From Fimbriimonadaceae bacterium (lineage in GTDB: Bacteria; Armatimonadota; Fimbriimonadia; Fimbriimonadales; Fimbriimonadaceae): a stretch of DNA of 64,000 bases. This document shows, one piece after another, positions 1 to 64,000 of this stretch. The position numbers and the translations under genes were made by a program. A model generated the notes under the pieces. That model searched no databases and had not been told where the DNA came from. It saw only the letters and a list, made by a program, of their open reading frames with translations. Positions within the stretch are counted from its first letter, which is position 1, and the number at the start of each line of letters is the position of its first letter. The DNA lies in NCBI GenBank assembly GCA_019454145.1, contig CP075366.1:1281564-1345563 (forward strand), given 5' to 3'.

Positions 1-1
1 C

Positions 2-1096
2 AAAGTGGGGCTCACGGTCGCCGCGGTGTTTGCCGTGGCTTATGGTGGTTTCTGGGCCTTCGGCGAAATTCAACTCAAAAATTTTGATCCTGCTCCAATT
101 CAACCGGGCGAAGTCACATTGATAGCACTCAATCCCAAATTGGGATTCAGAGTTCGCGTAGCTAACTCCGTTGCGCAGCTTGTACAAACATCCTCGAATG
201 AATCAGGTTTTCAATCAACGGATAAAAGTGACTCGGAAGACGCCCGAAGAATTCCAATCAAAGAATTACTGGAATCGTTGCAAGGGAACGAAGAATCACT
301 CGGTAAGCTCATTGCTGTAATCAATAAAATCAGCCTGGATGAACTCCAGCCAGGCCTTTCTTACTGGTCAGCCGATGACGTGCAGAAGGCGATCAACGGA
401 GATCCGGAACTCGAAAAAAAGCTTGTTCAAGACTTAAACGTTGAATTGGATGGAACCCCGATTGACACGATTCGGGTGAAATCTATTCGCAACGGCATCA
501 TCGTTAACGTTCCCGTGCCTGTTCAAGTTCAAGTAGGCAACGAACTGAAAACACTCACTGGGCAAGTTCCTATTTCTTACCAACCTCGGTTTACAAAGGC
601 GGTCAGCGATATTATCGAAAAACGGTTTAACCCGCCAGAAGAGTTTATTGTTGGTAACTATCGGGATATTGCTCGCAAGTTTATTTCTGGGGAAATGGGC
701 AAGGAGGATATTAGAAAATCTCTTGAAAGATTTATCTCCCCCCAAGAAAAAGAGCGATTAGCAGCTCAACCGGAACAACTCTTGCAGAGTGCACAGGTAT
801 TGATCAACGACAGCCTAATTACAAGTGCAGCATCTGAACTGCGGCAGGATGAAAAAGGAAAAGATTTGATCACATTGAAAATTGGGCTCAATGACGAAGG
901 GCGAAAACGATTGTGGAAGTACAGCCGCAACACCCAAGGGTTCGCTTTGCTTGTTGTTGTTAACGGGGTGGCAATTGCTGCGCCGCGCATTTCCACCGAG
1001 CTTTCTCAATCGGAAATCAGCATCACTGGTTTGCGAGAAAAACGCTTAGTAGATGACGCGGTAACTGCAATCAAAAACCTAAAAACATCAAAATAG
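2..1096 (+). CDS. Membrane-anchored protein with SecD P1-like C-terminal region, left-truncated
   Basis: The frame is open to the left edge of the window, so the true start is probably outside; a GTG at 5 is only the first start codon visible. An N-terminal hydrophobic stretch (about residues 3-20) is followed by a long soluble region that would lie outside the cytoplasm. Residues about 296-346 (LNDEGRKRL, then LLVVVNGVAIAAPRI and ISITG) resemble the P1 head region of SecD, where a hydrophobic strand is followed by a VNG/VDG turn and a SAP-like motif. The protein lacks the six-helix SecD membrane domain, so it is not SecD itself. It is the first visible member of an operon running through four exported proteins to RodA. 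The fold assignment is inference from a short motif. Confidence 0.55.
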   Translation, partial: KVGLTVAAVFAVAYGGFWAFGEIQLKNFDPAPIQPGEVTLIALNPKLGFRVRVANSVAQLVQTSSNESGFQSTDKSDSEDARRIPIKELLESLQGNEESLGKLIAVINKISLDELQPGLSYWSADDVQKAINGDPELEKKLVQDLNVELDGTPIDTIRVKSIRNGIIVNVPVPVQVQVGNELKTLTGQVPISYQPRFTKAVSDIIEKRFNPPEEFIVGNYRDIARKFISGEMGKEDIRKSLERFISPQEKERLAAQPEQLLQSAQVLINDSLITSAASELRQDEKGKDLITLKIGLNDEGRKRLWKYSRNTQGFALLVVVNGVAIAAPRISTELSQSEISITGLREKRLVDDAVTAIKNLKTSK

Positions 1097-1104
1097 GAAC
1101 ACAC

Positions 1105-1824
1105 ATGAAGAATTTTGTAACTGGATTCACTTTGCTTGCGCTAGCATCCTTTGCATTGGTTGGATGCAACAAAGACAACGGCGGAGCGGCAAAATCGGCG
1201 GCAGCACCCAAAAAGATAATTTCATTTGGCGACCCCAAAACCGTAAAAGTTCAGGACTTGCTACCAAAAACAAAGGGGACACAAGCAACCTATGAAGTCG
1301 TTGGCAATCCTGGCAACGATCTCACGATTAGAGTGAAGGACTATCAAGAAAATGGCGGAATGCCTCGCCTCACTCTGGAGTTTCTGGAAGGCAACAAAGT
1401 GACAGACGTTTCGGAATGGGAGTTCCGAGAAAAAGGTCTCTACCAACTCTCGGCTCGGAAAGGCAAACCGTACAATCCTCCCACACTTCAGATTAGCAGC
1501 GATTTAACAGACCGGAAGGAATACAGTTTTAAAGGCACAGGGCCTTATCCATCTGTTGAGGCAGGCAAACCTGATACCGGCCCGATGGAATCCCTGACTA
1601 AGATTCGTGGCGTAGAAACTGTCGATACGAGCATGGGTCAAATTGAAGCATTGGCCGTTATCACTGCTACCATTTACACGTCTGATGGTAAGAAGTACCG
1701 ACAAATGAACACCACGTGGTTCGCCCCGAAATACGGTATCGTTCGGTATGTTCAAAACCTACAGCGAGAGGACGGTCAATCCAGTTCGTTTACTCTGAAA
1801 CTTAAAGGGTTCAGCGCAAAGTAG
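1105..1824 (+). CDS. Lipoprotein, member 1 of a tandem exported-protein array
   Basis: A 239-residue protein with a lipoprotein signal: hydrophobic MKNF...ALASFALVGC with Cys at about residue 21, followed by a polar Ala/Gly-rich linker. AGGA lies about seven bases before the ATG. I do not recognise a catalytic domain. Its last 40 residues contain TTWFAPKYGIVRYVQ, which matches in spacing the C-terminal motifs of the next three proteins (AWYAAGVGTVKLS, SIYAKGIGLVEFS, FWFKPGEGLIRRD). A turn of the type G-Q-I-E-A-L-A-V precedes it, similar to the G-E-F-D-C-I-V of the second copy. I read the four genes as diverged paralogues. The gene lies 8 bp after the SecD-like gene and 18 bp before the next, consistent with one operon. 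Confidence 0.7.
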   Translation: MKNFVTGFTLLALASFALVGCNKDNGGAAKSAAAPKKIISFGDPKTVKVQDLLPKTKGTQATYEVVGNPGNDLTIRVKDYQENGGMPRLTLEFLEGNKVTDVSEWEFREKGLYQLSARKGKPYNPPTLQISSDLTDRKEYSFKGTGPYPSVEAGKPDTGPMESLTKIRGVETVDTSMGQIEALAVITATIYTSDGKKYRQMNTTWFAPKYGIVRYVQNLQREDGQSSSFTLKLKGFSAK

Positions 1825-1842
1825 TAACGGTTAGAAAAAATT

Positions 1843-2580
1843 ATGCGAAGGTTCTTTACACTCATCACAGTCCTGACAATTGCTGGAATTCTTACTGGCT
1901 GCACGCCGCCAGCAAAAAAGACTGAAGTACCACCTAAAACTCAAGCTGAGAACGGCGGTGGTCAAGAGGCTCCTCCCGCAGATCCCGCTACCATTCCTGA
2001 ATCCCTGAAGCATGATGCGTTTCACTATTACGGTCTTGAAGCGACTCAGGAAATGACCTACGATTTTGACTACAACGGCAGTGTGCGCCAGGGCACCCAA
2101 AAAGCAACTTTCTTGGGAATGAAGGACGGTAAAGCCGAATACAAAATCGAACGATCAGATGCCCTTCAAATTATGGGCACAGATAAAATCGAAGTTGCGG
2201 AAGATGGCATTTACCTTACGGAAGTCAAGCAACAGCCGCTTGAAAAAGCAGTCATTGCCCTTCCAGCCAAAGTTGAGGTTGGAGCATCCTGGCCAATAGA
2301 TCAAAAGCTCCGTGACGGCGATGGGAACGATGTACTGAGCAAAGCCGTCCAGAAGATAGTTGGGCAGGAAAAAGTAAAGACTCCTGCTGGTGAGTTTGAC
2401 TGCATCGTTGTGACGATGGAAGGAACTTTGACTGTCCAAGATGAGAAAAAGAAAGCCACGCCAGTTACCGGCAAAGCCTGGTATGCAGCTGGAGTTGGAA
2501 CTGTAAAACTCAGTATTACTTCAACTGGGCCAGACGGAAAACCCGTTAGCTACACCATCACCCTTGCAAGTAAAAAGTGA
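1843..2580 (+). CDS. Lipoprotein, member 2 of a tandem exported-protein array
   Basis: A 245-residue predicted lipoprotein: MRRFFTLITVLTIAGILTGC has a clear lipobox with Cys at residue 20 and a Pro/Lys-rich linker after it. The core has the most family-like layout of the four: a strand with VEVGASW, then AGEFDCIVV, then AWYAAGVGTVKLS near the C-terminus. This order (V-G-x-x-W, G-x-F-[DE], W-[FY]-A-x-G-x-G-x-V) is seen in a widespread group of beta-rich exported proteins of unknown function. No active-site residues stand out. The stop overlaps the next start as GTGA (2577-2580), which implies translational coupling. Confidence 0.7.
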   Translation: MRRFFTLITVLTIAGILTGCTPPAKKTEVPPKTQAENGGGQEAPPADPATIPESLKHDAFHYYGLEATQEMTYDFDYNGSVRQGTQKATFLGMKDGKAEYKIERSDALQIMGTDKIEVAEDGIYLTEVKQQPLEKAVIALPAKVEVGASWPIDQKLRDGDGNDVLSKAVQKIVGQEKVKTPAGEFDCIVVTMEGTLTVQDEKKKATPVTGKAWYAAGVGTVKLSITSTGPDGKPVSYTITLASKK

Positions 2581-3278
2581 TCACGTCTCTATTCGCTACC
2601 GTTCTTGCCAATGCTCTGGTTGGACAAACTCCAGAAGCATATTTTCCTTTGGTTGCGGGAACGGTACGAATATACGAGCAAGAAGTGAACTCCGGTGGCA
2701 AAAAGTATAAGTCGCGAATTATTGAAACCGTACAAGGCGAAACTACAATTAAGCGATTTGAAATGGTTCCAGATCCAACCGAACTCGACCCAACTAATGA
2801 GAAGAAAGTCTGGATAGAAGAAAAAGCGATCCCTGTAACTTCTTCGGTTGATGGAAATGACCCCGAGTACACTTACTATAAGACTGTCGGAGATCGAGTC
2901 TTTATCGTCGGAACTGCTCAGGGAGAACTGCTTATTCAGGCGTTTCCGATTCTTGCGTTTCCCAAAAACGATGATCGCTCTACTTGGCTATACAGTGGAA
3001 ACGTGACTGTTATGGGAGCACCAGCTCCAACTCTTATTGAAGGCGAAGCATACATTCGTAAAGCATACAAATACAAAAATAAAGAATATCCAGCTATTGA
3101 ATCGAAGGCAACCTATAAATTTCAGCTAGGCGGAGGTATTGAAGCATTAAGTGAACAAACTTCAATCTACGCAAAAGGAATTGGTCTGGTTGAATTTTCG
3201 GAAACTGGTCGGCTTGGAAAAGAAGTAACCAAAGTACAACGCAGGCTAGTCCAAATTGACATTCCTACAGCGCCATGA
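2577..3278 (+). CDS. Exported protein, member 3 of a tandem exported-protein array
   Basis: A 233-residue protein starting at a GTG inside the GTGA overlap with the previous gene. The N-terminus (ITSLFATVLANALVGQ) looks like a short signal peptide without a lipobox Cys, so this copy is probably soluble or cleaved by signal peptidase I. It carries FPLVAGTVRIYE near residue 25 and SIYAKGIGLVEFS near residue 205, the two hallmarks shared by the array. A 55-residue insertion between these motifs, rich in charged and aromatic residues, has no counterpart in the other copies. Its stop overlaps the next start as ATGA (3275-3278). Confidence 0.68.
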   Translation: MITSLFATVLANALVGQTPEAYFPLVAGTVRIYEQEVNSGGKKYKSRIIETVQGETTIKRFEMVPDPTELDPTNEKKVWIEEKAIPVTSSVDGNDPEYTYYKTVGDRVFIVGTAQGELLIQAFPILAFPKNDDRSTWLYSGNVTVMGAPAPTLIEGEAYIRKAYKYKNKEYPAIESKATYKFQLGGGIEALSEQTSIYAKGIGLVEFSETGRLGKEVTKVQRRLVQIDIPTAP

Positions 3279-3967
3279 AATCTGCCCCACTTTTTGCGTT
3301 CGGATTAACACTTCTGCTTCTCGCAGGGTGTGTACCCCCTGCGCCAAAGGCTGGGCCAGAGGAAACTAATCCGCCAGAGCCTTCTAAAATTGATTCTGTT
3401 TTTCAAACCGCAGAATCGCTGAAACCGGAAGTCTCGCCTCCTAAAGAAGCAAATATCATTCTTACCGGAACCTCCATTCCAGTTGAACTGAAGGAAGTTC
3501 GAAAAGAGAATCAGGTGAACTACACCTGGGTGGTTGATCCGAAGTCAGAATCTGGCGAACCGGTAGAAGTTGAAACCGAGAAATACTTTTACAACGATTC
3601 TGTTTTCTCTTTCGCGGGAACCGCACACGAAAAATATGACCCTCCCATTCGCTTGATCCAATACCCTTTGGAAGTCGGCTCTACTTGGGAATGGACTGGC
3701 AATATTATTACGGGTCAGATTAAAAGCCCTGCCAAGGCAACAATAACGACTGCGGCAGACACATCTAATTGGGCTTCCGGAAAGGTGAACACTTTACTTG
3801 TAAAAGTTACGCTCGAATTTGCCGCCCGAACTTCTCCAACGGCACGAGAACTAAAGTTCTGGTTTAAGCCGGGCGAAGGATTAATTAGACGCGATCTTTG
3901 GGATAGCTCAACCAGAGAACTCAGGGCTACTCCCCCCGGCACTCCCGCACCTGAGAATCCCGAATGA
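3275..3967 (+). CDS. Lipoprotein, member 4 of a tandem exported-protein array
   Basis: A 230-residue predicted lipoprotein (SAPLFAFGLTLLLLAGC, Cys at about residue 19) with a Pro-rich linker. The paralogue motifs are present as YPLEVGSTWEW and FWFKPGEGLIRRD. The C-terminal tail is Pro-rich and may be disordered. The start is the ATG of an ATGA overlap with the preceding gene, and the stop overlaps the rodA start in the same way (3964-3967), so the four exported proteins and RodA should be made from one message. A role in envelope assembly is suggested only by that linkage. Confidence 0.68.
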   Translation: MKSAPLFAFGLTLLLLAGCVPPAPKAGPEETNPPEPSKIDSVFQTAESLKPEVSPPKEANIILTGTSIPVELKEVRKENQVNYTWVVDPKSESGEPVEVETEKYFYNDSVFSFAGTAHEKYDPPIRLIQYPLEVGSTWEWTGNIITGQIKSPAKATITTAADTSNWASGKVNTLLVKVTLEFAARTSPTARELKFWFKPGEGLIRRDLWDSSTRELRATPPGTPAPENPE

Positions 3968-5082
3968 GTTTCATTGCCGATAGCTCCAGTTTAGTTATCG
4001 AGCGTGATGATCGAAAGAAACACGATCTCGGGTTAATCCTGAGCGCGCTTGCCTTGCTTTGCGTTGGCCTGTTCTCTATTCACAGCGTTGATGTTGGTCA
4101 AGGTACTGCCTATATGTACCGGCAAATGGTGTTTGCGGCAATAGGAATCGTCGTGTTTTATATATTTAATAAATTCAAACTTGAATATTTCAAGGTCATT
4201 GCGACCCCGCTTTACATCTTAAATTTAGTTATGCTTGTTGCAACTTTGTTCTTGGGCAAAAGCCGCGGAATTACCTCTCGGTGGATTGAAATAGGGCCGC
4301 TTCAGTTCCAGCCTAGTGAGGTTAGTAAATTGCTTTTGGCGATTACCTTGGCCACCTATTTTGCAAATCGCCAAGATCGACTTCGGGAACTACCGACTTT
4401 TTTGGGAGCGCTTGCGCACACGATTCCGATTGTTGCTCTCGTGCTACTGCAGCCTCACCTTGGAGCGTCAGTCGCTCTCCTCTTTCTCACCCTGATTGCA
4501 GCGGTAAACATTGGCACTCCCTGGAAGTATTTTCCAGCCATTTTTGGAGTTATTGCCGTTTTGGTTGCGGCGGCTTGGATAACCCCAAATGTAGTTCCTG
4601 ATTATATGCGGGCCAGGGTTGAAGCAAAAATCCAAGAACTTGTCTATGGCAATCGTGATATTAGGGGTGACGGCTACCAGCAAGATCAAGCCAAGCTGGC
4701 AATCGGTAGCGGTGGCGCAACCGGAGCAGGCTTTTATCAAGGTGATCAAAAAGCCGCTGGTGTAATTCCAGAGCAGCACACTGACTTCATTTTTTCAGTG
4801 ATAGGCGAAGAAGGAGGATTTTTTGGTTCTGTGCTGGTTATCGGAATGTTCGGAGTGTTCTTCTTTTTTGTTGGGCGACGAGCTTACATGGCAAAAACCG
4901 TCATGGGGCGAGTAGTTGCTTCATCATTGTTTGCCGTTCTGGCATTTCATACAATTGTCAACCTAGCCATGGTATTGGGATTCGGCCCGGTGGTGGGCTT
5001 ATGGCTGCCGTTTATGAGCTACGGCGGTACGGCGCTTTGGATGTGTATGGGAGCAGTCGGATTGCTCGACCAATGCGAATAA
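3964..5082 (+). CDS. rodA: RodA-type SEDS peptidoglycan glycosyltransferase
   Basis: A 372-residue polytopic inner-membrane protein of the FtsW/RodA/SpoVE family, which polymerises lipid II into glycan strands for cell elongation together with a class B PBP. Ten or so hydrophobic segments are visible. Family motifs include FQPSEVSKL near residue 115, the IPEQHTDFIFSVIGEE loop near residue 270, and the C-terminal LPFMSYGGTA. It could in principle be FtsW; the absence of a division/cell-wall gene cluster and the short N-terminus favour RodA. No mre genes or elongation PBP are visible nearby. Here it is instead the last gene of the exported-protein operon. Confidence 0.88.
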   Translation: MSFIADSSSLVIERDDRKKHDLGLILSALALLCVGLFSIHSVDVGQGTAYMYRQMVFAAIGIVVFYIFNKFKLEYFKVIATPLYILNLVMLVATLFLGKSRGITSRWIEIGPLQFQPSEVSKLLLAITLATYFANRQDRLRELPTFLGALAHTIPIVALVLLQPHLGASVALLFLTLIAAVNIGTPWKYFPAIFGVIAVLVAAAWITPNVVPDYMRARVEAKIQELVYGNRDIRGDGYQQDQAKLAIGSGGATGAGFYQGDQKAAGVIPEQHTDFIFSVIGEEGGFFGSVLVIGMFGVFFFFVGRRAYMAKTVMGRVVASSLFAVLAFHTIVNLAMVLGFGPVVGLWLPFMSYGGTALWMCMGAVGLLDQCE

Positions 5083-5098
5083 TTAGAAAAACGAAATT

Positions 5099-5155
5099 AT
5101 GTTGTAACATAGCTGAAGACAACTGTCGTCATACTATTTGAAGACAACTGTCTTC
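5099..5155 (+). promoter_or_regulatory. Paired BlaI/MecI-like operators with promoter
   Basis: Two near-identical dyads lie 25 bp apart: 5140-5155 is a perfect inverted repeat (GAAGACA-AC-TGTCTTC), and 5115-5130 is the same with one mismatch in the right arm. Both contain the ACA-N2-TGT core seen in CopY/BlaI/MecI operators. A third palindrome, ATGTT-GT-AACAT, lies at 5099-5110. A possible -10 box TACTAT (5132-5137) sits between the two dyads, so a bound repressor would cover promoter and transcription start; I see no good -35. A BlaI-family repressor gene lies 0.8 kb downstream in the same operon, supporting autoregulation. Confidence 0.7.
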
Positions 5156-5198
5156 ACCCGTTCCTGGAAGTGCACACCAGGGCGGGGACAGGAGAAAA

Positions 5199-5876
5199 AT
5201 GTACTTAGAAAGAAAACTAGCAACCGCTTCTATGGTTGTACTCGCTGTTACCGCGGCCTTCGCAGTTGCACAAGTCGGCCCAGCTCGCCAAGGATCGGGA
5301 GGACAATCCAGTTCCACTCCAGCGGCAGCCAGTGGTGTTTTAGCTCCACTGAAAATGACTCCAATGCAAGATGTTATGAACCACATTATTACGTGGGAGC
5401 AAAGTATTGCACTGAATGAGCTCGGGGGAACTAGCCCAGATTACAATGCTCTTCCTCAAAGAACGATTGACGCTCGGATGGAAGTCGTGCGGGCATGTAA
5501 TCTCTACTTGCGTGCGACATTAACACCAAGTCAGCAAGAAACCTATGACAGAGTGATCCTTGATCCAGTTGGACATCCTCTACCTTCAAAGTGGGAAAAG
5601 ATGCGCCTTAAGGGAACGCTAGTCAGTGAACTGTTGAAATCGGATGCTAAACAGTTTGAAAAAGCTAAGGACGTACAGGAAGCGTTCCTTGAACGCCAAC
5701 ATGCGATTTGGGGAACAGGTCACAAAAACGGTGGCTACATCAAAAACCATAATCTGCTGATTTCAGACTTTCGTGGCATCTTGAGTAAGACGCAACTCGC
5801 TGAATTCAACGAACTTTGGTCTAACTATAAGCGAGAAGTGGATGCGGCCAAAGCGAGCGCCGTAATTAAGCCTTAA
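5199..5876 (+). CDS. Exported protein with two LTxxQ-like motifs
   Basis: A 225-residue protein with a signal peptide (MVVLAVTAAFAVAQ) and a Gly/Ser/Ala-rich linker, then a largely helical body. It contains LTPSQQETYDRV (about residue 109) and LSKTQLAEFNELW (about residue 198), which resemble the LTxxQ motifs of Spy/CpxP periplasmic stress proteins; overall similarity to that family is unproven. An AGGAG site lies five bases before the ATG, unusual in this window, and the gene has a roughly 55-base leader carrying the operators. It is the first gene of an operon with a BlaI-type repressor and an M56 protease, so it is probably the induced product of that sensor circuit. Confidence 0.65.
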   Translation: MYLERKLATASMVVLAVTAAFAVAQVGPARQGSGGQSSSTPAAASGVLAPLKMTPMQDVMNHIITWEQSIALNELGGTSPDYNALPQRTIDARMEVVRACNLYLRATLTPSQQETYDRVILDPVGHPLPSKWEKMRLKGTLVSELLKSDAKQFEKAKDVQEAFLERQHAIWGTGHKNGGYIKNHNLLISDFRGILSKTQLAEFNELWSNYKREVDAAKASAVIKP

Positions 5877-5895
5877 CCAACCCAAGCAACTAAAC

Positions 5896-5918
5896 GGGGG
5901 GTTTTGAACTTTCCCCCC
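5896..5918 (+). other. G6/C6 hairpin between exported-protein gene and blaI
   Basis: Six consecutive G (5896-5901), an 11-base loop and six consecutive C (5913-5918) form a strong stem. The following bases are TAAACC, not a T-run, so a full intrinsic terminator is doubtful. It could uncouple expression or protect the mRNA of the upstream gene from 3' decay, giving more exported protein than repressor. The role is inference. Confidence 0.5.
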
Positions 5919-5929
5919 TAAACCAAACC

Positions 5930-6319
5930 ATGAGTGAAAGAAAATCTATTGGAAAAGCCGAGCTTGAAATTCTCAAGTTCATCGCGGAATCGGGAGAAAC
6001 ACCCGTTCGTGCCGTTGCCGACCACTTCGCGGAAAGTAAAGGTTACGTTCGACCCACAGTGTTAAAAATGATGGAACGGCTCCGTGCCAAAGGTTATCTG
6101 GAGCGATCATCATTGGACGATATCTTTGTTTATCGAAGCACCGCTGACCAGAAGCAACTGAATCAAGACTTAGTTGAGGATTTTGTTAAAGGGCCACTGG
6201 ATGGATCAGTCACACCCATGGTCGCTTATTTAGTAGAACAGAGGGATATCTCTCAAGACGACATTTCACGACTGAAGAACCTCATTTCTAAACTCGAACA
6301 GGAGCATAAAAATGACTGA
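5930..6319 (+). CDS. blaI: BlaI/MecI/CopY-family transcriptional repressor
   Basis: A 129-residue winged-helix protein: GKAELEILKFI at the N-terminus, a recognition region GYVRPTVLKMMERLRAKGYLER, and a C-terminal dimerisation helix pair. In this family an M56 membrane protease triggers cleavage of the repressor and derepression. The gene lies 53 bp after the exported-protein gene and overlaps the M56 gene by 8 bp. A TAAACC box (5919-5924) five bases before the ATG could give a second, leaderless transcript. Likely operators are the dyads at 5115-5155. The signal is unknown: no beta-lactamase or PBP gene is nearby. Confidence 0.88.
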   Translation: MSERKSIGKAELEILKFIAESGETPVRAVADHFAESKGYVRPTVLKMMERLRAKGYLERSSLDDIFVYRSTADQKQLNQDLVEDFVKGPLDGSVTPMVAYLVEQRDISQDDISRLKNLISKLEQEHKND

Positions 6320-7307
6320 ATTCCTTCATCTATGGCCCGTCCATATCCTGAACGCAACCGTTCAAGGAAGTCTGGCTATCCTCTTGGCACTTGCGATCTG
6401 CCACTTAGGTACTAAAATTCCTGCTCGCATCCGAGCCTGGATCATGCGGATTTCACTCTTCAAGCTACTGGTCGCTGGTTTTTTTGTTGGAGGAGTCGCA
6501 GTGGCTCAACTTCCGCAGAATGAAAAAAGTGAGGCGCCTAATCCCATGCTTGAGACCATGCTCTTGGTTTCAGCCTGCCTGTGGGCTTGTTGTGTAATTA
6601 TCTCCGCGATCCGATTATTCAATTCAACAAAAAGGTTGGATCAGTTCTTGAGCGGAACTATTGAAGTTAAAGAACTGCATGTATTAAAGGTTTATCAAGA
6701 TATCGCCAAGTCACTTGGCATCAATTCTCTCCCGCGCTTGGTTTCACACCCTGAAATCAATTCGCCAAGGTTGATAAAAAGAAATGGCAATGTGATCGTT
6801 CTGTCGCAGGATCTTCTGGACATCAACGTGACTGAAAAACTGAGGGTTGTGCTTGCCCATGAATTGGCGCACCACCGCCACGGAGACCTTGCATGGGGCT
6901 GGCTTCAAACGATTACGGATGCATTCTTTTTCTTCAATCCTCTCGTTGGGCTGGCCCACAGGCAACTTAGGCTCATGGAAGAATACGCCGCCGATGCAAC
7001 CGCAATCCGTGTGACCGGATGCAAACCTGCCACCTATTCGCACACCCTGCTTTCCTTTTTAACACCTTCGGTCGCATTCCCGCAAGCCTACGCGATGGCT
7101 GATGGTTCCAAGGAGTTGGAGCAAAGAATTCAGGAATCGTTTGTGACCCGCAGAACTGGAACAGTGGACGTAGTGCTAGCTCTCGTACTTTGCTCCGTGA
7201 TCGCGATAATTACCTTAGTTCCTTGGACAATGGCTACGCCTCAACCATTAGCGGATTCGCAACCGCCAATTTCGCCGATGAGAATCGCCGCGCCTATGGG
7301 ACGCTAA
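6312..7307 (+). CDS. M56 family (BlaR1/MecR1-like) membrane metalloprotease
   Basis: A 331-residue polytopic protein with N-terminal membrane segments, a zinc-protease motif HELAHHRHGD at residues 183-192, a further EEYAADATA motif about 45 residues later that fits the third zinc ligand, and a C-terminal membrane helix (about residues 287-307). It stops shortly after that helix, so it lacks the extracellular penicillin-binding domain of BlaR1. Sensing must use another surface or a partner, perhaps the exported protein encoded first in the operon. It starts 8 bp inside blaI, implying coupled synthesis with the repressor it should control. Confidence 0.85.
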   Translation: MTEFLHLWPVHILNATVQGSLAILLALAICHLGTKIPARIRAWIMRISLFKLLVAGFFVGGVAVAQLPQNEKSEAPNPMLETMLLVSACLWACCVIISAIRLFNSTKRLDQFLSGTIEVKELHVLKVYQDIAKSLGINSLPRLVSHPEINSPRLIKRNGNVIVLSQDLLDINVTEKLRVVLAHELAHHRHGDLAWGWLQTITDAFFFFNPLVGLAHRQLRLMEEYAADATAIRVTGCKPATYSHTLLSFLTPSVAFPQAYAMADGSKELEQRIQESFVTRRTGTVDVVLALVLCSVIAIITLVPWTMATPQPLADSQPPISPMRIAAPMGR

Positions 7308-7322
7308 CGTTGCTGAACCTGC

Positions 7323-7328
7323 TATAAT
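7323..7328 (+). promoter_or_regulatory. Leaderless -10 box of ftsK
   Basis: A perfect TATAAT ends six bases before the ftsK ATG at 7335, so transcription should begin at or next to the start codon. No TTGACA-like -35 is evident at the usual distance. Confidence 0.75.
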
Positions 7329-7334
7329 AGCCAT

Positions 7335-9545
7335 ATGCCCAAGGAAGGGCCAACACCCACCCGGAAAACGCCGGCAAGAAGCCGAAAAGCCCCGGAGCAG
7401 AAGATTCACCAACTTCCCGATATTGGTGGCATCTTGCTCCTTGTGATCGCGTGTGCTCTTCTCATTGGCCTCGCCGCCCGCAACGGAGGCATTATCGGCG
7501 ATTCACTCGCTAAAGGGTTCAGCCTCCTATTCGGTCGCGGCGCATGGCTCGCCCCTATCGGTTTAGGTGCGGTCGGGATCGCGATGATTCTCAAACATCG
7601 GCAAAAACATTCTGGCCGGTTGATTACAGGAGCCGTTTTTATTTTTCTAGGAATACTCGGCGCACTTGCCAAACCGATTGAGGGTGATTTCTTTACCGAC
7701 CAAGCTATGCTGACCAGCGGCGGTTACTTTGGCGCAATCATCGGATGGGCACTCACCAGCTTGATGGGCGGCGGAAAAGTCATAGCTGTTATCGCGATAG
7801 TCCTCATCGGAGTTGTTCTCGCTTTAGACGATCCACTCAAAGAAGTTCTCAAGCGATTTACTGCCCCACGCGAGCCAGTTGAGAACAAGAAAACCAAAGC
7901 GGTTCCAGAAACCACAAACGAAAAGGAAGACCGCCGCGCAAAAACCATGCGGATGCTCGAAGAATCTGAGCGAGAAAAATCTGCTGAGGCCCCAACTAAA
8001 AAGCAACCGTTAGTTTATGAATCTAGCCGCAAACCTAGCGAAATCCAGCTAGACATTACCAGCGAGGCTCCGAAAGATGGCTACATCTTGCCTCCCCTCA
8101 ATCTCCTGGCTGAGCCTTCTAAAAAGAACAAACGCGACCCGAAAGAAGTTCAGCGCAATATCGAGATTCTCGAAGACACCCTAGAACAGTTTGGTGTGGA
8201 AGCAAACGTGACCGAAGTTGCCAACGGGCCGACGATCACCCGCTACGAAGTCGCGCTTGGAACAGGGATACGTGTTAGTAAAATCAAAAATCTTGCTGAT
8301 AACATTGCAATGTCACTCGCCGCGCAATCGGTTCGAGTTGAAGCTCCCATCCCGGGGAAATCGGCGATCGGTTTCGAAATTCCCACCGCACAACGCCAGA
8401 TGGTCAGTCTGCGCGAAATGTGCGATAGCTTAGAGTTTCACGACCAGCAAAACAAACTCACCATTGCGCTGGGACACGATGTAGCCGGGCAATCCAAATA
8501 CACCGACCTCACCCGCATGCCGCACCTTCTCGTGGGCGGGGCAACAAACTCGGGGAAATCCATCTGCCTGGCCAGCATAATCATGTCGCTGATTCTGCGG
8601 CTCACTCCTAAAGATTTACGCCTGGTGATGATAGACCCGAAGCGGGTGGAACTCACACTATTTGAAAACCTACCGCACCTGATGTGCCCGGTTGTCAAGG
8701 ATGTCAAAGAAGCCGCTGGTGTTCTTCGAGCGGTTGTTCGCGAGATGGATCGCCGGTACGATCAGTTCAGCGAAGCCGGAGTGCGGAACATTGATGGCTG
8801 GAACGCTAAGGCTTCGTTCCAAGACCGTCTTCCCTTCATCGTTGTCATCGTAGATGAACTCGCGGACTTGATGATTCAGTGCCGCAACGAAGTTGAAACC
8901 AGCATTTGCCGCCTCGCTCAGCTAGCGCGCGCTACGGGAATCCACCTCATCATCGCCACCCAACGCCCGAGCGTAGACGTGATCACCGGAACCATAAAAA
9001 ATAACATTTCTAGCCGGATCGCTTTTGCGGTTTCATCGGGGATTGACAGCCGCACCATTCTGGATTCCGTCGGCGCAGAAGATTTGATCGGTAAAGGCGA
9101 TATGCTTTTCCTCCCTATTGATGCCACCAAACCCATTCGGGTGCAAGGGTGCTACGTCAGCGAAAAAGAGATCGAAGACGTCTGCAATTTCTGGCGCCAG
9201 CAAGAAAAACCACGCTATGTTATCAATCCGGTTGAAGTCGCGATTAAAGATAAAGAAGACCAAATGCGCGAATCGGGCAGTGCGGATGAACACTGGGAAG
9301 AAGCCGTTCGGTTCGTTGCTGAAAAAGGTCAGGCCAGCACTTCTATGCTCCAGCGCAGGTTCAGCATCGGATTCCAGCGGGCTTCACGGCTACTTGATCT
9401 AATGGAAGAACGCGGAATCGTCGGCGCTCGTGAAGGTTCTCGCCCGCGCGAAGTGATGATTGATGTAATGGGAGCGGAGGCAATGCTCGGCAATGCGTCA
9501 TACGATTCCCCAATGCCAGATGGCGCATATCTGGACGACGATTAG
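7335..9545 (+). CDS. ftsK: FtsK/SpoIIIE DNA translocase
   Basis: A 736-residue hexameric ATPase that pumps chromosomal DNA through the division septum. Four hydrophobic segments lie in about residues 30-165, followed by a charged linker (about 175-270), the alpha/beta motor with Walker A GGATNSGKS at 401-409 and Walker B VVIVDELADL near 503-512, and a C-terminal winged-helix gamma domain (about 645-700, QRRFSIGFQRASRLLDLMEE). The gamma domain normally reads polar KOPS/SRS sequences. The linker is short compared with enterobacterial FtsK and similar to SpoIIIE. A perfect -10 box six bases before the ATG marks a leaderless start. Confidence 0.96.
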   Translation: MPKEGPTPTRKTPARSRKAPEQKIHQLPDIGGILLLVIACALLIGLAARNGGIIGDSLAKGFSLLFGRGAWLAPIGLGAVGIAMILKHRQKHSGRLITGAVFIFLGILGALAKPIEGDFFTDQAMLTSGGYFGAIIGWALTSLMGGGKVIAVIAIVLIGVVLALDDPLKEVLKRFTAPREPVENKKTKAVPETTNEKEDRRAKTMRMLEESEREKSAEAPTKKQPLVYESSRKPSEIQLDITSEAPKDGYILPPLNLLAEPSKKNKRDPKEVQRNIEILEDTLEQFGVEANVTEVANGPTITRYEVALGTGIRVSKIKNLADNIAMSLAAQSVRVEAPIPGKSAIGFEIPTAQRQMVSLREMCDSLEFHDQQNKLTIALGHDVAGQSKYTDLTRMPHLLVGGATNSGKSICLASIIMSLILRLTPKDLRLVMIDPKRVELTLFENLPHLMCPVVKDVKEAAGVLRAVVREMDRRYDQFSEAGVRNIDGWNAKASFQDRLPFIVVIVDELADLMIQCRNEVETSICRLAQLARATGIHLIIATQRPSVDVITGTIKNNISSRIAFAVSSGIDSRTILDSVGAEDLIGKGDMLFLPIDATKPIRVQGCYVSEKEIEDVCNFWRQQEKPRYVINPVEVAIKDKEDQMRESGSADEHWEEAVRFVAEKGQASTSMLQRRFSIGFQRASRLLDLMEERGIVGAREGSRPREVMIDVMGAEAMLGNASYDSPMPDGAYLDDD

Positions 9546-9593
9546 CGAGCCTAGCTGAATCGTATTTCGGCCCGGGAGCGTACTTGCAGTACG

Positions 9594-10097
9594 ATGTCCC
9601 CGAAAACAATTTTCTTAATTGCGACTCGATTAGTTGGATTAATCTTCCTGCTCTTCGCAATTCCAAGTGCGATCACCGCATTCATGTTTTATCAAAAAAA
9701 TAATGGAGATGCATCTTATGATCTTATGACCACTATTTATATGCCTGTCCTCTCACAAGGGTTTATTGGCGTTATGTTAATCCTTCTTGGACCCTTATTC
9801 GCTTTTGGATTCCCTGAAAAAGAGCGGTGGGAAACCAAAATCAACACGTTAGGCTTAACCGTTGTTGGCTTGAGATTCGTTGGATTCTTTTATGCCTGTC
9901 AAAAGCTCGGTTCCATTTTCTCAGTTATTGCTTCGGGTGAAAAAGGCGCGAATACGCCTGTCTTAGCAGATGTTGTAGGCCTCATCGTTTTTGCCTTGTT
10001 TGGATTTTTTGCCCCAGCCATTGCGGCTATGCTTCCAGGTTCAACGAGCTTAGCGAGCTCCGAAGCGGAGAATCAACTCCCTCCAGAATCAAGCTAA
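9594..10097 (+). CDS. Small polytopic membrane protein of unknown function
   Basis: A 167-residue protein with four predicted membrane segments (about residues 5-28, 50-72, 85-105 and 125-147) and a polar C-terminal tail ending PPESS. I do not recognise a family. The ATG follows a TACTTG box at 9581-9586 by seven bases, a weak match to the local leaderless pattern, and a short dyad GTACT-TGC-AGTAC (9580-9592) abuts the start codon. It lies 48 bp after ftsK and 9 bp before the next gene. Confidence 0.7.
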   Translation: MSPKTIFLIATRLVGLIFLLFAIPSAITAFMFYQKNNGDASYDLMTTIYMPVLSQGFIGVMLILLGPLFAFGFPEKERWETKINTLGLTVVGLRFVGFFYACQKLGSIFSVIASGEKGANTPVLADVVGLIVFALFGFFAPAIAAMLPGSTSLASSEAENQLPPESS

Positions 10098-10100
10098 AAT
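10095..10100 (+). promoter_or_regulatory. Leaderless -10 box
   Basis: TAAAAT overlaps the stop of the upstream membrane-protein gene and ends six bases before the ATG at 10107, matching the window-wide pattern. Confidence 0.65.
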
Positions 10101-10106
10101 AAGTGC

Positions 10107-11570
10107 ATGATTCGGGTTGCAGTTGCCGCCGTCCTCCTCTGTTCCATGACCGCCGCGCGAGCGCAGATCAACCTGCCCGGCGTCAAGCCCCCGAAAATCG
10201 AAATCCCCAGCCTCGCCGACCTCATGCGGGGCGAAGCTCCCCTCACCACTACGATCAAAGACGCCCGGATTCTGGGCTGGACAAACTTCCGAAACCTGAA
10301 TCTCCACGGAGAAGTTGCCCTACAAGAATCTGGACGAACCAAAGAAGGCACTTGGAACCTGACTCCCGGGCATTACACGGTTGACCTTGAAACGTTCTGC
10401 GGAAAAGGCTATACCTATGGCCCCACAAAAGGCATGGGCTACGTCATCGGCCCGTGGAAGGGTTCGCGCACCAAGTTTTTACAAGATCTGCTCCACCGCT
10501 ATTCCCTCAACCGAGGGGTAAAGCAAAAGGATATGCAGTTGTTGATTTGGGCCGTGCTCGCTCGGGTCAAACCTCAGGACATGACGGGCGATGCTCAACG
10601 GGCATTGGTAGCCCTGATGGGCAAAGACGGCGGAAAGCTGATGGCAGATGGCGCACTCGATTACTTCACTGGGAAAGTCGCGGATGATCTGTTTAACAAA
10701 GCCAGCTCTGAACTCCGCCCGGTTTTAGAATACGAAAACAAAATGCGCGGGCTTTACCGCGATGCCAACGCTACTTACGACCAATTTGAACGGCTCGCGA
10801 TGCTCGAAGCACCTGAGGATTTACGTTCGGAAGTCGAACGAGGAGTTTGGAATATCCATCCGAAAGGCTATTTGGTGCGGTACTTCCCCGCAGGATATAG
10901 CCGCACAAAGGTGGAGATTATTATTCCCCGCCGGGCCACGCTCAACCGCGATGCGCAAAAGCGGGTGACCGAAGTTTCTTGGAGCGATGGATTCAAAATC
11001 AACATTCAATACGGTGACCAGCCCGCAGAAAACTACCCGGGCGATAGCCAAGTCAAAGCCCATTTTGTGAGCGGCGTCACGATCACCGATGCCTCCGGCA
11101 ATGTCATCAAAAGCGAGAAAACAGGCTGGCTTTTGAGCGGAATTCCTTCTAAAAAGAAGCTTGGTTTGCAAACCCTTAATTTACGCCTGCACTTGCCGTT
11201 CCCGCTTGGTCAAGGATGGCTCGGCGGCGCACGTGAAGGGTATGAGCGGGCTAGCGATCTCCGCGACCGTATTGAAACCTACGAAGAGTGGTACGACCGC
11301 ACTCAACGCATCGAACGTGGCGATCCGCCCAGCGAAGGCCTGTTCGACAGCAACCATATCAACGACTTGATTGATTCCATCTTCGGCGGAACAGATGATC
11401 GTTTAGAGCAAATCGGCGAAACCCACGGCCGGCTTGCCGAGCACTTGGCGAATGCTACTAATTTGCTGGATGGACTTCCCACTACGAGCACAGTTGACCC
11501 AACCGACGGCGTGATTTTGCCAGCCAACGGTGGCTCGCAAAGGTTGCTCGGTTCAAGCAGGGCTTGGTAA
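10107..11570 (+). CDS. Large exported protein of unknown function
   Basis: A 487-residue protein with a cleavable signal peptide (VAVAAVLLCSMTAARAQ). Residues about 60-155 contain an aromatic/Gly-rich segment (PGHYTVDLETFCGKGYTYGP, then WKGSRTKFLQDLL and KDMQLLIWAVLARVKP) that I recall from uncharacterised exported proteins in several Gram-negative groups. The middle is helical, the region near residue 250-330 is beta-rich, and the C-terminus is Gly/Ser/Thr-rich. No enzyme motif is visible. Its stop codon overlaps the ATG of the next small gene (TAATG). It starts six bases after a TAAAAT box. Confidence 0.7.
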   Translation: MIRVAVAAVLLCSMTAARAQINLPGVKPPKIEIPSLADLMRGEAPLTTTIKDARILGWTNFRNLNLHGEVALQESGRTKEGTWNLTPGHYTVDLETFCGKGYTYGPTKGMGYVIGPWKGSRTKFLQDLLHRYSLNRGVKQKDMQLLIWAVLARVKPQDMTGDAQRALVALMGKDGGKLMADGALDYFTGKVADDLFNKASSELRPVLEYENKMRGLYRDANATYDQFERLAMLEAPEDLRSEVERGVWNIHPKGYLVRYFPAGYSRTKVEIIIPRRATLNRDAQKRVTEVSWSDGFKINIQYGDQPAENYPGDSQVKAHFVSGVTITDASGNVIKSEKTGWLLSGIPSKKKLGLQTLNLRLHLPFPLGQGWLGGAREGYERASDLRDRIETYEEWYDRTQRIERGDPPSEGLFDSNHINDLIDSIFGGTDDRLEQIGETHGRLAEHLANATNLLDGLPTTSTVDPTDGVILPANGGSQRLLGSSRAW

Positions 11571-11809
11571 TGCGAATCGTCAATCACGATAAAACCGAAC
11601 AGTACGACAAAATCACTTTGTTTCTGAACAAAACAGAAATAGAGGAGATGATTGGATATCTGACGCAGTTACGCAATTCGACAGCGGCGGGCGATCACTT
11701 TCACTGCTCGGATTCTGACTATCAACGTGAGGTGACATTGGCGCATTTCAAGCCAGGCGAAACACAGATGTTCGACCGCTTTTCGCGCGGAGTGATCGAA
11801 GGGCCATAG
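11570..11809 (+). CDS. Small protein of unknown function
   Basis: A 79-residue soluble protein (MRIVNHDKTEQYDKITLFLN...). The ATG at 11570 overlaps the preceding TAA (TAATG), which I prefer to an in-frame TTG six bases upstream. The sequence is acidic, mixed alpha/beta, with TLFLNKTEIEEMIGYL as a likely strand-helix unit and a His/Cys pair (DHFHCSD). No family is recognised. The tight coupling to the exported-protein gene suggests co-expression, and the short gap to the SDR gene makes a three-gene unit. Confidence 0.65.
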   Translation: MRIVNHDKTEQYDKITLFLNKTEIEEMIGYLTQLRNSTAAGDHFHCSDSDYQREVTLAHFKPGETQMFDRFSRGVIEGP

Positions 11810-11812
11810 TCA

Positions 11813-12592
11813 ATGTCCGACCACTACACGCTGATCACGGGTGCTTCTAGCGGAATTGGCCTCGCTCTCGCAAAGCAGTACGCAATCAATAAGCATCCGC
11901 TGATTTTGGTGGCCCGGTCAGGTGACAAACTGCAAGAAATCGCCATTGAGTTTGAGAAAAAATATCATATTCCTGTTGCGCCGATCACGCTTGATCTCAC
12001 TGCTCCCGGAGCACCGAAAACACTCTACAACTCCACCGTAGCGCAAGGGATGACGGTGCAGACCGTGATCAACAATGCGGGATTTGCTACTTACGGGCCG
12101 TTTCACCAAGTTGAGCTCAATCGCCAACTTAATTTACTAGACCTAAATATGAGGGTTCTGACAGAAATTTCTCATCGGTTCATTCCTCATCTAGCTGGGC
12201 AAGCGATTTCGCGATTAGTGAATGTCGCCAGCACCGCCGGATTTATGCCAGGCCCAACGATGGCGACTTATTACGCCAGCAAAGCGTACGTTCTTTCTCT
12301 CAGCGAAGCACTTGCCGAAGAGTATCGAACGACTCCGCTGGCGGTTTGCTGCCTCTGCCCCGGTACGACTGATACTGACTTTGCCAAGAAAGCAAATGTT
12401 GGTCGGGCAAGATTATTCCAAGGCAAGTTGATGACGGCCGAGCAGGTCGCCGCATACGCCTACATCGGGATTCAACATGGCGACCCGGTGATCATTCCTT
12501 GCTTCATGAACAAGGTTTCGACTTGGCTCCCGCGATTCCTGCCGCGTAATGTCATCAGTCGTTTAGTTGCGGGCGCTAACGAACAAGCTTAG
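11813..12592 (+). CDS. Short-chain dehydrogenase/reductase (classical SDR)
   Basis: A 259-residue NAD(P)-dependent oxidoreductase: TGASSGIG nucleotide-binding motif at residues 9-16, NNAG near residue 90, catalytic Ser in the VNVASTAGF stretch, and YYASKAY giving the Tyr-x3-Lys pair near 152-156. ARSGDKL after the second strand suggests preference for NADP. Substrate cannot be told. The C-terminal region (after residue 190) matches the DltE/YqjQ-like group of SDRs. Three bases separate it from the upstream small gene, so it is likely co-transcribed. Confidence 0.9.
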   Translation: MSDHYTLITGASSGIGLALAKQYAINKHPLILVARSGDKLQEIAIEFEKKYHIPVAPITLDLTAPGAPKTLYNSTVAQGMTVQTVINNAGFATYGPFHQVELNRQLNLLDLNMRVLTEISHRFIPHLAGQAISRLVNVASTAGFMPGPTMATYYASKAYVLSLSEALAEEYRTTPLAVCCLCPGTTDTDFAKKANVGRARLFQGKLMTAEQVAAYAYIGIQHGDPVIIPCFMNKVSTWLPRFLPRNVISRLVAGANEQA

Positions 12593-12630
12593 CAACCTAC
12601 GGCTAGCGATTCACGTCCCTTAGTTTGATT

Positions 12631-14472
12631 GTGAAATCGTTGCGACTCTTCATTCTTGGCTTACTTACCTGCTTGGCGGCATGCGCTTTTGCGCGGGACG
12701 AAGGGTTCCAGATCGACCGATACGATGTTCAAGTCCAAGTTCATTCGGACTCAACGATAGATGTTCAGGAAGAAATTCGTGTGACTTTTCTAGAATCGCG
12801 ACGCGGGATTTTCCGAACCATTCCCTATCGTTATCAGTTGGATGGAAACAAGCAACGGAAAGTAGATATTTCTATCATTCAGGTTCCGGGTCAGGAGTTC
12901 AAAGTTTCCGATCAATCAGGCAGTAAGAGCATCCGGATCGGCAACGCAGATACATGGCTTCCACCTGGCCAGCAGGTGGTTTACAACATCAACTACCGCG
13001 TGAACGGTGCCGTGAACTGGTACGAATCTAACAAAGACTGGAAGCCGTGGGCGGAAATCTATTGGAACATCATCGGTCACGAGTGGGATACCACCATCGG
13101 CAAAGTCAACTATCGAGTGATCTTCCCGCATGAATCAGGAATGCAATTGCGCTCGCGGATTTTGGTCGGGGGTTACGGTTCGCAGAACGGATTCACTCTG
13201 AACAAGCCAGGAAAGCAGTACGAATCAAGTATTCAAACAAGCGCGGTTCTGAATGAAGGAGAACTCACTGGTACAGTCAATCGAATACTAAACCCCGGCG
13301 AAGGAATGACCATTATTCTCGGTGTTCCGAGCTCGTTAGTTCCCGAACCACCGTTTACTGCCAAGCTTTCCCATTTTCTAAGAAACAATGTTGGCTTACT
13401 GTTACCTGTTTTAATCGGGGCAATTCTGTATGTCGTGTGGCTATTTATCGGTCGTGACCCCAAGCTTGGCCCGCCCGGAGTTCGGTTCGAGCCACCCGAA
13501 GGGCTTGATGCGGCCTTCAGCGGAGTCTTGATTGATGATAAGGTTGACGGGCGCGATATTGCTGCGGGAATTATGTCGCTTGCGGTTAAGGGGCATATCA
13601 AATTTGTCAGTCTGCACAAACACGGCACATTTGAAGATGAAACCACCGTAATCCAGTCCACCGACCGAGTTGATGCGGGAAATCTTAGTCCGTTTGAAAA
13701 AGACCTGTTGACTGCGCTTGATCCGCCGCTCTATTCGGTTCCCGTTACTGACTTACGCTACCGAATGGCAAGCAGCCTTCCCCGCCTCGCCAGGGATTTG
13801 CGTGATCGCCTGGTGGAAGACGGCTACTACCGATCTGACCCGGCAACGGTTAAGGCAAACGTCGTTCAACCATTTTTTATTGCCGGATTCTTCGCTTTAT
13901 TTGGAGTCAGCGCGATTGTTGCTGGGCTGAGTTTCTTTGATCTCCATTTATCGCTGGCAACCACAATAATTGGCATTATTCTCTCAATTCCCGTTATCGT
14001 TTTCTTTGCCCATATCATGCCAGCGCGTACCAGGCTTGGGGCACTCCGCCACCGAGAATGTATGGGGTTCTACGAAGCTATGCACCGCCGGTCGCATTAC
14101 ATGGATTGGTTTACCAAAACGAACCTTGATATGGCGAAATACGAAGAGTATCTGCCTTATGCGGTTGCCTTTGGCTTAACCAAAGAGTGGTCTGAAATTT
14201 GCGGCAAGGTCATCACAGAATTACCTTCGTTCTATGAATCGGACAATGATATCTTTAACGCCTATTGGCTGAGCCATTCAATTGACCGTGACTTCCGTTA
14301 TATGGCCAACGACTTCACGCCAGTGATTACCGAGACAATTCGATCCGATACACAGTCCGCTTGGAATAGCGATGGCGGTTGGGGCGGAGGTTCCAGCGGT
14401 AGCAGCGGATTTAGTGGGGGAGGCGGGTTCTCCGGTGGTGGATTTGGCGGTGGTGGCGGTGGAAGCTGGTAA
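12631..14472 (+). CDS. DUF2207 membrane protein with Gly-rich C-terminus
   Basis: About 613 residues. The N-terminal part after a signal peptide (LRLFILGLLTCLAACAFA) matches DUF2207: YDVQVQVHSDSTIDVQEEIRVTF then GIFRTIPYRY. A membrane helix follows near residue 250, then a soluble region, two more helices near 410-455, another soluble segment with a RHRECMGFYEA motif, and a tail made almost only of Gly and Ser ending GGGGSW, as is usual in this family. The GTG at 12631 gives the cleanest signal peptide; an in-frame TTG lies six bases upstream. Function is unknown in the family; membrane location is supported. Confidence 0.85.
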   Translation: MKSLRLFILGLLTCLAACAFARDEGFQIDRYDVQVQVHSDSTIDVQEEIRVTFLESRRGIFRTIPYRYQLDGNKQRKVDISIIQVPGQEFKVSDQSGSKSIRIGNADTWLPPGQQVVYNINYRVNGAVNWYESNKDWKPWAEIYWNIIGHEWDTTIGKVNYRVIFPHESGMQLRSRILVGGYGSQNGFTLNKPGKQYESSIQTSAVLNEGELTGTVNRILNPGEGMTIILGVPSSLVPEPPFTAKLSHFLRNNVGLLLPVLIGAILYVVWLFIGRDPKLGPPGVRFEPPEGLDAAFSGVLIDDKVDGRDIAAGIMSLAVKGHIKFVSLHKHGTFEDETTVIQSTDRVDAGNLSPFEKDLLTALDPPLYSVPVTDLRYRMASSLPRLARDLRDRLVEDGYYRSDPATVKANVVQPFFIAGFFALFGVSAIVAGLSFFDLHLSLATTIIGIILSIPVIVFFAHIMPARTRLGALRHRECMGFYEAMHRRSHYMDWFTKTNLDMAKYEEYLPYAVAFGLTKEWSEICGKVITELPSFYESDNDIFNAYWLSHSIDRDFRYMANDFTPVITETIRSDTQSAWNSDGGWGGGSSGSSGFSGGGGFSGGGFGGGGGGSW

Positions 14473-14475
14473 CCA

Positions 14476-15150
14476 TCAATCCATCAGGATTTCTGCGATG
14501 TGATTGATATTTGGCACGAGGTGCGTGTGGGGAAATGGCATGAGAGCTTCCAGAGTGTGAGTGCCTTCGGTCACGCCAATGTTCCAAGCGCAACCACCCG
14601 TGTGCCCCATGATCAGATCGTTAGGAGTATCTCCAACCTTGGCAACGTGAAGCGGGTTATCCACGGCGAGGGCCTTCATGGCTTGCCAAACCATCTCGGG
14701 CGCGGGTTTGGGGCGGTTAACTTCGCTTGAAGTCACTACGTAATCAATGATTCCGCCTTTCCACTTGAGTTTTTCAAGAATCGCATCGGCAACGCGACGG
14801 GTATAGCCAGTATCTAAAACGACATACGCGCCATTTTTCTTGATCTGGTCAAAGACTTTCATCGCGCCCGGAACTTCCCCACCCTTTTCTTCAAAGTGAG
14901 CGATCAACCGGTCTTCTAGATCGGCGACGATGGGATCGACATGCTCTTTGACTTCCCACTGAGGGTCGCCAGCTCGTTTGAGGGCTTGGCGTACTTGGAG
15001 CGGCAAAGCCATCCCCATAAGCGGGGTAAATCTTCCTTGGCTGAGGTCGAGGCCGCGATCGGCAAATTGTTTAGACATTACTCTCGCCACGTCTCCACGA
15101 TCAAAAACCGTAGTTCCTGCCATATCGAACATGACCAACCTCGCCAACAT
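14476..15150 (-). CDS. Phosphonatase-like HAD-family hydrolase
   Basis: A 224-residue HAD hydrolase with the nucleophile motif VMFDMAGTT (first Asp at residue 9), motif II Thr in VVLDTGYTRR, motif III Lys in NRPKPAPEM, and GDTPNDLIMG as motif IV. The FDxAGTT form and the overall length match the phosphonatase-like subgroup related to phosphonoacetaldehyde hydrolase. True PhnX needs a cap-domain Lys that I cannot place, so the substrate is open. No phosphonate genes are nearby. The start follows a CATACT box by seven bases and is divergent from speE. Confidence 0.82.
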   Translation of the reverse strand: MLARLVMFDMAGTTVFDRGDVARVMSKQFADRGLDLSQGRFTPLMGMALPLQVRQALKRAGDPQWEVKEHVDPIVADLEDRLIAHFEEKGGEVPGAMKVFDQIKKNGAYVVLDTGYTRRVADAILEKLKWKGGIIDYVVTSSEVNRPKPAPEMVWQAMKALAVDNPLHVAKVGDTPNDLIMGHTGGCAWNIGVTEGTHTLEALMPFPHTHLVPNINHIAEILMD

Positions 15151-15157
15151 CCCATCA

Positions 15158-15163
15158 AGTATG
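15158..15163 (-). promoter_or_regulatory. Leaderless -10 box of HAD hydrolase gene
   Basis: On the minus strand CATACT lies seven bases before the ATG at 15150. It faces away from the speE promoter 65 bp to the right. Confidence 0.6.
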
Positions 15164-15227
15164 ACCGATGAAAGGCGGTCAGCGGTTCGTCATCCGGCAA
15201 GCCCCGGCGTATCTCGGCAAAAAATGG

Positions 15228-15233
15228 TGAAAT
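15228..15233 (+). promoter_or_regulatory. Leaderless -10 box of speE
   Basis: TGAAAT ends six bases before the GTG start at 15240. The hexamer is a weaker match than most, but the spacing is exact. Confidence 0.5.
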
Positions 15234-15239
15234 AAACCT

Positions 15240-16076
15240 GTGAAAACACTGACTTACCCGATCCGAAGCGACAAATTAACCATGTCGGTCGCTGTATCTG
15301 ATCATTTAGCCAGTGTGAAATCGCCGTTTCAAACCATTGATATTTATCAATCCACCGAGCTTGGAAAGATGCTCTTTTTAGATGGGCACGTTCAGTTAGC
15401 TGAATTCGATGAACACGCCTACCACGAATCGTTCGCTCACATTCCGCTTTCCGGTCAAAAGCATCCGCAGAGTGCCCTGATTGTAGGGGGCGGTGACGGA
15501 GGATTATTGAGAGAACTCTGCCGACACAGTTCATTTTCAACCATCCACATGGTGGAGATTGATGAGTTAGTTGTTGATACCTGCAAAAGATTTTTGCCCC
15601 AACTCAATAATGGAGCGTTCGATGATCCCAGGGTCAGCTTGTTTATTGAAGATGCTTTTGCATTCATTAAAAATACTCCGCAAAAGTACGATGCAATTTA
15701 TATTGACGCCACCGATGTGTACGAAGAGGAAGATGGCAGTCTCTCCGAAAATCTGTTCACTGATGGCTTCTATGCCGACTGCCGCAAGGCTTTGAGCGAA
15801 TCAGGAATTGTCGTCACCCAAGCCGATAACCCTGTGTTCTGCCCTTATAGCGCAGGGCCGATTGAAAAGCAGTTCCGAAAAGCTTTCGGAAACGCGGGCA
15901 TCTATTGGAGCTTGGTACCTTCGTTTGGCGGATACTCGGCGTTTGTATGGGGAAGCCCGAACCACCAACCTGCGTCCACCATGCAGTTTTCTAGCCCCAT
16001 CGAAACCAAATACCTCACTGATCTCACCTATCAAATGGCATTCACTCAAGTGCCGTTTGGTGAGCTCAGCCGCTGA
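15240..16076 (+). CDS. speE: Spermidine synthase (polyamine aminopropyltransferase)
   Basis: A 278-residue enzyme that moves an aminopropyl group from decarboxylated S-adenosylmethionine to putrescine. The Rossmann-like core shows LIVGGGDGGLLREL (about residue 80), VEIDELVVDTCKRFLP, and YDAIYIDATDVYEEE, where the Asp fits the catalytic residue; usual enzymes read DxTDP, so the Val after D-A-T-D is a small departure. The N-terminal beta domain includes LFLDGHVQLAEFDEHAYHE, a family signature. The start is GTG. No speD is in the window. Confidence 0.92.
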   Translation: MKTLTYPIRSDKLTMSVAVSDHLASVKSPFQTIDIYQSTELGKMLFLDGHVQLAEFDEHAYHESFAHIPLSGQKHPQSALIVGGGDGGLLRELCRHSSFSTIHMVEIDELVVDTCKRFLPQLNNGAFDDPRVSLFIEDAFAFIKNTPQKYDAIYIDATDVYEEEDGSLSENLFTDGFYADCRKALSESGIVVTQADNPVFCPYSAGPIEKQFRKAFGNAGIYWSLVPSFGGYSAFVWGSPNHQPASTMQFSSPIETKYLTDLTYQMAFTQVPFGELSR

Positions 16077-16169
16077 CCCTCGCAATTCGAGCGGTTTTTA
16101 TCGCAACTGCGCATATTACGGGGCTGCGGCACGTCTTGTTAGCGGAAAACCACGATTGAGGTTTTTGAA

Positions 16170-17048
16170 TTGCTTTCCCTTTTGCCCATAACTGCACTAG
16201 CCGTCGCGGCGATTTCTAGCGGATCAACTGCGCCTGCACTTCCAGCGGAAGTGCATCCTTCGATTACAAAAGCATTTCAGCAGGCGATTGACGCCGAAGC
16301 GGATAAAGATTATCAACTTTCCCTTGCATTGATGCACGGAGTGCTCTACAACTCTGGTGTAAAGATTCGGTTGAAAACAGCTAACGGCAAACCGATCACA
16401 AAATCTGCCGAACAAGGCATGAGTAACGCTCTCGAAGCCTGGCAAGACGTGCTCGGTCGTGATAACCCAATCAAGTTTGTCGGTGCCGATCAAGATGCTG
16501 ACCTCACAATCCAGTTTGTGGACAAAGTTCCATCCAAAGCGTACGACACACTGGGCCTGATCGAACTCCGCAAAGAATATAGCTGGAACCGCAGTCGTTA
16601 TGAAGTTGAGGTTTCTGGAACGATTTTTATTCAAACCAACTACGAAGGCAAAAATCTGAACGCCGCACAATACACCGAAGTTATCGCCCACGAGCTAGGC
16701 CATCTCCTTGGATTAAACGACTTAGCCAACACTGGTCAGCTTATGGGGCCGATGATATTTGAAAAGCCGATCAGTGGGCCACTAGCGCACGAATCGAATG
16801 CTGTACAAACGGTTCGGTATCAAGCCAAACGGCAATGGAATTCTGTCATCGAAAAAATGAACTCGGAACCGGTTAGTTTAGGTTCAAACGAATTACAAAG
16901 TTGTTCAGAGAAATATCTAGCAACTTGTACAGTAGGAAAGCCTTGTCAACAAGGAAAAACGAAGGTAGGAGACCTTGGAGGTACTCAAAATGGTCAGATC
17001 AACAAACTATGCAATGGTTTCAACCCTGGCCGGATTGCAGCGCCTTGA
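16170..17048 (+). CDS. Exported zinc metalloprotease with HExxHxxGxxD motif
   Basis: A 292-residue protein starting at TTG, with GAGG eight bases upstream, and a signal peptide (LLPITALAVAAISSGSTAPA). The motif HELGHLLGLND (about residues 176-186) and the nearby SxMGPM-like turn place it among matrixin-like metzincins. The third ligand would be Asp rather than His, as in snapalysin-type enzymes. Upstream TYEVEVSG/IFIQTN strands fit the metzincin edge strand. The last 45 residues contain four Cys and overlap the next gene by 59 bp, so the true C-terminus could be shorter if a frameshift is present. Confidence 0.75.
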   Translation: MLSLLPITALAVAAISSGSTAPALPAEVHPSITKAFQQAIDAEADKDYQLSLALMHGVLYNSGVKIRLKTANGKPITKSAEQGMSNALEAWQDVLGRDNPIKFVGADQDADLTIQFVDKVPSKAYDTLGLIELRKEYSWNRSRYEVEVSGTIFIQTNYEGKNLNAAQYTEVIAHELGHLLGLNDLANTGQLMGPMIFEKPISGPLAHESNAVQTVRYQAKRQWNSVIEKMNSEPVSLGSNELQSCSEKYLATCTVGKPCQQGKTKVGDLGGTQNGQINKLCNGFNPGRIAAP

Positions 17049-17202
17049 AGCTCAAATCCAGAGAGCAATGCTGGAGGCGAGCGGAAAGCCGCATAACCCG
17101 GCTCAACAGCCCGAAAAAGTTGCGAACAGAATTGAGCAAGAAGCTCAACGCACATCCCTGCGTGCGAACACTGTTCTTAATGGGTTAGACCTTACTGCTT
17201 AA
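16990..17202 (+). CDS. Tiny helical protein, possible paralogue of the next gene
   Basis: A 70-residue Gln/Ala-rich protein. GGAGG at 16977-16981 lies eight bases before the ATG at 16990, a strong ribosome site that supports this start even though it lies inside the 3' end of the protease gene. The C-terminus (SLRANTVLNGLDLTA) resembles NATVIRSLDDTTG in the next protein, suggesting a duplicated short helical module. Function is unknown; no flagellar genes are visible. Confidence 0.55.
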   Translation: MVRSTNYAMVSTLAGLQRLEAQIQRAMLEASGKPHNPAQQPEKVANRIEQEAQRTSLRANTVLNGLDLTA

Positions 17203-17206
17203 ACAA

Positions 17207-17428
17207 ATGAACGTCGTCGCATCCGGATGGTCAACCGCAGTGAATGGACTGCATCAAGCGCAAAACCAAGCACTTGATGCCGCCGTAGCTGTATCAGGGG
17301 GCAATCCGGATGATTTGCTTGGCGCGGCAGTTTCACTTCAGCAAGCAAAACTTCAAACCCAACTCAATGCCACGGTCATCCGATCACTGGATGATACAAC
17401 TGGTTATCTGCTCGATATTCTCGCCTAA
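17207..17428 (+). CDS. Tiny YjfB-like helical protein
   Basis: A 73-residue protein starting four bases after the previous stop. GAAVSLQQAKLQTQLNATVI resembles the short-helix Gln-rich core of YjfB-type putative motility proteins (pattern of SLxQAxLQxQ followed by V-[LI]). The match is short and the family is poorly understood, so this is tentative. It is probably co-translated with the preceding small gene. Confidence 0.55.
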   Translation: MNVVASGWSTAVNGLHQAQNQALDAAVAVSGGNPDDLLGAAVSLQQAKLQTQLNATVIRSLDDTTGYLLDILA

Positions 17429-17458
17429 TTATTCCTTAGGTTCCCTGACGAACTTCGG

Positions 17459-17464
17459 TATTCT
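17459..17464 (+). promoter_or_regulatory. Leaderless -10 box of marR-like gene
   Basis: TATTCT ends six bases before the GTG at 17471 and supports that non-ATG start. Confidence 0.65.
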
Positions 17465-17470
17465 GATTGC

Positions 17471-17899
17471 GTGTCATCTCCCCAGCTTGGGCCGCTCATC
17501 GCCACCCTTTATGAATATCAATCGGCATATTTAGAACCCCGGCTAAAAGCCGCCGGAATGCGGTGGACGACATTCCAAATTCTTGCGACCGTTATGGCGG
17601 CGGGAGACGAAGCTTCTCAGGCTGAAGTGGCACGAAGATTGGGCATCGCTCCGGCAACCCTTTCGGAATCGGTGCAAGCCCATGTGAAGCAAAACCTCTT
17701 GCGGCAAGAAGCATCACCGACCGACAAGCGAAAGAAAATCTTGGTTCTCACCGCTGAAGCTAAGCGACAAATGAGTCGCGTGGGCAAACATGTTCAAGAA
17801 TTTGAGCAGATTCTCACCCGTCAGATTTCTCCCGCTGAGCTCGACCGAACGGCGCAAAGTTTAGAGAAGATTATTAATAATCTCGAATCAGCGCAATAA
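17471..17899 (+). CDS. MarR-family transcriptional regulator
   Basis: A 142-residue winged-helix protein. The recognition region AEVARRLGIAPATLSESVQAHVKQNLLRQE and the wing SPTDKRKKILVLTAEAK are typical of MarR. Helices at both ends form the expected dimer interface. The GTG start is set by the -10 box. No efflux or catabolic gene is adjacent, so its target is unknown; it may regulate itself or the neighbouring small genes. Confidence 0.85.
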   Translation: MSSPQLGPLIATLYEYQSAYLEPRLKAAGMRWTTFQILATVMAAGDEASQAEVARRLGIAPATLSESVQAHVKQNLLRQEASPTDKRKKILVLTAEAKRQMSRVGKHVQEFEQILTRQISPAELDRTAQSLEKIINNLESAQ

Positions 17900-18005
17900 T
17901 CCGTCCTTCCTCCATTGCTTACTATCAAAAAATACAGGTAAAAGTACAGGGTTTGGCGCAACACTTGGGACCATCCATCCGTCCTGAGTCAAAACGGGGC
18001 ATCAC

Positions 18006-18383
18006 ATGATTCGAATTGTCGGGGTTCAACGCAACGAAAATATTGGTCAAGAGTTCGTGCTTTTGCAGAACCAAGGCAATATGCGTTTGAACTTGCGTGG
18101 CTACACTCTTATCGCCGAATCCGCTATTGATGAACCGGCCGGGCTCCAAGAAGCGTACGTGATTGCAGAAGACATTGATATTCCCGCCGGACACCACGCG
18201 GCGATCCGAACCGGATCAGGAACATCCACTTGGTGCCACAAACACGATGGCTATCATGTCTATCACCTCTTTCTTGGGCGCAACACCCCAATCTGGGCGA
18301 GATTAACCGGAGATGTTCATTTGCTCGCTCCCACCCACAAATACAGCGACAAACAAGTCGAAAAGCTTCTCGTTAAACGCTAA
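18006..18383 (+). CDS. Lamin-tail-like domain protein
   Basis: A 125-residue beta-rich protein: VQRNENIGQEFVLLQNQG, then NLRGYTLI, then IPAGHHAAIRTGSG and LTGDVHLLAPTHKYS. Order and spacing (EFVxLxN, LxGYxL, PAGxxxxIxxG) resemble the immunoglobulin-like lamin-tail (LTD) fold. It has no signal peptide or membrane segment. A GGGG stretch lies just before the ATG. The stop interlocks with that of pth on the other strand (CTAA, 18380-18383). Confidence 0.6.
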   Translation: MIRIVGVQRNENIGQEFVLLQNQGNMRLNLRGYTLIAESAIDEPAGLQEAYVIAEDIDIPAGHHAAIRTGSGTSTWCHKHDGYHVYHLFLGRNTPIWARLTGDVHLLAPTHKYSDKQVEKLLVKR

Positions 18384-18976
18384 TCAGTTGAGTTAGCGAA
18401 ATTCATTGCGCGTTCAATTCCATCGGAAACCCAATATTCTGCTGCGTCAGCACTTCGTTCAACTAGCTGGTTGATAACCGTGCGTTCTTCAGGATCAAAT
18501 CGGCTTAGCACGTGATCTATTGTTGTCCCACCTTTGCCAATGCCGATTTTGATGCGCGGATATTCTTCGCTCTGCAAACTGGCAATCACAGATTTATGAC
18601 CGTTGTGGCCACCGCTGCTTCCCTTTGGCTTCATCTTCATCTTGCCAACCGGAAGGTCTAGTTCATCGGTAATCACCAGAATTGCCGCCGGCTTAATGCC
18701 AAATTCTTCAGCTAAAGCTTTCACGGCTCGCCCGCTGAGGTTCATAAAAGTAAGCGGTTTTACTAGCGCAACCGGAACTCCGCTGATTTCTAGTTCGGCA
18801 ACTAAGGCTTGCTTGCGGCTTTTATTGATCTTGATCTTGTGACGGTCGGCGAGTTCTTCGACGACATCAAATCCCACGTTGTGGCGGGTGCGCTGATAAG
18901 CCGCACCTGGGTTTCCGAGCCCAACGATCATGCGCTTTGGATATAACTTGGGGCCGCGCTGTTTGAAAAATCCCAT
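18380..18976 (-). CDS. pth: Peptidyl-tRNA hydrolase
   Basis: A 198-residue enzyme that frees tRNA from stalled peptidyl-tRNA. Motifs: VGLGNPGAAYQRTRHNVGF with the catalytic His (about residue 33), KPLTFMNLSG, and GGHNGHKS. There is a ten-residue extension before the usual MIVGLGNPG start; a downstream ATG at M16 could be the real start, but the longer form is open from a plausible ATG. It follows uppP by 21 bp on the minus strand and ends interlocked with the plus-strand gene. Confidence 0.93.
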   Translation of the reverse strand: MGFFKQRGPKLYPKRMIVGLGNPGAAYQRTRHNVGFDVVEELADRHKIKINKSRKQALVAELEISGVPVALVKPLTFMNLSGRAVKALAEEFGIKPAAILVITDELDLPVGKMKMKPKGSSGGHNGHKSVIASLQSEEYPRIKIGIGKGGTTIDHVLSRFDPEERTVINQLVERSADAAEYWVSDGIERAMNFANSTD

Positions 18977-18997
18977 CGCCGAATCTAGTAACGATTA

Positions 18998-19852
18998 TTA
19001 ACGGCCCAACGGCGCAATCATCGCCGCAGTCCCACTGAAATCTAGGATGTTTTGCGAAGCGACGAAAACAATGACGGCGGCAAGTACGACTCGGTAAACC
19101 ACAAAAACCGTGGTGCTTTTTGATTGTAGGAATTTCATCAAAAACGCAATCGCCCACCAACCAACTAAGAACGAAACCCCTGTCGCAACTAGGGTCGGCA
19201 CTAACCCTTCACCAAAGAGCTCAGAGCGGCCCTTATAGAGCTTGTATAGGCCACTGGCGGTGACGCTTGGAATAGCCAAGAGGAATGAAACTCTCGCCGC
19301 CGTTGCGCGGTTAAAGCCGCCAAACAATCCACCCGTGATTGTCGAACCGCTCCGACTACTGCCAGGAAAGAGGGCAAGGCATTGCCATAACCCCATGATG
19401 ATTCCATCTTTGATCGTGAATTGTTCGAGATCACGGTCGCGCTTGCCTTTCCAGTCACTTAATCCGAGGAGTAAGCCGAACCCTGCCAGTGTCCCTGCAA
19501 TCAAATAAGGATCGCGAAAAACTGTGTCAATTTGCTTTTCAAGTGCCAAACCAAGAATTGCGATTGGGAACGAACCCCAAAATATCCCCCAGCCGAGCCT
19601 CCATTCCTGCCCGCGAGATTCTTTATCCTTAAACCCTTTTGTCCAGCCTTTGTATGTACTGGTAATGTCGTCCCAAAAGTAGATGAAAACGGCGAGCATT
19701 GTTCCAAGTTGGATGACCGCAGTAAAACCAGCGCCCGCATCTTTCCAACCGAAGAGGGGCGGAATCAAATAGAGGTGTCCGCTACTACTGATCGGCAAAA
19801 ACTCGGTCAGACCTTGAACGATGCCAAGAACAATCGCTTCTAAGATTCCCAC
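18998..19852 (-). CDS. uppP: Undecaprenyl-diphosphatase
   Basis: A 284-residue polytopic BacA/UppP enzyme recycling undecaprenyl pyrophosphate to the monophosphate carrier. Signature motifs are GLTEFLPISSSGHL (about residue 14) and PGSSRSGSTI (about residue 163), both contributing to the active site. The start is GTG at 19852, which lies 13 bp inside the end of wecB, so the two are translationally coupled. The operon places the carrier-recycling enzyme with enzymes that load GlcNAc on the same carrier. Confidence 0.94.
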   Translation of the reverse strand: MGILEAIVLGIVQGLTEFLPISSSGHLYLIPPLFGWKDAGAGFTAVIQLGTMLAVFIYFWDDITSTYKGWTKGFKDKESRGQEWRLGWGIFWGSFPIAILGLALEKQIDTVFRDPYLIAGTLAGFGLLLGLSDWKGKRDRDLEQFTIKDGIIMGLWQCLALFPGSSRSGSTITGGLFGGFNRATAARVSFLLAIPSVTASGLYKLYKGRSELFGEGLVPTLVATGVSFLVGWWAIAFLMKFLQSKSTTVFVVYRVVLAAVIVFVASQNILDFSGTAAMIAPLGR

Positions 19853-20976
19853 ATCTGCTCCGCTGGAGAATCCACCCCGAGTTCTTTGAGTGCTATGTAC
19901 CGAATTCGCGCCGCCGCCTGACCATCACCGTAAGGGCTGACGCTATTCGCCATCGCCCGGTAAGCATCTTCGCTCGCCAGCAATTCTCGCGCCGAATCGA
20001 ACACCAGTTGCTCATCCGTACCGATTAGCCGCGCTGTTCCCGCATCAACTCCTTCGGGTCGCTCAGTGGTAGTTCTGAGCACCAAAACCGGAACCCCGAA
20101 GCTGGGGGCTTCTTCTTGCACTCCGCCGGAATCGGTGAGAATCAGGTTGCTCTGTTGCATGAGCTTGACAAAATCCGCGTAATCGGGCGGCTCGATCAAA
20201 TCGATCCGCTCGTGGTTGCCGAGGATAGCGGTTAACGTTTCCCGCACTGCTGGGTTTTTGTGCATTGCCACAACCACGCGGATATCCGGAAACTCATCGA
20301 CGAGATTACACACCGCTCGAGCGATCTGCTTTTGCGGCTCACCCCAGTTTTCCCGCCGATGGGTTGTTAGCAACACAATTCGCCCCGGCCAATCCGTGTA
20401 CCACTCCTTGCTATGAGTTTCGGCCGTATGGTGAACCGCATCAATTCCGGTATTCCCAGTGACGAAAATCTGCTCGTTCGGAATCCCTTCTCTGCGTAAA
20501 TTATCTGCCGCCCATTCAGTAGGAGGAAAATGCAGTCGAGCGAATAATCCAACCGCGCGGCGATTGAACTCTTCTGGAAACGGGTTGAAAATATCCGGCG
20601 TGCGAAGGCCAGCTTCAACATGGGCGTACGGGATCTGCCGATAGAATGCAGCTAACCCGGCGACAAATGTAGTCGTCGTATCACCCTGGGCAAATACCAT
20701 TTGCGGCTGAAGTTGCTCGAAAAGTTGATCAAGCCCTCCCAAGATTTTCTGCGTTACGCCAGCGAGTGACTGCCCGTGCTGCATCACTTCCAAATCATGG
20801 TCTGGCTTTAAGCCGAACGCATCTAATGCTTGCCATAGCATCTCTTTGTGTTGACCGGTTGAAATCAGAATCGTTTCGACTAGCTCAGGGTGCTTCTGGA
20901 ACTCAACGACAACTGGCGCAGTTTTAATTGCATCCGGTCGGGTTCCAACCACAAAAATTACTTTCGGTTTAGACAT
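19840..20976 (-). CDS. wecB: UDP-N-acetylglucosamine 2-epimerase (non-hydrolysing)
   Basis: A 378-residue GT-B fold enzyme making UDP-ManNAc from UDP-GlcNAc. Motifs: VVGTRPDAIKTAPV at the N-terminus, QGDTTTTFVAGLAAFY, HVEAGLRT, the PFPEEFNRR loop, TTHRRENWG, and TDSGGVQEEAPSFGVPVLVLR, all conserved in the family. The start codon follows the stop of the upstream transferase directly (TAAATG). Product would feed ManNAc into a teichoic-acid-like, enterobacterial-common-antigen-like or capsular glycan. Confidence 0.94.
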   Translation of the reverse strand: MSKPKVIFVVGTRPDAIKTAPVVVEFQKHPELVETILISTGQHKEMLWQALDAFGLKPDHDLEVMQHGQSLAGVTQKILGGLDQLFEQLQPQMVFAQGDTTTTFVAGLAAFYRQIPYAHVEAGLRTPDIFNPFPEEFNRRAVGLFARLHFPPTEWAADNLRREGIPNEQIFVTGNTGIDAVHHTAETHSKEWYTDWPGRIVLLTTHRRENWGEPQKQIARAVCNLVDEFPDIRVVVAMHKNPAVRETLTAILGNHERIDLIEPPDYADFVKLMQQSNLILTDSGGVQEEAPSFGVPVLVLRTTTERPEGVDAGTARLIGTDEQLVFDSARELLASEDAYRAMANSVSPYGDGQAAARIRYIALKELGVDSPAEQMWES

Positions 20977-21993
20977 TTAGTTGTTCCTCACAAGCAAAAG
21001 GATCGCGCCACTAAGGGTAATGGCAATTAAATACAGAATCCACACGGCTTGCTTTTGAGTGTATCCCCGCCCAAGCAAAGTGTGGTGAACGTGCTTTTTG
21101 TCGGGCTGGGTGATTGGCGTTTTGGTAATAATCCGCCGAATCACAACGAAAGCGGCATCGAAAAGAGGGATTCCAAAAATGAACAAGGGAATCAATAAAG
21201 CAAGCGTTGCGGCAGTTTTCATCGCCCCGACGATGGAAAGTGTCGCCAACAAGAACCCGAGAAGTTGAGAACCGCCGCCCAAGAATATCTTTGCCGGGTT
21301 GTAGTTGTAACGTAAAAATCCAACGCACGCCCCGGCAATTGCCATCGCAACCAGAGCAACTCGGGGCTGACCTTCAATCGAAGCGATGATAGAAATCGTT
21401 CCAGCACTGATCGCGGCAATCCCACTTGCCAGGCCGTCAATCCCATCAATGGTATCCATGGTTTTCGTGACTATAAAGATGTAAACAGCAGTGAGCGGGA
21501 ACGCCCAAACTCCAAAGTTAATCCAGTTGCCCGCGAGGTTTACGCCCTGAATCTGTACGCGACCGATGTCGTTGAAAAAGAACTGAACCCCAATCCCAAT
21601 AATCAGCATGTAGAGTAGCTGAACCTTTGCCGAAAGCTGAACTTTGTCATCCAATGAACCCATCCCGACAATCAGCATCGAGCCGACAAGAACCGCAATA
21701 AGATAAGGCGGAAACGGCTGATACTGATAGGCAAACGGCAGTACCGCTAGCAATGAGACAAGAACGCCGATGTAAATGGCCATTCCTCCCCAGCGAGGAG
21801 TGATTGTTGTGTGAACTCGCCGTTCATCCCGTGTGGGGTCATCCACCGCGCCAAACTTGTGTGCCAGCTTCATGACAAATGGAGTCACGAGCAGAACAAC
21901 TACGAGAGCGACGAATCCGGCAAGTAATGAAGCCCGGAATCCAGGAAAGATCCATTTCCAATTCTCCCCAACCGAGGCGAACTGATTAAACAT
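20977..21993 (-). CDS. WecA/TagO-type undecaprenyl-phosphate sugar-1-phosphate transferase
   Basis: A 338-residue MraY-superfamily membrane enzyme that starts lipid-linked glycans by moving a sugar-1-phosphate (usually GlcNAc) to undecaprenyl phosphate. About ten hydrophobic segments, HTTITPRWGGMAIY, GSLDDKVQLSAKVQLL with the conserved Asp pair, MDTIDGIDGLASG, and FLGGGSQLLGFLLA with downstream KKHVHHTLLGRGYTQ are visible. The HxHH-like motif favours WecA/TagO over MraY. It sits between dCMP deaminase and wecB in one operon. Confidence 0.9.
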   Translation of the reverse strand: MFNQFASVGENWKWIFPGFRASLLAGFVALVVVLLVTPFVMKLAHKFGAVDDPTRDERRVHTTITPRWGGMAIYIGVLVSLLAVLPFAYQYQPFPPYLIAVLVGSMLIVGMGSLDDKVQLSAKVQLLYMLIIGIGVQFFFNDIGRVQIQGVNLAGNWINFGVWAFPLTAVYIFIVTKTMDTIDGIDGLASGIAAISAGTISIIASIEGQPRVALVAMAIAGACVGFLRYNYNPAKIFLGGGSQLLGFLLATLSIVGAMKTAATLALLIPLFIFGIPLFDAAFVVIRRIITKTPITQPDKKHVHHTLLGRGYTQKQAVWILYLIAITLSGAILLLVRNN

Positions 21994-21995
21994 GG

Positions 21996-22469
21996 TTATT
22001 CAAGCTCCACCCGCTCCAATTTGCCATCGAAATATCTAAAAACGCTCATTTTGGAATCGCGAAAGAGTTCCAGAGAGAACTCATCCGGATAGTCGCCTTC
22101 GTAGATCACTTGTTCGATGCCAGCGTTGATGATCATCTTCGCGCACATATTGCACGGCTGACAGGTGACGTACATCGTGCTTCCTTCACAAGGAACGCCG
22201 ATCATTGCCGCTTGTAGAAGAGAATTCTGCTCTGCATGAAGACTGCGGATACAGTGACCCGCCTTCATACAACCCAGTGGCCAATCGTGATGCTGTCCAT
22301 CGGGAGGGCAATGGGCAAGTCCGCGCGGGGCGCCGTTGTAGCCAGTCGCCAGTATGCGTCGATCACGAACGATGACCGCTCCCACCTGGCGACGCGGGCA
22401 CGTTGCCCGAGTCTTGACCAAATGGGCGATCTGCATGAAATATGCATCCCAACTCGGCCGTTCTGACAT
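21996..22469 (-). CDS. comEB: dCMP deaminase (ComEB-like)
   Basis: A 157-residue zinc deaminase converting dCMP to dUMP. Zinc motif HAEQN (His, Glu) and TCQPCNMC (two Cys) are intact, and CPRRQVGAVIVRDRRILATGYNGAPRG is a family hallmark. The ATG at 22469 is chosen because a CATAAT box ends seven bases before it; an in-frame GTG just upstream would lie too close to that box. First gene of the run dCMP deaminase, WecA-type transferase, wecB, uppP, pth. Confidence 0.93.
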   Translation of the reverse strand: MSERPSWDAYFMQIAHLVKTRATCPRRQVGAVIVRDRRILATGYNGAPRGLAHCPPDGQHHDWPLGCMKAGHCIRSLHAEQNSLLQAAMIGVPCEGSTMYVTCQPCNMCAKMIINAGIEQVIYEGDYPDEFSLELFRDSKMSVFRYFDGKLERVELE

Positions 22470-22476
22470 CACTGGA

Positions 22477-22482
22477 ATTATG
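22477..22482 (-). promoter_or_regulatory. Leaderless -10 box of dCMP deaminase operon
   Basis: CATAAT on the minus strand, seven bases before the ATG at 22469. Confidence 0.6.
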
Positions 22483-22520
22483 ACCGCTGATCAGGCAAAT
22501 CTTCCCGTGTCCCCAGTCAA

Positions 22521-23057
22521 TTAGACATGCGGGGCGACATCCAGCCCTTCGACTTCAAAATAATAGGCAGGCGGGCCGCTCACCAGCATCGAAGTTGGAA
22601 ACGCTTCTCGAAACACGTTCCAGGCTCGGCAGTTGGCGTTATAGAACCTCCGTGACGCGGCAATCCGATCCTCAGTATTCGTAAGTTCCTTTTGTAGAAC
22701 GATGAACTGCTGATCCGCTTTGACCTGTGGATAAGCTTCAACGACCATCATCATCCGATTGACGGCATGAACTAATTCCGATTCTTCTTCATAGCCAGAT
22801 TTCAGGTCGCTTAAACTTTGAGTAGCCTTGGTTCTTGCCTCGGCTACCGCGGTGAATATCCCTTGTTCGTGAGTGGCGTACCCTTTCACCACCGCGACCA
22901 GTTGAGGAATCAGCTCGTGCCTCCGTTTGAGCTGCACATCGATATTCGCCCGACTTTCTCGCACGGTTTGCTGAAGCCGAACGCCTTTATTGAACATCGC
23001 AATAATCCACAAAATAATTGCCGCGGCAATGCCTATCAACCATACAAACCAATTCAA
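22521..23057 (-). CDS. LemA-family protein
   Basis: A 178-residue protein with one N-terminal membrane helix and a helical bundle. LemA hallmarks: QLKRRHELIPQLVAVVKGYATHEQ, then YPQVKADQQFIVLQKELTNTEDRIAASRRFYNANCRAWN. I start it at the TTG at 23057, which overlaps the preceding TGA (TTGA) and has an AGGGGG site about seven bases upstream; a longer TTG-initiated frame to 23108 would run inside the upstream gene. The LemA role is unknown; the topology is a short lumenal N-terminus and soluble bundle. Confidence 0.88.
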   Translation of the reverse strand: MNWFVWLIGIAAAIILWIIAMFNKGVRLQQTVRESRANIDVQLKRRHELIPQLVAVVKGYATHEQGIFTAVAEARTKATQSLSDLKSGYEEESELVHAVNRMMMVVEAYPQVKADQQFIVLQKELTNTEDRIAASRRFYNANCRAWNVFREAFPTSMLVSGPPAYYFEVEGLDVAPHV

Positions 23058-23806
23058 GCTCTGCCCCCTCGGCGGTCTTGCTTCACGTATTCGGGCACCA
23101 AAACCCAAAACTCTTTCAAAAACTTCAACGAGTACTCCACGAAGTCCTCTCGCAGTATTCCATGCTTCCAGATCACAACTCGGTTTCCGTCTAACTGAAA
23201 TCCAGGCGGGTTCCAGTGCATAAACAACTCCATCATTTGTGGGTGCATCAAATCGAACACCGCCTTTTCGTCATCCCCCTGAACCAGATACATCTCGTTG
23301 AAGTGCGACGAATCTAACTGGATATCCTGCATCCCCAACACCTTTCCAATACCGTGCAAGAAGCCTTCCTCACCTATTTTCACTCGCGAAAACCAACCCG
23401 GAACCTCAATACTCGCGACCATAAAGTAATGAGTTTGCGAGCTTTTTCCATTGCTCGTTGTGTACTGAAAATGGAAAGCCTCGTACTCGCAGTCGTCAAA
23501 TTTTCCTTCAAAAATGTATTTGGCAGTCGTCGTGTGCCCACCAACTGGTTGAAACGCACGGTATTTGGTCAAGAACCCGGCGCTCGACGAATACTGAGCC
23601 GCCATACGCTCAAAGAACCCAACGGAACCCGTAAGACCGCTCCCCAGATTCGGTGAAAAGGAGAGTCCATTTGCCAAAGCAAACCGCATAAACCGCGCGA
23701 TTTTCTCTTCCTCTGCTTTTTTAGAAACGCTGTACAGAATGAGCGCGATAATGATGAAAAGCCCGAAAAAGAGTACGGGAATAAGTGCAAATCCTGTGCT
23801 TTCCAT
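23054..23806 (-). CDS. Single-pass membrane protein coupled to LemA
   Basis: A 250-residue protein with one N-terminal helix (about residues 7-26), then a soluble domain with NGLSFSPNLGSG, a beta-rich middle (KYIFEGKFDDCEYEAFHFQYTT in two parts) and a C-terminal region with VVIWKHGILREDFVEYSL. The layout resembles DUF3137-type or other LemA-partner proteins, but I cannot assign a family. The stop overlaps the lemA start by 4 bp. A terminator lies just upstream, isolating this pair from the cyclophilins. Confidence 0.68.
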   Translation of the reverse strand: MESTGFALIPVLFFGLFIIIALILYSVSKKAEEEKIARFMRFALANGLSFSPNLGSGLTGSVGFFERMAAQYSSSAGFLTKYRAFQPVGGHTTTAKYIFEGKFDDCEYEAFHFQYTTSNGKSSQTHYFMVASIEVPGWFSRVKIGEEGFLHGIGKVLGMQDIQLDSSHFNEMYLVQGDDEKAVFDLMHPQMMELFMHWNPPGFQLDGNRVVIWKHGILREDFVEYSLKFLKEFWVLVPEYVKQDRRGGRA

Positions 23807-23826
23807 CGTCGGTTCAGTAAAGAATA

Positions 23827-23855
23827 CGCCCTGCCACCTAAAAGGGTGCAGGGCG
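23827..23855 (-). terminator. Hairpin after the cytosolic cyclophilin gene
   Basis: CGCCCTGC (23827-23834) pairs with GCAGGGCG (23848-23855), with ACC/GGT continuing the stem past a one-base bulge. On the minus strand it follows the cyclophilin stop at 23877 by about 20 bases, and the bases after it (TATTCTTTAC) are T-rich. It separates the cyclophilin operon from the membrane-protein/lemA pair. Confidence 0.7.
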
Positions 23856-23876
23856 TTGTTGATTTAACTTGAAAAA

Positions 23877-24428
23877 CTATTCGAGCGGCCAGGTTTGAAC
23901 CCTAACCGTTTCCATAATCGCCGGATTGTCTTCTAGCGGATTATCTCGTTCATCGCGAGGCAGAGCAACGATCTTCTCGACCACATCCATGCCTTCGATC
24001 ACCTGACCAAAGACCGAATACTGCCGGTCGAGGTGCGGCGAGGTGCGATGCATCAAAAAGAACTGAGAACCAGCACTGTTTGGATCGCTTGTACGGGCCG
24101 CACTCAGAATTCCCGGCGTGTGCGGGATTTCGTTGAACTCGGCATTGATCGTGTAGCCAGGGCCACCCGTTCCGTGCATGTGTCGAGGCTGATCTTTGGA
24201 ATTCGGGTCGCCGCCTTGGATCATGAACCCAGGAATGATGCGGTGGAATCGAACGCCATCGTAGAATCCGCTGGATGCGAGTTTCTGAAAGTTTTCTGCG
24301 TGCCCAGGCGCGTGGTCTGGGAAAAACTTGACAACGATTCGCCCGTGGTTGGTTTCAATTACCGCGACTTTATCGCCTTCATTTGGAGCCACTGCGCCTG
24401 GCGCGGCGGTTGCTGAAAGTTCACTCAT
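23877..24428 (-). CDS. Cyclophilin-type peptidyl-prolyl isomerase, cytosolic form
   Basis: A 183-residue cyclophilin without signal peptide or membrane anchor. Active-site segments FHRIIPGFMIQGGDP (Arg, Phe, Gln) and SAGSQFFLM are intact, and GVRFHR follows the short bacterial loop pattern. It catalyses cis-trans isomerisation of Xaa-Pro bonds, here presumably in the cytoplasm. It is the last of three minus-strand cyclophilins; the stop of the previous gene is three bases before its ATG. A terminator hairpin follows. Confidence 0.93.
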   Translation of the reverse strand: MSELSATAAPGAVAPNEGDKVAVIETNHGRIVVKFFPDHAPGHAENFQKLASSGFYDGVRFHRIIPGFMIQGGDPNSKDQPRHMHGTGGPGYTINAEFNEIPHTPGILSAARTSDPNSAGSQFFLMHRTSPHLDRQYSVFGQVIEGMDVVEKIVALPRDERDNPLEDNPAIMETVRVQTWPLE

Positions 24429-24431
24429 GAT

Positions 24432-25061
24432 TTATTCCAACGGCCATTTTGCCAGCTTCGCGCTGTTGAGCGTAATAACCGAGCCTTTCGCCACCTTGCC
24501 ATTATTCTCTCGTGAACCGGACATAACAATCTTGTCCACGATTTCCAAACCTTCCACTACCTTGCCAAATGCAGAATACTGACCATCCAACGACGGGTAA
24601 TTGGTTTGCATGATAAAGAACTGCGAACCAGCCGAATTGGGGTCTTGACTTCGGGCCATGCTCAAAACACCGCGATGGTGCTTCAGTTCGCTGAACTCAG
24701 CATTGACGGTTTGGCGTTTTCCTTCTTCATTCGTTGGGCCACCCGTACCCCAATAGTCGAAGCGCTCCAAGTCTTTACTGATTGGATCGCCGCCTTGAAT
24801 CATGAATCCAGGAATGCAGCGATGGAAGCGAGTGCCATCGTAAAAGCCTTTTTTGACTAAGCCTTTGAAGTTCTCTACGTGCTTAGGAGCCACGGTTGGG
24901 AAGAACATGACAACGATCTTCCCCGCCGAAGTTTCCAGAACCGCAACTTCGTCGCCTTTTGCCGGCGATGCATAGTCTTGATCAAAATTGACTTTGATAA
25001 GTTGATTCTGTACAACTGGTTTTGTTGGCAGAACCATCGCCAGAGCTAGTGAAGTGATCAT
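24432..25061 (-). CDS. Cyclophilin-type peptidyl-prolyl isomerase, exported form
   Basis: A 209-residue cyclophilin with a short hydrophobic leader (MITSLALAMVLPTKPVV) consistent with a signal peptide, so probably periplasmic. FHRCIPGFMIQGGDP and SAGSQFFIM are present. I chose the ATG at 25061 because it overlaps the upstream stop as ATGA; the frame is open 12 bases further but without better evidence. It contains a longer GTGGPTNEEGKRQTV loop than the cytosolic copy. Confidence 0.9.
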   Translation of the reverse strand: MITSLALAMVLPTKPVVQNQLIKVNFDQDYASPAKGDEVAVLETSAGKIVVMFFPTVAPKHVENFKGLVKKGFYDGTRFHRCIPGFMIQGGDPISKDLERFDYWGTGGPTNEEGKRQTVNAEFSELKHHRGVLSMARSQDPNSAGSQFFIMQTNYPSLDGQYSAFGKVVEGLEIVDKIVMSGSRENNGKVAKGSVITLNSAKLAKWPLE

Positions 25062-25792
25062 TTGACTGGCCACTTCGCAAGGGTTGCTTTCTTGAGAACG
25101 ACTGCTTTATCTTTCGGCACCGCGCCGTTCAAACTCGGATCAGTTGGGCCAGTCTTCACGATTTCGTCAACAACTTCAATGCCTTTGACGATTTTGCCGA
25201 ATGCTGAGTATTGACCATCCAGCGAAGGTGAGTCTTGGTGCATAAGGAAAAATTGACTGCTTGCAGAGTTGAGAGCTTGGCCTCGAGCCATGCTTAACAC
25301 GCCACGAGTGTGCTTTAGCCTTTCACCTGCTTCTAAAGGAACATTTCTTTCCGCACCGTCAACCATTTTCCCGCCTGTGCCCCAAATTTCTGCTTTGCTT
25401 AAATCTTTAGAATTCGGATCTCCACCTTGGATCATAAACCCAGGCATGCAACGGTGGAACCGAGTGCCATTGTAAAAACCTTCTTTGACCAAGCTTTTAA
25501 AGTTTTCAACGTGCTTCGGCGCAACTTCGGGATAGAACATCACAACGATCTGCCCCTTGTCTGTATCCAAAATTGCTACGTCGTCGCCATCTTTTGGCAT
25601 ATCTGGCAGAGGTTCTGCTGGGGGAGCTTCTTCCGGTTTCTCAGGAGTTGTTGAGTGAGTTTCTTCACCAGTTGTTGAGCCGCTGGAAGTAGTTGGACTG
25701 CCATCTGACGGTGGATCTGGTTGAGGAGAACAAGCCGTGAGGGCAAAACCCAACAGGGCACTCATTAAGATGAGAGGCGTTAATGATCTCAT
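25058..25792 (-). CDS. Cyclophilin-type peptidyl-prolyl isomerase, lipoprotein form
   Basis: A 244-residue cyclophilin with a lipoprotein signal: MRSLTPLILMSALLGFALTAC, Cys at residue 21, then a 50-residue Pro/Thr/Glu-rich linker and the isomerase domain (FHRCMPGFMIQGGDP, SASSQFFLM). The start at 25792 is set by a perfect TATAAT six bases upstream and by the signal peptide; the frame is open further upstream but that extension crosses the promoter. First gene of the minus-strand cyclophilin operon. Confidence 0.93.
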   Translation of the reverse strand: MRSLTPLILMSALLGFALTACSPQPDPPSDGSPTTSSGSTTGEETHSTTPEKPEEAPPAEPLPDMPKDGDDVAILDTDKGQIVVMFYPEVAPKHVENFKSLVKEGFYNGTRFHRCMPGFMIQGGDPNSKDLSKAEIWGTGGKMVDGAERNVPLEAGERLKHTRGVLSMARGQALNSASSQFFLMHQDSPSLDGQYSAFGKIVKGIEVVDEIVKTGPTDPSLNGAVPKDKAVVLKKATLAKWPVK

Positions 25793-25798
25793 TACGCA

Positions 25799-25804
25799 AT
25801 TATA
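25799..25804 (-). promoter_or_regulatory. Leaderless -10 box of lipoprotein cyclophilin operon
   Basis: Perfect TATAAT on the minus strand, six bases before the ATG at 25792. Confidence 0.75.
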
Positions 25805-26085
25805 GATGGCTCCGGGCACTTGATAAGTTCCCAAGGCCCTTCGTAAGTTCAAAGCGACTAGGAACTACTTCGATCTCAAACGGAATAAACCTTAATAGTT
25901 CGCCTTGCCATTCTTTGAACTCTAAACATTACTAACGATAGCACCGAATGAAATCGTAAGGCGAATGTTGGCACTGCAGAGCCGAAATTCAATTGCGAAT
26001 ATTACAGCAACAGGCATGGTTCTGGACTGGCAATGAGCAGTTCTGCAAATGTTTTTTACAGGGAAATATCCAAAAGTCGAGGCTA

Positions 26086-26091
26086 TACTAT
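26086..26091 (+). promoter_or_regulatory. Leaderless -10 box of membrane-anchored cyclophilin
   Basis: TACTAT ends six bases before the ATG at 26098; an overlapping TATACT (26084-26089) would end eight bases before it. Either places transcription start at the initiator codon. Confidence 0.65.
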
Positions 26092-26097
26092 CTAAAT

Positions 26098-26901
26098 ATG
26101 GAGAGAGAAAACAGGATCGCCATCTGGACTCTGGTCATTATGATCATTACAGGGCTAGCCTATCCCATCTTTCGAGATTACATTTTCCCACCAATACCTA
26201 ATAGCACACCGCAAACATTTTCCGAATCAGCTGTGGCATCTGATGTCAATGAGAAATCCCCAGAGCCTTTGGCGATCCAGGGGAAAAAAGAGGGAACTAC
26301 AGTTAAAAGTTCGTTAAATGATTCTGCGGACATGAAAAAAACCACATTGCCACTCTTACCCTCAGAAGGCGATGAAATCGTAGTTCTTTATACTTCCAAA
26401 GGAAGAATTAGCATTTTGCTTTATCCCACGGTAGCGCCAAAAACTGTAGAAAATTTCCTAACCTTAGTAAAGCATGGGTTTTATGACGGAACTCGTTTCC
26501 ACCGCTGCATCCCCGGATTTATGATCCAGGGCGGTGATCCAAGCTCAAAAGATTTGAGCAAAGCCGACATTTGGGGCACCGGTGGTTATGTGGATCAATC
26601 GGGTAAAGATGTATTCCTTCCTGATGAAACAGGATTCGAGCTAAAACATACGCGAGGAGTTATAAGCATGGCCAATGCTGGTAAACCGGAGACGGGGAGT
26701 AGTCAGTTTTTTATTATGCAGGAAGATTATCCATCTCTAGATGGAGGATATACTGCATTTGGTCGCGTAATTGATGGTATCGAGATCGTCGATCTCATAA
26801 TAAAATCTGGCTCAACGGATCCCGCCCTAAACGGTACAGTTAGTGCTGATCAGGCTATTTTGTTAAAGAAAGCAACTGTTGAGAAATGGCATATAGAATA
26901 G
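26098..26901 (+). CDS. Cyclophilin-type peptidyl-prolyl isomerase, membrane-anchored form
   Basis: A 267-residue protein: a basic start, one membrane helix (IAIWTLVIMIITGLAYPIF), a 65-residue polar linker, then a cyclophilin domain (FHRCIPGFMIQGGDP, GSSQFFIMQ). The helix is not followed by a signal-peptidase site, so it is likely an uncleaved anchor facing the periplasm. The start is the ATG that follows the -10 box; an in-frame ATT/ATG-less extension to 25993 is rejected. It is divergent from the three minus-strand cyclophilins and closest to the lipoprotein form (shared SKDLSKA-IWGTGG). Confidence 0.9.
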   Translation: MERENRIAIWTLVIMIITGLAYPIFRDYIFPPIPNSTPQTFSESAVASDVNEKSPEPLAIQGKKEGTTVKSSLNDSADMKKTTLPLLPSEGDEIVVLYTSKGRISILLYPTVAPKTVENFLTLVKHGFYDGTRFHRCIPGFMIQGGDPSSKDLSKADIWGTGGYVDQSGKDVFLPDETGFELKHTRGVISMANAGKPETGSSQFFIMQEDYPSLDGGYTAFGRVIDGIEIVDLIIKSGSTDPALNGTVSADQAILLKKATVEKWHIE

Positions 26902-26942
26902 TCACAGTTCACAACTGATGCTTTACAGATTTTCTATAAAGG

Positions 26943-26948
26943 TAGCAT
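26943..26948 (+). promoter_or_regulatory. Leaderless -10 box of M14 carboxypeptidase gene
   Basis: TAGCAT ends six bases before the ATG at 26955. Confidence 0.6.
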
Positions 26949-26954
26949 TTAGCT

Positions 26955-28637
26955 ATGCCGTCTCCCGATTTTAACCGCTACTACCGCTACGAAGAACTCA
27001 CCCAACTTCTCAACGATTACGTCAAAGAATTCCCCGGACTCTGCTCGTTAGAATCCATCGGCACTTCCTACGAGGGCCGCGATATCTGGATGCTGGCAAT
27101 CACCGACGAGGCAACCGGATCTCACGAAACAAAGCCCGCTCTTTGGTGCGACGGCAACATTCACGCGACTGAAGTTTCTGCCTCAACCGCAGTTATCAAA
27201 ATCATTCATACACTGCTGACTCAGCAACCAGAAATTCTGAAGACTCACACTTTCTATCTTGTCCCTCGCCTCAATCCAGACGGAGCCGAGTGGGCGCTCG
27301 CCGATACGCCTCGCCATATCCGATCATCCACCCGCCCGTATCCATTTGATGAAGAAGACCCTTACGGTCTCGAGCGCGTAGACATTGATGGCGACGGGCG
27401 AATCCTCACCATGCGGGTTCCCGATTCGAGCGGACGGTGGGTGGTCGCCGAAGAAGAACCACGCCTCATGCGGAAACGCAAACCTGGTGAAACCGGGGTT
27501 CCCACGTATCGGTTGTTGCCTGAAGGCACCTTCCACAACTACGATGGACTTTCGATGCGCCCGCGAAAGATCAAAGAAGCACTCGACCTGAACCGCAACT
27601 TCCCTGCCGGATGGCGCCCTGAATCAGAGCAGTACGGAGCCGGCCCATTCCCGACTTCAGAACCCGAAGTCCACGCGGCAGTCAACTTCATCACCTCCCA
27701 CCCAAACATTTGCGGTGGGATCACTTACCACACGTTCAGCGGCGTGATTCTCAGAATCCCTGGACGTTGCCCCGAAGATGACCTTCCGCCCGAAGACGTT
27801 TGGACGCTCAAAGAACTCGGAGCCAAGGGCACAGAGCTTTCGGAATATCCATGCATCTCCGTGTTTCACGACTTTAAATACCACCCCAAAGAAGTCATCA
27901 CGGGTGTATTTGATGATTGGCTGTACGATCATCTCGGCGTTTACGGCTGGACGGTGGAAATCTGGTCGCCGCAAAAACAGGCTGGAATTACTGGCTATAA
28001 GCCGATTGATTGGTTCCGCGACCACCCGCTCGATGACGACATCAAACTGCTCAAGTGGTCGGATGAAAAGCTTGGAGGCAAGGGTTATGCGGATTGGAAG
28101 GAGTTCGATCACCCTCAGCTCGGCAAGGTGGAAATTGGAGGCTGGGACGGCCAGTATGCGTTCCGCAACCCACCACCAGATTTCCTTGAAGCCGAAGTCA
28201 CACCTCTCGCGGATTGGGCGATTTGGATGGCGGGCACGTTCCCTTGCCTACAACAACGCGACTTGCAAATCGAACATTTAGGCGAAGTCTGCCGATTACG
28301 ACTTGCAGTTCAAAACGTGGGATACCTGCCCACCTGCGTGAGCGAATCAGCAAAGAAAAAGAAAATTGTCCGCGGGGTGGTCGGAGAAATCGAATTGGTT
28401 GGTGAAACCCGCGATCCCAAGGGTCAAGAAGAACCTTCGTGGCTAGTTAGCGGCAAACTCCGGCAAGATGCTGGTCAGCTCAATGGCTGGAACCATGTTC
28501 CCGCGATGACGTTCGGCTGGCATTCAGATTCCACCGACGACGTGGCCGTGTTCGAATGGGTGGTCAAGCCAGGTAGCTATCGGCTGGTCGTCCACCACCC
28601 CCGCGCCGGGCAGGTTGAAGTGGAAGTAAGCGTGTAA
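26955..28637 (+). CDS. M14-family zinc carboxypeptidase
   Basis: A 560-residue metallocarboxypeptidase-like enzyme without a signal peptide. The N-terminal NRYYRYEELTQLLNDY and SYEGRDIWMLAIT match the M14 start; GNIHATEVS supplies the first zinc His and Glu (about residues 71-74), NPDGAEWAL follows, DLNRNFPAGW gives the substrate-binding Asn-Arg, ITYHTFSG carries the third ligand His, and YGWTVEIWSPQ provides the catalytic Glu. A C-terminal beta domain of about 120 residues may bind protein or sugar. Cytosolic location is odd for a peptidase and suggests turnover of peptides or cell-wall peptide. Confidence 0.88.
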   Translation: MPSPDFNRYYRYEELTQLLNDYVKEFPGLCSLESIGTSYEGRDIWMLAITDEATGSHETKPALWCDGNIHATEVSASTAVIKIIHTLLTQQPEILKTHTFYLVPRLNPDGAEWALADTPRHIRSSTRPYPFDEEDPYGLERVDIDGDGRILTMRVPDSSGRWVVAEEEPRLMRKRKPGETGVPTYRLLPEGTFHNYDGLSMRPRKIKEALDLNRNFPAGWRPESEQYGAGPFPTSEPEVHAAVNFITSHPNICGGITYHTFSGVILRIPGRCPEDDLPPEDVWTLKELGAKGTELSEYPCISVFHDFKYHPKEVITGVFDDWLYDHLGVYGWTVEIWSPQKQAGITGYKPIDWFRDHPLDDDIKLLKWSDEKLGGKGYADWKEFDHPQLGKVEIGGWDGQYAFRNPPPDFLEAEVTPLADWAIWMAGTFPCLQQRDLQIEHLGEVCRLRLAVQNVGYLPTCVSESAKKKKIVRGVVGEIELVGETRDPKGQEEPSWLVSGKLRQDAGQLNGWNHVPAMTFGWHSDSTDDVAVFEWVVKPGSYRLVVHHPRAGQVEVEVSV

Positions 28638-28649
28638 TTAGATAACGTT

Positions 28650-28697
28650 CCCTCACCAAGTCTGGGGCGGGTGACCCGAGAATCGGGTCGGATGGGT
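28650..28697. repeat. Intergenic repeat family A, copy 1
   Basis: Begins CCCTCACCAAGTCTGGGG, then a 7-bp perfect hairpin (GACCCGA 28673-28679, loop GAA, TCGGGTC 28683-28689) and ends GGATGGG. The flanks match the copies at 55.34 and 55.50 kb, while the hairpin stem differs in sequence but keeps pairing. Confidence 0.65.
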
Positions 28698-28735
28698 CGA
28701 AACATCCAAAGAATCGATCAATTCAACCCCGAGAT

Positions 28736-28758
28736 CACGGGTTTCACCCGTGCCACCC
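28736..28758. repeat. Intergenic repeat family B, variant copy
   Basis: CACGGGT, loop TTC, ACCCGTG, followed by CCACCC. The same plan as the copies at 51.69 and 55.46 kb (hairpin then CCACCC) with a different stem sequence. It lies 40 bp downstream of a family A copy. Confidence 0.6.
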
Positions 28759-28792
28759 TGAAACTGACTAATCACGAAATGCGACTAGTAAC

Positions 28793-29740
28793 TTAGAATT
28801 CATCGCACCAGCGATAGGCATTCAGAAGCTTTATCTCGCCTTCTTTGCCACCTTGACTCTTGCCGTGCTCCATCCCCACCACAAGGTCTCGACTCTTACC
28901 CGCGATGTGCTTAAAGATATTCCGGTAGTTCATTTCACCAGTGAGAGGTTCATTCCTGCCTGGGTTATCGCCTAACTGGAAGTAGGCGATTTCTGACCAA
29001 GCGAGGTCAATGTTCGGGATGATGTTGCCTTCGGTGATCTGCTGGTGATACATATCGAACAAGATTTTGCAGGCGGGCGAATTCACCGCTTTGCAGATTT
29101 GGAACGCCTGAGGAATCCGCGAAAGGAACATGCCCGGATGATCACGGTATGGGTTGAGCGGTTCAAGAACCATCACCAAGCCTTCAGGTTCAAACACCTC
29201 TGCCATCACCTTGAGGCTTTCAATCACGTTTGCGGTTTGGTAATCCCAAGCTAGGCGCAGGTCGTACGGGCCGGGGACAACTGTCATCCACTTGGCTCCG
29301 ACCCGCTTTGCGACGGCAACTGCATCCTGTGCTTTTTTGCGGAGCATATCGTGGGTTTCTTTGCCGCCCAAAGCGTAAACGGGTTTGCCCCATTCAGCAT
29401 CGGCAACAAACACGCCCATCGTCATTTTGAGGTCGCGCATGGTTTGCCCGAGCTTTACTTGAGTCGCGACGTCCCGGCCCATCATGCCGTTATCTTCCCA
29501 GGCAGAAAAACCTTCATCTGCGGCGAACTTGAGTTGATCTACCAGGTCTTTGCCCGCATGGTTTTCAAACATGCCGAAGTGCGGCGCATATTTGAGTTGA
29601 AATCGACCAGTTTGATTTGATTCTGCTTCCATTTTTGTTCCGGTCATTGCGCTTGCGGCGGTTGCTCCCAAAATCCCCGAAGCGGCTACCACGCCGCTCC
29701 GCAAGACATCTCTCCGACTTGGCCTTGATTTATCTTTCAT
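28793..29740 (-). CDS. Tat-exported hydroxypyruvate-isomerase-like TIM-barrel protein
   Basis: About 315 residues with a twin-arginine signal (PSRRDVLRSGVVAASGILGATAASA). The body is a xylose-isomerase-like TIM barrel: HFGMFENHAGKDLVDQLKFAADEGF, MVLEPLNPYRDHPGMFL, ILFDMYHQQITEGN with metal-binding Glu/Asp/His, and GMEHGKSQGGKEGE at the C-terminus, which fits hydroxypyruvate isomerase Hyi. The export signal makes a role on extracellular or periplasmic sugars or sugar acids more likely. I prefer the ATG at 29740 (Tat motif close behind) to a longer frame to 29785. It is five bases behind a Tat-exported oxidoreductase. Confidence 0.85.
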   Translation of the reverse strand: MKDKSRPSRRDVLRSGVVAASGILGATAASAMTGTKMEAESNQTGRFQLKYAPHFGMFENHAGKDLVDQLKFAADEGFSAWEDNGMMGRDVATQVKLGQTMRDLKMTMGVFVADAEWGKPVYALGGKETHDMLRKKAQDAVAVAKRVGAKWMTVVPGPYDLRLAWDYQTANVIESLKVMAEVFEPEGLVMVLEPLNPYRDHPGMFLSRIPQAFQICKAVNSPACKILFDMYHQQITEGNIIPNIDLAWSEIAYFQLGDNPGRNEPLTGEMNYRNIFKHIAGKSRDLVVGMEHGKSQGGKEGEIKLLNAYRWCDEF

Positions 29741-29745
29741 CGCGA

Positions 29746-31008
29746 TTAGCTGAAATCTTCGAGCTTCGTTTTCCCTGGCATACACACTTCCGGAACCGGA
29801 ATTGACATATCCCAGCTGTAATGCTCAGGAACCATGCCTTTGGTTGCTAGCACCTGCTCGCGAGTCACGGTTTGACCTGTGTAGCAAGCGAACCGCCCCA
29901 TGATTGCCGCCAAAGTGGATTCCGCAACTTGGCGACCCTCGTTTAGCGGAGTACCAGCTCGAATGCTCTCAACTAGGTGCGTGTGTTCGGTGACGTACGG
30001 GTTGTGGCCCTCCCCATCATAGCGGTAAGGGTTATCTCCCCAGATTCGACCGCCGCCGTTGCTCTTGCCCCTGGTGCCGTGGATGAACTCACTGACATTG
30101 CTAGAAGTGCCATCTTGCTGTCGGCAATAGCTGTGAATCTTCAAATCCTCGCCCATATCGAACTCGACCGCAAAGTGATCGTAGATATGCCCGTAAACGG
30201 GTGCAGTTCGCATTTGGCGACCACCTAAACCAGTTGCACTGAGCGGTGTTTTTTGGCAAGCCCAAAGGCACACGTCAATGTTATGAACGTGCTGCTCAAC
30301 GATATGGTCACCACTGAGCCAAGTGAAGTACAGCCAGTTACGCAGTTGCCACTCTAGGTCGCTCATTTCTGGAGTGCGATTCACACTCCAAAGTCCGCCT
30401 TGGTTCCAGTAACAGCGCATGGAAGTGATGTCACCGATCGCGCCATCGTGAATGCGATTCATGACTTCGCGGTACTTGAATTCGTGTCGACGTTGAGTTC
30501 CGGCGACGACGCCAAGACCCTTTTCTTTGGCGAGGTCAGAAGCCTTCATGACTCGCAAAATGCCTTCGCCATCTACCGCGACAGGTTTTTCAAAGAACAC
30601 GTGTTTGCCAGCGTGGATGGCAGCTTCAAACATTTCTGGTCGGAACGCAGGTGGCGTTGCGAGAATGACCATGTCAATGTCGCAAGCGAGAACCTTTTTG
30701 TAAGCATCTAATCCATGGAAAACTTGATCCGCTGGCACCTTGAATGCATCGGGGCGTTCTTTTTTGATAACGTCTACCGCACCTTTTGCGCGGTCTTCAA
30801 ACGCATCCCCGAGGGCAACGATTTCAATACCCTTACTTCCATCAATCGCGTTGATTGCGGCATCGCGGCCTCTACCGCCGCACCCAATCACCCCGATTTT
30901 AATTGTTTCTTCCACGTTGGCAAATGCAAAATTCGGCATCACAGCTGTCGCCCCCAAGGCTGCTGTGCTGACCAAAAAGTCTCTTCGTGACACGCCACCT
31001 TTGACCAT
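29746..31008 (-). CDS. Tat-exported Gfo/Idh/MocA-family oxidoreductase
   Basis: A 420-residue NAD(P)-dependent oxidoreductase with a twin-arginine signal (VSRRDFLVSTAALGATAVM). The Rossmann motif IGVIGCGGRGRDAA is near residue 38, the EKPVAVD catalytic Lys motif near residue 140, and LSGDHIVEQHVHNIDVCLWA near residue 235 contains the family His pair. Proteins of this type with Tat signals are abundant in sugar-degrading planctomycetes and armatimonads. The start follows a TAAAAT box by nine bases with a GAGG between. It forms an operon with the isomerase-like gene; substrates are unknown. Confidence 0.9.
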   Translation of the reverse strand: MVKGGVSRRDFLVSTAALGATAVMPNFAFANVEETIKIGVIGCGGRGRDAAINAIDGSKGIEIVALGDAFEDRAKGAVDVIKKERPDAFKVPADQVFHGLDAYKKVLACDIDMVILATPPAFRPEMFEAAIHAGKHVFFEKPVAVDGEGILRVMKASDLAKEKGLGVVAGTQRRHEFKYREVMNRIHDGAIGDITSMRCYWNQGGLWSVNRTPEMSDLEWQLRNWLYFTWLSGDHIVEQHVHNIDVCLWACQKTPLSATGLGGRQMRTAPVYGHIYDHFAVEFDMGEDLKIHSYCRQQDGTSSNVSEFIHGTRGKSNGGGRIWGDNPYRYDGEGHNPYVTEHTHLVESIRAGTPLNEGRQVAESTLAAIMGRFACYTGQTVTREQVLATKGMVPEHYSWDMSIPVPEVCMPGKTKLEDFS

Positions 31009-31017
31009 AACGACCTC

Positions 31018-31023
31018 ATTTTA
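31018..31023 (-). promoter_or_regulatory. -10 box of Gfo/Idh operon
   Basis: TAAAAT nine bases before the ATG at 31008, so the leader would be only a few bases long. Confidence 0.55.
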
Positions 31024-31054
31024 ACCGCAAAAAACGGGAATTGCCCAAAAACCG

Positions 31055-31060
31055 TAAACT
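31055..31060 (+). promoter_or_regulatory. -10 box of the 31.07 kb gene
   Basis: TAAACT ends eight bases before the ATG at 31069. It faces away from the Gfo/Idh promoter. Confidence 0.55.
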
Positions 31061-31068
31061 AACCGTTG

Positions 31069-31470
31069 ATGCAGTTACTCAACCCTTCTCAACAGGAGCA
31101 GAATCGCCGCGATGAAGTGATCGCAACGATTCTGGAATGCATCAAATCGAACCAAACCATTTATCTGCCTGACTTTGACCCCTCCATCTCCCGACCCAGC
31201 GACCAATACGCACTCACCAGTGTAGGAATTGAGCCTAATCCGTACGGCGGAACTATCGGTGAATACCGATATCAATTTGAAGGAGAAGAAGACTTGCTCC
31301 ACCTTATCATTGTTCGATTAGACGGTGAAGTCGTCGAGCCAAGCGAATCTCAGGCGGTTGTTTCGTTTCTATACCCAGGCGTACCGACCGCGATGATGTG
31401 GTACAAGGCGGGTACGGTCTCGCACCATTTTTATCTCGGGCACGACGTATTGTTGGAATATCTCAGCTAG
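31069..31470 (+). CDS. Uncharacterised soluble protein
   Basis: A 133-residue acidic protein with no signal peptide or membrane helix. It begins with a Gln/Glu-rich helix (PSQQEQNRRDEVIATIL), then TIYLPDFDPSISRPSD and a beta-rich second half (IGEYRYQFEGEEDLLHLIIVRLDG, in two strands). No family is recognised. I use the ATG at 31069 in place of an in-frame TTG at 31066. Its stop interlocks with that of the nitrilase-family gene (CTAG, 31467-31470). Confidence 0.65.
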   Translation: MQLLNPSQQEQNRRDEVIATILECIKSNQTIYLPDFDPSISRPSDQYALTSVGIEPNPYGGTIGEYRYQFEGEEDLLHLIIVRLDGEVVEPSESQAVVSFLYPGVPTAMMWYKAGTVSHHFYLGHDVLLEYLS

Positions 31471-32309
31471 TTAACCAAATCCTGATAAAGCCCAGGTTGG
31501 CGGCATGCAAACGCATCGCTTTCAAACGAGCCTGGAATGATGACCGTGCGCTTGTTCCGAGCTTCACTCAGATCAATATCCGCGACAACCATTTTCTCTT
31601 CTTCGCCAGCGGAATCGAGAATCTCACCACCCAAGCCACAGATCGCACTTTCACCCCGGAACGAAAAACCGTTCTCATCACCAATCCGGTTGCAGCTAGC
31701 GAAGAAAATCTTGTTTTCCGCCGCTCGGGTTGGACACATGATCGCCGGAGAAACCCCTTTGCGAACTGGCCAGTTCGTTGGAAGAACCACAAGTTCGGCT
31801 CCGCGAAGCGCAAGTACCCTGGTAGCTTCTGGCGGGCGAAGATCGTAACAAATCAGAATTCCGATAGCGCCGAGTTCGGTTTGGAAAACTGGCAAAGCAG
31901 TGCCCGGAGTTGTGAACTGGTCTAATCCTAGGCACGGCAAATGGGTTTTGACATACCGCCTCATGCGCCCATCCGGTTCTATGAGAGCTGCTCCGTTATA
32001 GAGGCCGAAATCATCTTTTCCCGCGAATCCTAAAACTGTATGGATACCGAGATCAACTGCCGCCGACTGCACCGCCTGCAGGGATTCATGCGCCTCGGTG
32101 ATGTCAAAGTCGCGGTCGCATTGGACACGGATCGCAATTCGCTCCGCATCTTCTTGGGTGCTCACACAATAGCCAGTCAAAAATGCTTCAGGAAAAACCG
32201 CTAAATCAACGCCTGATTCTTTAGCTTGCCGGAGCATCGAAACACAAGCTTCTGCGTTTGCGGCTGGATTGTTAAAGACAACATTTATCTGAAAACATGC
32301 AAGTTTCAC
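31467..32309 (-). CDS. Carbon-nitrogen hydrolase (nitrilase superfamily)
   Basis: A 280-residue enzyme with the nitrilase triad: Glu in FPEAFLTGY (about residue 42), Lys in YVKTHLPCL (about 110), Cys in GILICYDLRPPEATR (about 143). Substrate class is unclear; candidates are omega-amidase or other amidase branches. The GTG start at 32309 overlaps the hom stop as GTGA and has GGTGGAAGA upstream; a TTG 18 bases earlier would sit inside hom. Coupling to homoserine dehydrogenase suggests a link to amino-acid metabolism but does not prove one. Confidence 0.87.
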   Translation of the reverse strand: MKLACFQINVVFNNPAANAEACVSMLRQAKESGVDLAVFPEAFLTGYCVSTQEDAERIAIRVQCDRDFDITEAHESLQAVQSAAVDLGIHTVLGFAGKDDFGLYNGAALIEPDGRMRRYVKTHLPCLGLDQFTTPGTALPVFQTELGAIGILICYDLRPPEATRVLALRGAELVVLPTNWPVRKGVSPAIMCPTRAAENKIFFASCNRIGDENGFSFRGESAICGLGGEILDSAGEEEKMVVADIDLSEARNKRTVIIPGSFESDAFACRQPGLYQDLVN

Positions 32310-33583
32310 TCTTCCACCCGGAACCAACCTTCGAGTTTGCTCACACTTCCCAGACGTGCGACCTCTTGAATCGCAGTACCAAAATCTGATTCACGGCAGA
32401 CGTGAGTCATAAATGCGATTTCTCCCAGACCGCCAGTTTTCGTAATCATTTCCATTTGGGCGAGACCGACCTGGCGACGTGAAAAGGCAGTGGCAATTTC
32501 ACCTAAAGTTCCCGGGCGGTCGGCGACTTCAAACCGGACGTAATAGCGTGTTTCCAAATCGCCCATTTTTGCGACCTGCATTCCTTCGCCGTAAGGAATT
32601 GCGCTTCCATTTCCACCCGCAACCACGTTCCGGGCTACGTCTATTAAGTCTCCGACTACCGCGCTGGCGGTGGGATCAGCTCCCGCGCCACGACCACTGA
32701 ACATCAGATCGCCCACAAAATCGCCGTGCAACCAAAGCGCATTGTAAACCCCGCTGACTCGCGCAATTTGGTGTTCAAGTGGAACAAGGGTTGGATGAAC
32801 GCGAACCAAAACTTCTCCTTCGCCAGTTTCTTCGCAAATCCCAAGAAGTTTAATTTTGTAGCCGAAATGCTTGGCGTAGTGCATATCCGCCGCACTCACA
32901 GATCGAATCCCTTCTCGATGCACTTTTTCGAGCGGAATTTGCTTACCAAAGGAAATCGCCGCCAAGATTGAAATCTTATACATCGTGTCAAAGCCATCCA
33001 CATCGGCGGTTGGATCGGCTTCTGCGTAGCCTTTGACCTGAGCTTCAGCGAGAGCATCGGCAAAATCTGCACCCTGCTCCTCCATTTGCGTCAGGATGTA
33101 GTTAGTCGTGCCATTCAAGATTCCCATGATCTTGATGACATCGTTTCCCGCAAGTTGGTGTTTGAGGGGCTGAACCACCGGAATTCCCCCGCCAACTGCG
33201 GCTTCAAAGTGTAAGTCTAGGCCAGAATCTTTCGCAAAGTTAATTAATCTAGAACCGTGTTTGGCGATCAGTTCTTTGTTAGCTGTGACGACATGCTTGC
33301 CATTTTCCAAAGCAAGCTGCACCATCTTGTTAGCTGGTTCTTCCCCGCCCATGAGTTCTAAAACGACGTCAATTTCTGGGTCGGTGACTATTGATTTCAA
33401 ATCGTCGGTGATCAAGTCTTGACTAATTGAGCGAGGTTTAGTGAGATCGCGTACGCCAACACGTTTGACTTCAAATCGTGCGGCAGTTTTAGCGAAGACT
33501 TCGTCGGCATTGTCTACCAGCATGCGGTAAGTGCCTTCTCCGACAGTGCCGAAGCCAAGAATTCCGATGCGAATGACCCGCAT
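32306..33583 (-). CDS. hom: Homoserine dehydrogenase
   Basis: About 425 residues. NAD(P) domain GILGFGTVGEGTYRML at the N-terminus, VVTANKELIAKHG, EAAVGGGIPVVQPL, and GILNGTTNYILTQM with the downstream KGYAEADPTADVDGFD catalytic region are all intact. A C-terminal ACT domain (YYVRFEVADRPGTLGEIA) should bind an amino-acid effector, usually threonine. The enzyme reduces aspartate semialdehyde to homoserine. The start at 33583 is one base after the accB stop; a longer frame to 33631 lies inside accB. Confidence 0.95.
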   Translation of the reverse strand: MRVIRIGILGFGTVGEGTYRMLVDNADEVFAKTAARFEVKRVGVRDLTKPRSISQDLITDDLKSIVTDPEIDVVLELMGGEEPANKMVQLALENGKHVVTANKELIAKHGSRLINFAKDSGLDLHFEAAVGGGIPVVQPLKHQLAGNDVIKIMGILNGTTNYILTQMEEQGADFADALAEAQVKGYAEADPTADVDGFDTMYKISILAAISFGKQIPLEKVHREGIRSVSAADMHYAKHFGYKIKLLGICEETGEGEVLVRVHPTLVPLEHQIARVSGVYNALWLHGDFVGDLMFSGRGAGADPTASAVVGDLIDVARNVVAGGNGSAIPYGEGMQVAKMGDLETRYYVRFEVADRPGTLGEIATAFSRRQVGLAQMEMITKTGGLGEIAFMTHVCRESDFGTAIQEVARLGSVSKLEGWFRVEE

Positions 33584-33584
33584 A

Positions 33585-34046
33585 TCAGCCGATGTAGAGG
33601 AGCGGGTCGCCTGGCTGGACGAGCTTGCCATTTTCCGCAGTCACCTTGGTCACCAGACCACCAACAGGAGCAGTGATTTCGTTGAACACTTTCATCGCCT
33701 CAATCAACCCAACCACTTGCCCAGCTTGAACCGTGTCACCTTCTTTTGCAAAAGCTGGCGACCCTGGACTGCTGCTTGAATAATAAATGCCGGTCATTGG
33801 GGAACTCACAGGTGTCCCGGTTGGGCCAGCTGGTTTCTTTTCAACCTTTGGTTTCGGGGCGACTTTTGGAGTAGCCGGGGCAGAACTCGCAGGGGCAGGT
33901 GCGGCCGCAACCACTGCTCCGCCGCGGACTTCCGGATTAACGGCTAGTTCTACCGACCAATCCTCACCCTTCATTTGGGCTTTTTCTAACCCAAATTCCG
34001 TCATCAGAGTCGCTAACTCTTCCACCTTCACCGAAAGGTCACTCAC
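33585..34046 (-). CDS. accB: Acetyl-CoA carboxylase biotin carboxyl carrier protein
   Basis: A 153-residue BCCP: an N-terminal helical region, an Ala/Pro-rich linker of about 45 residues, and a C-terminal biotinyl domain with EAMKVFNEI (biotin Lys about residue 118) and the protective-thumb-like SPGSPAFAKEGD loop. The GTG start follows a CATAAT box by six bases. The usual partner accC is not adjacent; instead hom follows, so AccB is made at the head of an operon with amino-acid genes. Confidence 0.94.
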   Translation of the reverse strand: MSDLSVKVEELATLMTEFGLEKAQMKGEDWSVELAVNPEVRGGAVVAAAPAPASSAPATPKVAPKPKVEKKPAGPTGTPVSSPMTGIYYSSSSPGSPAFAKEGDTVQAGQVVGLIEAMKVFNEITAPVGGLVTKVTAENGKLVQPGDPLLYIG

Positions 34047-34052
34047 GGTTCT

Positions 34053-34058
34053 ATTATG
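34053..34058 (-). promoter_or_regulatory. Leaderless -10 box of accB
   Basis: CATAAT on the minus strand six bases before the GTG at 34046. Confidence 0.65.
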
Positions 34059-34108
34059 CCGGAATTAAACGGAGCTGTGGCTCCATTTGGTTTGGGGTTC
34101 AGAATAAC

Positions 34109-34828
34109 TTACTGCACGACGTAAACCGGATTTTGAAAAAATTCAAACCAATTTATATCGTTTGGATATTCAAATTCGGGATGCGGCCACTGAACAAAAA
34201 GATCATTTTGAGTGGATGGCTCAAAATTTTCCCAGAACCACGCGAGCTTGTTCCCAGTTATCTTGTTCGGTTTAGATTGAACCGCAAAATGCTTCCCTTT
34301 CGGAAGGCCAGAAACATCCAGTTCCAGCCTAAGCTTTTTTACATTTCCTTTCCAGTTCTTAGCTGTGTGCACGATATAGGCGAAGAACTTATCGGGCATG
34401 GCACTGCTCCCCGGCTGAGAAACATAGCTATTCGCAACGATCCGAGACTGGTTCGCTTTGAAAGGCACCTCTTTGACCCACCAAACCTTGTAGCCAAAAT
34501 CCGGATCGTAATCTTTGTCGTCAACTCGCTTGGCGATCACTTCGGTTTCACTACCGTCAATCCAACTCTTAAAGCTCTTGAACCACGTCTTTTTATTTTC
34601 AAGGCTGGCATCATAACCTTCTTCCGGAAACGCCATCGTCACTATCGTAGCTTTATTTGTGGTGTTGTGAAATTGGTAGGTGACTGTGACCTCACAGCTT
34701 GGGATTTTCACTTTTATATCGGCACTCACCATTTGGATATTGGTGGAAGCCATCGGCTTTGGATTTCCGCTCTGCGCGGAAAACGATGAATCGTTGAGTA
34801 AGACTGATGCGGCAAGCAATGAAAGCAC
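34109..34828 (-). CDS. Exported beta-rich protein of unknown function
   Basis: About 239 residues with a short signal peptide (LSLLAASVLLNDSSFSA). The body is beta-rich and aromatic (VTVTYQFHNTT, TWFKSFKSWIDG, YKVWWVKEVPF), a layout seen in DUF4424-like exported proteins, but I cannot confirm a family. The start is assigned to GTG at 34828 because a TACACT box ends six bases before it; a TTG-initiated frame to 34858 would include the promoter. It stands alone and is divergent from the GNAT gene. Confidence 0.7.
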   Translation of the reverse strand: MLSLLAASVLLNDSSFSAQSGNPKPMASTNIQMVSADIKVKIPSCEVTVTYQFHNTTNKATIVTMAFPEEGYDASLENKKTWFKSFKSWIDGSETEVIAKRVDDKDYDPDFGYKVWWVKEVPFKANQSRIVANSYVSQPGSSAMPDKFFAYIVHTAKNWKGNVKKLRLELDVSGLPKGKHFAVQSKPNKITGNKLAWFWENFEPSTQNDLFVQWPHPEFEYPNDINWFEFFQNPVYVVQ

Positions 34829-34834
34829 TTGAAT

Positions 34835-34840
34835 AGTGTA
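34835..34840 (-). promoter_or_regulatory. Leaderless -10 box that sets the GTG start at 34828
   Basis: TACACT on the minus strand, then ATTCAA, then GTG. The spacing equals that at better-known genes in the window and argues against the longer frame. Confidence 0.6.
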
Positions 34841-34877
34841 CGGCCTAGTAATTAGCAATGTATGGCTTGCGCCCGAA

Positions 34878-34883
34878 TAAAAT
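34878..34883 (+). promoter_or_regulatory. -10 box of GNAT gene
   Basis: TAAAAT eight bases before the ATG at 34892. Confidence 0.5.
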
Positions 34884-34891
34884 CAGCGAAA

Positions 34892-35512
34892 ATGAGTTCC
34901 GACTTCGCCCCACATGCCGTTTCGCTCAAACGAGGTGAAGTGGAAATCGTTCCCCTCACTCTTGAACACGCGGATGAGTACCGTGCCGCCCTGCTCACTG
35001 ACCCGCAGACCATGCACTTGTTTACCGAGGCGCCGCGATCTTTGGACATACAAGATATCCGCAACTACATCACCTTGCGAACCCAGCCCGGGTTCTTCGC
35101 TCAGGCGATTTATGCGGGAGGCGTGTTTGTTGGTTCTTCAACCTACTTTGATGTTCGTGCCGAACACAGGGCGTTAGAAATCGGATTTACTTGGTACACC
35201 AAGGCATTACGCGGGACAACCCTGAACCCGATAGTGAAATTGATGATGATTGACCATGCCCTCCACGAATTCGGAGCGATGCGCGTGCAACTTAAAACCA
35301 GCAACAAAAACGAACAGTCTCAGCGGGCAATGACCAACATCGGTCTTACCCGTGAGGGCACACTGCGCAACCATCTGAAATTGCCGAACGGAACTTGGCG
35401 CGACACGGTTTTCTTTAGTTGCATTCCCGAAGATTGGCCTAATGTCAAAGCCACTCTGGAAGGATTGATTCTGACCAGGCCAAGGTGGGAAGACCGATTG
35501 CCTGATCTGTAA
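34892..35512 (+). CDS. GNAT-family N-acetyltransferase (RimJ/RimL-like)
   Basis: About 206 residues in the RimJ/RimL branch: VEIVPLTLEHADEYRAAL at the start, EIGFTWYTKALRGTTLNPIVKLMMI for the acetyl-CoA-binding strand-helix, VQLKTSNKNEQSQRAMTNIGLTREGTLRNHL with the conserved N-x-x-S-x-x-A-x-x-N-x-G pattern, and TVFFSCIPEDW near the end. Such enzymes acetylate protein N-termini or small amines; the target is unknown. ATG at 34892 is preferred to an in-frame ATG at 34862 because of the -10 box. Confidence 0.87.
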   Translation: MSSDFAPHAVSLKRGEVEIVPLTLEHADEYRAALLTDPQTMHLFTEAPRSLDIQDIRNYITLRTQPGFFAQAIYAGGVFVGSSTYFDVRAEHRALEIGFTWYTKALRGTTLNPIVKLMMIDHALHEFGAMRVQLKTSNKNEQSQRAMTNIGLTREGTLRNHLKLPNGTWRDTVFFSCIPEDWPNVKATLEGLILTRPRWEDRLPDL

Positions 35513-35580
35513 TGCAAAGGCTAATTAAGGAACTTTTTCAATCTAAATTTGTGTAATGGGTGTTATTCCTGGAGTTAAAA

Positions 35581-36183
35581 ATGCTCACAACTTCCTTATT
35601 CGCTCTTGGTCTATTCACAGCTCTCTCTGTTGGATTTGATGATGAAATTCCGGCGGACAAAAAGCTGGCGATGGACTTTCTCGCCAACGCGGAAAAAATC
35701 TTGCAGCAAGACCCCGTTGATGGAAAATTTGGGTTGAGCCGAATGCCAGGCATCCATGGTCGCCCCGCATTTAGAGTCAATGATCCAGCCGAAAAAGGGG
35801 CAGCGGATGAGTGGAAAAAACTGACGGATGACTTTGTTCCAGCGGTGCTTTCGTTTGGGCTCTTCGATGAAAAAGGCACTCCAAAACGAAAAGGATTTAT
35901 GTACTCCTACTATCACCTGAACCACACAAACTTTATCGAAAACCAAGATTATTTCAAGGCAGAACGGAAATTCAGCGATGAGGTCGCCCCTGCCGCAGCA
36001 AAGAAGCTTTTCCTTTCTGGCGAGAAAACAGCTACAACCGAAATGGATTACGCCGGTCGTAAAGCGATGATCGAAATGAGAATAGTTACCGCCCCGAGCG
36101 ACAAATGTATGAGTTGCCACGAAGGTGTTTCTGCAGGAAAACCGATTGGCGTTTTGACCTTACTGCGCATCGCTAAAAAATAG
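35581..36183 (+). CDS. Exported c-type-heme protein, DUF3365/Tll0287-like
   Basis: About 200 residues with a signal peptide (LTTSLFALGLFTALSVGF). A CMSCH heme-attachment motif near residue 178, late in the protein, and the preceding KAMIEMRIVTAPSD match the Tll0287/DUF3365 group of haem sensors. KHAEKKDP-like YYHLNHTNFIENQ in the middle fits the same family. GGAG lies six bases before the ATG. It may serve as a redox or ligand sensor; the two-component pair downstream is an attractive but unproven partner. Confidence 0.75.
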   Translation: MLTTSLFALGLFTALSVGFDDEIPADKKLAMDFLANAEKILQQDPVDGKFGLSRMPGIHGRPAFRVNDPAEKGAADEWKKLTDDFVPAVLSFGLFDEKGTPKRKGFMYSYYHLNHTNFIENQDYFKAERKFSDEVAPAAAKKLFLSGEKTATTEMDYAGRKAMIEMRIVTAPSDKCMSCHEGVSAGKPIGVLTLLRIAKK

Positions 36184-36225
36184 AAGAACTAGCGGTTTCC
36201 TCACAACTCCCAAACAAAAACCACC

Positions 36226-36231
36226 CACAAT
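36226..36231 (+). promoter_or_regulatory. Possible leaderless -10 box of the two-component operon
   Basis: CACAAT ends six bases before the ATG at 36238. The first base departs from the TANNNT pattern. Confidence 0.4.
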
Positions 36232-36237
36232 AGAATC

Positions 36238-36912
36238 ATGCGCATTCTCATTGTGGAAGATGACCTTGTCATTGCTTCTGAATTGGAACGCGCTTTGCGT
36301 CGCCAAAACCACCAGGCAGACGTTGCCCGCGATGGCGAATCTGGTTTGAATCTGGCAATCGAAAACTCATACGCGGCAATAGTGTTAGATGTCATGCTTC
36401 CCGGCAAATCCGGAATCGAAGTTTGCAAGTCACTCCGCACCGCCCAAAATCCGACTCCGATATTGATGTTGACCGCCAAAGATGCAATAGAAGATCGAGT
36501 TGCTGGGTTGGACGCAGGGGCCGATGATTACCTGGTTAAGCCGTTCGATTTTCAGGAGTTTATGGCCCGGATTCGTGCGATTACACGGCGAGAATCTCAG
36601 AACAAAGCCGAACTCATTGAAATTGCCGACCTAAGCATTGATCCCCATTCGTTCACCGTCAAGCGAGGAACAGAAGCAATCTCGTTGACCCGGCGCGAAT
36701 TCACGTTGCTCGAAGCTCTTGCTCGTCACACAGGGCATGTTCTCACCAGAGATGCGATTCTCGATCGGGTTTGGAACAACTTAGAGAACCAGCCCAATAC
36801 GGTGAACTTCCATATGTCTTCCCTTCGCAAAAAAATTGACCCGCCGCATTTGCCGCGATTGATTCATACGGTGCATGGGCTGGGCTATGTGCTCCGGCCC
36901 CCGGAGGAATAA
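36238..36912 (+). CDS. OmpR-family response regulator
   Basis: A 224-residue two-domain regulator. Receiver: EDD acidic pocket at residues 7-9, phosphorylation Asp51 in VLDVMLPG, Thr in MLTAKD, Lys in LVKPFDF. Winged helix: ISLTRREFTLLEALARHTGHVLTRDAI and VNFHMSSLRKKIDPP...VHGLGYVLRPP. The five-base gap to the kinase gene shows the pair is co-expressed. The signal and regulon are unknown. Confidence 0.94.
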   Translation: MRILIVEDDLVIASELERALRRQNHQADVARDGESGLNLAIENSYAAIVLDVMLPGKSGIEVCKSLRTAQNPTPILMLTAKDAIEDRVAGLDAGADDYLVKPFDFQEFMARIRAITRRESQNKAELIEIADLSIDPHSFTVKRGTEAISLTRREFTLLEALARHTGHVLTRDAILDRVWNNLENQPNTVNFHMSSLRKKIDPPHLPRLIHTVHGLGYVLRPPEE

Positions 36913-36917
36913 CTGAT

Positions 36918-38495
36918 TTGGCAATGAGCTTCCGACTCCGATTGACTCTGTGGAACATTGGCATCCTTGCCATTGCCACCCTGCTTGTCGGCGGAATTAT
37001 GGCGTTTGCCAACCAAAAACTGGCAATGCATGCCATTGACCAAGAACTGATTTCGCGAACGGAACGAGGGTTGGGCGGCCTTAGAACTGGCCCACCGGGG
37101 CAAGGTGGCGGCGGTGGTGGTGCCGGATTTGGTCAGGGCGGCGGACAGCGCAGGCAACCTGACCCTGACAATCCAGAAGGTATGCCCCGCCAGAACCAAG
37201 GCGGCGGCTCGGGCATTAATCAACCGCAAAACGAACCCGGCCCTCCGAATGGAAACTTTGAGCCTGGGTTTGGCGGCGCTCAGCGCTACCCCGCACTACC
37301 GGAAGGATTAGATGAAGAGTCACGGGAGATATTGAACCTGCGGCGCCCTCGCATGATCAACTTAGAACGCAAGGTGATGAATCCACCTGGCGTAACCGAA
37401 CCGTGGGATGAAGGTCTACTCAACGCCTCGTTTGCTGGTCGCGTTGAGTTCAAAACGATCAGAACTGCCACGCGATCGCTTCGTATTATCTCCTTGCCGA
37501 TCAAGCGGCAAGGACAAGTGATCGGCGTGATTCAAGCGGCAAGCGAACTCGATACGCTTGATTCAATTCGCAAGTCCCAACTTCTCGCGCTGGCTATCCT
37601 CATTCCCTCCACGCTGATATTGGCGGGAATTGGAGGGATGTTCCTCACCCGCCGGGCGATGAAGCCGATTGAAGAGGTCACAGAAGCCGCCAAGGAGATA
37701 ACAGAAAACAATCTAAACCGCAACATCCCCACCCAAGGGAACGATGAACTTGCCCAGCTGGCGCAGGAGTTCAACGGGATGGTTGCCCGGTTGAATACTT
37801 CGTTTGCGGAAAAAGATCGCCTTTTGCAAATTCAAAAACAGTTCACCGCCGACGCTTCGCATGAACTCCGAACCCCGCTTACGCGAATAAAAATCATTAC
37901 GTCTTCGTCGCAAGATGATCCTGAAATTAACGCAGATACAAAAGATCGGCTTGCAACCATCGGACATTCAGCCGACCAAATGACCGGATTGGTCGAGCAA
38001 ATGCTACTGCTCGCTCGCTCAGAAGGCCAAGTCAATCCCCAAAACCTAGCTCCTCATTCAGTGAATTCCATCGTCAAGAACGCAGTACGAATATCTGGAT
38101 TAGAGAAGGATAATCGCCTAAAATTATCTTTATCTAGTGATATAAATCTGAATTGCGATTCATCCAGCCTGGAACGAGCCGTCATCAACTTGCTGACAAA
38201 TGCCGCTCGTCACACACCAGAAGATGGATCTATCGAAGTCGCAGTTGTCAAAGGGGCGCAGTCTGTGCAGATCGTAGTGATGGACTCCGGTGAAGGCATC
38301 CCCCCAGAGCACCTACCCAACCTCACAAGGCGTTTTTATCGAGTGGATTCTTCCCGCACTCAAGCTTCAGGTGGCACTGGTCTTGGGCTGAGCATCGTAG
38401 AGTCAATCGTCACCGCCCATGGCGGCAAGTTGACGATTTCAAGCGTGATTGGCAAAGGCACAACCGCGACTATTGAACTGCCTGTACAATCCTAA
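36918..38495 (+). CDS. Sensor histidine kinase with Gly/Gln/Pro-rich periplasmic segment
   Basis: A 525-residue kinase: membrane helix about residues 10-30, an extracytoplasmic domain, a second helix about 220-240, HAMP (MKPIEEVTEAAKEITENNLNRNI), HisKA with FTADASHELRTPLTRIK (His315) and HATPase_c (NLLTNAARHTPEDGS, DSGEGIPPEHL, GGTGLGLSIVESI). Residues about 55-125 of the periplasmic part are low complexity, dominated by Gly, Gln, Pro and Asn. The TTG at 36918 has GGAGG ten bases upstream; an ATG six bases later is possible. The stop interlocks with the convergent gene (CTAA). Confidence 0.93.
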   Translation: MAMSFRLRLTLWNIGILAIATLLVGGIMAFANQKLAMHAIDQELISRTERGLGGLRTGPPGQGGGGGGAGFGQGGGQRRQPDPDNPEGMPRQNQGGGSGINQPQNEPGPPNGNFEPGFGGAQRYPALPEGLDEESREILNLRRPRMINLERKVMNPPGVTEPWDEGLLNASFAGRVEFKTIRTATRSLRIISLPIKRQGQVIGVIQAASELDTLDSIRKSQLLALAILIPSTLILAGIGGMFLTRRAMKPIEEVTEAAKEITENNLNRNIPTQGNDELAQLAQEFNGMVARLNTSFAEKDRLLQIQKQFTADASHELRTPLTRIKIITSSSQDDPEINADTKDRLATIGHSADQMTGLVEQMLLLARSEGQVNPQNLAPHSVNSIVKNAVRISGLEKDNRLKLSLSSDINLNCDSSSLERAVINLLTNAARHTPEDGSIEVAVVKGAQSVQIVVMDSGEGIPPEHLPNLTRRFYRVDSSRTQASGGTGLGLSIVESIVTAHGGKLTISSVIGKGTTATIELPVQS

Positions 38496-39247
38496 AGATC
38501 GCAGACTAATCGCATTCCAACGAAATCGCCGTCGGAGAGCCACCATTTACTTTTTGGCACGTGCGCATCTCGTTCTTGCCACTTTGGTGAGTGGAACTCT
38601 CGCCAATCAAACTTAATCAGATTGGGCTTCATATAAAAGTGGCCACCTTTGATGCAGTATTTGTCATCTGCGGTTTTTGCCCACTCAGCGGCGTTGCCAA
38701 GCATATCAAAAAGTCCCCACGCATTCGCCTTTAATTTGCCGACGGCTTGAGCCGCATCGTCGGCGTTATCCCAGTTCCAGGCGTAGTCATCAATTGGAGT
38801 GGGAACTTCATTTCCACCCCCCGCGCGAGCGGCATATTCCCATTCCGCTTCGGTTGGCAAGCGATATTTCTTTCCAGTTTTTTTGCTGAGCCAATCGCAG
38901 AACTGGCGGGCGGAGTTATCAGTCATACCGAGTGCGGCAAACCCCTGATGACCAAAGCCACGGTCAGGGGCACCATACGGCTTGCTGGGGCGGCTTGCTA
39001 TCACTTCGTCCGATGCCGCTTCTTCTTGGCTGAGATCAAGCCGGTAGGCAAAGATATCGTAAATATCCCAAGTGACTTCAGTAACGCCGATAGCGAAAGG
39101 CTTGACTTCCACCTGCTTGCCCTGAAATTCAAACTTCCCGCCTGGGATTTTTCGCATTTCAAACGTCGGTAAATGCCCCGGAATCTTTTCGACCCATCCC
39201 GTTTCTTGCTCCGTCATCAATCCAACCATCAATGCCACTGTCAGCAC
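38492..39247 (-). CDS. Formylglycine-generating-enzyme-like (SUMF1) exported protein
   Basis: A 251-residue protein with a weak signal-like start and the FGE/SUMF1 fold: EMRKIPGGKFEF, VEVKPFAIGVTEVTWDIYD, LSKKTGKKYRLPTEAEWEYAARAGG, WGLFDMLGNAAEWAKT, FVGMRLVC. Several features of the family are intact but the Cys pair of true formylglycine enzymes is not visible, so it may be a carbohydrate- or protein-binding relative instead. The GTG start is set by a TACACT box. No sulfatase is nearby. Confidence 0.82.
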   Translation of the reverse strand: MLTVALMVGLMTEQETGWVEKIPGHLPTFEMRKIPGGKFEFQGKQVEVKPFAIGVTEVTWDIYDIFAYRLDLSQEEAASDEVIASRPSKPYGAPDRGFGHQGFAALGMTDNSARQFCDWLSKKTGKKYRLPTEAEWEYAARAGGGNEVPTPIDDYAWNWDNADDAAQAVGKLKANAWGLFDMLGNAAEWAKTADDKYCIKGGHFYMKPNLIKFDWREFHSPKWQERDAHVPKSKWWLSDGDFVGMRLVCDL

Positions 39248-39253
39248 CGCTCA

Positions 39254-39259
39254 AGTGTA
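39254..39259 (-). promoter_or_regulatory. Leaderless -10 box of SUMF1-like gene
   Basis: TACACT six bases before the GTG at 39247 on the minus strand. It is divergent from the apbE promoter. Confidence 0.6.
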
Positions 39260-39303
39260 TCACTCCCGTATTACTGCTGTCAGTGCTAACCGCGCAAAAC
39301 CGC

Positions 39304-39309
39304 TAAACT
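39304..39309 (+). promoter_or_regulatory. Leaderless -10 box of apbE
   Basis: TAAACT ends six bases before the ATG at 39316. Confidence 0.65.
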
Positions 39310-39315
39310 CAACAT

Positions 39316-40209
39316 ATGCTCGCCGCATGGCTCACAATTTCATTGATGAACCAACCCATGCTTAATCGGTATACCTTTACCGAAATCCACATGGGTGGCG
39401 AAGTCCGCATTACTTTGTACGCGGAGTCGCAATCCGCTGCAGACCGAGCAGCAAGCGCGGCCTATAAACGGTTCGCCGAACTTGAGCAGATCATGAGCGA
39501 CTACCGCCCGAGCAGCGAGGTTCGCCAAATCAAGCCGCTTACGCCAACTATAGTTTCTGAAGATTTGTTCAAGGTTATTCAGCAAGCGCAAGAGATTTCT
39601 CGTCGCACGAATGGAGCATTTGATATCACCGCTGGCCCAGTAGTTCAGTTGTGGCGCAATGCTCGGAAAACCGGGCGGATGCCTGGCCCAATCGAAACCA
39701 GAAAAGCCCTTAACTTAGTGGGATACGAAAATCTTTTGCTGAACGCCAAAAACCGGGAAATCACGATTCAAAAGGCGGGAGTCGCGATTGATCTCGGAGG
39801 CATCGCCAAAGGCTACGCGGCAGATGAAGCAGTGAAAGCCTTGCGTGCAAACGGAGTGAAAAGCGCGCTTGTTCAAGCGGGGGGCGACATCGCGATCAGC
39901 GATCCACCACCGAATCAGTCAGGATGGTCAGTTCAAATTCCGGGGCAACTTGGGTTCACTCCCCTCGCTAACTGCGCGGTCAGCACCAGCGGAGATTCCG
40001 AACAATTTGTGGTGATTGATGGGGTTCGGTATTCGCACATCGTTGATCCACGAACCGGAATTGGCTTAACAAATCAATTCACGGCAACGGTGATTGCCGA
40101 ACAAGGATTGCTTTCCGATCCCCTGGCTACTGCGTTCTGCGTGATGGGGCAAAGCGGCGTACACATCGCAAGAGACTTCAAAGTCCAACTCATTATTTCT
40201 TCAGACTAA
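39316..40209 (+). CDS. apbE: FAD:protein FMN transferase (ApbE)
   Basis: A 297-residue flavin transferase attaching FMN to Thr/Ser of partner proteins such as Rnf/Nqr subunits. Motifs: FTEIHMGGEVRITLYAES, MSDYRPSSEVRQI, FDITAGPVVQLWR, IDLGGIAKGYAADEAVKALRANGV, LVQAGGDI, and SHIVDPRTG, with the conserved catalytic Asp/His set. The hydrophobic start suggests export or membrane association. No obvious flavinylation target is in the window. Confidence 0.93.
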   Translation: MLAAWLTISLMNQPMLNRYTFTEIHMGGEVRITLYAESQSAADRAASAAYKRFAELEQIMSDYRPSSEVRQIKPLTPTIVSEDLFKVIQQAQEISRRTNGAFDITAGPVVQLWRNARKTGRMPGPIETRKALNLVGYENLLLNAKNREITIQKAGVAIDLGGIAKGYAADEAVKALRANGVKSALVQAGGDIAISDPPPNQSGWSVQIPGQLGFTPLANCAVSTSGDSEQFVVIDGVRYSHIVDPRTGIGLTNQFTATVIAEQGLLSDPLATAFCVMGQSGVHIARDFKVQLIISSD

Positions 40210-40222
40210 AAGTGCTCGTGAG

Positions 40223-41044
40223 TTAGGCAAGACCAACAATCTTGCGGAGAAGGTCAATATCTTTCTGACCCAGCAAACGCATTTCACCTTCCGCCATTCC
40301 TTTGCTGGAATACGGGCCGATGCGAACTCGCTTGAGGCTCACAACCTGATGCCCAACCATTTCTGCCATTCTTCTGATCTGGCGGTTTCTGCCTTCATGA
40401 AGAATAATCCGCACGCGCGATTGGTTTTCGTTTTTGATCTGTCCCATAAACTCCCACTTGCTGGGAGCAGTGCGAACCCCATCCAAATGCACGCCCCGCT
40501 CTAAACGAGCGAGTGTTCTGTCGGATGGAATCCCTTGCAAAACCGCGATGTACTCTTTATCAATTCCGTAGCGAGGGTGGGCGAGACGAGTCGCCAAATC
40601 GCCGTCGTTGGTGAGGAACAGTAGCCCTTCACTCTGCATATCTAAGCGACCGACTGGCTTCATTGGCCCGGCTGAAGCAGGCAACAGATCAGAAATGCAT
40701 CTCCGCCCTTGTGGGTCGTTCAAAGTCGTGACAATGCCGACCGGTTTATTGAGCAGATAGAGCCTAATTTCTGCTTTGCGAACTGAGTTGCCATCAACCT
40801 TCACCTCGTCGGATGGCGTCACTTTTACGCCCATTTCGGTGACAAGTTCGCCGTTTACTGTCACTCGACCTTCTGCGATGATTTCTTCTGCTTTGCGACG
40901 CGATGCAATTCCACACATTGCCAGATAGCGATGCAATCGGAGCGGCTCATTGGGGTCTGCCTCCTTCTTTTTAGCAACAGAACTCTGATTCTTTGCCGGA
41001 ACTGGTCGAGGCTTTTTGGGATTAGGTTTGCGGTCGGCGGGCAT
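40223..41044 (-). CDS. 23S rRNA pseudouridine synthase, RluB/RsuA family
   Basis: A 273-residue enzyme: a basic Pro/Lys-rich N-terminus, an S4 RNA-binding domain (RLHRYLAMCGIASRRKAEEIIAEGRVTVNGE, in parts), and the RsuA-family core with VGRLDMQSEGLLFLTNDGDLA containing the catalytic Asp, then RIILHEGRNRQIRRMAEMVGH. The dacA stop lies seven bases before its ATG, so it closes an operon running from lnt. RluB modifies helix 89 of 23S rRNA; the RsuA/RluE alternatives cannot be excluded. Confidence 0.9.
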   Translation of the reverse strand: MPADRKPNPKKPRPVPAKNQSSVAKKKEADPNEPLRLHRYLAMCGIASRRKAEEIIAEGRVTVNGELVTEMGVKVTPSDEVKVDGNSVRKAEIRLYLLNKPVGIVTTLNDPQGRRCISDLLPASAGPMKPVGRLDMQSEGLLFLTNDGDLATRLAHPRYGIDKEYIAVLQGIPSDRTLARLERGVHLDGVRTAPSKWEFMGQIKNENQSRVRIILHEGRNRQIRRMAEMVGHQVVSLKRVRIGPYSSKGMAEGEMRLLGQKDIDLLRKIVGLA

Positions 41045-41051
41045 GGGCGAA

Positions 41052-42215
41052 CTACGATTGTAGCCGTTTGTAGGTTCGCTTCCTTAGCCAGTACCCGATA
41101 CTTGCGATGATCACGAACCCGATCGCAAGCGGATTATTTTTGAATTCCTCGAACGAGAATTTGGATTCCACTGAATTCATCGCGACCATCTCCACTTCAA
41201 ATTCTTGGTCACCGACGACGACCTCTGCCTTACCCAAATCAGCACCCTTTTGGATTGGAGCTTCGTGATTAGTTGCTTCTGGGTTGATCTGCAGATTGGT
41301 CAAATCGTGATTACTGACAAGCGCAGTAATCGGTTCTGCAACTTTAGCTTTCAGCACTTGCCCATCTTTTGCATTTGGTACGGGAACTTCAATCGTCTTG
41401 CCTTCTGCAATCGTAGTAACAATACCGAAGCGGGATTTTGTCCAATTCACAAGTTTGAGTTGGTCTCCCCACCAGTCGTTAGAATTCAGAACCACAGTCA
41501 CCACTTGACCAAAATCAGAGTCGTTCAAGCCAACAAAGCAGTGTCCCGCTGGATCTGTGTAGCCAGTCTTCAAACCACGGTTGCTCTGATCCAACTTGAG
41601 AAGCTTGTTTTTGTTGATCAGCAACGTGTCTTTTTGGTTGATGTCCCGCGTGACCGTGTGCTTTTCGCTACTAGTGACTTCTAAAATCGCCGGGTGCTTA
41701 GCGGCTTCCCTGCCCAGCAATGCCATATCGTAAGCCGTGGTCTTATGCCAAGGATTGTTGAGCCCATGCGGAGTCACCCAAAGCGAGTTCTTCATCCCAA
41801 ACTTTTGAGAATAGGCATTCATTTTCTCGGCAAACTTTTCGTCCGATCCACTTAGATGAACCGCAATACTGTGGGCCACATCGTTGCCGCTCCGAATCAA
41901 CAAAGCATAGAGAGCATCCTTCGCTGAAATCTGTTCCTTAGGCTCCAAATGCAGCGATGAACCTTTAATTTCTTTGATATCAGCCGGAGCTTGGATGACA
42001 TCAGTAGGCGAAGTTTCATCCAACAAGATGATTGCGGTCAGCAGTTTGGTTGTGCTGGCCGGATACATAGATCGCTGAATGTTTTTGCCCCACAAAACCC
42101 GGCCGGTCGTGACATCCATTACGATCGCGGCTTCGGCAGAAAGAGATGGCCCATTTGGTTCGCCTACAAAGCCAGAGACTTTGCTAAATACGGCGATCAT
42201 GCAAAACGGAACCAT
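41052..42215 (-). CDS. dacA: D-alanyl-D-alanine carboxypeptidase (S11/DacA family)
   Basis: A 387-residue serine hydrolase trimming the stem peptide. SxxK as ASTTKLLT (about residue 53), SxN as RSGNDVAHS (about 110), KTG as LKTGYTDPAG (about 214). A C-terminal membrane helix (NNPLAIGFVIIASIGYWLRK) anchors it, unlike the amphipathic helix of E. coli DacA. A TAATAC box six bases before the ATG may give its own promoter inside the end of scpB. Confidence 0.9.
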   Translation of the reverse strand: MVPFCMIAVFSKVSGFVGEPNGPSLSAEAAIVMDVTTGRVLWGKNIQRSMYPASTTKLLTAIILLDETSPTDVIQAPADIKEIKGSSLHLEPKEQISAKDALYALLIRSGNDVAHSIAVHLSGSDEKFAEKMNAYSQKFGMKNSLWVTPHGLNNPWHKTTAYDMALLGREAAKHPAILEVTSSEKHTVTRDINQKDTLLINKNKLLKLDQSNRGLKTGYTDPAGHCFVGLNDSDFGQVVTVVLNSNDWWGDQLKLVNWTKSRFGIVTTIAEGKTIEVPVPNAKDGQVLKAKVAEPITALVSNHDLTNLQINPEATNHEAPIQKGADLGKAEVVVGDQEFEVEMVAMNSVESKFSFEEFKNNPLAIGFVIIASIGYWLRKRTYKRLQS

Positions 42216-42221
42216 GTTTTC

Positions 42222-42227
42222 GTATTA
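42222..42227 (-). promoter_or_regulatory. Possible internal leaderless -10 box of dacA
   Basis: TAATAC lies six bases before the dacA ATG and overlaps the scpB stop. The last base departs from TANNNT. Confidence 0.4.
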
Positions 42228-42824
42228 GACGAGCGAAGCATCTCCGCTGGGAGAGTTTTCTTCTTGATCAAGCAACGAAGGCTGATCCGGGGGGTGTTCC
42301 ATGCCAATCGCCTTCGGCAAATTGTCCGATTCAAAATTGACGACAGGCAGGTCTTCTAACGATTGTAGATTAAAAGCGTGCAGAAACTGCTGCGTGGTTC
42401 CAAACAAGATTGGTCGCCCGGGAGTTGACCGCCGTCCAATCTCGCAAACCAAACGTCGCTCTACCAGTTGGCGAACTCCATACCCAGAATCCACACCTCG
42501 GACATCATCGAGTTCGGCAAGGGTTATCGGTTGTTTGTAGGCGACAACGGCAAGAACTTCCATGAGCGAACGGGACAGCTTGTGGGTCTGCGGCTGAGTG
42601 AATTTGGCAATCGCTTCGGCGAATTCGGGTTTGGTGCAGACTTGGTAACCGCCTGCAATGCGAACTAACTGTAAAGCCGAAGTGTGGTGCAACCGTCCAC
42701 CTAGCTTTTCCAGAGCCTCTTCGACTTCAAAAACCGGAACGCCGAGAGCCTTTGCAAGTTCATCTGGGGTTGCGGGGCTATCGGCGACAAAGAGAAGGGC
42801 TTCCAGCGCGAGGACAAGCCTCAT
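42225..42824 (-). CDS. scpB: Segregation and condensation protein B
   Basis: A 199-residue SMC-kleisin partner made of two winged helices: LVLALEALLFVADSPATPDELAKAL at the start, and SRSLMEVLAVVAYKQPITLAELDDVRGVDSGYGVRQLVERRLVCEIGR with GRPILFGTTQQFLHAF. It overlaps scpA by 4 bp (ATGA). ScpA and ScpB together bridge the SMC dimer in chromosome segregation; smc is not in the window. Confidence 0.94.
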   Translation of the reverse strand: MRLVLALEALLFVADSPATPDELAKALGVPVFEVEEALEKLGGRLHHTSALQLVRIAGGYQVCTKPEFAEAIAKFTQPQTHKLSRSLMEVLAVVAYKQPITLAELDDVRGVDSGYGVRQLVERRLVCEIGRRSTPGRPILFGTTQQFLHAFNLQSLEDLPVVNFESDNLPKAIGMEHPPDQPSLLDQEENSPSGDASLV

Positions 42825-43588
42825 GCAGGAGCACTCCTACTTTGCTTTTTGCAGAATTTCACAATTCCGTCGTCCATGGTTACTGAAGCTTGGCCCAGCC
42901 GAATGATTTCGAGTAGCGCCAAGAACCACCAGACTACCTCGGAGCGAGTGAATTCTCCGGTTACGAATTCCTCCAAAGCTTGGGGAGTATCAGGCAACGA
43001 TTTCAGCACCAAGATGATTTGCTCGCTCAGCGAACGTCGTTGATCGCTCACTGGGCGTGGAGGATCTGGTTTGGCTTTTGAAAGCAGTTTTTCAAAGGCT
43101 TTGGCAAGGTCAGCAGAAGTGACTTCGCTGGTTTCAAACGGAAGCTCGTAAACGTTGCTGTTTTCGCCAGTTCTAAAGAACAGGTGCTCGCGATCTTCGC
43201 GACGGTTGAGCAGGTCATCTATTGCTGGGAGGAATTCATGGATGTACGGTTCGACCTCATCGAATAAGCCGTCGTCATCCGGCTCTTCATCTTGTTCAAT
43301 CGGGATGAGCATCCAGGCTTTCTTTTCCAGCAGGTAGCAGAGTGCACTCACTGCAACCGCGTGGGATTCCAAGTGCGGTTCAGTGGTTTCAAGCAGATAA
43401 CGGAGATACGCTTCGCAAATCGGCCCAAGCGGAACCCCTAGCAGGTCGACCTTGTGGTCGCGAACCATGATGAACAGAGTTGTGAGCGGCCCTTGGAATG
43501 TTTCGCACTCTACATGGATTGGCGGCGGCTCAATCACGCCGAAAACGGCGGCAATTTGCTGCGGATTCGGCTGAACGAGGGCACTCAT
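42821..43588 (-). CDS. scpA: Segregation and condensation protein A (kleisin)
   Basis: A 255-residue kleisin: HVECETFQGPLTTLFIMVRDHKVDLLGVPLGPICEAYLRYL at the N-terminus, LLEKKAWMLIP in the middle, and a C-terminal winged helix (VWWFLALLEIIRLGQASV). The gene has a plain ATG at 43588 and no clear -10 box next to it. The tRNA-Cys gene lies about 85 bp upstream on the same strand, and lnt lies beyond it, so co-transcription is possible. Confidence 0.92.
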   Translation of the reverse strand: MSALVQPNPQQIAAVFGVIEPPPIHVECETFQGPLTTLFIMVRDHKVDLLGVPLGPICEAYLRYLLETTEPHLESHAVAVSALCYLLEKKAWMLIPIEQDEEPDDDGLFDEVEPYIHEFLPAIDDLLNRREDREHLFFRTGENSNVYELPFETSEVTSADLAKAFEKLLSKAKPDPPRPVSDQRRSLSEQIILVLKSLPDTPQALEEFVTGEFTRSEVVWWFLALLEIIRLGQASVTMDDGIVKFCKKQSRSAPA

Positions 43589-43673
43589 GGTTGCACTGGT
43601 TCAGACGGGGCGCTTGGTTCAAAAGCGGCGGGGATTCAAATGAGTTTTCCCCAGGCCAGAAAATAGAGAAATT

Positions 43674-43749
43674 TGGAGGCGACGATCGGATTCGAACCGA
43701 TGCGTAAAGGATTTGCAGTCCCTCCCCTTAACCACTTGGGTACGTCGCC
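43674..43749 (-). tRNA. tRNA-Cys (anticodon GCA), CCA encoded
   Basis: The minus strand begins GGCGACGTACCC and ends CGTCGCC-T-CCA, with a seven-base acceptor stem and encoded CCA. The anticodon loop is CTGCAAA between AGGGA and TCCTT, giving GCA. The T-loop GGTTCGAATCC is standard. The discriminator base is U73, the main Cys identity base. A TACTAT box lies upstream. Confidence 0.93.
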
Positions 43750-43762
43750 TTTCGGGAACGGG

Positions 43763-43768
43763 ATAGTA
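43763..43768 (-). promoter_or_regulatory. -10 box for tRNA-Cys
   Basis: TACTAT on the minus strand lies 13 bases before the mature 5' end of the tRNA, right for a short precursor leader. The -35 is not clear. Confidence 0.45.
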
Positions 43769-43790
43769 CCTGGTGAACCAGCGTTTGAGG

Positions 43791-45179
43791 TTAGGCCCGC
43801 CCGCGCTTCGCCGCCCGTTGCCCAGCCCATCCATTGACTATGCTTGAGCCGAGAACTCCAATACTCAACCACAAAAACCAGTCGCCCCACTGCCGATAGA
43901 GAGTCCACTTTTTGGCGTCCGAAATCTGACGTGCTACTGCGCCCTCGTAACCTACCGGAAGAGTTTCTACAATCTTTCCATCTGCGTTCACAAACATCGA
44001 CCAAGCGGTTGTCTCCGCCCGCACGATCGGAATACCAAGTTCAGCCGCACGGAAGGACGTAAATGCCGCATGAGCCGACTGAATAAATCCGTTTGGGCTT
44101 GCTGGATCAAGCGTTGGCAAAGCAATCAGATCAGGGTCACCTGCGTTTGCTGTGTCCCTCATCACGCCAGGGTAGCAACTGTCGAAGCAGATGTTGAGGC
44201 CAACACTCAAAGGAATGGTCTTCACAACCAGCGGGCGAGTGCCAGCCGTCACTTCATTGATTTCGGAACCGAATGGCTTTCGCTTGAAATACGCGTCGGA
44301 AACTCCGGTACCACTAATTAACACCGCGGCATTGTGTGGCTTTGGAGAATGACCATCATGCATTGAAGCCACAACCGGCGACCCATTTTTGCTAGCGGCA
44401 TATTCCTGGATTACCGAGATATCCATTTCGGTAATCGAAAGTTCGGGCCAGACGCTCAGCGTAGGTCGAGTACTCCCTAAAGATTCGTAAAGAGGAAGTA
44501 TCTCATTAGCACCAAAGTTATCCGTTTGCAAAGCCGCAACTGGGTTCAGTTTGTTGGTTGTAGCAACCACCGAATCTTTTGGTTTTGCGCCTTGATTCCA
44601 ACCAAGGGTCGTGCTAAGAACCGCCAAGATTGCGATCCCTGCGACCGCTGGTCGAAACTGCTTCTGAGTAGATTGCGATGCGAGCGCGAGGTTGCTAAAC
44701 CACACGAGCCAGCTCACGCCCCAGATTCCGGTAACCGAGGCGAGAGCTAGCATCGGGGCATTTCCATACTGGGTGAGTGCCAAATGCGCGGGCAATTTGA
44801 TAAATGTGAGGCACTCAAGAACTATTCCAGCACAAGCAAGAATGGCCGATTTGCTGAATGTGAGTTCTTTGATTTCTGCCGTGATTCCAACCATCAAGCT
44901 CAAAACGATTCCGTAAAGTCCGATGCCGAGGTAGTTCCATGAGACATCGCCTTGGATCAAATTGGGGCCGCTTATGAGAGTTGTGCTGGCAATCGCAGCC
45001 GTAATTGTGAGAACAAGCCCTGATAGGAATCCGCGCAGGAACCCAACGCCGCGAGTGGCAATAAATAGCGGAGTCAGGAACACCCAGCCTAGCAGAGCAA
45101 AAGCCCGAGGCGGCATGCTGAGCGTGAAAGCAATTCCCGCAATAACTGCAATAACTATGATGACGGCGGCCCTCTTCAT
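43791..45179 (-). CDS. lnt: Apolipoprotein N-acyltransferase-like protein
   Basis: About 462 residues. N-terminal membrane helices (roughly seven, residues 5-200) precede a carbon-nitrogen-hydrolase domain with the Lnt triad: Glu in SVWPELS (about residue 245), Lys in YFKRKPFGSE, Cys in GLNICFDSCYPG. One helix closes the protein. Lnt adds the third acyl chain to lipoproteins, which fits the many lipobox proteins nearby. I use ATG at 45179; a GTG at 45194 is also possible. Divergence from proteobacterial Lnt is large. Confidence 0.86.
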   Translation of the reverse strand: MKRAAVIIVIAVIAGIAFTLSMPPRAFALLGWVFLTPLFIATRGVGFLRGFLSGLVLTITAAIASTTLISGPNLIQGDVSWNYLGIGLYGIVLSLMVGITAEIKELTFSKSAILACAGIVLECLTFIKLPAHLALTQYGNAPMLALASVTGIWGVSWLVWFSNLALASQSTQKQFRPAVAGIAILAVLSTTLGWNQGAKPKDSVVATTNKLNPVAALQTDNFGANEILPLYESLGSTRPTLSVWPELSITEMDISVIQEYAASKNGSPVVASMHDGHSPKPHNAAVLISGTGVSDAYFKRKPFGSEINEVTAGTRPLVVKTIPLSVGLNICFDSCYPGVMRDTANAGDPDLIALPTLDPASPNGFIQSAHAAFTSFRAAELGIPIVRAETTAWSMFVNADGKIVETLPVGYEGAVARQISDAKKWTLYRQWGDWFLWLSIGVLGSSIVNGWAGQRAAKRGRA

Positions 45180-45223
45180 ATTTGGGCAAACCACTCTGTG
45201 GTGTTAGTCGGTTCCCGCCAGCT

Positions 45224-46303
45224 TTACTTTTGCGACCTCAGTTCTCTTAAATGAGCCCGAGCAAAGCTGTACGCAACGCTACACACGGTAATTATGATGA
45301 GCGGAAGCACAAAGAAGATCATCGCACTCTTGAATTGAAGGAACAAAGGTGAATGAGTGTGATAAAGCACCAAATATGTGGTGTACGAAACGTATCCAAG
45401 CAGCAGGGCCGCACCTTCAATACGGGTAATGATGTAACCTGCCCATAGAATTGGCACGCATACAATAGTGACGCCAACTAGAACGGGAATATCGAACAAG
45501 AGAGCTTCTTGCGCAAATGGAACGGGATTGAGAATAGATGTAATCCCCATCACTGAAAGGATGTTAAAGATGTTGCTTCCGACGATGTTGCCGACCGCAA
45601 TATCACGTTGTCCGCGCAATGCAGCGATAATGGAAGTCACGATTTCAGGCAGAGATGTACCAAAGGCGACGACTGTCAAGCCGATAACGAGTTCCGATAA
45701 TCCAAATTGGCGGGCGATATCCGTTGCACTGGAGACGAACAACTTAGAACCAGCCATTAAACACCCAAGGCCGAGCGAGATCAGGCCGAGGTTGATCCAA
45801 ATTGGCGATTTCGCTCCGGCTCCATCCACCTCCTCTTTGAGCGGATCATTAGGATTTCTTTTCGATAATCGAATCAAATACCAAATGTAGGCAATCAGCC
45901 CAACAAACAAGATCGCGCCGTCTATTCGGCTTACGTTTCCATCCAACGCAAACAAGATAAGAGCAAAAGTCGCTCCCGCCATGACCGGAAGATCAAACTT
46001 GACAATCTGTGACTGAACCGCTAGCGGCACAATCACCGCAGAGATTCCGAGAATGAGCAGAACGTTGAGGATGTTGCTTCCAATGACGTTTCCGACCGCA
46101 ACGGAGGGAGAACCAGCGAGGCTAGATGATGCGCTTACGAACAGTTCGGGCGCAGATGTCCCGAACGCCACAACCGTTAGCCCGACCACTAGCGGAGTCA
46201 TTCCAACGCCGAGCGCGAGGCGCGTAGCCACTTTCACCAGAACTTCACCGCCAACCGTGAGGATGACGATTCCAAGCAACAGAACTCCCAGTGAAATCAG
46301 CAT
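45224..46303 (-). CDS. Calcium/sodium antiporter (CaCA family, YrbG-like)
   Basis: A 359-residue polytopic exchanger built of two inverted repeats. The alpha-1 motif VVGLTVVAFGTSAPELFVSASSS with GNVIGSNILN and the alpha-2 motif VIGLTVVAFGTSLPEIVTSI with GNIVGSNIFN are both complete. It should expel Ca2+ (or other cations) using the Na+ or H+ gradient. The gene lies 44 bp upstream of lnt on the same strand. The ATG has no clear -10 hexamer at six bases. Confidence 0.92.
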   Translation of the reverse strand: MLISLGVLLLGIVILTVGGEVLVKVATRLALGVGMTPLVVGLTVVAFGTSAPELFVSASSSLAGSPSVAVGNVIGSNILNVLLILGISAVIVPLAVQSQIVKFDLPVMAGATFALILFALDGNVSRIDGAILFVGLIAYIWYLIRLSKRNPNDPLKEEVDGAGAKSPIWINLGLISLGLGCLMAGSKLFVSSATDIARQFGLSELVIGLTVVAFGTSLPEIVTSIIAALRGQRDIAVGNIVGSNIFNILSVMGITSILNPVPFAQEALLFDIPVLVGVTIVCVPILWAGYIITRIEGAALLLGYVSYTTYLVLYHTHSPLFLQFKSAMIFFVLPLIIITVCSVAYSFARAHLRELRSQK

Positions 46304-46363
46304 TGCAGGTAGGTACGGATGAGGTTACGTGGAGTATGCGATGACTCGGACTAAATTGGGACG

Positions 46364-46819
46364 TTATTTCCCCACGACGGCATTCTTGACCAGCATTTTT
46401 TGCTGGATCGTGATCAAAGCAATTGTGATTTCTGCTTCCCGTTTTTGGTCATCTTGCGCCCGCAGGGTGATGACGATGCTTGGCGGCTCGCCATCGCCGA
46501 CTTTAGCATCTATCGCTTTAGAGCGAGCGATTTTGCCAAGAGCTTGATCCAATCGAGATTTAAATTCAGTTTCATCGAATTCCTTTCGACTTTCTGCCGG
46601 AGCCAGAAGATCAGTTGTGCTTTGCCCCGATTGAAGGACTTCCAAATACTTTTGCGCCGCCGGAACTGCTTCTTTTTCTAAAGCCCGAAGCGTGTTTCCT
46701 ACCAATTTCTTCCCAGCAAACAATCCGGCCACCAGGGCAACCGCAACGATTGCAAGCGCAATCCATACGATGCTGACATCTGTGGTTTTTGGCGGTTCAA
46801 TTGATTCTTCGGTGCTCAC
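46364..46819 (-). CDS. Uncharacterised single-pass membrane protein
   Basis: A 151-residue protein with a Glu/Thr-rich N-terminus, one membrane helix (about residues 17-38, VSIVWIALAIVAVALVAGLFAG), and a helical then beta-rich periplasmic or cytosolic domain ending MLVKNAVVGK. No family recognised. GTG start; a TAAACT box sits nine bases before it. It is divergent from the DUF255 gene and may be independent of the antiporter 60 bp downstream. Confidence 0.65.
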   Translation of the reverse strand: MSTEESIEPPKTTDVSIVWIALAIVAVALVAGLFAGKKLVGNTLRALEKEAVPAAQKYLEVLQSGQSTTDLLAPAESRKEFDETEFKSRLDQALGKIARSKAIDAKVGDGEPPSIVITLRAQDDQKREAEITIALITIQQKMLVKNAVVGK

Positions 46820-46901
46820 TGTATGATCAGTTTATCGTTTCGATGCACTCAACCCCGAACCTCCCAGGCATATCTGCAAACCCGGTACGCTCATTTTGCT
46901 T

Positions 46902-49025
46902 ATGCCGAACCGACTGGCTGATTCAACTTCGCCCTATTTGCGCCAGCACGCCGATAATCCGGTGGATTGGTTCCCTTGGGGCGATGAAGCCTGGACTAAA
47001 GCAAAAGCCGAAAACAAACCCGTTTTTTTAAGTGTTGGATACTCAAGTTGCCACTGGTGCCATGTGATGGCGCATGAGTCGTTTGAGGATGCTGAAGTCG
47101 CCGCATATCTCAACGAACATTTTGTGAACATAAAATTAGATCGGGAGGAGCGCCCGGACGTAGACGACATATATATGACGGCTACCCAGTTAGCCACTGG
47201 CCACGGCGGTTGGCCGATGTCCGTCTTCCTGACCCCGGATGCAAAGCCATTTTTTGCTGGCACTTATTACCCTAAGTTCAGCCAAGGGCAAATGCCCAGC
47301 TTTACACAGGTGATACAAGCCTTGGCAAACGCTTGGCGTGAAGAAGAATCTGATATTCGCGAAAAAGCAGAGGAATTTACGGCTGGCTTACAGCAAGTTC
47401 TTGAGCGTTCGATACCGCCCATGACCGATAAGATCACAGTGAGTTTGCTCGACCAGGCGATTCACTCGTTTCATCAGGAATTCGATGAGGAGCATGGCGG
47501 TTTTGGCGGCGCACCAAAGTTTCCGCCCTTCTCCACTCTCCGGTTTTTACTCAGATATGCACTGACCCGGCATTTGCTTCCTGGTACACAAGAAGTGGTC
47601 ACCCATTTGGTGGATTCAGCCAGTTTTATCGCGTTCCGAACATTAGAGGCAATGGCACTTGGGGGAATTCGTGATCACGTTGGCGGCGGATTTCATAGAT
47701 ATTCAACCGATGAGCGATGGCTTCTCCCTCATTTTGAGAAGATGCTGACTGATAATGCCCAGATGATTGAGATCTATGCTCATGCCGCGGAGCTAGCCGA
47801 CGATGAAAACCTGAGAGCGTTATTCTGTGAAGTCGCTGACCAAACAGTGGGTTGGGTTCTGCGAGAAATGAATCTAGACGGCGCATTTGCCACCGCTCTT
47901 GATGCCGATACATCGGACGAAGAAGGACTCACTTATGTGTGGACAAAGAACGAAGTTCACCAACTCGTACCGGATGCTCAATCGCTTTGTGATGCTTACC
48001 AAATTATTGAATCGGGCAACTTTTATGAAGAATCCACGGGCCACCCCACTGGCACTAATATCCCTCATTTAGTCGAGAGTGCCTCGCGTGATCCACGGCT
48101 TGATTTACTTCTTGATGCGAGAAACCTGAGAGTTCAGCCTGGGCAAGACGATAAGGCCCTGCTGAGTGCGAATGCGCTTTTGATTTCTGGGTTCGTAGCG
48201 GCAGGTTACGTTGAAGAAGCGAATTCTCTAGCAGATTATTGGCTTAACCGATTCAACGAATTTCTTCCTCATCAAGCGAGTGATACGCAGGCAGCGTTTC
48301 TGGATGGATACAGTTATTTCAGCCGAGCATTGCTTGATCTGGGCAGAACAGAAGATGCGGGCAAAGTTGCCGACCAATTGGTTGAATCTTTTGCTGATAC
48401 GCGGGGGTTCTTTTTCAATGGCACGATGCACGAAGAACTGATCGGTCGCCAGAAACCGTTTTTGGATCAAGCCGTACCTAGCTCAAATGGGATAGCCATC
48501 GAAGTCTTGAGACGACTCGGGCGAAACGACGAAGCCTTGAACCACTTGACCGCCGCTTACGGTTGGGCGCAGAGAGCACCAGCCGCGGCAGGAACGATTC
48601 TAATTGAGTGCCTGGAACAGCTGTTGCTCGGTAATGACTCAGTTGAGACAAATGGTGACGCGCCACAAATTCAAGCCGAACTCGACAACGTAAATCCTGA
48701 ATTAAAGGACGATGATTATGCTTACGTTAATTTAACCATTCGGATTCCGAATGGTTATCATATCAATGATGCAGACCCGGGTGCAGAGTGGCTCATCCCT
48801 TCTAGCGTAGAAACCACTGGTTCTTATGCAGAAGCTTCCTGGCCCGATTCGGTTTCTGGGCAATATCGCGGCGAAATTGAACTCGCTATCCGCCTGAAAC
48901 CGCGCGGTTCTATTCACGATTTTCAAATTAATTTCCGTTATCAATTATGTTCGGATTCCGAATGTTATCAACCGCAGTCTGTAACCTTGAACGGCCAGAT
49001 TAATCCAGGTAAAGTGAACCTATGA
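46902..49025 (+). CDS. DUF255 thioredoxin-like protein with C-terminal DsbD-like domain
   Basis: About 707 residues. The N-terminal DUF255 domain ([33 protein letters not shown] near residue 51; [12 protein letters not shown]) is followed by an alpha/alpha barrel (residues about 170-560) as in YyaL/SPATA20 proteins. Residues about 590-700 form an extra beta domain with a [13 protein letters not shown] motif, very like the N-terminal Cys pair domain of DsbD (C-x-x-x-x-C-x-x-P). No signal peptide is seen, so a cytosolic thiol role is likely. ATG at 46902 keeps the conserved N-terminus. The stop overlaps the next start as ATGA. Confidence 0.87.
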
Positions 49026-49981
49026 AAGTCCTTGTCGCCGATAAACTTGAACAGTCTGCCCTTGATGGATTAAAGAACCATGGCTGCGAAGTTGTGCAAA
49101 ACGCCGATCTTAACGGCGACACTCTCCCGTCAGCTTTGTCCGAGCACCAACCGACTATTCTTATTGTCCGCTCCACTCTTGTTCCTGCTCCGGCAATTGA
49201 GGCAGGCACAAACCTTAAGCTCATCATCAGAGCTGGAGCAGGGGTTAATAATATTGACTTAGCTGCCGCCAGCGCACATGGGGTTTCAGTCGCTAACTGC
49301 CCCGGAAAGAACGCAGTTGCGGTTGCCGAGCTGGCATTTGGTTTAATGCTCTCACTTGACCGCTTTATTCCAGACAACGTGACCGACTTGAGAAACGGCA
49401 AGTGGAACAAAAAGACTTATAGCAAAGGAATCGGACTATTCGGTCAAACACTCGGTTTAGTGGGTATGGGAAGCATCGGTCAAGAGATGATCCCGCGAGC
49501 AAAAGCGTTTGGGATGAATGTTCTCATTTACAGCCGATGGATGAGCAATGAGGATGCCGAAAAGCTTGGCGTAACAAAAGCAGGCGATCTCAAAGACATC
49601 GCTCGCCAGTCTGACATCGTTTCACTTCATACATCTCTTAGCTCCGATACGCGGGGAATGATTAATGCTGATTTCATAAATGCGATGAAGCCGGGGGCTA
49701 TGCTGATTAACACCGCCCGTGCAGAGGTTGTTGATCAAGCTGCTTTGTTAGGAGCCACAACTGCAGGGAAAATCCGCGCGGGATTGGATGTATTTGAAGG
49801 AGAACCGAGTGCCGCCGAAGCTCCTTATGAAGGGCCTTTGAGCAACGCCAAAGGAATTTATTGCACCCACCACATTGGGGCGAGCACTAATCAAGCGCAA
49901 GAAGCAGTTGCAGCTGAAGTTGTGCGGATCGTTGAAGTGTTCCAATCTACTGGAACCGCCCCCAACGTTGTGAACGGCTAG
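49022..49981 (+). CDS. D-3-phosphoglycerate dehydrogenase-like 2-hydroxyacid dehydrogenase
   Basis: A 319-residue NAD-dependent dehydrogenase of the SerA/hydroxyacid class: [27 protein letters not shown] for [24 protein letters not shown], and [16 protein letters not shown] with the catalytic His. It lacks the C-terminal ACT domain of long SerA forms. Phosphoglycerate is the likely substrate because of HIGASTxEAQ, but other hydroxyacids are possible. Coupled to the DUF255 gene by ATGA. The stop interlocks with that of alr (CTAG). Confidence 0.88.
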
Positions 49982-51069
49982 TCCGGATAAATGTAACGCC
50001 GGTTCACCCGGGTCATCACTCGGGTGACAATCTCGTGACCATTGGTACCGGCCCATGCCGCTACTTCCGGAACCCGGATGTTCTCGCCAAGCATTTCTAC
50101 GACGGTGCCAATTTCGACGCCGGGAATACCCGTCACGTCAATCATGGTTTGATCCATGCAGATCAAACCAGTTACGGGAGCGCGATGACCATTTACAAAA
50201 ATGAAACCCTTGTTACTGAGTTGGCGCGCATAACCATCTCCATACCCTGCACCTAGAGTTGCTATTGTGCTGGTCCGTGGAGCAGTCCAGGTTCCCATGT
50301 AGCTCACCGTGTCTCCAGCTGGGATAGTACGAATGGAGGTCACGCGGGCGAACCACCGCATGGTGGGCTTTAGCTCTCCGCCGTAATTTTTGTCTGCATC
50401 AATTCCGTAAGCGTGCATCCCAATTCGGACTAACCCACCTTTTGCCCGTTCAACTTTGACCGCACCTGCGCTTGCACTCAAATGGATAATGCCGAGATTT
50501 TCTGATTCAGAGATACTCGACTCAAACGCATCTCGCTGAGTGATTGAGCGGGACTGGTTAGATGCATCGAGAAAGTGTTGCGAAACACCTCTTAATTCGC
50601 AGCCTTGTGTTGATTTGATGAGATCGATTAACGGCTTGGCGTCCTTTGGATCGCATCCAAATCGGTGCAGGCCGGTGTCCACCTTAAGGTGAAGTTTTGC
50701 GACTCGTTCCTGATTCAATGCAATTTGTGCGAATGCTTTGATCGAATGGGCAGATTCAACAAATATGTCGAGGTCGTAGAATATCGCTTGGGCCGCTTCC
50801 ATATCGAGTGTGGGTGACATCACCATAATTGGGCAATCAACACCCGCATCACGCAAAGCAACACCTTCTTGAACGGATGCAACGCTCAGCCAATCTGCAC
50901 CGTTCTTAGCGGCAAACCTGCCGACCGGAACCAATCCATGGCCATATCCATCGGCTTTACAAACTACGGAGATCAAAACACCTTCGCCCATGCGCTCCTT
51001 TATCAGGCGAAGATTATGCTTCATCGCGCCAAAATCTATCTCCACCCAGGTTCGCGGAAACGGTTGCAC
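49978..51069 (-). CDS. alr: Alanine racemase
   Basis: About 363 residues. PLP Lys in SVVCKADGYGHGL (about residue 37), the LHLKVDTGLHRFG strand, the catalytic Tyr in TVSYMGTW (about residue 262), and MDQTMIDVTG near the C-terminus. It supplies D-alanine for peptidoglycan. I assign GTG at 51069: TAAAAT (51076-51081) ends six bases before it, whereas the more obvious ATG at 51075 touches the promoter. The gene is divergent from a TetR-family regulator. Confidence 0.93.
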   Translation of the reverse strand: MQPFPRTWVEIDFGAMKHNLRLIKERMGEGVLISVVCKADGYGHGLVPVGRFAAKNGADWLSVASVQEGVALRDAGVDCPIMVMSPTLDMEAAQAIFYDLDIFVESAHSIKAFAQIALNQERVAKLHLKVDTGLHRFGCDPKDAKPLIDLIKSTQGCELRGVSQHFLDASNQSRSITQRDAFESSISESENLGIIHLSASAGAVKVERAKGGLVRIGMHAYGIDADKNYGGELKPTMRWFARVTSIRTIPAGDTVSYMGTWTAPRTSTIATLGAGYGDGYARQLSNKGFIFVNGHRAPVTGLICMDQTMIDVTGIPGVEIGTVVEMLGENIRVPEVAAWAGTNGHEIVTRVMTRVNRRYIYPD

Positions 51070-51075
51070 ATACAT

Positions 51076-51081
51076 ATTTTA
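51076..51081 (-). promoter_or_regulatory. Leaderless -10 box that selects GTG for alr
   Basis: TAAAAT on the minus strand is followed immediately by ATG-TAT-GTG. The six-base rule puts transcription and translation start at the GTG. Confidence 0.6.
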
Positions 51082-51126
51082 TTCGATTCAAGTAAATTAC
51101 CCATACACTTTCACCATCTGGACGGT

Positions 51127-51132
51127 TAAAAT
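51127..51132 (+). promoter_or_regulatory. Leaderless -10 box of tetR-like gene
   Basis: TAAAAT ends six bases before the ATG at 51139; 45 bp separate it from the divergent alr box. Confidence 0.7.
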
Positions 51133-51138
51133 AGAAAT

Positions 51139-51690
51139 ATGAAAGCTCGACGCAGTGAAATCCTCAAGACGTGTTACGACATCGTAGGGGTGGAAGGCCT
51201 CGAAAGCCTGCATGCCCGCACGGTCGCCGCAAAAATGGGAATGAATCACGCAACGATTCACTACTACTTCCCCAAGCGCCAAGACTTGCTTACTGGAGTT
51301 GCCGATTACGCACTTGAGCAGTTCCGCAACGACCGAGCAAAGTTCTACGAAGGTCTACAATCGGCTGACGACAAAGTGGAAGGTGAACTCGCGCTCGCAG
51401 AAGCCTATTGCAAAAAACAATCAAGGTTCGCAAAAGTACTCATTGGGCTTTATTCAGCATCGGTGGAACATGCCGACCTCAAAAAACAAGTGCTCGGAAT
51501 TTACACCGAATGGGTGAATTCTCTTACGCCGATTCTGGCAAAAGCAAAAACTAAAAAAGGCAGCCCTTACAAAGACCCGGAAATGCTAGCGGCAACGCTA
51601 TTCGGATTCATGGTTACAGCGCATCTAACCAACAACAAATTCGATGCAAAAGCAAAGATAGACGACGTCTTTGATTCTCTGCTTGCATAA
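51139..51690 (+). CDS. TetR/AcrR-family transcriptional regulator
   Basis: A 183-residue regulator: N-terminal helix-turn-helix with ARTVAAKMGMNHATIHYYFPKRQDLLTGV, then an all-helical ligand domain. It stands alone, divergent from alr and convergent with an OppD-like gene; a family B repeat hairpin fills the 28 bp between the convergent stops. No inducer or target can be read from the sequence. Confidence 0.88.
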   Translation: MKARRSEILKTCYDIVGVEGLESLHARTVAAKMGMNHATIHYYFPKRQDLLTGVADYALEQFRNDRAKFYEGLQSADDKVEGELALAEAYCKKQSRFAKVLIGLYSASVEHADLKKQVLGIYTEWVNSLTPILAKAKTKKGSPYKDPEMLAATLFGFMVTAHLTNNKFDAKAKIDDVFDSLLA

Positions 51691-51692
51691 AA

Positions 51693-51717
51693 CACTGGTT
51701 AAAAACCAGTGCCACCC
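51693..51717. repeat. Intergenic repeat family B, copy
   Basis: CACTGGTT, loop AAA, AACCAGTG, then CCACCC. Same stem as at 55.46 kb. It sits between convergent genes and may work as a two-way terminator or mRNA 3' end. Confidence 0.65.
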
Positions 51718-51718
51718 A

Positions 51719-52669
51719 TTAAACTGAAACGCCTTGGCTTGCCCACCAGCAAGCCACTTCGGTGCCGCCCACTGGTTCTAGGTTGGGTTCAACATCGCAT
51801 TTCTCAAATCGATGTGCGCATCTAGGAGCAAATGGGCATCCAACAGGGAGTTCGCTGAGTAGCGGCGGTTGACCGCCAATAGTTAGCAATCTTTCTCGAC
51901 CAGGCACCGGAATCGCGGCCAAGAGTGCCGCCGTGTACGGATGCTTGCCTCGCCTGAGCACTTCTTCTACCGGCCCACTTTCCACAGCACGCCCAGCATA
52001 AAAAACGCTCACTCTGTCGCTCACACTGCCGATCACGCCAATATCATGGCTGATCAATACAACAGCAGTCCCTTCTTCTTCCTGCAAAGTAGTCAGCAAT
52101 CGCAGAATTTGGGCTTGCAAGGTTACGTCAAGGGCGGTGGTGGGTTCGTCCGCTATAAGAACTTTTGGACGCGCAATAAAAGCAATGGCAATAACCACCC
52201 GTTGGCGCTGACCGCCGCTCATTTGGTGCGGATATTTTCGAGCGGAATCTGCCGGACTAGGGACGCCGACCGTGCTCAGCATCTGAATCGCATGCTCTGC
52301 CGCTTCTTTTTTGCCCATTCCTCTATGGAGCCGTAGAACTTCTGCAACTTGGTCGCCAACTCGCATCAACGGGTTCAAACTGGTAAAGGGGTCTTGCATC
52401 ACAAGGCCTATTTGCTGACCCCGGATATCCTGCCACTCTTTTGGCTTCAAACCAACTAGTTCACGACCATCTAGTTTGATAGAACCTTTGGTAACTTTCC
52501 CGCCAGGAGGGAGCATTCCCATGATTGCTAGGCCAGTCATAGACTTCCCGCACCCGCTTTCACCCACTACACCGAGGGTCTCGCCAGCGTCAACATTTAG
52601 GTTGACTCCTCGCAAAATCGGCAGTCCGCCGATCTCAACGTGCAAATCTTCTACGACCAAAGTGGGCAT
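51719..52669 (-). CDS. Oligopeptide-type ABC transporter ATP-binding protein (OppD-like)
   Basis: A 316-residue ATPase: Walker A GESGCGKS (about residue 41), signature MSGGQRQRVVIAIAF, Walker B VLIADEPTTALD, and the C-terminal extension of OppD/DppD with CPFAPRCAHRFEKC, a Cys-rich motif that can carry an Fe-S cluster in related proteins. No permease or substrate-binding gene is near, so it is an orphan component. The ATG at 52669 follows a CATAAT box by six bases; the frame to 52732 is not used. Confidence 0.9.
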   Translation of the reverse strand: MPTLVVEDLHVEIGGLPILRGVNLNVDAGETLGVVGESGCGKSMTGLAIMGMLPPGGKVTKGSIKLDGRELVGLKPKEWQDIRGQQIGLVMQDPFTSLNPLMRVGDQVAEVLRLHRGMGKKEAAEHAIQMLSTVGVPSPADSARKYPHQMSGGQRQRVVIAIAFIARPKVLIADEPTTALDVTLQAQILRLLTTLQEEEGTAVVLISHDIGVIGSVSDRVSVFYAGRAVESGPVEEVLRRGKHPYTAALLAAIPVPGRERLLTIGGQPPLLSELPVGCPFAPRCAHRFEKCDVEPNLEPVGGTEVACWWASQGVSV

Positions 52670-52675
52670 CAATCC

Positions 52676-52681
52676 ATTATG
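52676..52681 (-). promoter_or_regulatory. Leaderless -10 box of OppD-like gene
   Basis: CATAAT six bases before the ATG at 52669 on the minus strand. Confidence 0.65.
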
Positions 52682-52709
52682 CCCCGTATGCAAAATGCCT
52701 CGCCTCATG

Positions 52710-52715
52710 TATACT
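52710..52715 (+). promoter_or_regulatory. Leaderless -10 box of NarL-type regulator gene
   Basis: TATACT ends seven bases before the ATG at 52723. With the opposing box at 52676 it forms a compact divergent promoter. Confidence 0.65.
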
Positions 52716-52722
52716 CGTCTGC

Positions 52723-53385
52723 ATGTCGTCAACCATCCGTGTTGTCATTACCGACGATGAACCTGCGTATCGGAACGCTATTCAACGAACGCTGACTCTG
52801 ATGCCCGAATGTCAGATACTGGCCGTCTGCAAAGATGGACAGGAAGCGCTTGATGCGTGTCTGCAAGATCCGCCAGATGTTCTCCTGACTGATATCAATA
52901 TGCCTCGGCTCGACGGTGTAGAACTGATGCGCCGCTTGCTCAAGAAGGAAAAAGAAATCCAAGTCGTTGTTCTTACGATTAACGAAGAAGACGAAACGGT
53001 TTTTGAAGCCTTCCGCGCTGGAGCCTTGGGTTACCTGCTTAAAACTTCAACTCCACAAGAAGTCATTGATGCGATCCGACTTGCCCACCGAGGCGAAGCG
53101 AAGATTACGCCGAAAATTGCCACTAAGGTGATTGAAGACTTCCGACGAGTCAAAGACGACGACGAAACCGACGATACAGAACTGTACGTGCTCAGCGACC
53201 GAGAAACCGAAATCCTCGAACTCATCGCTAAAGGCATGCGCAACAAAGAAATCGCTAATCATCTTTCTATTGCGGAAAAAACCGTTAAGAACCACGTGAG
53301 TAACATTCTCAAAGCCCTGCAAGTGAATTCGCGAACTGAAGCCGCGATGAAGGCCGTGCGGGCAAAGTTGGTCCCGGGAAACTAA
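52723..53385 (+). CDS. NarL/FixJ-family response regulator (orphan)
   Basis: A 220-residue regulator: receiver with acidic pair DDE near residues 12-14, phosphorylation Asp57 ([12 protein letters not shown]), Thr/Lys pair in [10 protein letters not shown] and YLLKTSTP, then a LuxR helix-turn-helix ([40 protein letters not shown]). Asp/Glu-rich linker DDDETDDTE separates the domains. No cognate kinase is adjacent. A strong intrinsic terminator follows. Confidence 0.93.
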
Positions 53386-53407
53386 CCACTGACAACACGG
53401 ATGAAGA

Positions 53408-53445
53408 GGGCTTTGGCATCGGGTAGCCAAAGCCCTTAATCTTTT
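53408..53445 (+). terminator. Intrinsic terminator after NarL-type regulator
   Basis: A 10-bp perfect stem (GGGCTTTGGC 53408-53417 with GCCAAAGCCC 53426-53435), an eight-base loop and TTAATCTTTT after it. Confidence 0.85.
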
Positions 53446-53451
53446 AGGAAC

Positions 53452-53838
53452 TTACTTTTGACGAGTTAAAACAAAAACTTCACCATGATCCAGAATCTTG
53501 AGTTCGTGATCGTCGACTTTTAGTATCGAAAACATGTGTTCATCGTTAGGATTGGTGACTTTGCCATTTGTCGCCACATGTTTAGTGACTTTAACCGTCA
53601 CACGTTTTCCCTCCACTTTATAAGTGCCAGTATCCTCGGTTCGGATTTTTGTGCCCGAATACCAGTAACGGTAAGTACCGTCCGCTCTAAACTCATGGCC
53701 GGATGTGGCCTGAGTGCTGTTAAGAGAATGCAACCAAACCCCAATGAGGTCTTTCTTAACTGAATCGCGATTACACCCGCAAGCGCAAAACAACAAAGTA
53801 ACCAAAATAATGGTTGTCGTAATGATTTTCTTTCCCAT
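53452..53838 (-). CDS. Small lipoprotein with lipocalin-like body
   Basis: A 128-residue protein with a lipoprotein leader (TTTIILVTLLFCACGC; the lipobox Cys is one of two near residue 20). The body (LIGVWLHSLNSTQATSGHEF, FRADGTYRYWYSG, TEDTGTYKVEGKRVTVKV, LKVDDHELKILDHG) has the GxW...F-x-x-DGTY...G-x-Y pattern of small lipocalin-like or DUF5640-like proteins. Ligand unknown. Weak promoter signals only. Confidence 0.7.
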   Translation of the reverse strand: MGKKIITTTIILVTLLFCACGCNRDSVKKDLIGVWLHSLNSTQATSGHEFRADGTYRYWYSGTKIRTEDTGTYKVEGKRVTVKVTKHVATNGKVTNPNDEHMFSILKVDDHELKILDHGEVFVLTRQK

Positions 53839-53912
53839 TACAAACTGGTACGCAATCAGCAGCTGTACGTTTCACAGGAACAGTTGAAACCCTTATCACG
53901 GTATCAATAGCC

Positions 53913-55223
53913 ATGCCTTTGCTTTCTGCCCTTCTTGTCTTTAGCACTGTAATCGCTCCGATTCAATCCGACCCACTTCCACGCAAGCCAATGCTCGGGG
54001 CGCAGTTCCAACCGAACACAACCAAAGTCGCCGGAATCGTGCCTGGCGGTTCAGCCGAGGGAGTGCTTCAAGTCGGCGATGAGATTTCGGCAATTGGATC
54101 GACCTCAATCGGCTCTCCGCAAGACATCACCAATTTCATGACTGCCACTGCGAAGTCCGGCGAGACCGTCACTGTGACCATCAAACGCGGCGACAAAACA
54201 GAGAAAATCCCGCTTAAACTTAAAGAACGACCCCGCGAAGTCTCACCGGATTACGATGTGATTTATAGTCACATTGTCAGCAACGGCAAACGTATTCGCA
54301 CCATCATCACCAAGCCCAAAAAGGCGGGCAAGTTCCCCGTATTTATGATGCTGCAAGGGCTCGGGCAGTTCAGCATGGATTATCCGCTGAGCGGAAACGG
54401 GCCTTACTCAAACTTTCTGCGTCACTTCGCCAAGCAAGACTTCGTAACTCTCCGCGTCGAAAAACCCGGCATGGGCGATGCCGAAGGCGGCCCTTATGTC
54501 GAAACTGATTTCGTAACCGAAGGCGATGTTTATCTCCAAGCGATCCGGGCGATTAAGAAGGAGAGCTATGTCAATCCAGATCGTGTGTTTATGTTTGGGC
54601 ACAGCATGGGCGGCACGATTGGCCCGTGGGTGGTGAGCCAAGAACCCATTTTTGGATTCATCCCTAGTTCAACCATTTACAAAACGTGGACTGAATATTG
54701 GCTCGAAAACGTCCGCCGACAGATGGATCTCGGTGGAGCTAGTCGCGAGGCAATCAACAACCAAATGCTGGCCGAAGCCGTGATCCAGCCGCTTGTCCTC
54801 GTTGAAAACTGGAGCCCGGCTGAGGTTAACGAAAAGTTCCCGCAGTACAAGGCAATTACCGACAGTTACTTTGCCGCCGACCCGAACAAAATGATGGGCC
54901 GCACGTTGAAGTTCTGGCGACAGCTTGCTCAAACCAGCTACCCAGAACTGTGGTCGAAGATCAGTTGCCGCACTTTAGTTCTGTGGGGACAGTACGACTT
55001 TGTTTCAACCGAAGAAGACCACATGATGATCCGGGATCATCTGAACCGCCAAAACCCAGGTACCGCGACGTACATTCGAGTCGAAAATTCAAACCACGGT
55101 TTTCAGAAGGTCTCTAGCTACCAAGATGCTTTCACTAATCCGGGAGCACCTTTTAACGATAAAGCGGTTGAAGTCATGGATACGTGGATTAAAGAGCAGC
55201 TAACTGACGCCGACAAAAAATAA
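53913..55223 (+). CDS. Exported PDZ-alpha/beta-hydrolase fusion
   Basis: A 436-residue protein with a short signal peptide (LLSALLVFSTVIAP). Residues about 25-110 form a PDZ domain (AGIVPGGSAEGVLQVGDEI, VTIKRGDKTEKIPL). The rest is an alpha/beta hydrolase: VFMFGHSMGG with nucleophile Ser near residue 232, a late Asp in VLWGQYDFVSTEEDH, and His in SNHGFQ, giving a full triad. The PDZ may target peptide C-termini. Substrate could be peptide or ester; no other member of a pathway is adjacent. A terminator follows. Confidence 0.84.
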   Translation: MPLLSALLVFSTVIAPIQSDPLPRKPMLGAQFQPNTTKVAGIVPGGSAEGVLQVGDEISAIGSTSIGSPQDITNFMTATAKSGETVTVTIKRGDKTEKIPLKLKERPREVSPDYDVIYSHIVSNGKRIRTIITKPKKAGKFPVFMMLQGLGQFSMDYPLSGNGPYSNFLRHFAKQDFVTLRVEKPGMGDAEGGPYVETDFVTEGDVYLQAIRAIKKESYVNPDRVFMFGHSMGGTIGPWVVSQEPIFGFIPSSTIYKTWTEYWLENVRRQMDLGGASREAINNQMLAEAVIQPLVLVENWSPAEVNEKFPQYKAITDSYFAADPNKMMGRTLKFWRQLAQTSYPELWSKISCRTLVLWGQYDFVSTEEDHMMIRDHLNRQNPGTATYIRVENSNHGFQKVSSYQDAFTNPGAPFNDKAVEVMDTWIKEQLTDADKK

Positions 55224-55278
55224 GGGAACTCAAGGCTAGCCAATTACGGTAAGGACAGGTGGCATGCGACACATTTGG

Positions 55279-55322
55279 CCGGTGATCTGCCCCAAGCAGG
55301 AATCACCGGTCTCTTTTGTTTT
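55279..55322 (+). terminator. Intrinsic terminator after PDZ-hydrolase gene
   Basis: CCGGTGAT (55279-55286) pairs with ATCACCGG (55302-55309), with inner CTGC/GCAG pairs, followed by TCTCTTTTGTTTT. Confidence 0.8.
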
Positions 55323-55336
55323 AAAAGCTCAAATTT

Positions 55337-55382
55337 CCCTCACCAAGTTTGGGGAGGGTGGTCGCATAGCGACCGGGTGGGG
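55337..55382. repeat. Intergenic repeat family A, copy 2
   Basis: CCCTCACCAAGTTTGGGG, then AGGGT, then a hairpin GGTCGC-ATA-GCGACC (55360-55374), then GGGTGGGG. Flanks match copies 1 and 3; the hairpin stem is different but fully paired. Confidence 0.7.
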
Positions 55383-55457
55383 TTGCCAACTTTATGATAA
55401 GCCTCTCGTTCTCCTCGCATAGTATGGAGAAGAATTCAATTCCACAAAACTTATGTA

Positions 55458-55481
55458 CACTGGTTAAAACCAGTGCCACCC
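55458..55481. repeat. Intergenic repeat family B, copy
   Basis: CACTGGTT, two-base loop AA, AACCAGTG, then CCACCC. Identical stem to the copy at 51.69 kb. Confidence 0.65.
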
Positions 55482-55495
55482 AGATTTCTCGACTC

Positions 55496-55543
55496 CTCCC
55501 TCCCCAAGTCTGGGGAGGGCGGCCCCTAAGGGGTAGGGAGGGG
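55496..55543. repeat. Intergenic repeat family A, copy 3
   Basis: CTCCCTCCCCAAGTCTGGGG with AGGGC, hairpin GCCCC-TAA-GGGGT (55522-55534), then AGGGAGGGG. The outer arms can also pair, so the element may form a cruciform. Confidence 0.7.
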
Positions 55544-55568
55544 TTGATCCGCTCACAAAAAGTTAGTA

Positions 55569-56768
55569 CTAAACAGAAACCCCAATCTTATCTCGCACCC
55601 GGATAAACGCTTGAAGTGCGTCGTTAAGGTCTTCGTCTGTGTGCGTGGCGTTTGGCATTGTGCGGAGTCGCGCCTTTCCTTTTGCTACGGTTGGATACAC
55701 AATCGCAAGGGCGTAAACGCCTTCTTCCCAGAGTAATTTTTCTGCCGCCTGCGCCGCTTTTTCATCACCAAACAGAATCGGGGTGATCGGCGTTTCGCTC
55801 CCCATAGTATCGAACCCAGCATCGGCAAGCATTGCTTTCCACTTACGGGTGTTATCCCACAGCTTTTGCATTGGCTCGGGATCGTTCTCCATCACATCGA
55901 GCGCCGCAATGAGGGCCGCAGCGACCATAGGCGGATGGGCAGTTGAGAACAGATAAGGACGTCCGCGGTTGATCAGCCATTCTTTGAGCGGCTTGCTTCC
56001 AGCGATGTATCCGCCGATCACACCCAATGCTTTGCTCAAGGTTCCAAGCTGAATATCCACACGACCGTAGAGATCAAAATGGCTGGCGGTTCCCGCACCA
56101 TTTTTGCCGAGTACGCCGCTTGCATGAGCATCATCTACCATGACGAACGCATCGTATTTTTCAGCGAGAGCGACGATTTCCGGCAATGGAGCAATGTCGC
56201 CGTCCATGCTAAAAACGCCGTCGGTGATGATCATACGCTTGGCAAATCCGGAAGCTCGTTTAAGGCAGTCTTCCAGCATGTCCATATTCTTGTGTTCGTA
56301 AACCCAGCCCTCACTTTTTTTGTAGCTGGCCGCGCTGAGCCGGACACCATCAATGATCGAAGCATGGTTGAGTTCGTCGCTGATGATGACGTCATCTTTA
56401 GTGACCACCGCGGGAATACACCCACTGTTTGCCGTGAACCCGCCCGTGAAAACCAATACTGCATCCACTTTTTTGAACTTGGCAAGGCGTTCTTCTAGTT
56501 CGTCATGGACACTCATCGTTCCGCCGATCCAGCGAACTGCTCCCGCGCCAACACCCCATTTTTCGATTGATTCAAGCGCGGCTTGTTTAACCTTCGGGTG
56601 ATTGGCTAACCCCAGATAGTTGTTACTGCTCAAGTTAATAACGGACTTACCGTCCATCATCACACGACCACCGGCCGGCCCTTCTAGAATTCGTGGCTTT
56701 TTATAAAGGTGCTCTTCGTGAAGTTGCCCAATCTGCTGGGTCAGCCAATTCTGAAGGGTGTCATTCAT
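55569..56768 (-). CDS. kbl: 2-amino-3-ketobutyrate CoA ligase / glycine C-acetyltransferase
   Basis: A 399-residue PLP enzyme of the alpha-oxoamine synthase family. INLSSNNYLGLANHPKVK, GAGAVRWIGGTMSVHDELE, DELNHASIIDG, VDDAHASGVLGKNGAGT and GTLSKALGVIGGY (PLP Lys) are all present. GxxRxIxGT with the Arg supports Kbl over BioF, but the usual partner threonine dehydrogenase is absent, so an 8-amino-7-oxononanoate or other role cannot be excluded. ATG at 56768 follows TAAACT by six bases. Confidence 0.88.
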   Translation of the reverse strand: MNDTLQNWLTQQIGQLHEEHLYKKPRILEGPAGGRVMMDGKSVINLSSNNYLGLANHPKVKQAALESIEKWGVGAGAVRWIGGTMSVHDELEERLAKFKKVDAVLVFTGGFTANSGCIPAVVTKDDVIISDELNHASIIDGVRLSAASYKKSEGWVYEHKNMDMLEDCLKRASGFAKRMIITDGVFSMDGDIAPLPEIVALAEKYDAFVMVDDAHASGVLGKNGAGTASHFDLYGRVDIQLGTLSKALGVIGGYIAGSKPLKEWLINRGRPYLFSTAHPPMVAAALIAALDVMENDPEPMQKLWDNTRKWKAMLADAGFDTMGSETPITPILFGDEKAAQAAEKLLWEEGVYALAIVYPTVAKGKARLRTMPNATHTDEDLNDALQAFIRVRDKIGVSV

Positions 56769-56774
56769 GCTCGC

Positions 56775-56780
56775 AGTTTA
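56775..56780 (-). promoter_or_regulatory. Leaderless -10 box of kbl
   Basis: TAAACT six bases before the ATG at 56768 on the minus strand. Confidence 0.7.
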
Positions 56781-56818
56781 TCCCCGGTAACGGCTCTCAT
56801 GGGGCGCTCCGCACACGA

Positions 56819-56824
56819 TAAACT
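56819..56824 (+). promoter_or_regulatory. Leaderless -10 box of 3-methyladenine glycosylase gene
   Basis: TAAACT ends six bases before a TTG at 56831 and supports that rare start. The same hexamer serves kbl on the other strand. Confidence 0.7.
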
Positions 56825-56830
56825 CAGTTC

Positions 56831-57442
56831 TTGCTTCGTCAATTCCTTAATGATCTGCCAGTTGAACAAGCGGCCCCTCATTTGCTGGGAGCCACGCTTG
56901 TTTCACCCAGTGCCACTGCTCAGATCGTGGAAGTCGAAGCCTACGCAGGAATTGGCGACCCAGGAAGCCACACCTATTCTGGCGTGCCAACTGCCCGAAC
57001 TCAAACGATGTTCGGCCCACCCGGTCATGCCTATATCTACTTCACATACGGCAACCACTGGATGCTGAACGTTTCGGCGCACCCAGATGGGAAGCCAGGC
57101 GGGATTCTCATACGAGCGGCAAAACCATTAACCGGAATCGAAGAACTCTACAAAAACCGCCCCAAAGCGAAAACCGATCGCGATTTACTTTCTGGGCCAG
57201 GAAAGCTCTGCGCAGCATTTGGCATCACCCGCGAATATGAAGGCATTGATCTCTTTGATCCTGATTCTCATTTTCACATTGTCCCGTCAACGCGCCCAGC
57301 GCGATATATCCAGACCGTTCGAGTTGGATTAGCCGAAGGCAAAGGCCACGAAACCCCTTGGCGGTTTATTGATGCAGACGAATTGGCTTGGGCATCAAAT
57401 CCTCGCCCAAAATTAGATCAATTCAAAACTAAGAGTCTGTAA
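56831..57442 (+). CDS. mpg: DNA-3-methyladenine glycosylase (AAG/MPG family)
   Basis: A 203-residue base-excision enzyme removing alkylated purines. IVEVEAYAGIGDPGSHTYSG holds the catalytic Glu, RTQTMFGPPGHAYIYFTYGNHWMLNV the intercalating Tyr region, and LLSGPGKLCAAFGITREYEG the DNA-binding part. The TTG start is supported by the -10 box and by the normal protein length from that point. Next genes are unrelated. Confidence 0.93.
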   Translation: MLRQFLNDLPVEQAAPHLLGATLVSPSATAQIVEVEAYAGIGDPGSHTYSGVPTARTQTMFGPPGHAYIYFTYGNHWMLNVSAHPDGKPGGILIRAAKPLTGIEELYKNRPKAKTDRDLLSGPGKLCAAFGITREYEGIDLFDPDSHFHIVPSTRPARYIQTVRVGLAEGKGHETPWRFIDADELAWASNPRPKLDQFKTKSL

Positions 57443-57445
57443 AAT
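57440..57445 (+). promoter_or_regulatory. Leaderless -10 box upstream of the RsiV-like gene
   Basis: TAAAAT overlaps the mpg stop codon and ends six bases before an ATG at 57452. That ATG opens a signal-peptide frame that does not join the downstream frame. Confidence 0.6.
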
Positions 57446-57451
57446 AGGGTC

Positions 57452-57562
57452 ATGCTCCTGGTCTCCACTGTTTTATTGGCAACCACAATTTCCAATCAAG
57501 TTAATTCTCCAAAACCGACGTGGAAGACTATCCAAAAATCAAAAATAGCAAATATTCTATAA
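57452..57562 (+). other. Out-of-frame signal-peptide ORF for the RsiV-like gene
   Basis: A 36-codon frame starting six bases after a -10 box: LLVSTVLLATTISNQVNSP looks like a signal peptide, then TWKTIQKSKIANIL and stop. The RsiV-like frame overlaps it in the -1 frame from 57505 on. Restoring one base, for example in the A5 runs near 57533-57545, would join signal peptide and domain into one exported protein. No canonical slippery heptamer is in register. Confidence 0.55.
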
Positions 57563-58146
57563 AAGCTTTGTATCCAGTTTTCCCAACTTCCCATCCCCTG
57601 TCAAAACCGGTCAATGACCTCATTGATAAGTCTATCCAGAAAGGTATTTCTAACTACAAGAAGTCCTTTGCGGAATTCTATGATTCGGATCAACACGAGT
57701 GGGATTTGACAATTGAGCCAGTCATTTCACGAAACGATTCAAAGGTTGTGAGCATTCTGTTTTATCGCAGTGAATACACCGGCGGCAATCATCCAAATAC
57801 CCACACCGATGTAGTCAATGTCGCGGTTATCAACAACAAGCCTCAATCCGTTACTCTTGCCGATATCGCATCGCCAACCACAACAAGCTACCGAATTCTC
57901 AATGACTTGGTGCTACCCAAAATAAACGATGCCCGGCTTAAACGAACCAACGATTCGGAGAATACTATCACAGAATTAGCAGACTTGTACGGAAATACCT
58001 TTGTCATCTCAAAAAATGGTTTGACGTTCATTTACGACAAATACACTTTTGGCTCTTACGTTGAAGGCTCTTATAACATCAAACTAAGTTGGGCTGAACT
58101 GAATGGACAAATCAGCGAGCAACTGATTCGTGAATCCGCGCAATAG
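57520..58146 (+). CDS. RsiV/DUF3298-like protein, probably missing its signal peptide by a frameshift
   Basis: A 208-residue frame opening at GTG 57520. The domain has YSIKALYPVF, then YRSEYTGGNHPNTHTDVVNV, SVTLADIA, and LTFIYDKYTFGSYVEGSYNIKLSW, matching DUF3298 (RsiV-like, found in anti-sigma and other exported proteins; it can bind lysozyme in RsiV). As written it has no signal peptide, while the promoter and a signal-peptide frame sit just upstream in another frame. I infer a one-base deletion or sequence error; a shortened cytosolic form is the alternative. Its 3' end overlaps the DUF454 gene by 35 bp. Confidence 0.7.
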   Translation: MEDYPKIKNSKYSIKALYPVFPTSHPLSKPVNDLIDKSIQKGISNYKKSFAEFYDSDQHEWDLTIEPVISRNDSKVVSILFYRSEYTGGNHPNTHTDVVNVAVINNKPQSVTLADIASPTTTSYRILNDLVLPKINDARLKRTNDSENTITELADLYGNTFVISKNGLTFIYDKYTFGSYVEGSYNIKLSWAELNGQISEQLIRESAQ

Positions 58147-58603
58147 GAGATCGAGTTTCCTCTACCGGAAAAGGTTCGACATCGCACTTAGGTTCAGGAA
58201 CGGTTGTAATCGGTTCCAAAACAGCAGATCCGGGTTGAATAATATCTTCGGTGGTCTTACGGCTGAGGATATACCAAATGCCAAATGCACCAAGCCCAAG
58301 AATAAACGCCTTCACCCACAACACAGGAACCACCCAAGCGGAAAGCGAACACGAAATCGCAATGCAAATACTTGCAACCCACTTGATGCGGCGGCTAATG
58401 CTACGATGTTCTTCCCAGTGGCGCAGAGTTGAACCTACATATTTGTGGTTGAGGAGCTTTTGGCGAGCTTTTTCGTTTCCACCTACCGTGAATCCGTACA
58501 GAGCGATAATATAAAAAACTGTGGACGGCATTCCAGGGACAAACCACCCGATTGTGCCTAATCCAACACAGGCAACCCCGATTAGATTCCACACAATTCG
58601 CAT
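58112..58603 (-). CDS. DUF454/YbaN-family inner-membrane protein
   Basis: A 163-residue protein. IGVACVGLGTIGWFVPGMPSTVFYIIALY and a second hydrophobic pair near residues 75-110 match DUF454, with HWEEHRSISRRIKW between. The last 50 residues are polar and Pro/Glu-rich. ATG at 58603 follows TAAACT by six bases. Function of the family is unknown. Confidence 0.87.
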   Translation of the reverse strand: MRIVWNLIGVACVGLGTIGWFVPGMPSTVFYIIALYGFTVGGNEKARQKLLNHKYVGSTLRHWEEHRSISRRIKWVASICIAISCSLSAWVVPVLWVKAFILGLGAFGIWYILSRKTTEDIIQPGSAVLEPITTVPEPKCDVEPFPVEETRSPIARIHESVAR

Positions 58604-58609
58604 GGCTCA

Positions 58610-58615
58610 AGTTTA
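58610..58615 (-). promoter_or_regulatory. Leaderless -10 box of DUF454 gene
   Basis: TAAACT on the minus strand six bases before the ATG at 58603. Confidence 0.7.
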
Positions 58616-58672
58616 TGGAACAGGCTACGTCGTCCTATTGACTCCAGTAACTAAGAGTTGCCTTCCCTAATT

Positions 58673-59440
58673 CTAAGCGGTAGCAACTGGTTGTTCGACT
58701 GGCGGAAGCTTTGCAAGCTCTTCTCGCGCATCGGTTGGATTTTCAACCTTTTCATCGCGTTCCACCCGCCCATCGCGGAATCGAATTACTCGGTTGCAGT
58801 GGTGAGCGATGTCTTCTTCGTGAGTAACGATGACAACCGTTTTCCCGGCTCGGTTGAGTTCTTGGAACAACGCCATGATTTCGAAACTAGTGCGGGTATC
58901 CAGGTTTCCGGTAGGTTCGTCTCCGAGCACCAGAACCGGATCGGTGACAATCGCTCTGGCAATAGCAACCCGCTGTTGCTGACCACCCGAAAGCTCGTTT
59001 GGTTTATGATCCATCCGCTGAGCCAGCCCAACTCTTTCCAAAGCAGATTTGGCTAGTTCAGTTCGGTTCTTGACACCGCCGTACAATAAGGGCAACTCCA
59101 CATTTTTGACTGCAGTTGTTCGAGGCAAGAGGTTAAAGGTTTGGAATACGAACCCGATGTACTTATTTCGGATTTCCGCAAGCTCATTGTCGCCGAGGCG
59201 GCTGACTTCACGACCGTCCAGATAATATTCACCGCCAGACGGGCGATCGAGGCATCCGATCATGTTCATGAATGTAGATTTCCCCGAACCTGATGGCCCC
59301 ATGATCGCAACGAATTCACCGTTCATGATGGAAATAGATACTTCGCGCAAAGCGCGAACGACCATTTCGCCCATCACGTATTCTTTGCTGAGGGCACGGG
59401 TATCAATTACCGCTTTCGGGGGAATATTCATCTCGCTCAT
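58673..59440 (-). CDS. ABC transporter ATP-binding protein, MacB/LolD type
   Basis: A 255-residue ATPase: Walker [10 protein letters not shown] (about residue 49), [21 protein letters not shown], signature [14 protein letters not shown], Walker [13 protein letters not shown], and a switch His in VIVTHEED. The short-loop form matches LolD/MacB-type exporters. It overlaps the permease by ATGA. In MacB of E. coli the ATPase and permease are fused; here they are separate. Confidence 0.94.
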
Positions 59441-60645
59441 TCGTATCTCAATGCCTCTATTGGCAACAATGCACTTGCTCTGATCGCAGGATACAAGCCA
59501 AAGAACAGCCCAACCCCGGTCGAGAACATAAATGCGGTGAAGACGGCAACTGTATTAATCACCGCAGGAACCTGCATCGCCGCCGCAACCATGTTAGTGG
59601 CTCCGATTCCGAGAACGGTTCCGATTGCGCCGCCCATCACGCAGAGCACCACACTTTCATACAAAAACTGACTGAGAATCGTTGACCGCTTGGCCCCAAT
59701 GGCCTTTCGCAGACCGATTTCTTTTGTGCGCTCGGTCACGCTCACCAGCATGATATTCATAATGCCAATTCCACCGACGAGAAGTGAAACCGATGCAATT
59801 CCAGCAAGCAACATACTCAGCAGACGGCTTTGCGTTTGGATGGCTTCCAAACTTTCCGCTTGGTTGAATACTCGGAACAACTCCTCACCAGTTGCACTCT
59901 TGCGGGTTTCATATAAAACATCTTCAACATCCGCTTGAATGACCGTAAGAACATCGGGGCTAATTCCCTGCATGGTGATCATGTGCAGGCGGTCTTTTGT
60001 TCCGAGAAGGCGATCTTGCGCGGTTTTGAGCGGGATGTACACCTGGTCGTCTGGGTTCATCCACCCGGAGCCGCCTTTGTAATCCACCACGCCAACCACT
60101 TCAAAGTTCTGATTGTTGATTTTAATGGTGGAACCGATCGCGTTTTCGCCAGCAAAAAGCTCTTCGTAAACCGCCCAGCCCAGAACAGCCACCCGTCGCA
60201 TATAGGCTTCATCTTCTTGGGTGTAAAAACGTCCGGCGTACATTTTTCGAGCGTTTTCGATGAGTTGAATTTGGGGTTCTGCACCGGTAACCGAGGTTCG
60301 TTTATTAAATGCGCCGTACTTGACCGTGCTTTGACCACTGAAACGGCTTGAAACGACGCCAGTAATTTCTTTGATCGCAGGAATTCTTGATTTTAGTTTG
60401 CCAACGTCTTCTACTCGGAGGGCATTGTCACTGCCTGTGCCGCCCCGACCTCGCTGGGGGGAAACCGTAATACGGTTGCTCCCCATAATCTCAAGTTCTT
60501 CCAGCGATTTTTGCTTTGTGCCTTCGCCGATACCAATCATCGCAATCACTGAACCAACGCCGATCACAACCCCCAGCATAGTGAGAGCAGATCGCAGTTT
60601 GTTCGCGGCGATTGCACTGATGGCACTACGAAGGCTGTCGGTCAT
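59437..60645 (-). CDS. MacB-type ABC permease
   Basis: A 402-residue permease: N-terminal helix, a periplasmic MacB_PCD domain of about 230 residues ([24 protein letters not shown]), then FtsX-like helices with the [39 protein letters not shown] stretch (in parts) and a final helix. Such permeases act by mechanotransmission rather than by a channel. Flanked by the ATPase and adaptor in one operon. Confidence 0.93.
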
Positions 60646-62384
60646 CTGCCGCCCCCGCCCGTGGCACCGGATCGCCTAGATTGGCTTGGCCCACCCTGAC
60701 GTTGACTACCTAACCCACCGCCTCCGCTAGCGGCGGCCTCCATTTTAGCCTGTCGATCCTTCATTGCCTTCAGGTCAATTTCTGCTACGACGACTTCATC
60801 ACCTTCTTTTAAGCCTTCAAGCACAGCCACGCCTTCGTTTCCGCTTTCGCCAACCTTGACGATTCGCTTTTCAGGCTTCGTAGGATCAGAAGATTTCACC
60901 AGAACGTACGTTTCTTCGCCTTCTGATTTCAAAGCTGATTGCGGCAACACGAGAGCTTCTGGTTCCAGGTACTGAACAAATTCGCAAGTTGCATTCATCT
61001 GCGGGCGGAGAAAAACCTTCGTGCGATCAATTTCATCCAGATCAAGAACTTCCACACGAACCTTGATGGTCACCAGGTTGTTGGCACTTGTCGCGGCTGG
61101 GAATACTTTTCGGACGATTCCTTTGAACTTTTGACCAGGATAAGCCTCAACCACAATCCGCACTTGCTGGTTTAACCGGATGTTGGCGATGTCGGCTTCG
61201 TCAACCGCGCACTCAACAAACATTTGGCTCATATCCGCAAGCTGGACGATATTGATTCCCTGTGAAAACGCACCCGCACCAGGTGGAACAATGGAACCTT
61301 CTTCCAAATACTTTTGAGTAACGACTCCATCCCGCGGAGCAAGAACTTTTGTAAATCCGAGCTGAAGGTTTGCATTTTCAACCGCGACTTTGCTACGAAC
61401 TGCACTGGCCTGAGCAGCGGTGACATCTAGTTTTCGCGAGCGGACATTGAGGCGGTTATCTTTCGCTTCCTTAAGGTCGAGCTTTGCTTGCTCTAATGCC
61501 TTTTCTGCTTCGAGTAGATTTTGCTTAGAAATCTCCACCTGGCTCATCCCCGCTCTAGCTTGGCGAAGGGATGCTTCGGCCTGAGCAACTCGAGACCGAC
61601 CAGCCGAAATATCACTGGCGATGCTCGTTTCTAAAGTGGATTGTCTTTGCTTGGCTACATCATAAGCAGCACTTGCCGATTCCATTGCGCTTGTTGCTCT
61701 TTCCACGTCAGCCTTTGAAACGTAGCCCTTTGCAAGCAGAGCTTTTTGCCTCTCTAACTCAGATTTCGCGTTATCAAGTTCGACCTTTGTACGACTGACC
61801 GCCGTTTCAGCTTCTCGTCTGCGTTGAGGAGCTTCGACTTGTTCTAAATTCTTTTGTGCTTCTCGCTGAGCGGCGAGCGCAGATTCGGCATTCTTGATTG
61901 CGGAATCCGTGAGAGTCGGTTGAACTGCATTCGATTCTTTTGACTTGGCAAGCGAAATCTCTGCTTGTCTAACCCTTAGCTCAGCATCACGAACAGCGTT
62001 TTCGCTTTGAAGTTGTTCAAGTTCAGCGTTAGTTCGTGCCTGATTTACTCGGGCATTTGCCGAGGTCTGATCACTTTGAGCTTGTTGTAAGGCGATGTTG
62101 GTATCGCGAGGGTCAATTACGGCGATCAAATCACCTTTCTTGACCTCTGCGCCTTCTTCCACCAGAAGTTGATTGATTTCTCCACCTGCGCGGGATTTGA
62201 GATCAACCACGGTTAAAGGAACCAGCACGCCAACCGCTGAGGTTGACCGTAAGATTTCTCCCTTTCCAATGGCGTCGTAGCGGTATTCAATTTCCCCCGC
62301 CCCTTCTGCCCCCTGCTTCAACACAAACCAGGCCCCCGCAACTGCAAGGGCCACAATGCCTCCAATCCAATATTGCCTTTTCAT
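60642..62384 (-). CDS. MacA-type periplasmic adaptor with long coiled coil
   Basis: A 580-residue adaptor (usual MacA is below 400). N-terminal anchor helix, lipoyl half (LVEEGAEVKKGDLIAVIDPRD), then about 240 residues of Ala/Gln/Glu/Arg-rich helices in two arms (residues about 90-330), second lipoyl half (GFTKVLAPRDGVVTQKYLEEGSIVPPG), beta-barrel and membrane-proximal domains, and a Gly/Arg/Ser-rich tail ending GGGGR. The long hairpin could span a wider gap to the TolC partner. It overlaps the permease start by 4 bp and follows tolC by 12 bp. Confidence 0.9.
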   Translation of the reverse strand: MKRQYWIGGIVALAVAGAWFVLKQGAEGAGEIEYRYDAIGKGEILRSTSAVGVLVPLTVVDLKSRAGGEINQLLVEEGAEVKKGDLIAVIDPRDTNIALQQAQSDQTSANARVNQARTNAELEQLQSENAVRDAELRVRQAEISLAKSKESNAVQPTLTDSAIKNAESALAAQREAQKNLEQVEAPQRRREAETAVSRTKVELDNAKSELERQKALLAKGYVSKADVERATSAMESASAAYDVAKQRQSTLETSIASDISAGRSRVAQAEASLRQARAGMSQVEISKQNLLEAEKALEQAKLDLKEAKDNRLNVRSRKLDVTAAQASAVRSKVAVENANLQLGFTKVLAPRDGVVTQKYLEEGSIVPPGAGAFSQGINIVQLADMSQMFVECAVDEADIANIRLNQQVRIVVEAYPGQKFKGIVRKVFPAATSANNLVTIKVRVEVLDLDEIDRTKVFLRPQMNATCEFVQYLEPEALVLPQSALKSEGEETYVLVKSSDPTKPEKRIVKVGESGNEGVAVLEGLKEGDEVVVAEIDLKAMKDRQAKMEAAASGGGGLGSQRQGGPSQSRRSGATGGGGR

Positions 62385-62396
62385 GCCTAAGTGAAC

Positions 62397-63689
62397 CTAT
62401 TCACCGGGCATTGAATCCCCGATGACGAGTTGCAACCGAACGTTGCTAATAAGTAAGTCATACGTCGCCTCTACCAAGTTTGACTCGGCGGTCGTAAGAC
62501 TTACTTGAGCGGTGAGAACCTCAATGAGATTTCCTGCTCCTTCTCGCTGAGACTCCACGGCTGCGTCAAAGTTCACTTTTGCTGCTTCTAAAGCAGCAGA
62601 TGCGGCCTCATAACGCACTCGATTTTGCCCATATTCCTTATACGTCGCTTCAATCTCTGCGCGTGCAACTCTTTCGCTTTGATCTAAAGAAGCTTCCAGC
62701 GAAGCCAATGTCAACTTCTCTGCTTCGGTCAGAAATTTTGTTCTTTCTCCATCATAGAGAGGCAGAGAAGCAGAGAATGTCAGGGCCGCACGGTTAAAGG
62801 GATCTTCCGCAAAGACGTGCCGATAGCTGGCATCAACACTGTAATCAAGAAAGCCGTTTCTACGTGCTGTTCGAACTGCTAACGCTTGAGACTCGACTCG
62901 CTTTCGAGTAGAGGCTAAATCCGCTCGATATTCTAAACCTCGGGCAATTGCTTCCTGCAACGTGAATTCGAGAGGCGGCAACTGCTGAGTAGTTGGTTGA
63001 ACCAAATCTGGAAGTTCTTCATCGTCCCAAGCCAACACAGCTTTCAGGTCGGCTTCGGTAGTCTGAACTCGATTTTCTGCCGTTAGCACACTGACTCGGG
63101 CGTTTTGAAAATCTGCTTCCGCTTGCAGGATGTTCTTGCGCGGAACGTCTTCAATCGGAGGATTTGCCCTGATTTTAGTTTGTTCAAGGATAACTTCCGC
63201 CCGCTTCAAATTTTCTTGCTGGACACGCAAAAGCTCTTGCGACCGGAGAGCATCAAAAAATCTTGTGTGAACGGAAAATAGCGTTGTCCGCAGGGTCTGC
63301 AATGCGCTGAGTTCAGAAATGGAGGCACTTAACAAAGCACGCTTATAATTATCGTCTCGTGATCCATTATCAAACAGCCGCCAGCTGACTTCGACCCCTG
63401 CACCTCTCGTCGTATCGTTTTCGGTTCCTCGGAACGGCCCAGTGAGAACTTGTGATCGTCCAGATTCAATTGTAAAAGTAGGAGTGATCGTCGGCAAAAA
63501 TGAGGAAAAGCTACTTCGTGCACTTGCCCGAGCCGAGCGGTAACTGAGGTATGCGGCGCGAACGTCTCCGTTGCCATCCTTCGCCAGCATGAGCGCTCGA
63601 TCCAAAGTCAATGTTTCTTGAGCAAAACCCGAGGCAACTACACCAATTGCGAGTGCCATCGCAGTGAACCGAATGCTACTTAACTTCAT
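62397..63689 (-). CDS. TolC-family outer-membrane efflux protein
   Basis: About 430 residues with a signal peptide (IRFTAMALAIGVVASGFAQ). Two repeats of long helices are seen, with LTLDRALMLAKDGNGDVRAAYLS early and PLEFTLQEAIARGLEYRADLASTRKRVE in the middle, and beta segments such as SARSSFSSFLPTITPTFTIES. The ATG at 63689 has an AAAGG site seven bases upstream and a leader of about 24 bases, so this operon is not leaderless. A longer frame to 63806 is rejected. First gene of tolC-adaptor-permease-ATPase. Confidence 0.92.
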   Translation of the reverse strand: MKLSSIRFTAMALAIGVVASGFAQETLTLDRALMLAKDGNGDVRAAYLSYRSARASARSSFSSFLPTITPTFTIESGRSQVLTGPFRGTENDTTRGAGVEVSWRLFDNGSRDDNYKRALLSASISELSALQTLRTTLFSVHTRFFDALRSQELLRVQQENLKRAEVILEQTKIRANPPIEDVPRKNILQAEADFQNARVSVLTAENRVQTTEADLKAVLAWDDEELPDLVQPTTQQLPPLEFTLQEAIARGLEYRADLASTRKRVESQALAVRTARRNGFLDYSVDASYRHVFAEDPFNRAALTFSASLPLYDGERTKFLTEAEKLTLASLEASLDQSERVARAEIEATYKEYGQNRVRYEAASAALEAAKVNFDAAVESQREGAGNLIEVLTAQVSLTTAESNLVEATYDLLISNVRLQLVIGDSMPGE

Positions 63690-63719
63690 ACTCCAACCTT
63701 TCACCAAACCAGTTTCTCG

Positions 63720-63725
63720 TGTATA
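63720..63725 (-). promoter_or_regulatory. -10 box of the efflux operon
   Basis: TATACA on the minus strand. The ATG at 63689 lies about 24 bases beyond the expected transcription start, with AAAGG between, a leadered arrangement unlike most genes here. Confidence 0.45.
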
Positions 63726-63811
63726 CCGAGTAGAGACGACGCCAGTTGCCCATAAGGGCAAGAAGACCCCAACCTTTTTAAGAGATTGATAGAGATCGCT
63801 CCACAAAGTGG

Positions 63812-63817
63812 CAAAAT
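63812..63817 (+). promoter_or_regulatory. Leaderless -10 box of aldolase gene
   Basis: CAAAAT ends seven bases before the ATG at 63825. Confidence 0.5.
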
Positions 63818-63824
63818 ACCAACC

Positions 63825-64000
63825 ATGGCGCGGTCATTCAGTGAAATCTCCAGCATCTTGGGTAGCGAAGCACAGTTTCTCCTTGATCACAAATGCAAAA
63901 CCATCGATCAATCTATGATCCATCTTCCGGGATCAGATTTTGTCGAACGCATTTTTTCAATCACCGACCGCAATAACCAAACTTTGGGGAGTCTGCAACG
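63825..64000 (+). CDS. fbaB: Class I fructose-bisphosphate aldolase (FbaB/DhnA type), right-truncated
   Basis: The first 58 codons are in the window. SILGSEAQFLLDHKCKTIDQ and LPGSDFVERIFSITDRN line up with the N-terminus of E. coli FbaB (LLGKDADNLLQHRC..TI, LPGHDYVDRV..NNR), and the reading frame is open to the right edge. The Schiff-base Lys and the rest of the barrel are outside. The enzyme would cleave fructose-1,6-bisphosphate. The start is an ATG seven bases after a CAAAAT box; it is divergent from tolC. Confidence 0.85.
   Translation, partial: MARSFSEISSILGSEAQFLLDHKCKTIDQSMIHLPGSDFVERIFSITDRNNQTLGSLQ

Follow-up and report, generated by a model that had tools for sequence, protein, structure and literature searches.

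A BlaI/M56 operon with tandem operators and an exported protein as candidate detached sensor in a Fimbriimonadaceae bacterium

What does a BlaI-type circuit sense, and through which of its parts, when an exported protein stands in its operon in place of a beta-lactamase? The question is raised by a locus of a Fimbriimonadaceae bacterium (Armatimonadota; genome of 2.76 Mb), contained in the 64,000-nucleotide stretch of DNA analysed here, referred to as the window. In this operon two dyads are followed by an exported-protein gene, blaI and an M56 gene, in that order (Table 1). The earlier note on this DNA, made from the letters alone, had proposed a BlaI repressor gene, an M56 protease without a penicillin-binding domain and an operon devoid of a beta-lactamase, and all three are borne out. 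The repressor matches Penicillinase_R over residues 7-120 of 129 (E 6.8e-23; 81.7 bits vs 22.6), and its PMVAYLVEQ region is conserved among relatives. The protease, a Peptidase_M56 match, retains an intact HExxH at residues 183-187 (H183, H187) and the glutamate expected as zinc ligand (E224). Its hydrophobic segments span residues ~10-40, 42-68, 78-106 and 281-310, and it ends in a short tail ~20 residues past the last of these membrane helices. No Pfam match to a penicillin-binding domain was obtained for the window M56, the generic BlaR1 model scores 72 bits against a cut-off of 400, and the C-terminal sensor of BlaR1 and MecR1 is absent. In this family an M56 protein often lacks a penicillin-binding domain, so the window protein is not unusual in that respect. 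The stop codon of blaI overlaps the start of the M56 gene, so that these two genes at least are probably co-translated.

Table 1. Features of the BlaI/M56 locus, in positions of the window
Feature	Position	Strand	Evidence
Cassette inserted between rodA and ftsK	5083..7309 (boundaries approximate)	+	Comparison with sister genome G004
GTAACAT element just upstream of operator 1	5104..5110	+	GTAAC at about the same place in 4/4 loci with the exported gene first
Operator dyad 1, TGAAGACAACTGTCGTCA	5114..5131	.	One arm mismatch; genome search and family consensus
TACTAT as putative -10 hexamer, in the spacer of the two dyads	5132..5137	+	TANNNT frequency in tandem loci
Operator dyad 2, TGAAGACAACTGTCTTCA	5139..5156	.	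Perfect dyad; genome search and family consensus
All-helical exported protein of 225 aa with a pair of L[TS]xxQ motifs; candidate as detached sensor or feedback inhibitor	5199..5876	+	Signal-peptide-like N-terminus; relatives; AF2 model
Intercistronic GC hairpin GGGGGG/CCCCCC, no U-tract	5896..5918	+	Hairpin likewise placed in G040, G071 and G078
BlaI/MecI-type repressor, 129 aa, no cysteine	5930..6319	+	PF03965 match
Short M56 protease, 331 aa, no sensor domain	6312..7307	+	PF05569, E 2.8e-26; topology, motif
Extended -10 of ftsK, TGCTATAAT	7320..7328	+	Outside the cassette; 6 nt before the ftsK ATG

The operon shares with the BlaI-BlaR1 and MecI-MecR1 systems of staphylococci and bacilli its repressor family, the M56 zinc protease with HExxH...E, the ACA-N2-TGT dyad core and co-regulation within an operon. 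Unlike those systems, the window has neither a penicillin-binding sensor domain nor a lactamase or PBP2a, its first gene encodes an exported helical protein, and its dyads carry the flanks TGA[AC][GT] and come as two copies. The earlier note described these as two copies of one dyad before the operon; both are present and their starts are 25 bp apart, but they are not identical, as the first has a mismatch in one arm. When TGAAGACANNTGTCTTCA is searched with 0-1 mismatches, the two dyads are the only sites in the genome, while up to 3 mismatches return 12 genome sites vs 7 for the reversed control. The family consensus TGAMKACANNTGTMKTCA likewise has its sole exact genome matches at the window dyads. 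Elsewhere in the same genome (L088; G000:C1:2524224) lies a second blaI-M56 pair without a recognisable dyad, with an M56 of 603 aa and a BlaI 25% identical. As to the promoter, the putative -10 between the dyads falls at a position where TANNNT occurs on the gene strand in 26 of 57 tandem loci and on the other strand in five. The GTAAC element stands a few bases 5′ of operator 1, at too great a distance from TACTAT to be an ordinary -35, and a search for a sigma-70 -35/-10 pair for the operon found none, with no good -35.

The dyads extend well beyond this organism. The consensus TGAC[GT]ACANNTGT[AC]GTCA was found upstream of blaI, frequently in tandem, in 69 of 80 named loci (which are not independent cases, as many of the xanthomonad loci are closely related), with two copies in 31 of the named loci under a strict rule. 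The background in the named loci is 0.0053 dyads per kb, an expectation of 0.0016 for each upstream region. Armatimonadota, Xanthomonas, Stenotrophomonas, Pseudoxanthomonas, Luteimonas, Myxococcus, Acidobacteria and Planctomycetes are among those represented; the scan of named genomes found no relative with a single BlaI as query and succeeded with a BlaI alignment. Tandem copies are spaced 23-38 bp apart, most often 27. Within 85 genomes of the family, the exact tandem pattern occurs at 18 places, 16 of them at BlaI loci, while the reversed pattern gives 7 hits in total. Fourteen of these 16 sites lie directly upstream of the blaI operon (counting G007, whose contig breaks off within a BlaI-like start), and the remaining two directly upstream of an exported gene adjoining blaI/M56. 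For BlaI, MecI and CopY the same ACANNTGT core has been reported (PMC7253601). The reading of the dyads as BlaI operators is supported by this core and spacing across related operons, and the check proposed for it, that the dyads recur in orthologous operons, holds in the great majority. They are almost certainly operators to which BlaI would bind, and the claim, now broader than a first reading of the sequence could know, is solid.

Two tandem ACANNTGT pairs lie away from blaI. That at L193:4412 (G046) stands before an imuB/dnaE2-like operon and that at L194:185 (G029) near a YedK/SRAP-like gene, both names being taken from reading of the sequence. These pairs are possibly an SOS-type box, or may have arisen by chance.

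The module itself is an accessory cassette. G004 is a near-identical sister genome (RodA 94% and FtsK 99% identical to those of the window) in which rodA runs straight into the ftsK promoter TTGCTGAACCTGCTATAAT, and the identical promoter stands 3′ of the cassette in the window. The alignment of the two genomes is interrupted at ~5079/7309, and the rodA-ftsK gap (5082-7335 in the window) is an insertion site, filled with the BlaI cassette in the window and empty in G004. From this comparison, the BlaI/M56 module (~5083-7309) is an accessory cassette, gained in the window genome or lost in its sister. Gain is favoured, because an orthologue of the exported gene and a close BlaI were absent from 7/7 congeners searched. 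A functional tie of the cassette to rodA or ftsK is rejected, since the gap holds different genes in two further species and ftsK is provided with a conserved -10 of its own. Elsewhere (L178 and L180 were inspected for the gap) it contains an amidase-like ORF in G007 and a small two-gene pair in G005, both named from sequence reading and not from a database match. A TGCTATA[AC]T-type motif precedes ftsK in the congeners inspected, and the distance of only 6 nt from the extended -10 to the ATG (7320-7335) suggests that the ftsK transcript may be leaderless. Upstream of rodA, at 1105-3967, four genes in a row encode proteins of 230-245 aa that are exported or lipoprotein-like, with DUF3108-like matches in two of them.

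The blaI-M56 operons of Armatimonadota, Xanthomonadaceae and myxobacteria resemble that of the window in operator, M56 and BlaI (37-46% identical), but differ from it in the M56 C-terminus and in the exported gene. In most of these relatives blaI follows the dyads directly, mostly without a distinct exported gene intervening, and the M56, usually of 450-800 aa, has a fused, variable extracytoplasmic C-terminus of STN-like (sub-threshold), propeller, low-complexity or Q-rich helical type. In the window, G040, G071 and G078, by contrast, the dyads precede an exported-protein gene and the M56 measures ~308-331 aa, and G010 and G051 likewise have a short M56 (332 and 324 aa), followed by the exported-protein gene. 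The six partner loci thus show two gene orders, with the exported gene first in four and last in two. Altogether, a separate exported LTxxQ-like protein accompanies the M56 in 6/7 short-M56 loci vs 0/30 long-M56 loci (Fisher p 3e-6, with a length cut-off set post hoc and loci that share ancestry); the exception is L089 (G004), where no exported partner of the short M56 was seen. The M56 tree pairs the window with G040 and G071 with G078, the BlaI tree does not cluster these four, and on these trees the exported-gene type may have arisen once or several times.

Exported counterparts of the fused regions are also found. At L079 (G056; STN-like; E 2.5e-8), L074 (G063; propeller; E 1e-17) and L077 (G041; HAF-type repeats; E 5e-5), the exported protein encoded next to blaI/M56 shares homology with the C-terminus of the M56 of the same locus, so that exported copies of the M56 sensor region recur; at L075 the exported protein is not homologous to its own M56 C-terminal region. 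The propeller protein of L074, a long-M56 locus, is encoded between operator and blaI, and the exported gene of L077 has its own tandem operator. Conversely, the M56 of L062 (G014; L062:4381-6066), which has a tandem operator, carries a helical region with repeated LTxxQ-type motifs (VTDEE, LTDEQ, LSPDT, LTPTE, LKPDE) fused past its last membrane helix. This region reaches 20.9 bits against the LTXXQ cut-off of 24.3 (Pfam E 0.0006, sub-threshold), and its comparison with the exported family (pairwise E 0.002, HH probability 13.8%) is only suggestive of homology.

The exported protein of the window has relatives in operons of the same type in G040, G071 and G078; those in G010 and G051 are more distant. 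The other exported proteins are 19-24% identical to that of the window. The six proteins contain 12 L[TSN]xxQ motifs, compared with 1.4 in shuffles, and the second motif, LxxxQxxE, is invariant among the four closest members. The earlier note had called it an exported protein with two LTxxQ-like motifs; the signal-peptide-like N-terminus and the motifs, as L[TS]xxQ, stand, but assignment to the LTxxQ family does not. Against Pfam the window protein gives no match at E<=10, and although G040 and G071, of its three close relatives, give LTXXQ (PF07813) matches, these fall below the curated cut-off of 24.3 bits (17.9 and 14.8; the more distant G010 18.8). On these sequence profiles it is provisionally left outside the LTXXQ (Spy/CpxP) family, no match having reached the cut-off. 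AF2 models of the window and G051 proteins are all-helical, with pTM of 0.69 and 0.48 and a pLDDT of 66.8 for the window protein. With both models Foldseek gave no significant fold match (best E 0.67 and 0.23), and the VIA fold search gave none either (best Z 6.0, a helical bundle, window model only); a Spy/CpxP fold was absent from the rows returned. A PDB sequence search with the exported family found nothing, and a phylum-wide search with it found only four Fimbriimonadaceae members plus four marginal partial matches of doubtful meaning (E 0.0015-0.01).

All four loci with the exported gene first have a GC-rich hairpin in the intercistronic gap ahead of blaI, lacking a U-tract and formed by unrelated sequences. 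In dinucleotide shuffles the hairpins give z values of -0.47 (window), -2.56 (G040), -1.86 (G071) and -2.98 (G078); they stand out in three of the four loci and not in the window, whose hairpin is supported by its recurrence in the other three.

Operator conservation, gene content, insertion of the cassette, and co-occurrence of a short M56 with an exported protein are directly supported, and from them we infer an autoregulated BlaI/M56 switch with a split-off sensor, which as an explanation of the whole we hold with about even confidence. Its core of BlaI, operator and M56 is very probably correct. At rest, BlaI dimers would sit on both dyads and hold down expression of the exported-protein/blaI/M56 operon. 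BlaR1 cuts BlaI directly and is regulated by its outer domain (PMC9834060); by analogy, an extracytoplasmic signal would activate the M56 zinc protease, which would cut BlaI and so induce the operon. The M56 here has no outer domain, so that the signal has to come from a partner unless the membrane portion senses alone. With the window M56 stopping so soon after its final membrane helix, the probable reader of the signal is the exported helical protein of the same operon, which would replace the fused C-terminal region of the relatives. The simplest version would resemble CpxP, an induced periplasmic inhibitor that is titrated off CpxA (PMC6737893): the exported protein would dock on M56 and hold it off until a ligand, for instance damaged envelope material, titrates it away. 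As the product of the first gene of the operon, it could restore the off state after induction, and the intercistronic hairpin may hold it in excess over BlaI and M56. Like CpxP and Spy, it is a small, exported, all-helical LTxxQ-like protein co-regulated with a membrane signalling protein; unlike them, it belongs to a group matching the Pfam model only below cut-off, its partner is a protease and not a histidine kinase, and its role is a candidate one.

The chief competing explanation, which we regard as possible though short of probable, is that the exported protein is only an induced effector, such as an envelope chaperone, while the short M56 senses alone, by way of its membrane helices, its outer loop or a regulated self-cleavage. 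An effector would be expected first in the operon, as it is here, and would equally yield a co-regulated exported protein; the chaperones Spy and CpxP are LTxxQ proteins (PMC6737893), and the hairpin suggests that the exported protein may be wanted in excess. This explanation, however, leaves unexplained why the partner is linked to a short M56 while the long M56 has an extracytoplasmic region of its own, and why exported proteins elsewhere resemble the local M56 C-terminus. The part in an envelope-stress response that the earlier note proposed is a hypothesis; its suggestion of a sensor or effector was a reasonable guess, and the comparative evidence leans towards a detached sensor. That the exported protein serves as one is evenly balanced in our judgement, and is offered as a testable proposal.

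The system is likely not one for beta-lactam resistance. A sensing or resistance system that has lost its lactamase would account for the BlaI/M56 gene pair and for its position beside rodA, a cell-wall gene, yet the M56 has no penicillin-binding domain and stops after its last membrane helix, the operon contains no lactamase, and the rodA-ftsK gap holds unrelated genes in other species; we consider this very unlikely. Still less credible is a metal-controlled circuit of the CopY type. CopY and CopR copper repressors belong to a common superfamily with BlaI and use an operator of the KACANNTGTM type, CopY operators contain ACANNTGT and can be paired (PMC7253601), and the window BlaI matches the CopY/TcrY model with 49 bits. 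This score is far under the equivalog cut-off of 122 bits, though, and the repressor is without cysteine and thus without the CxC metal site, while its partner is an M56 protease and the operon has no copper pump. Equally slight is the chance that the dyads bind another regulator and adjoin blaI only incidentally, as the two pairs before non-blaI genes in G046 and G029 might suggest; against it, BlaI loci account for 16/18 tandem sites and the association is seen across phyla.

The switch with a split-off sensor may be one case of a more general rule, which we put forward tentatively and at a little under even confidence. The extracytoplasmic sensor of BlaI/M56 systems would be an interchangeable module that is fused, duplicated as a free exported copy or present in trans only, and the window would represent the trans-only form, a split BlaR1-like receptor sensing a non-beta-lactam signal. 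Among the papers searched, nothing specific on such systems was found, nor a statement of the signal to which these BlaI/M56 variants react. In poorly studied phyla it is common for a BlaI/M56 pair to lack a beta-lactam sensor, and the shared and often tandem operator allows their regulons to be read from sequence. If the proposal is true, a separate exported sensor would allow signal recognition to be studied apart from the membrane protease.
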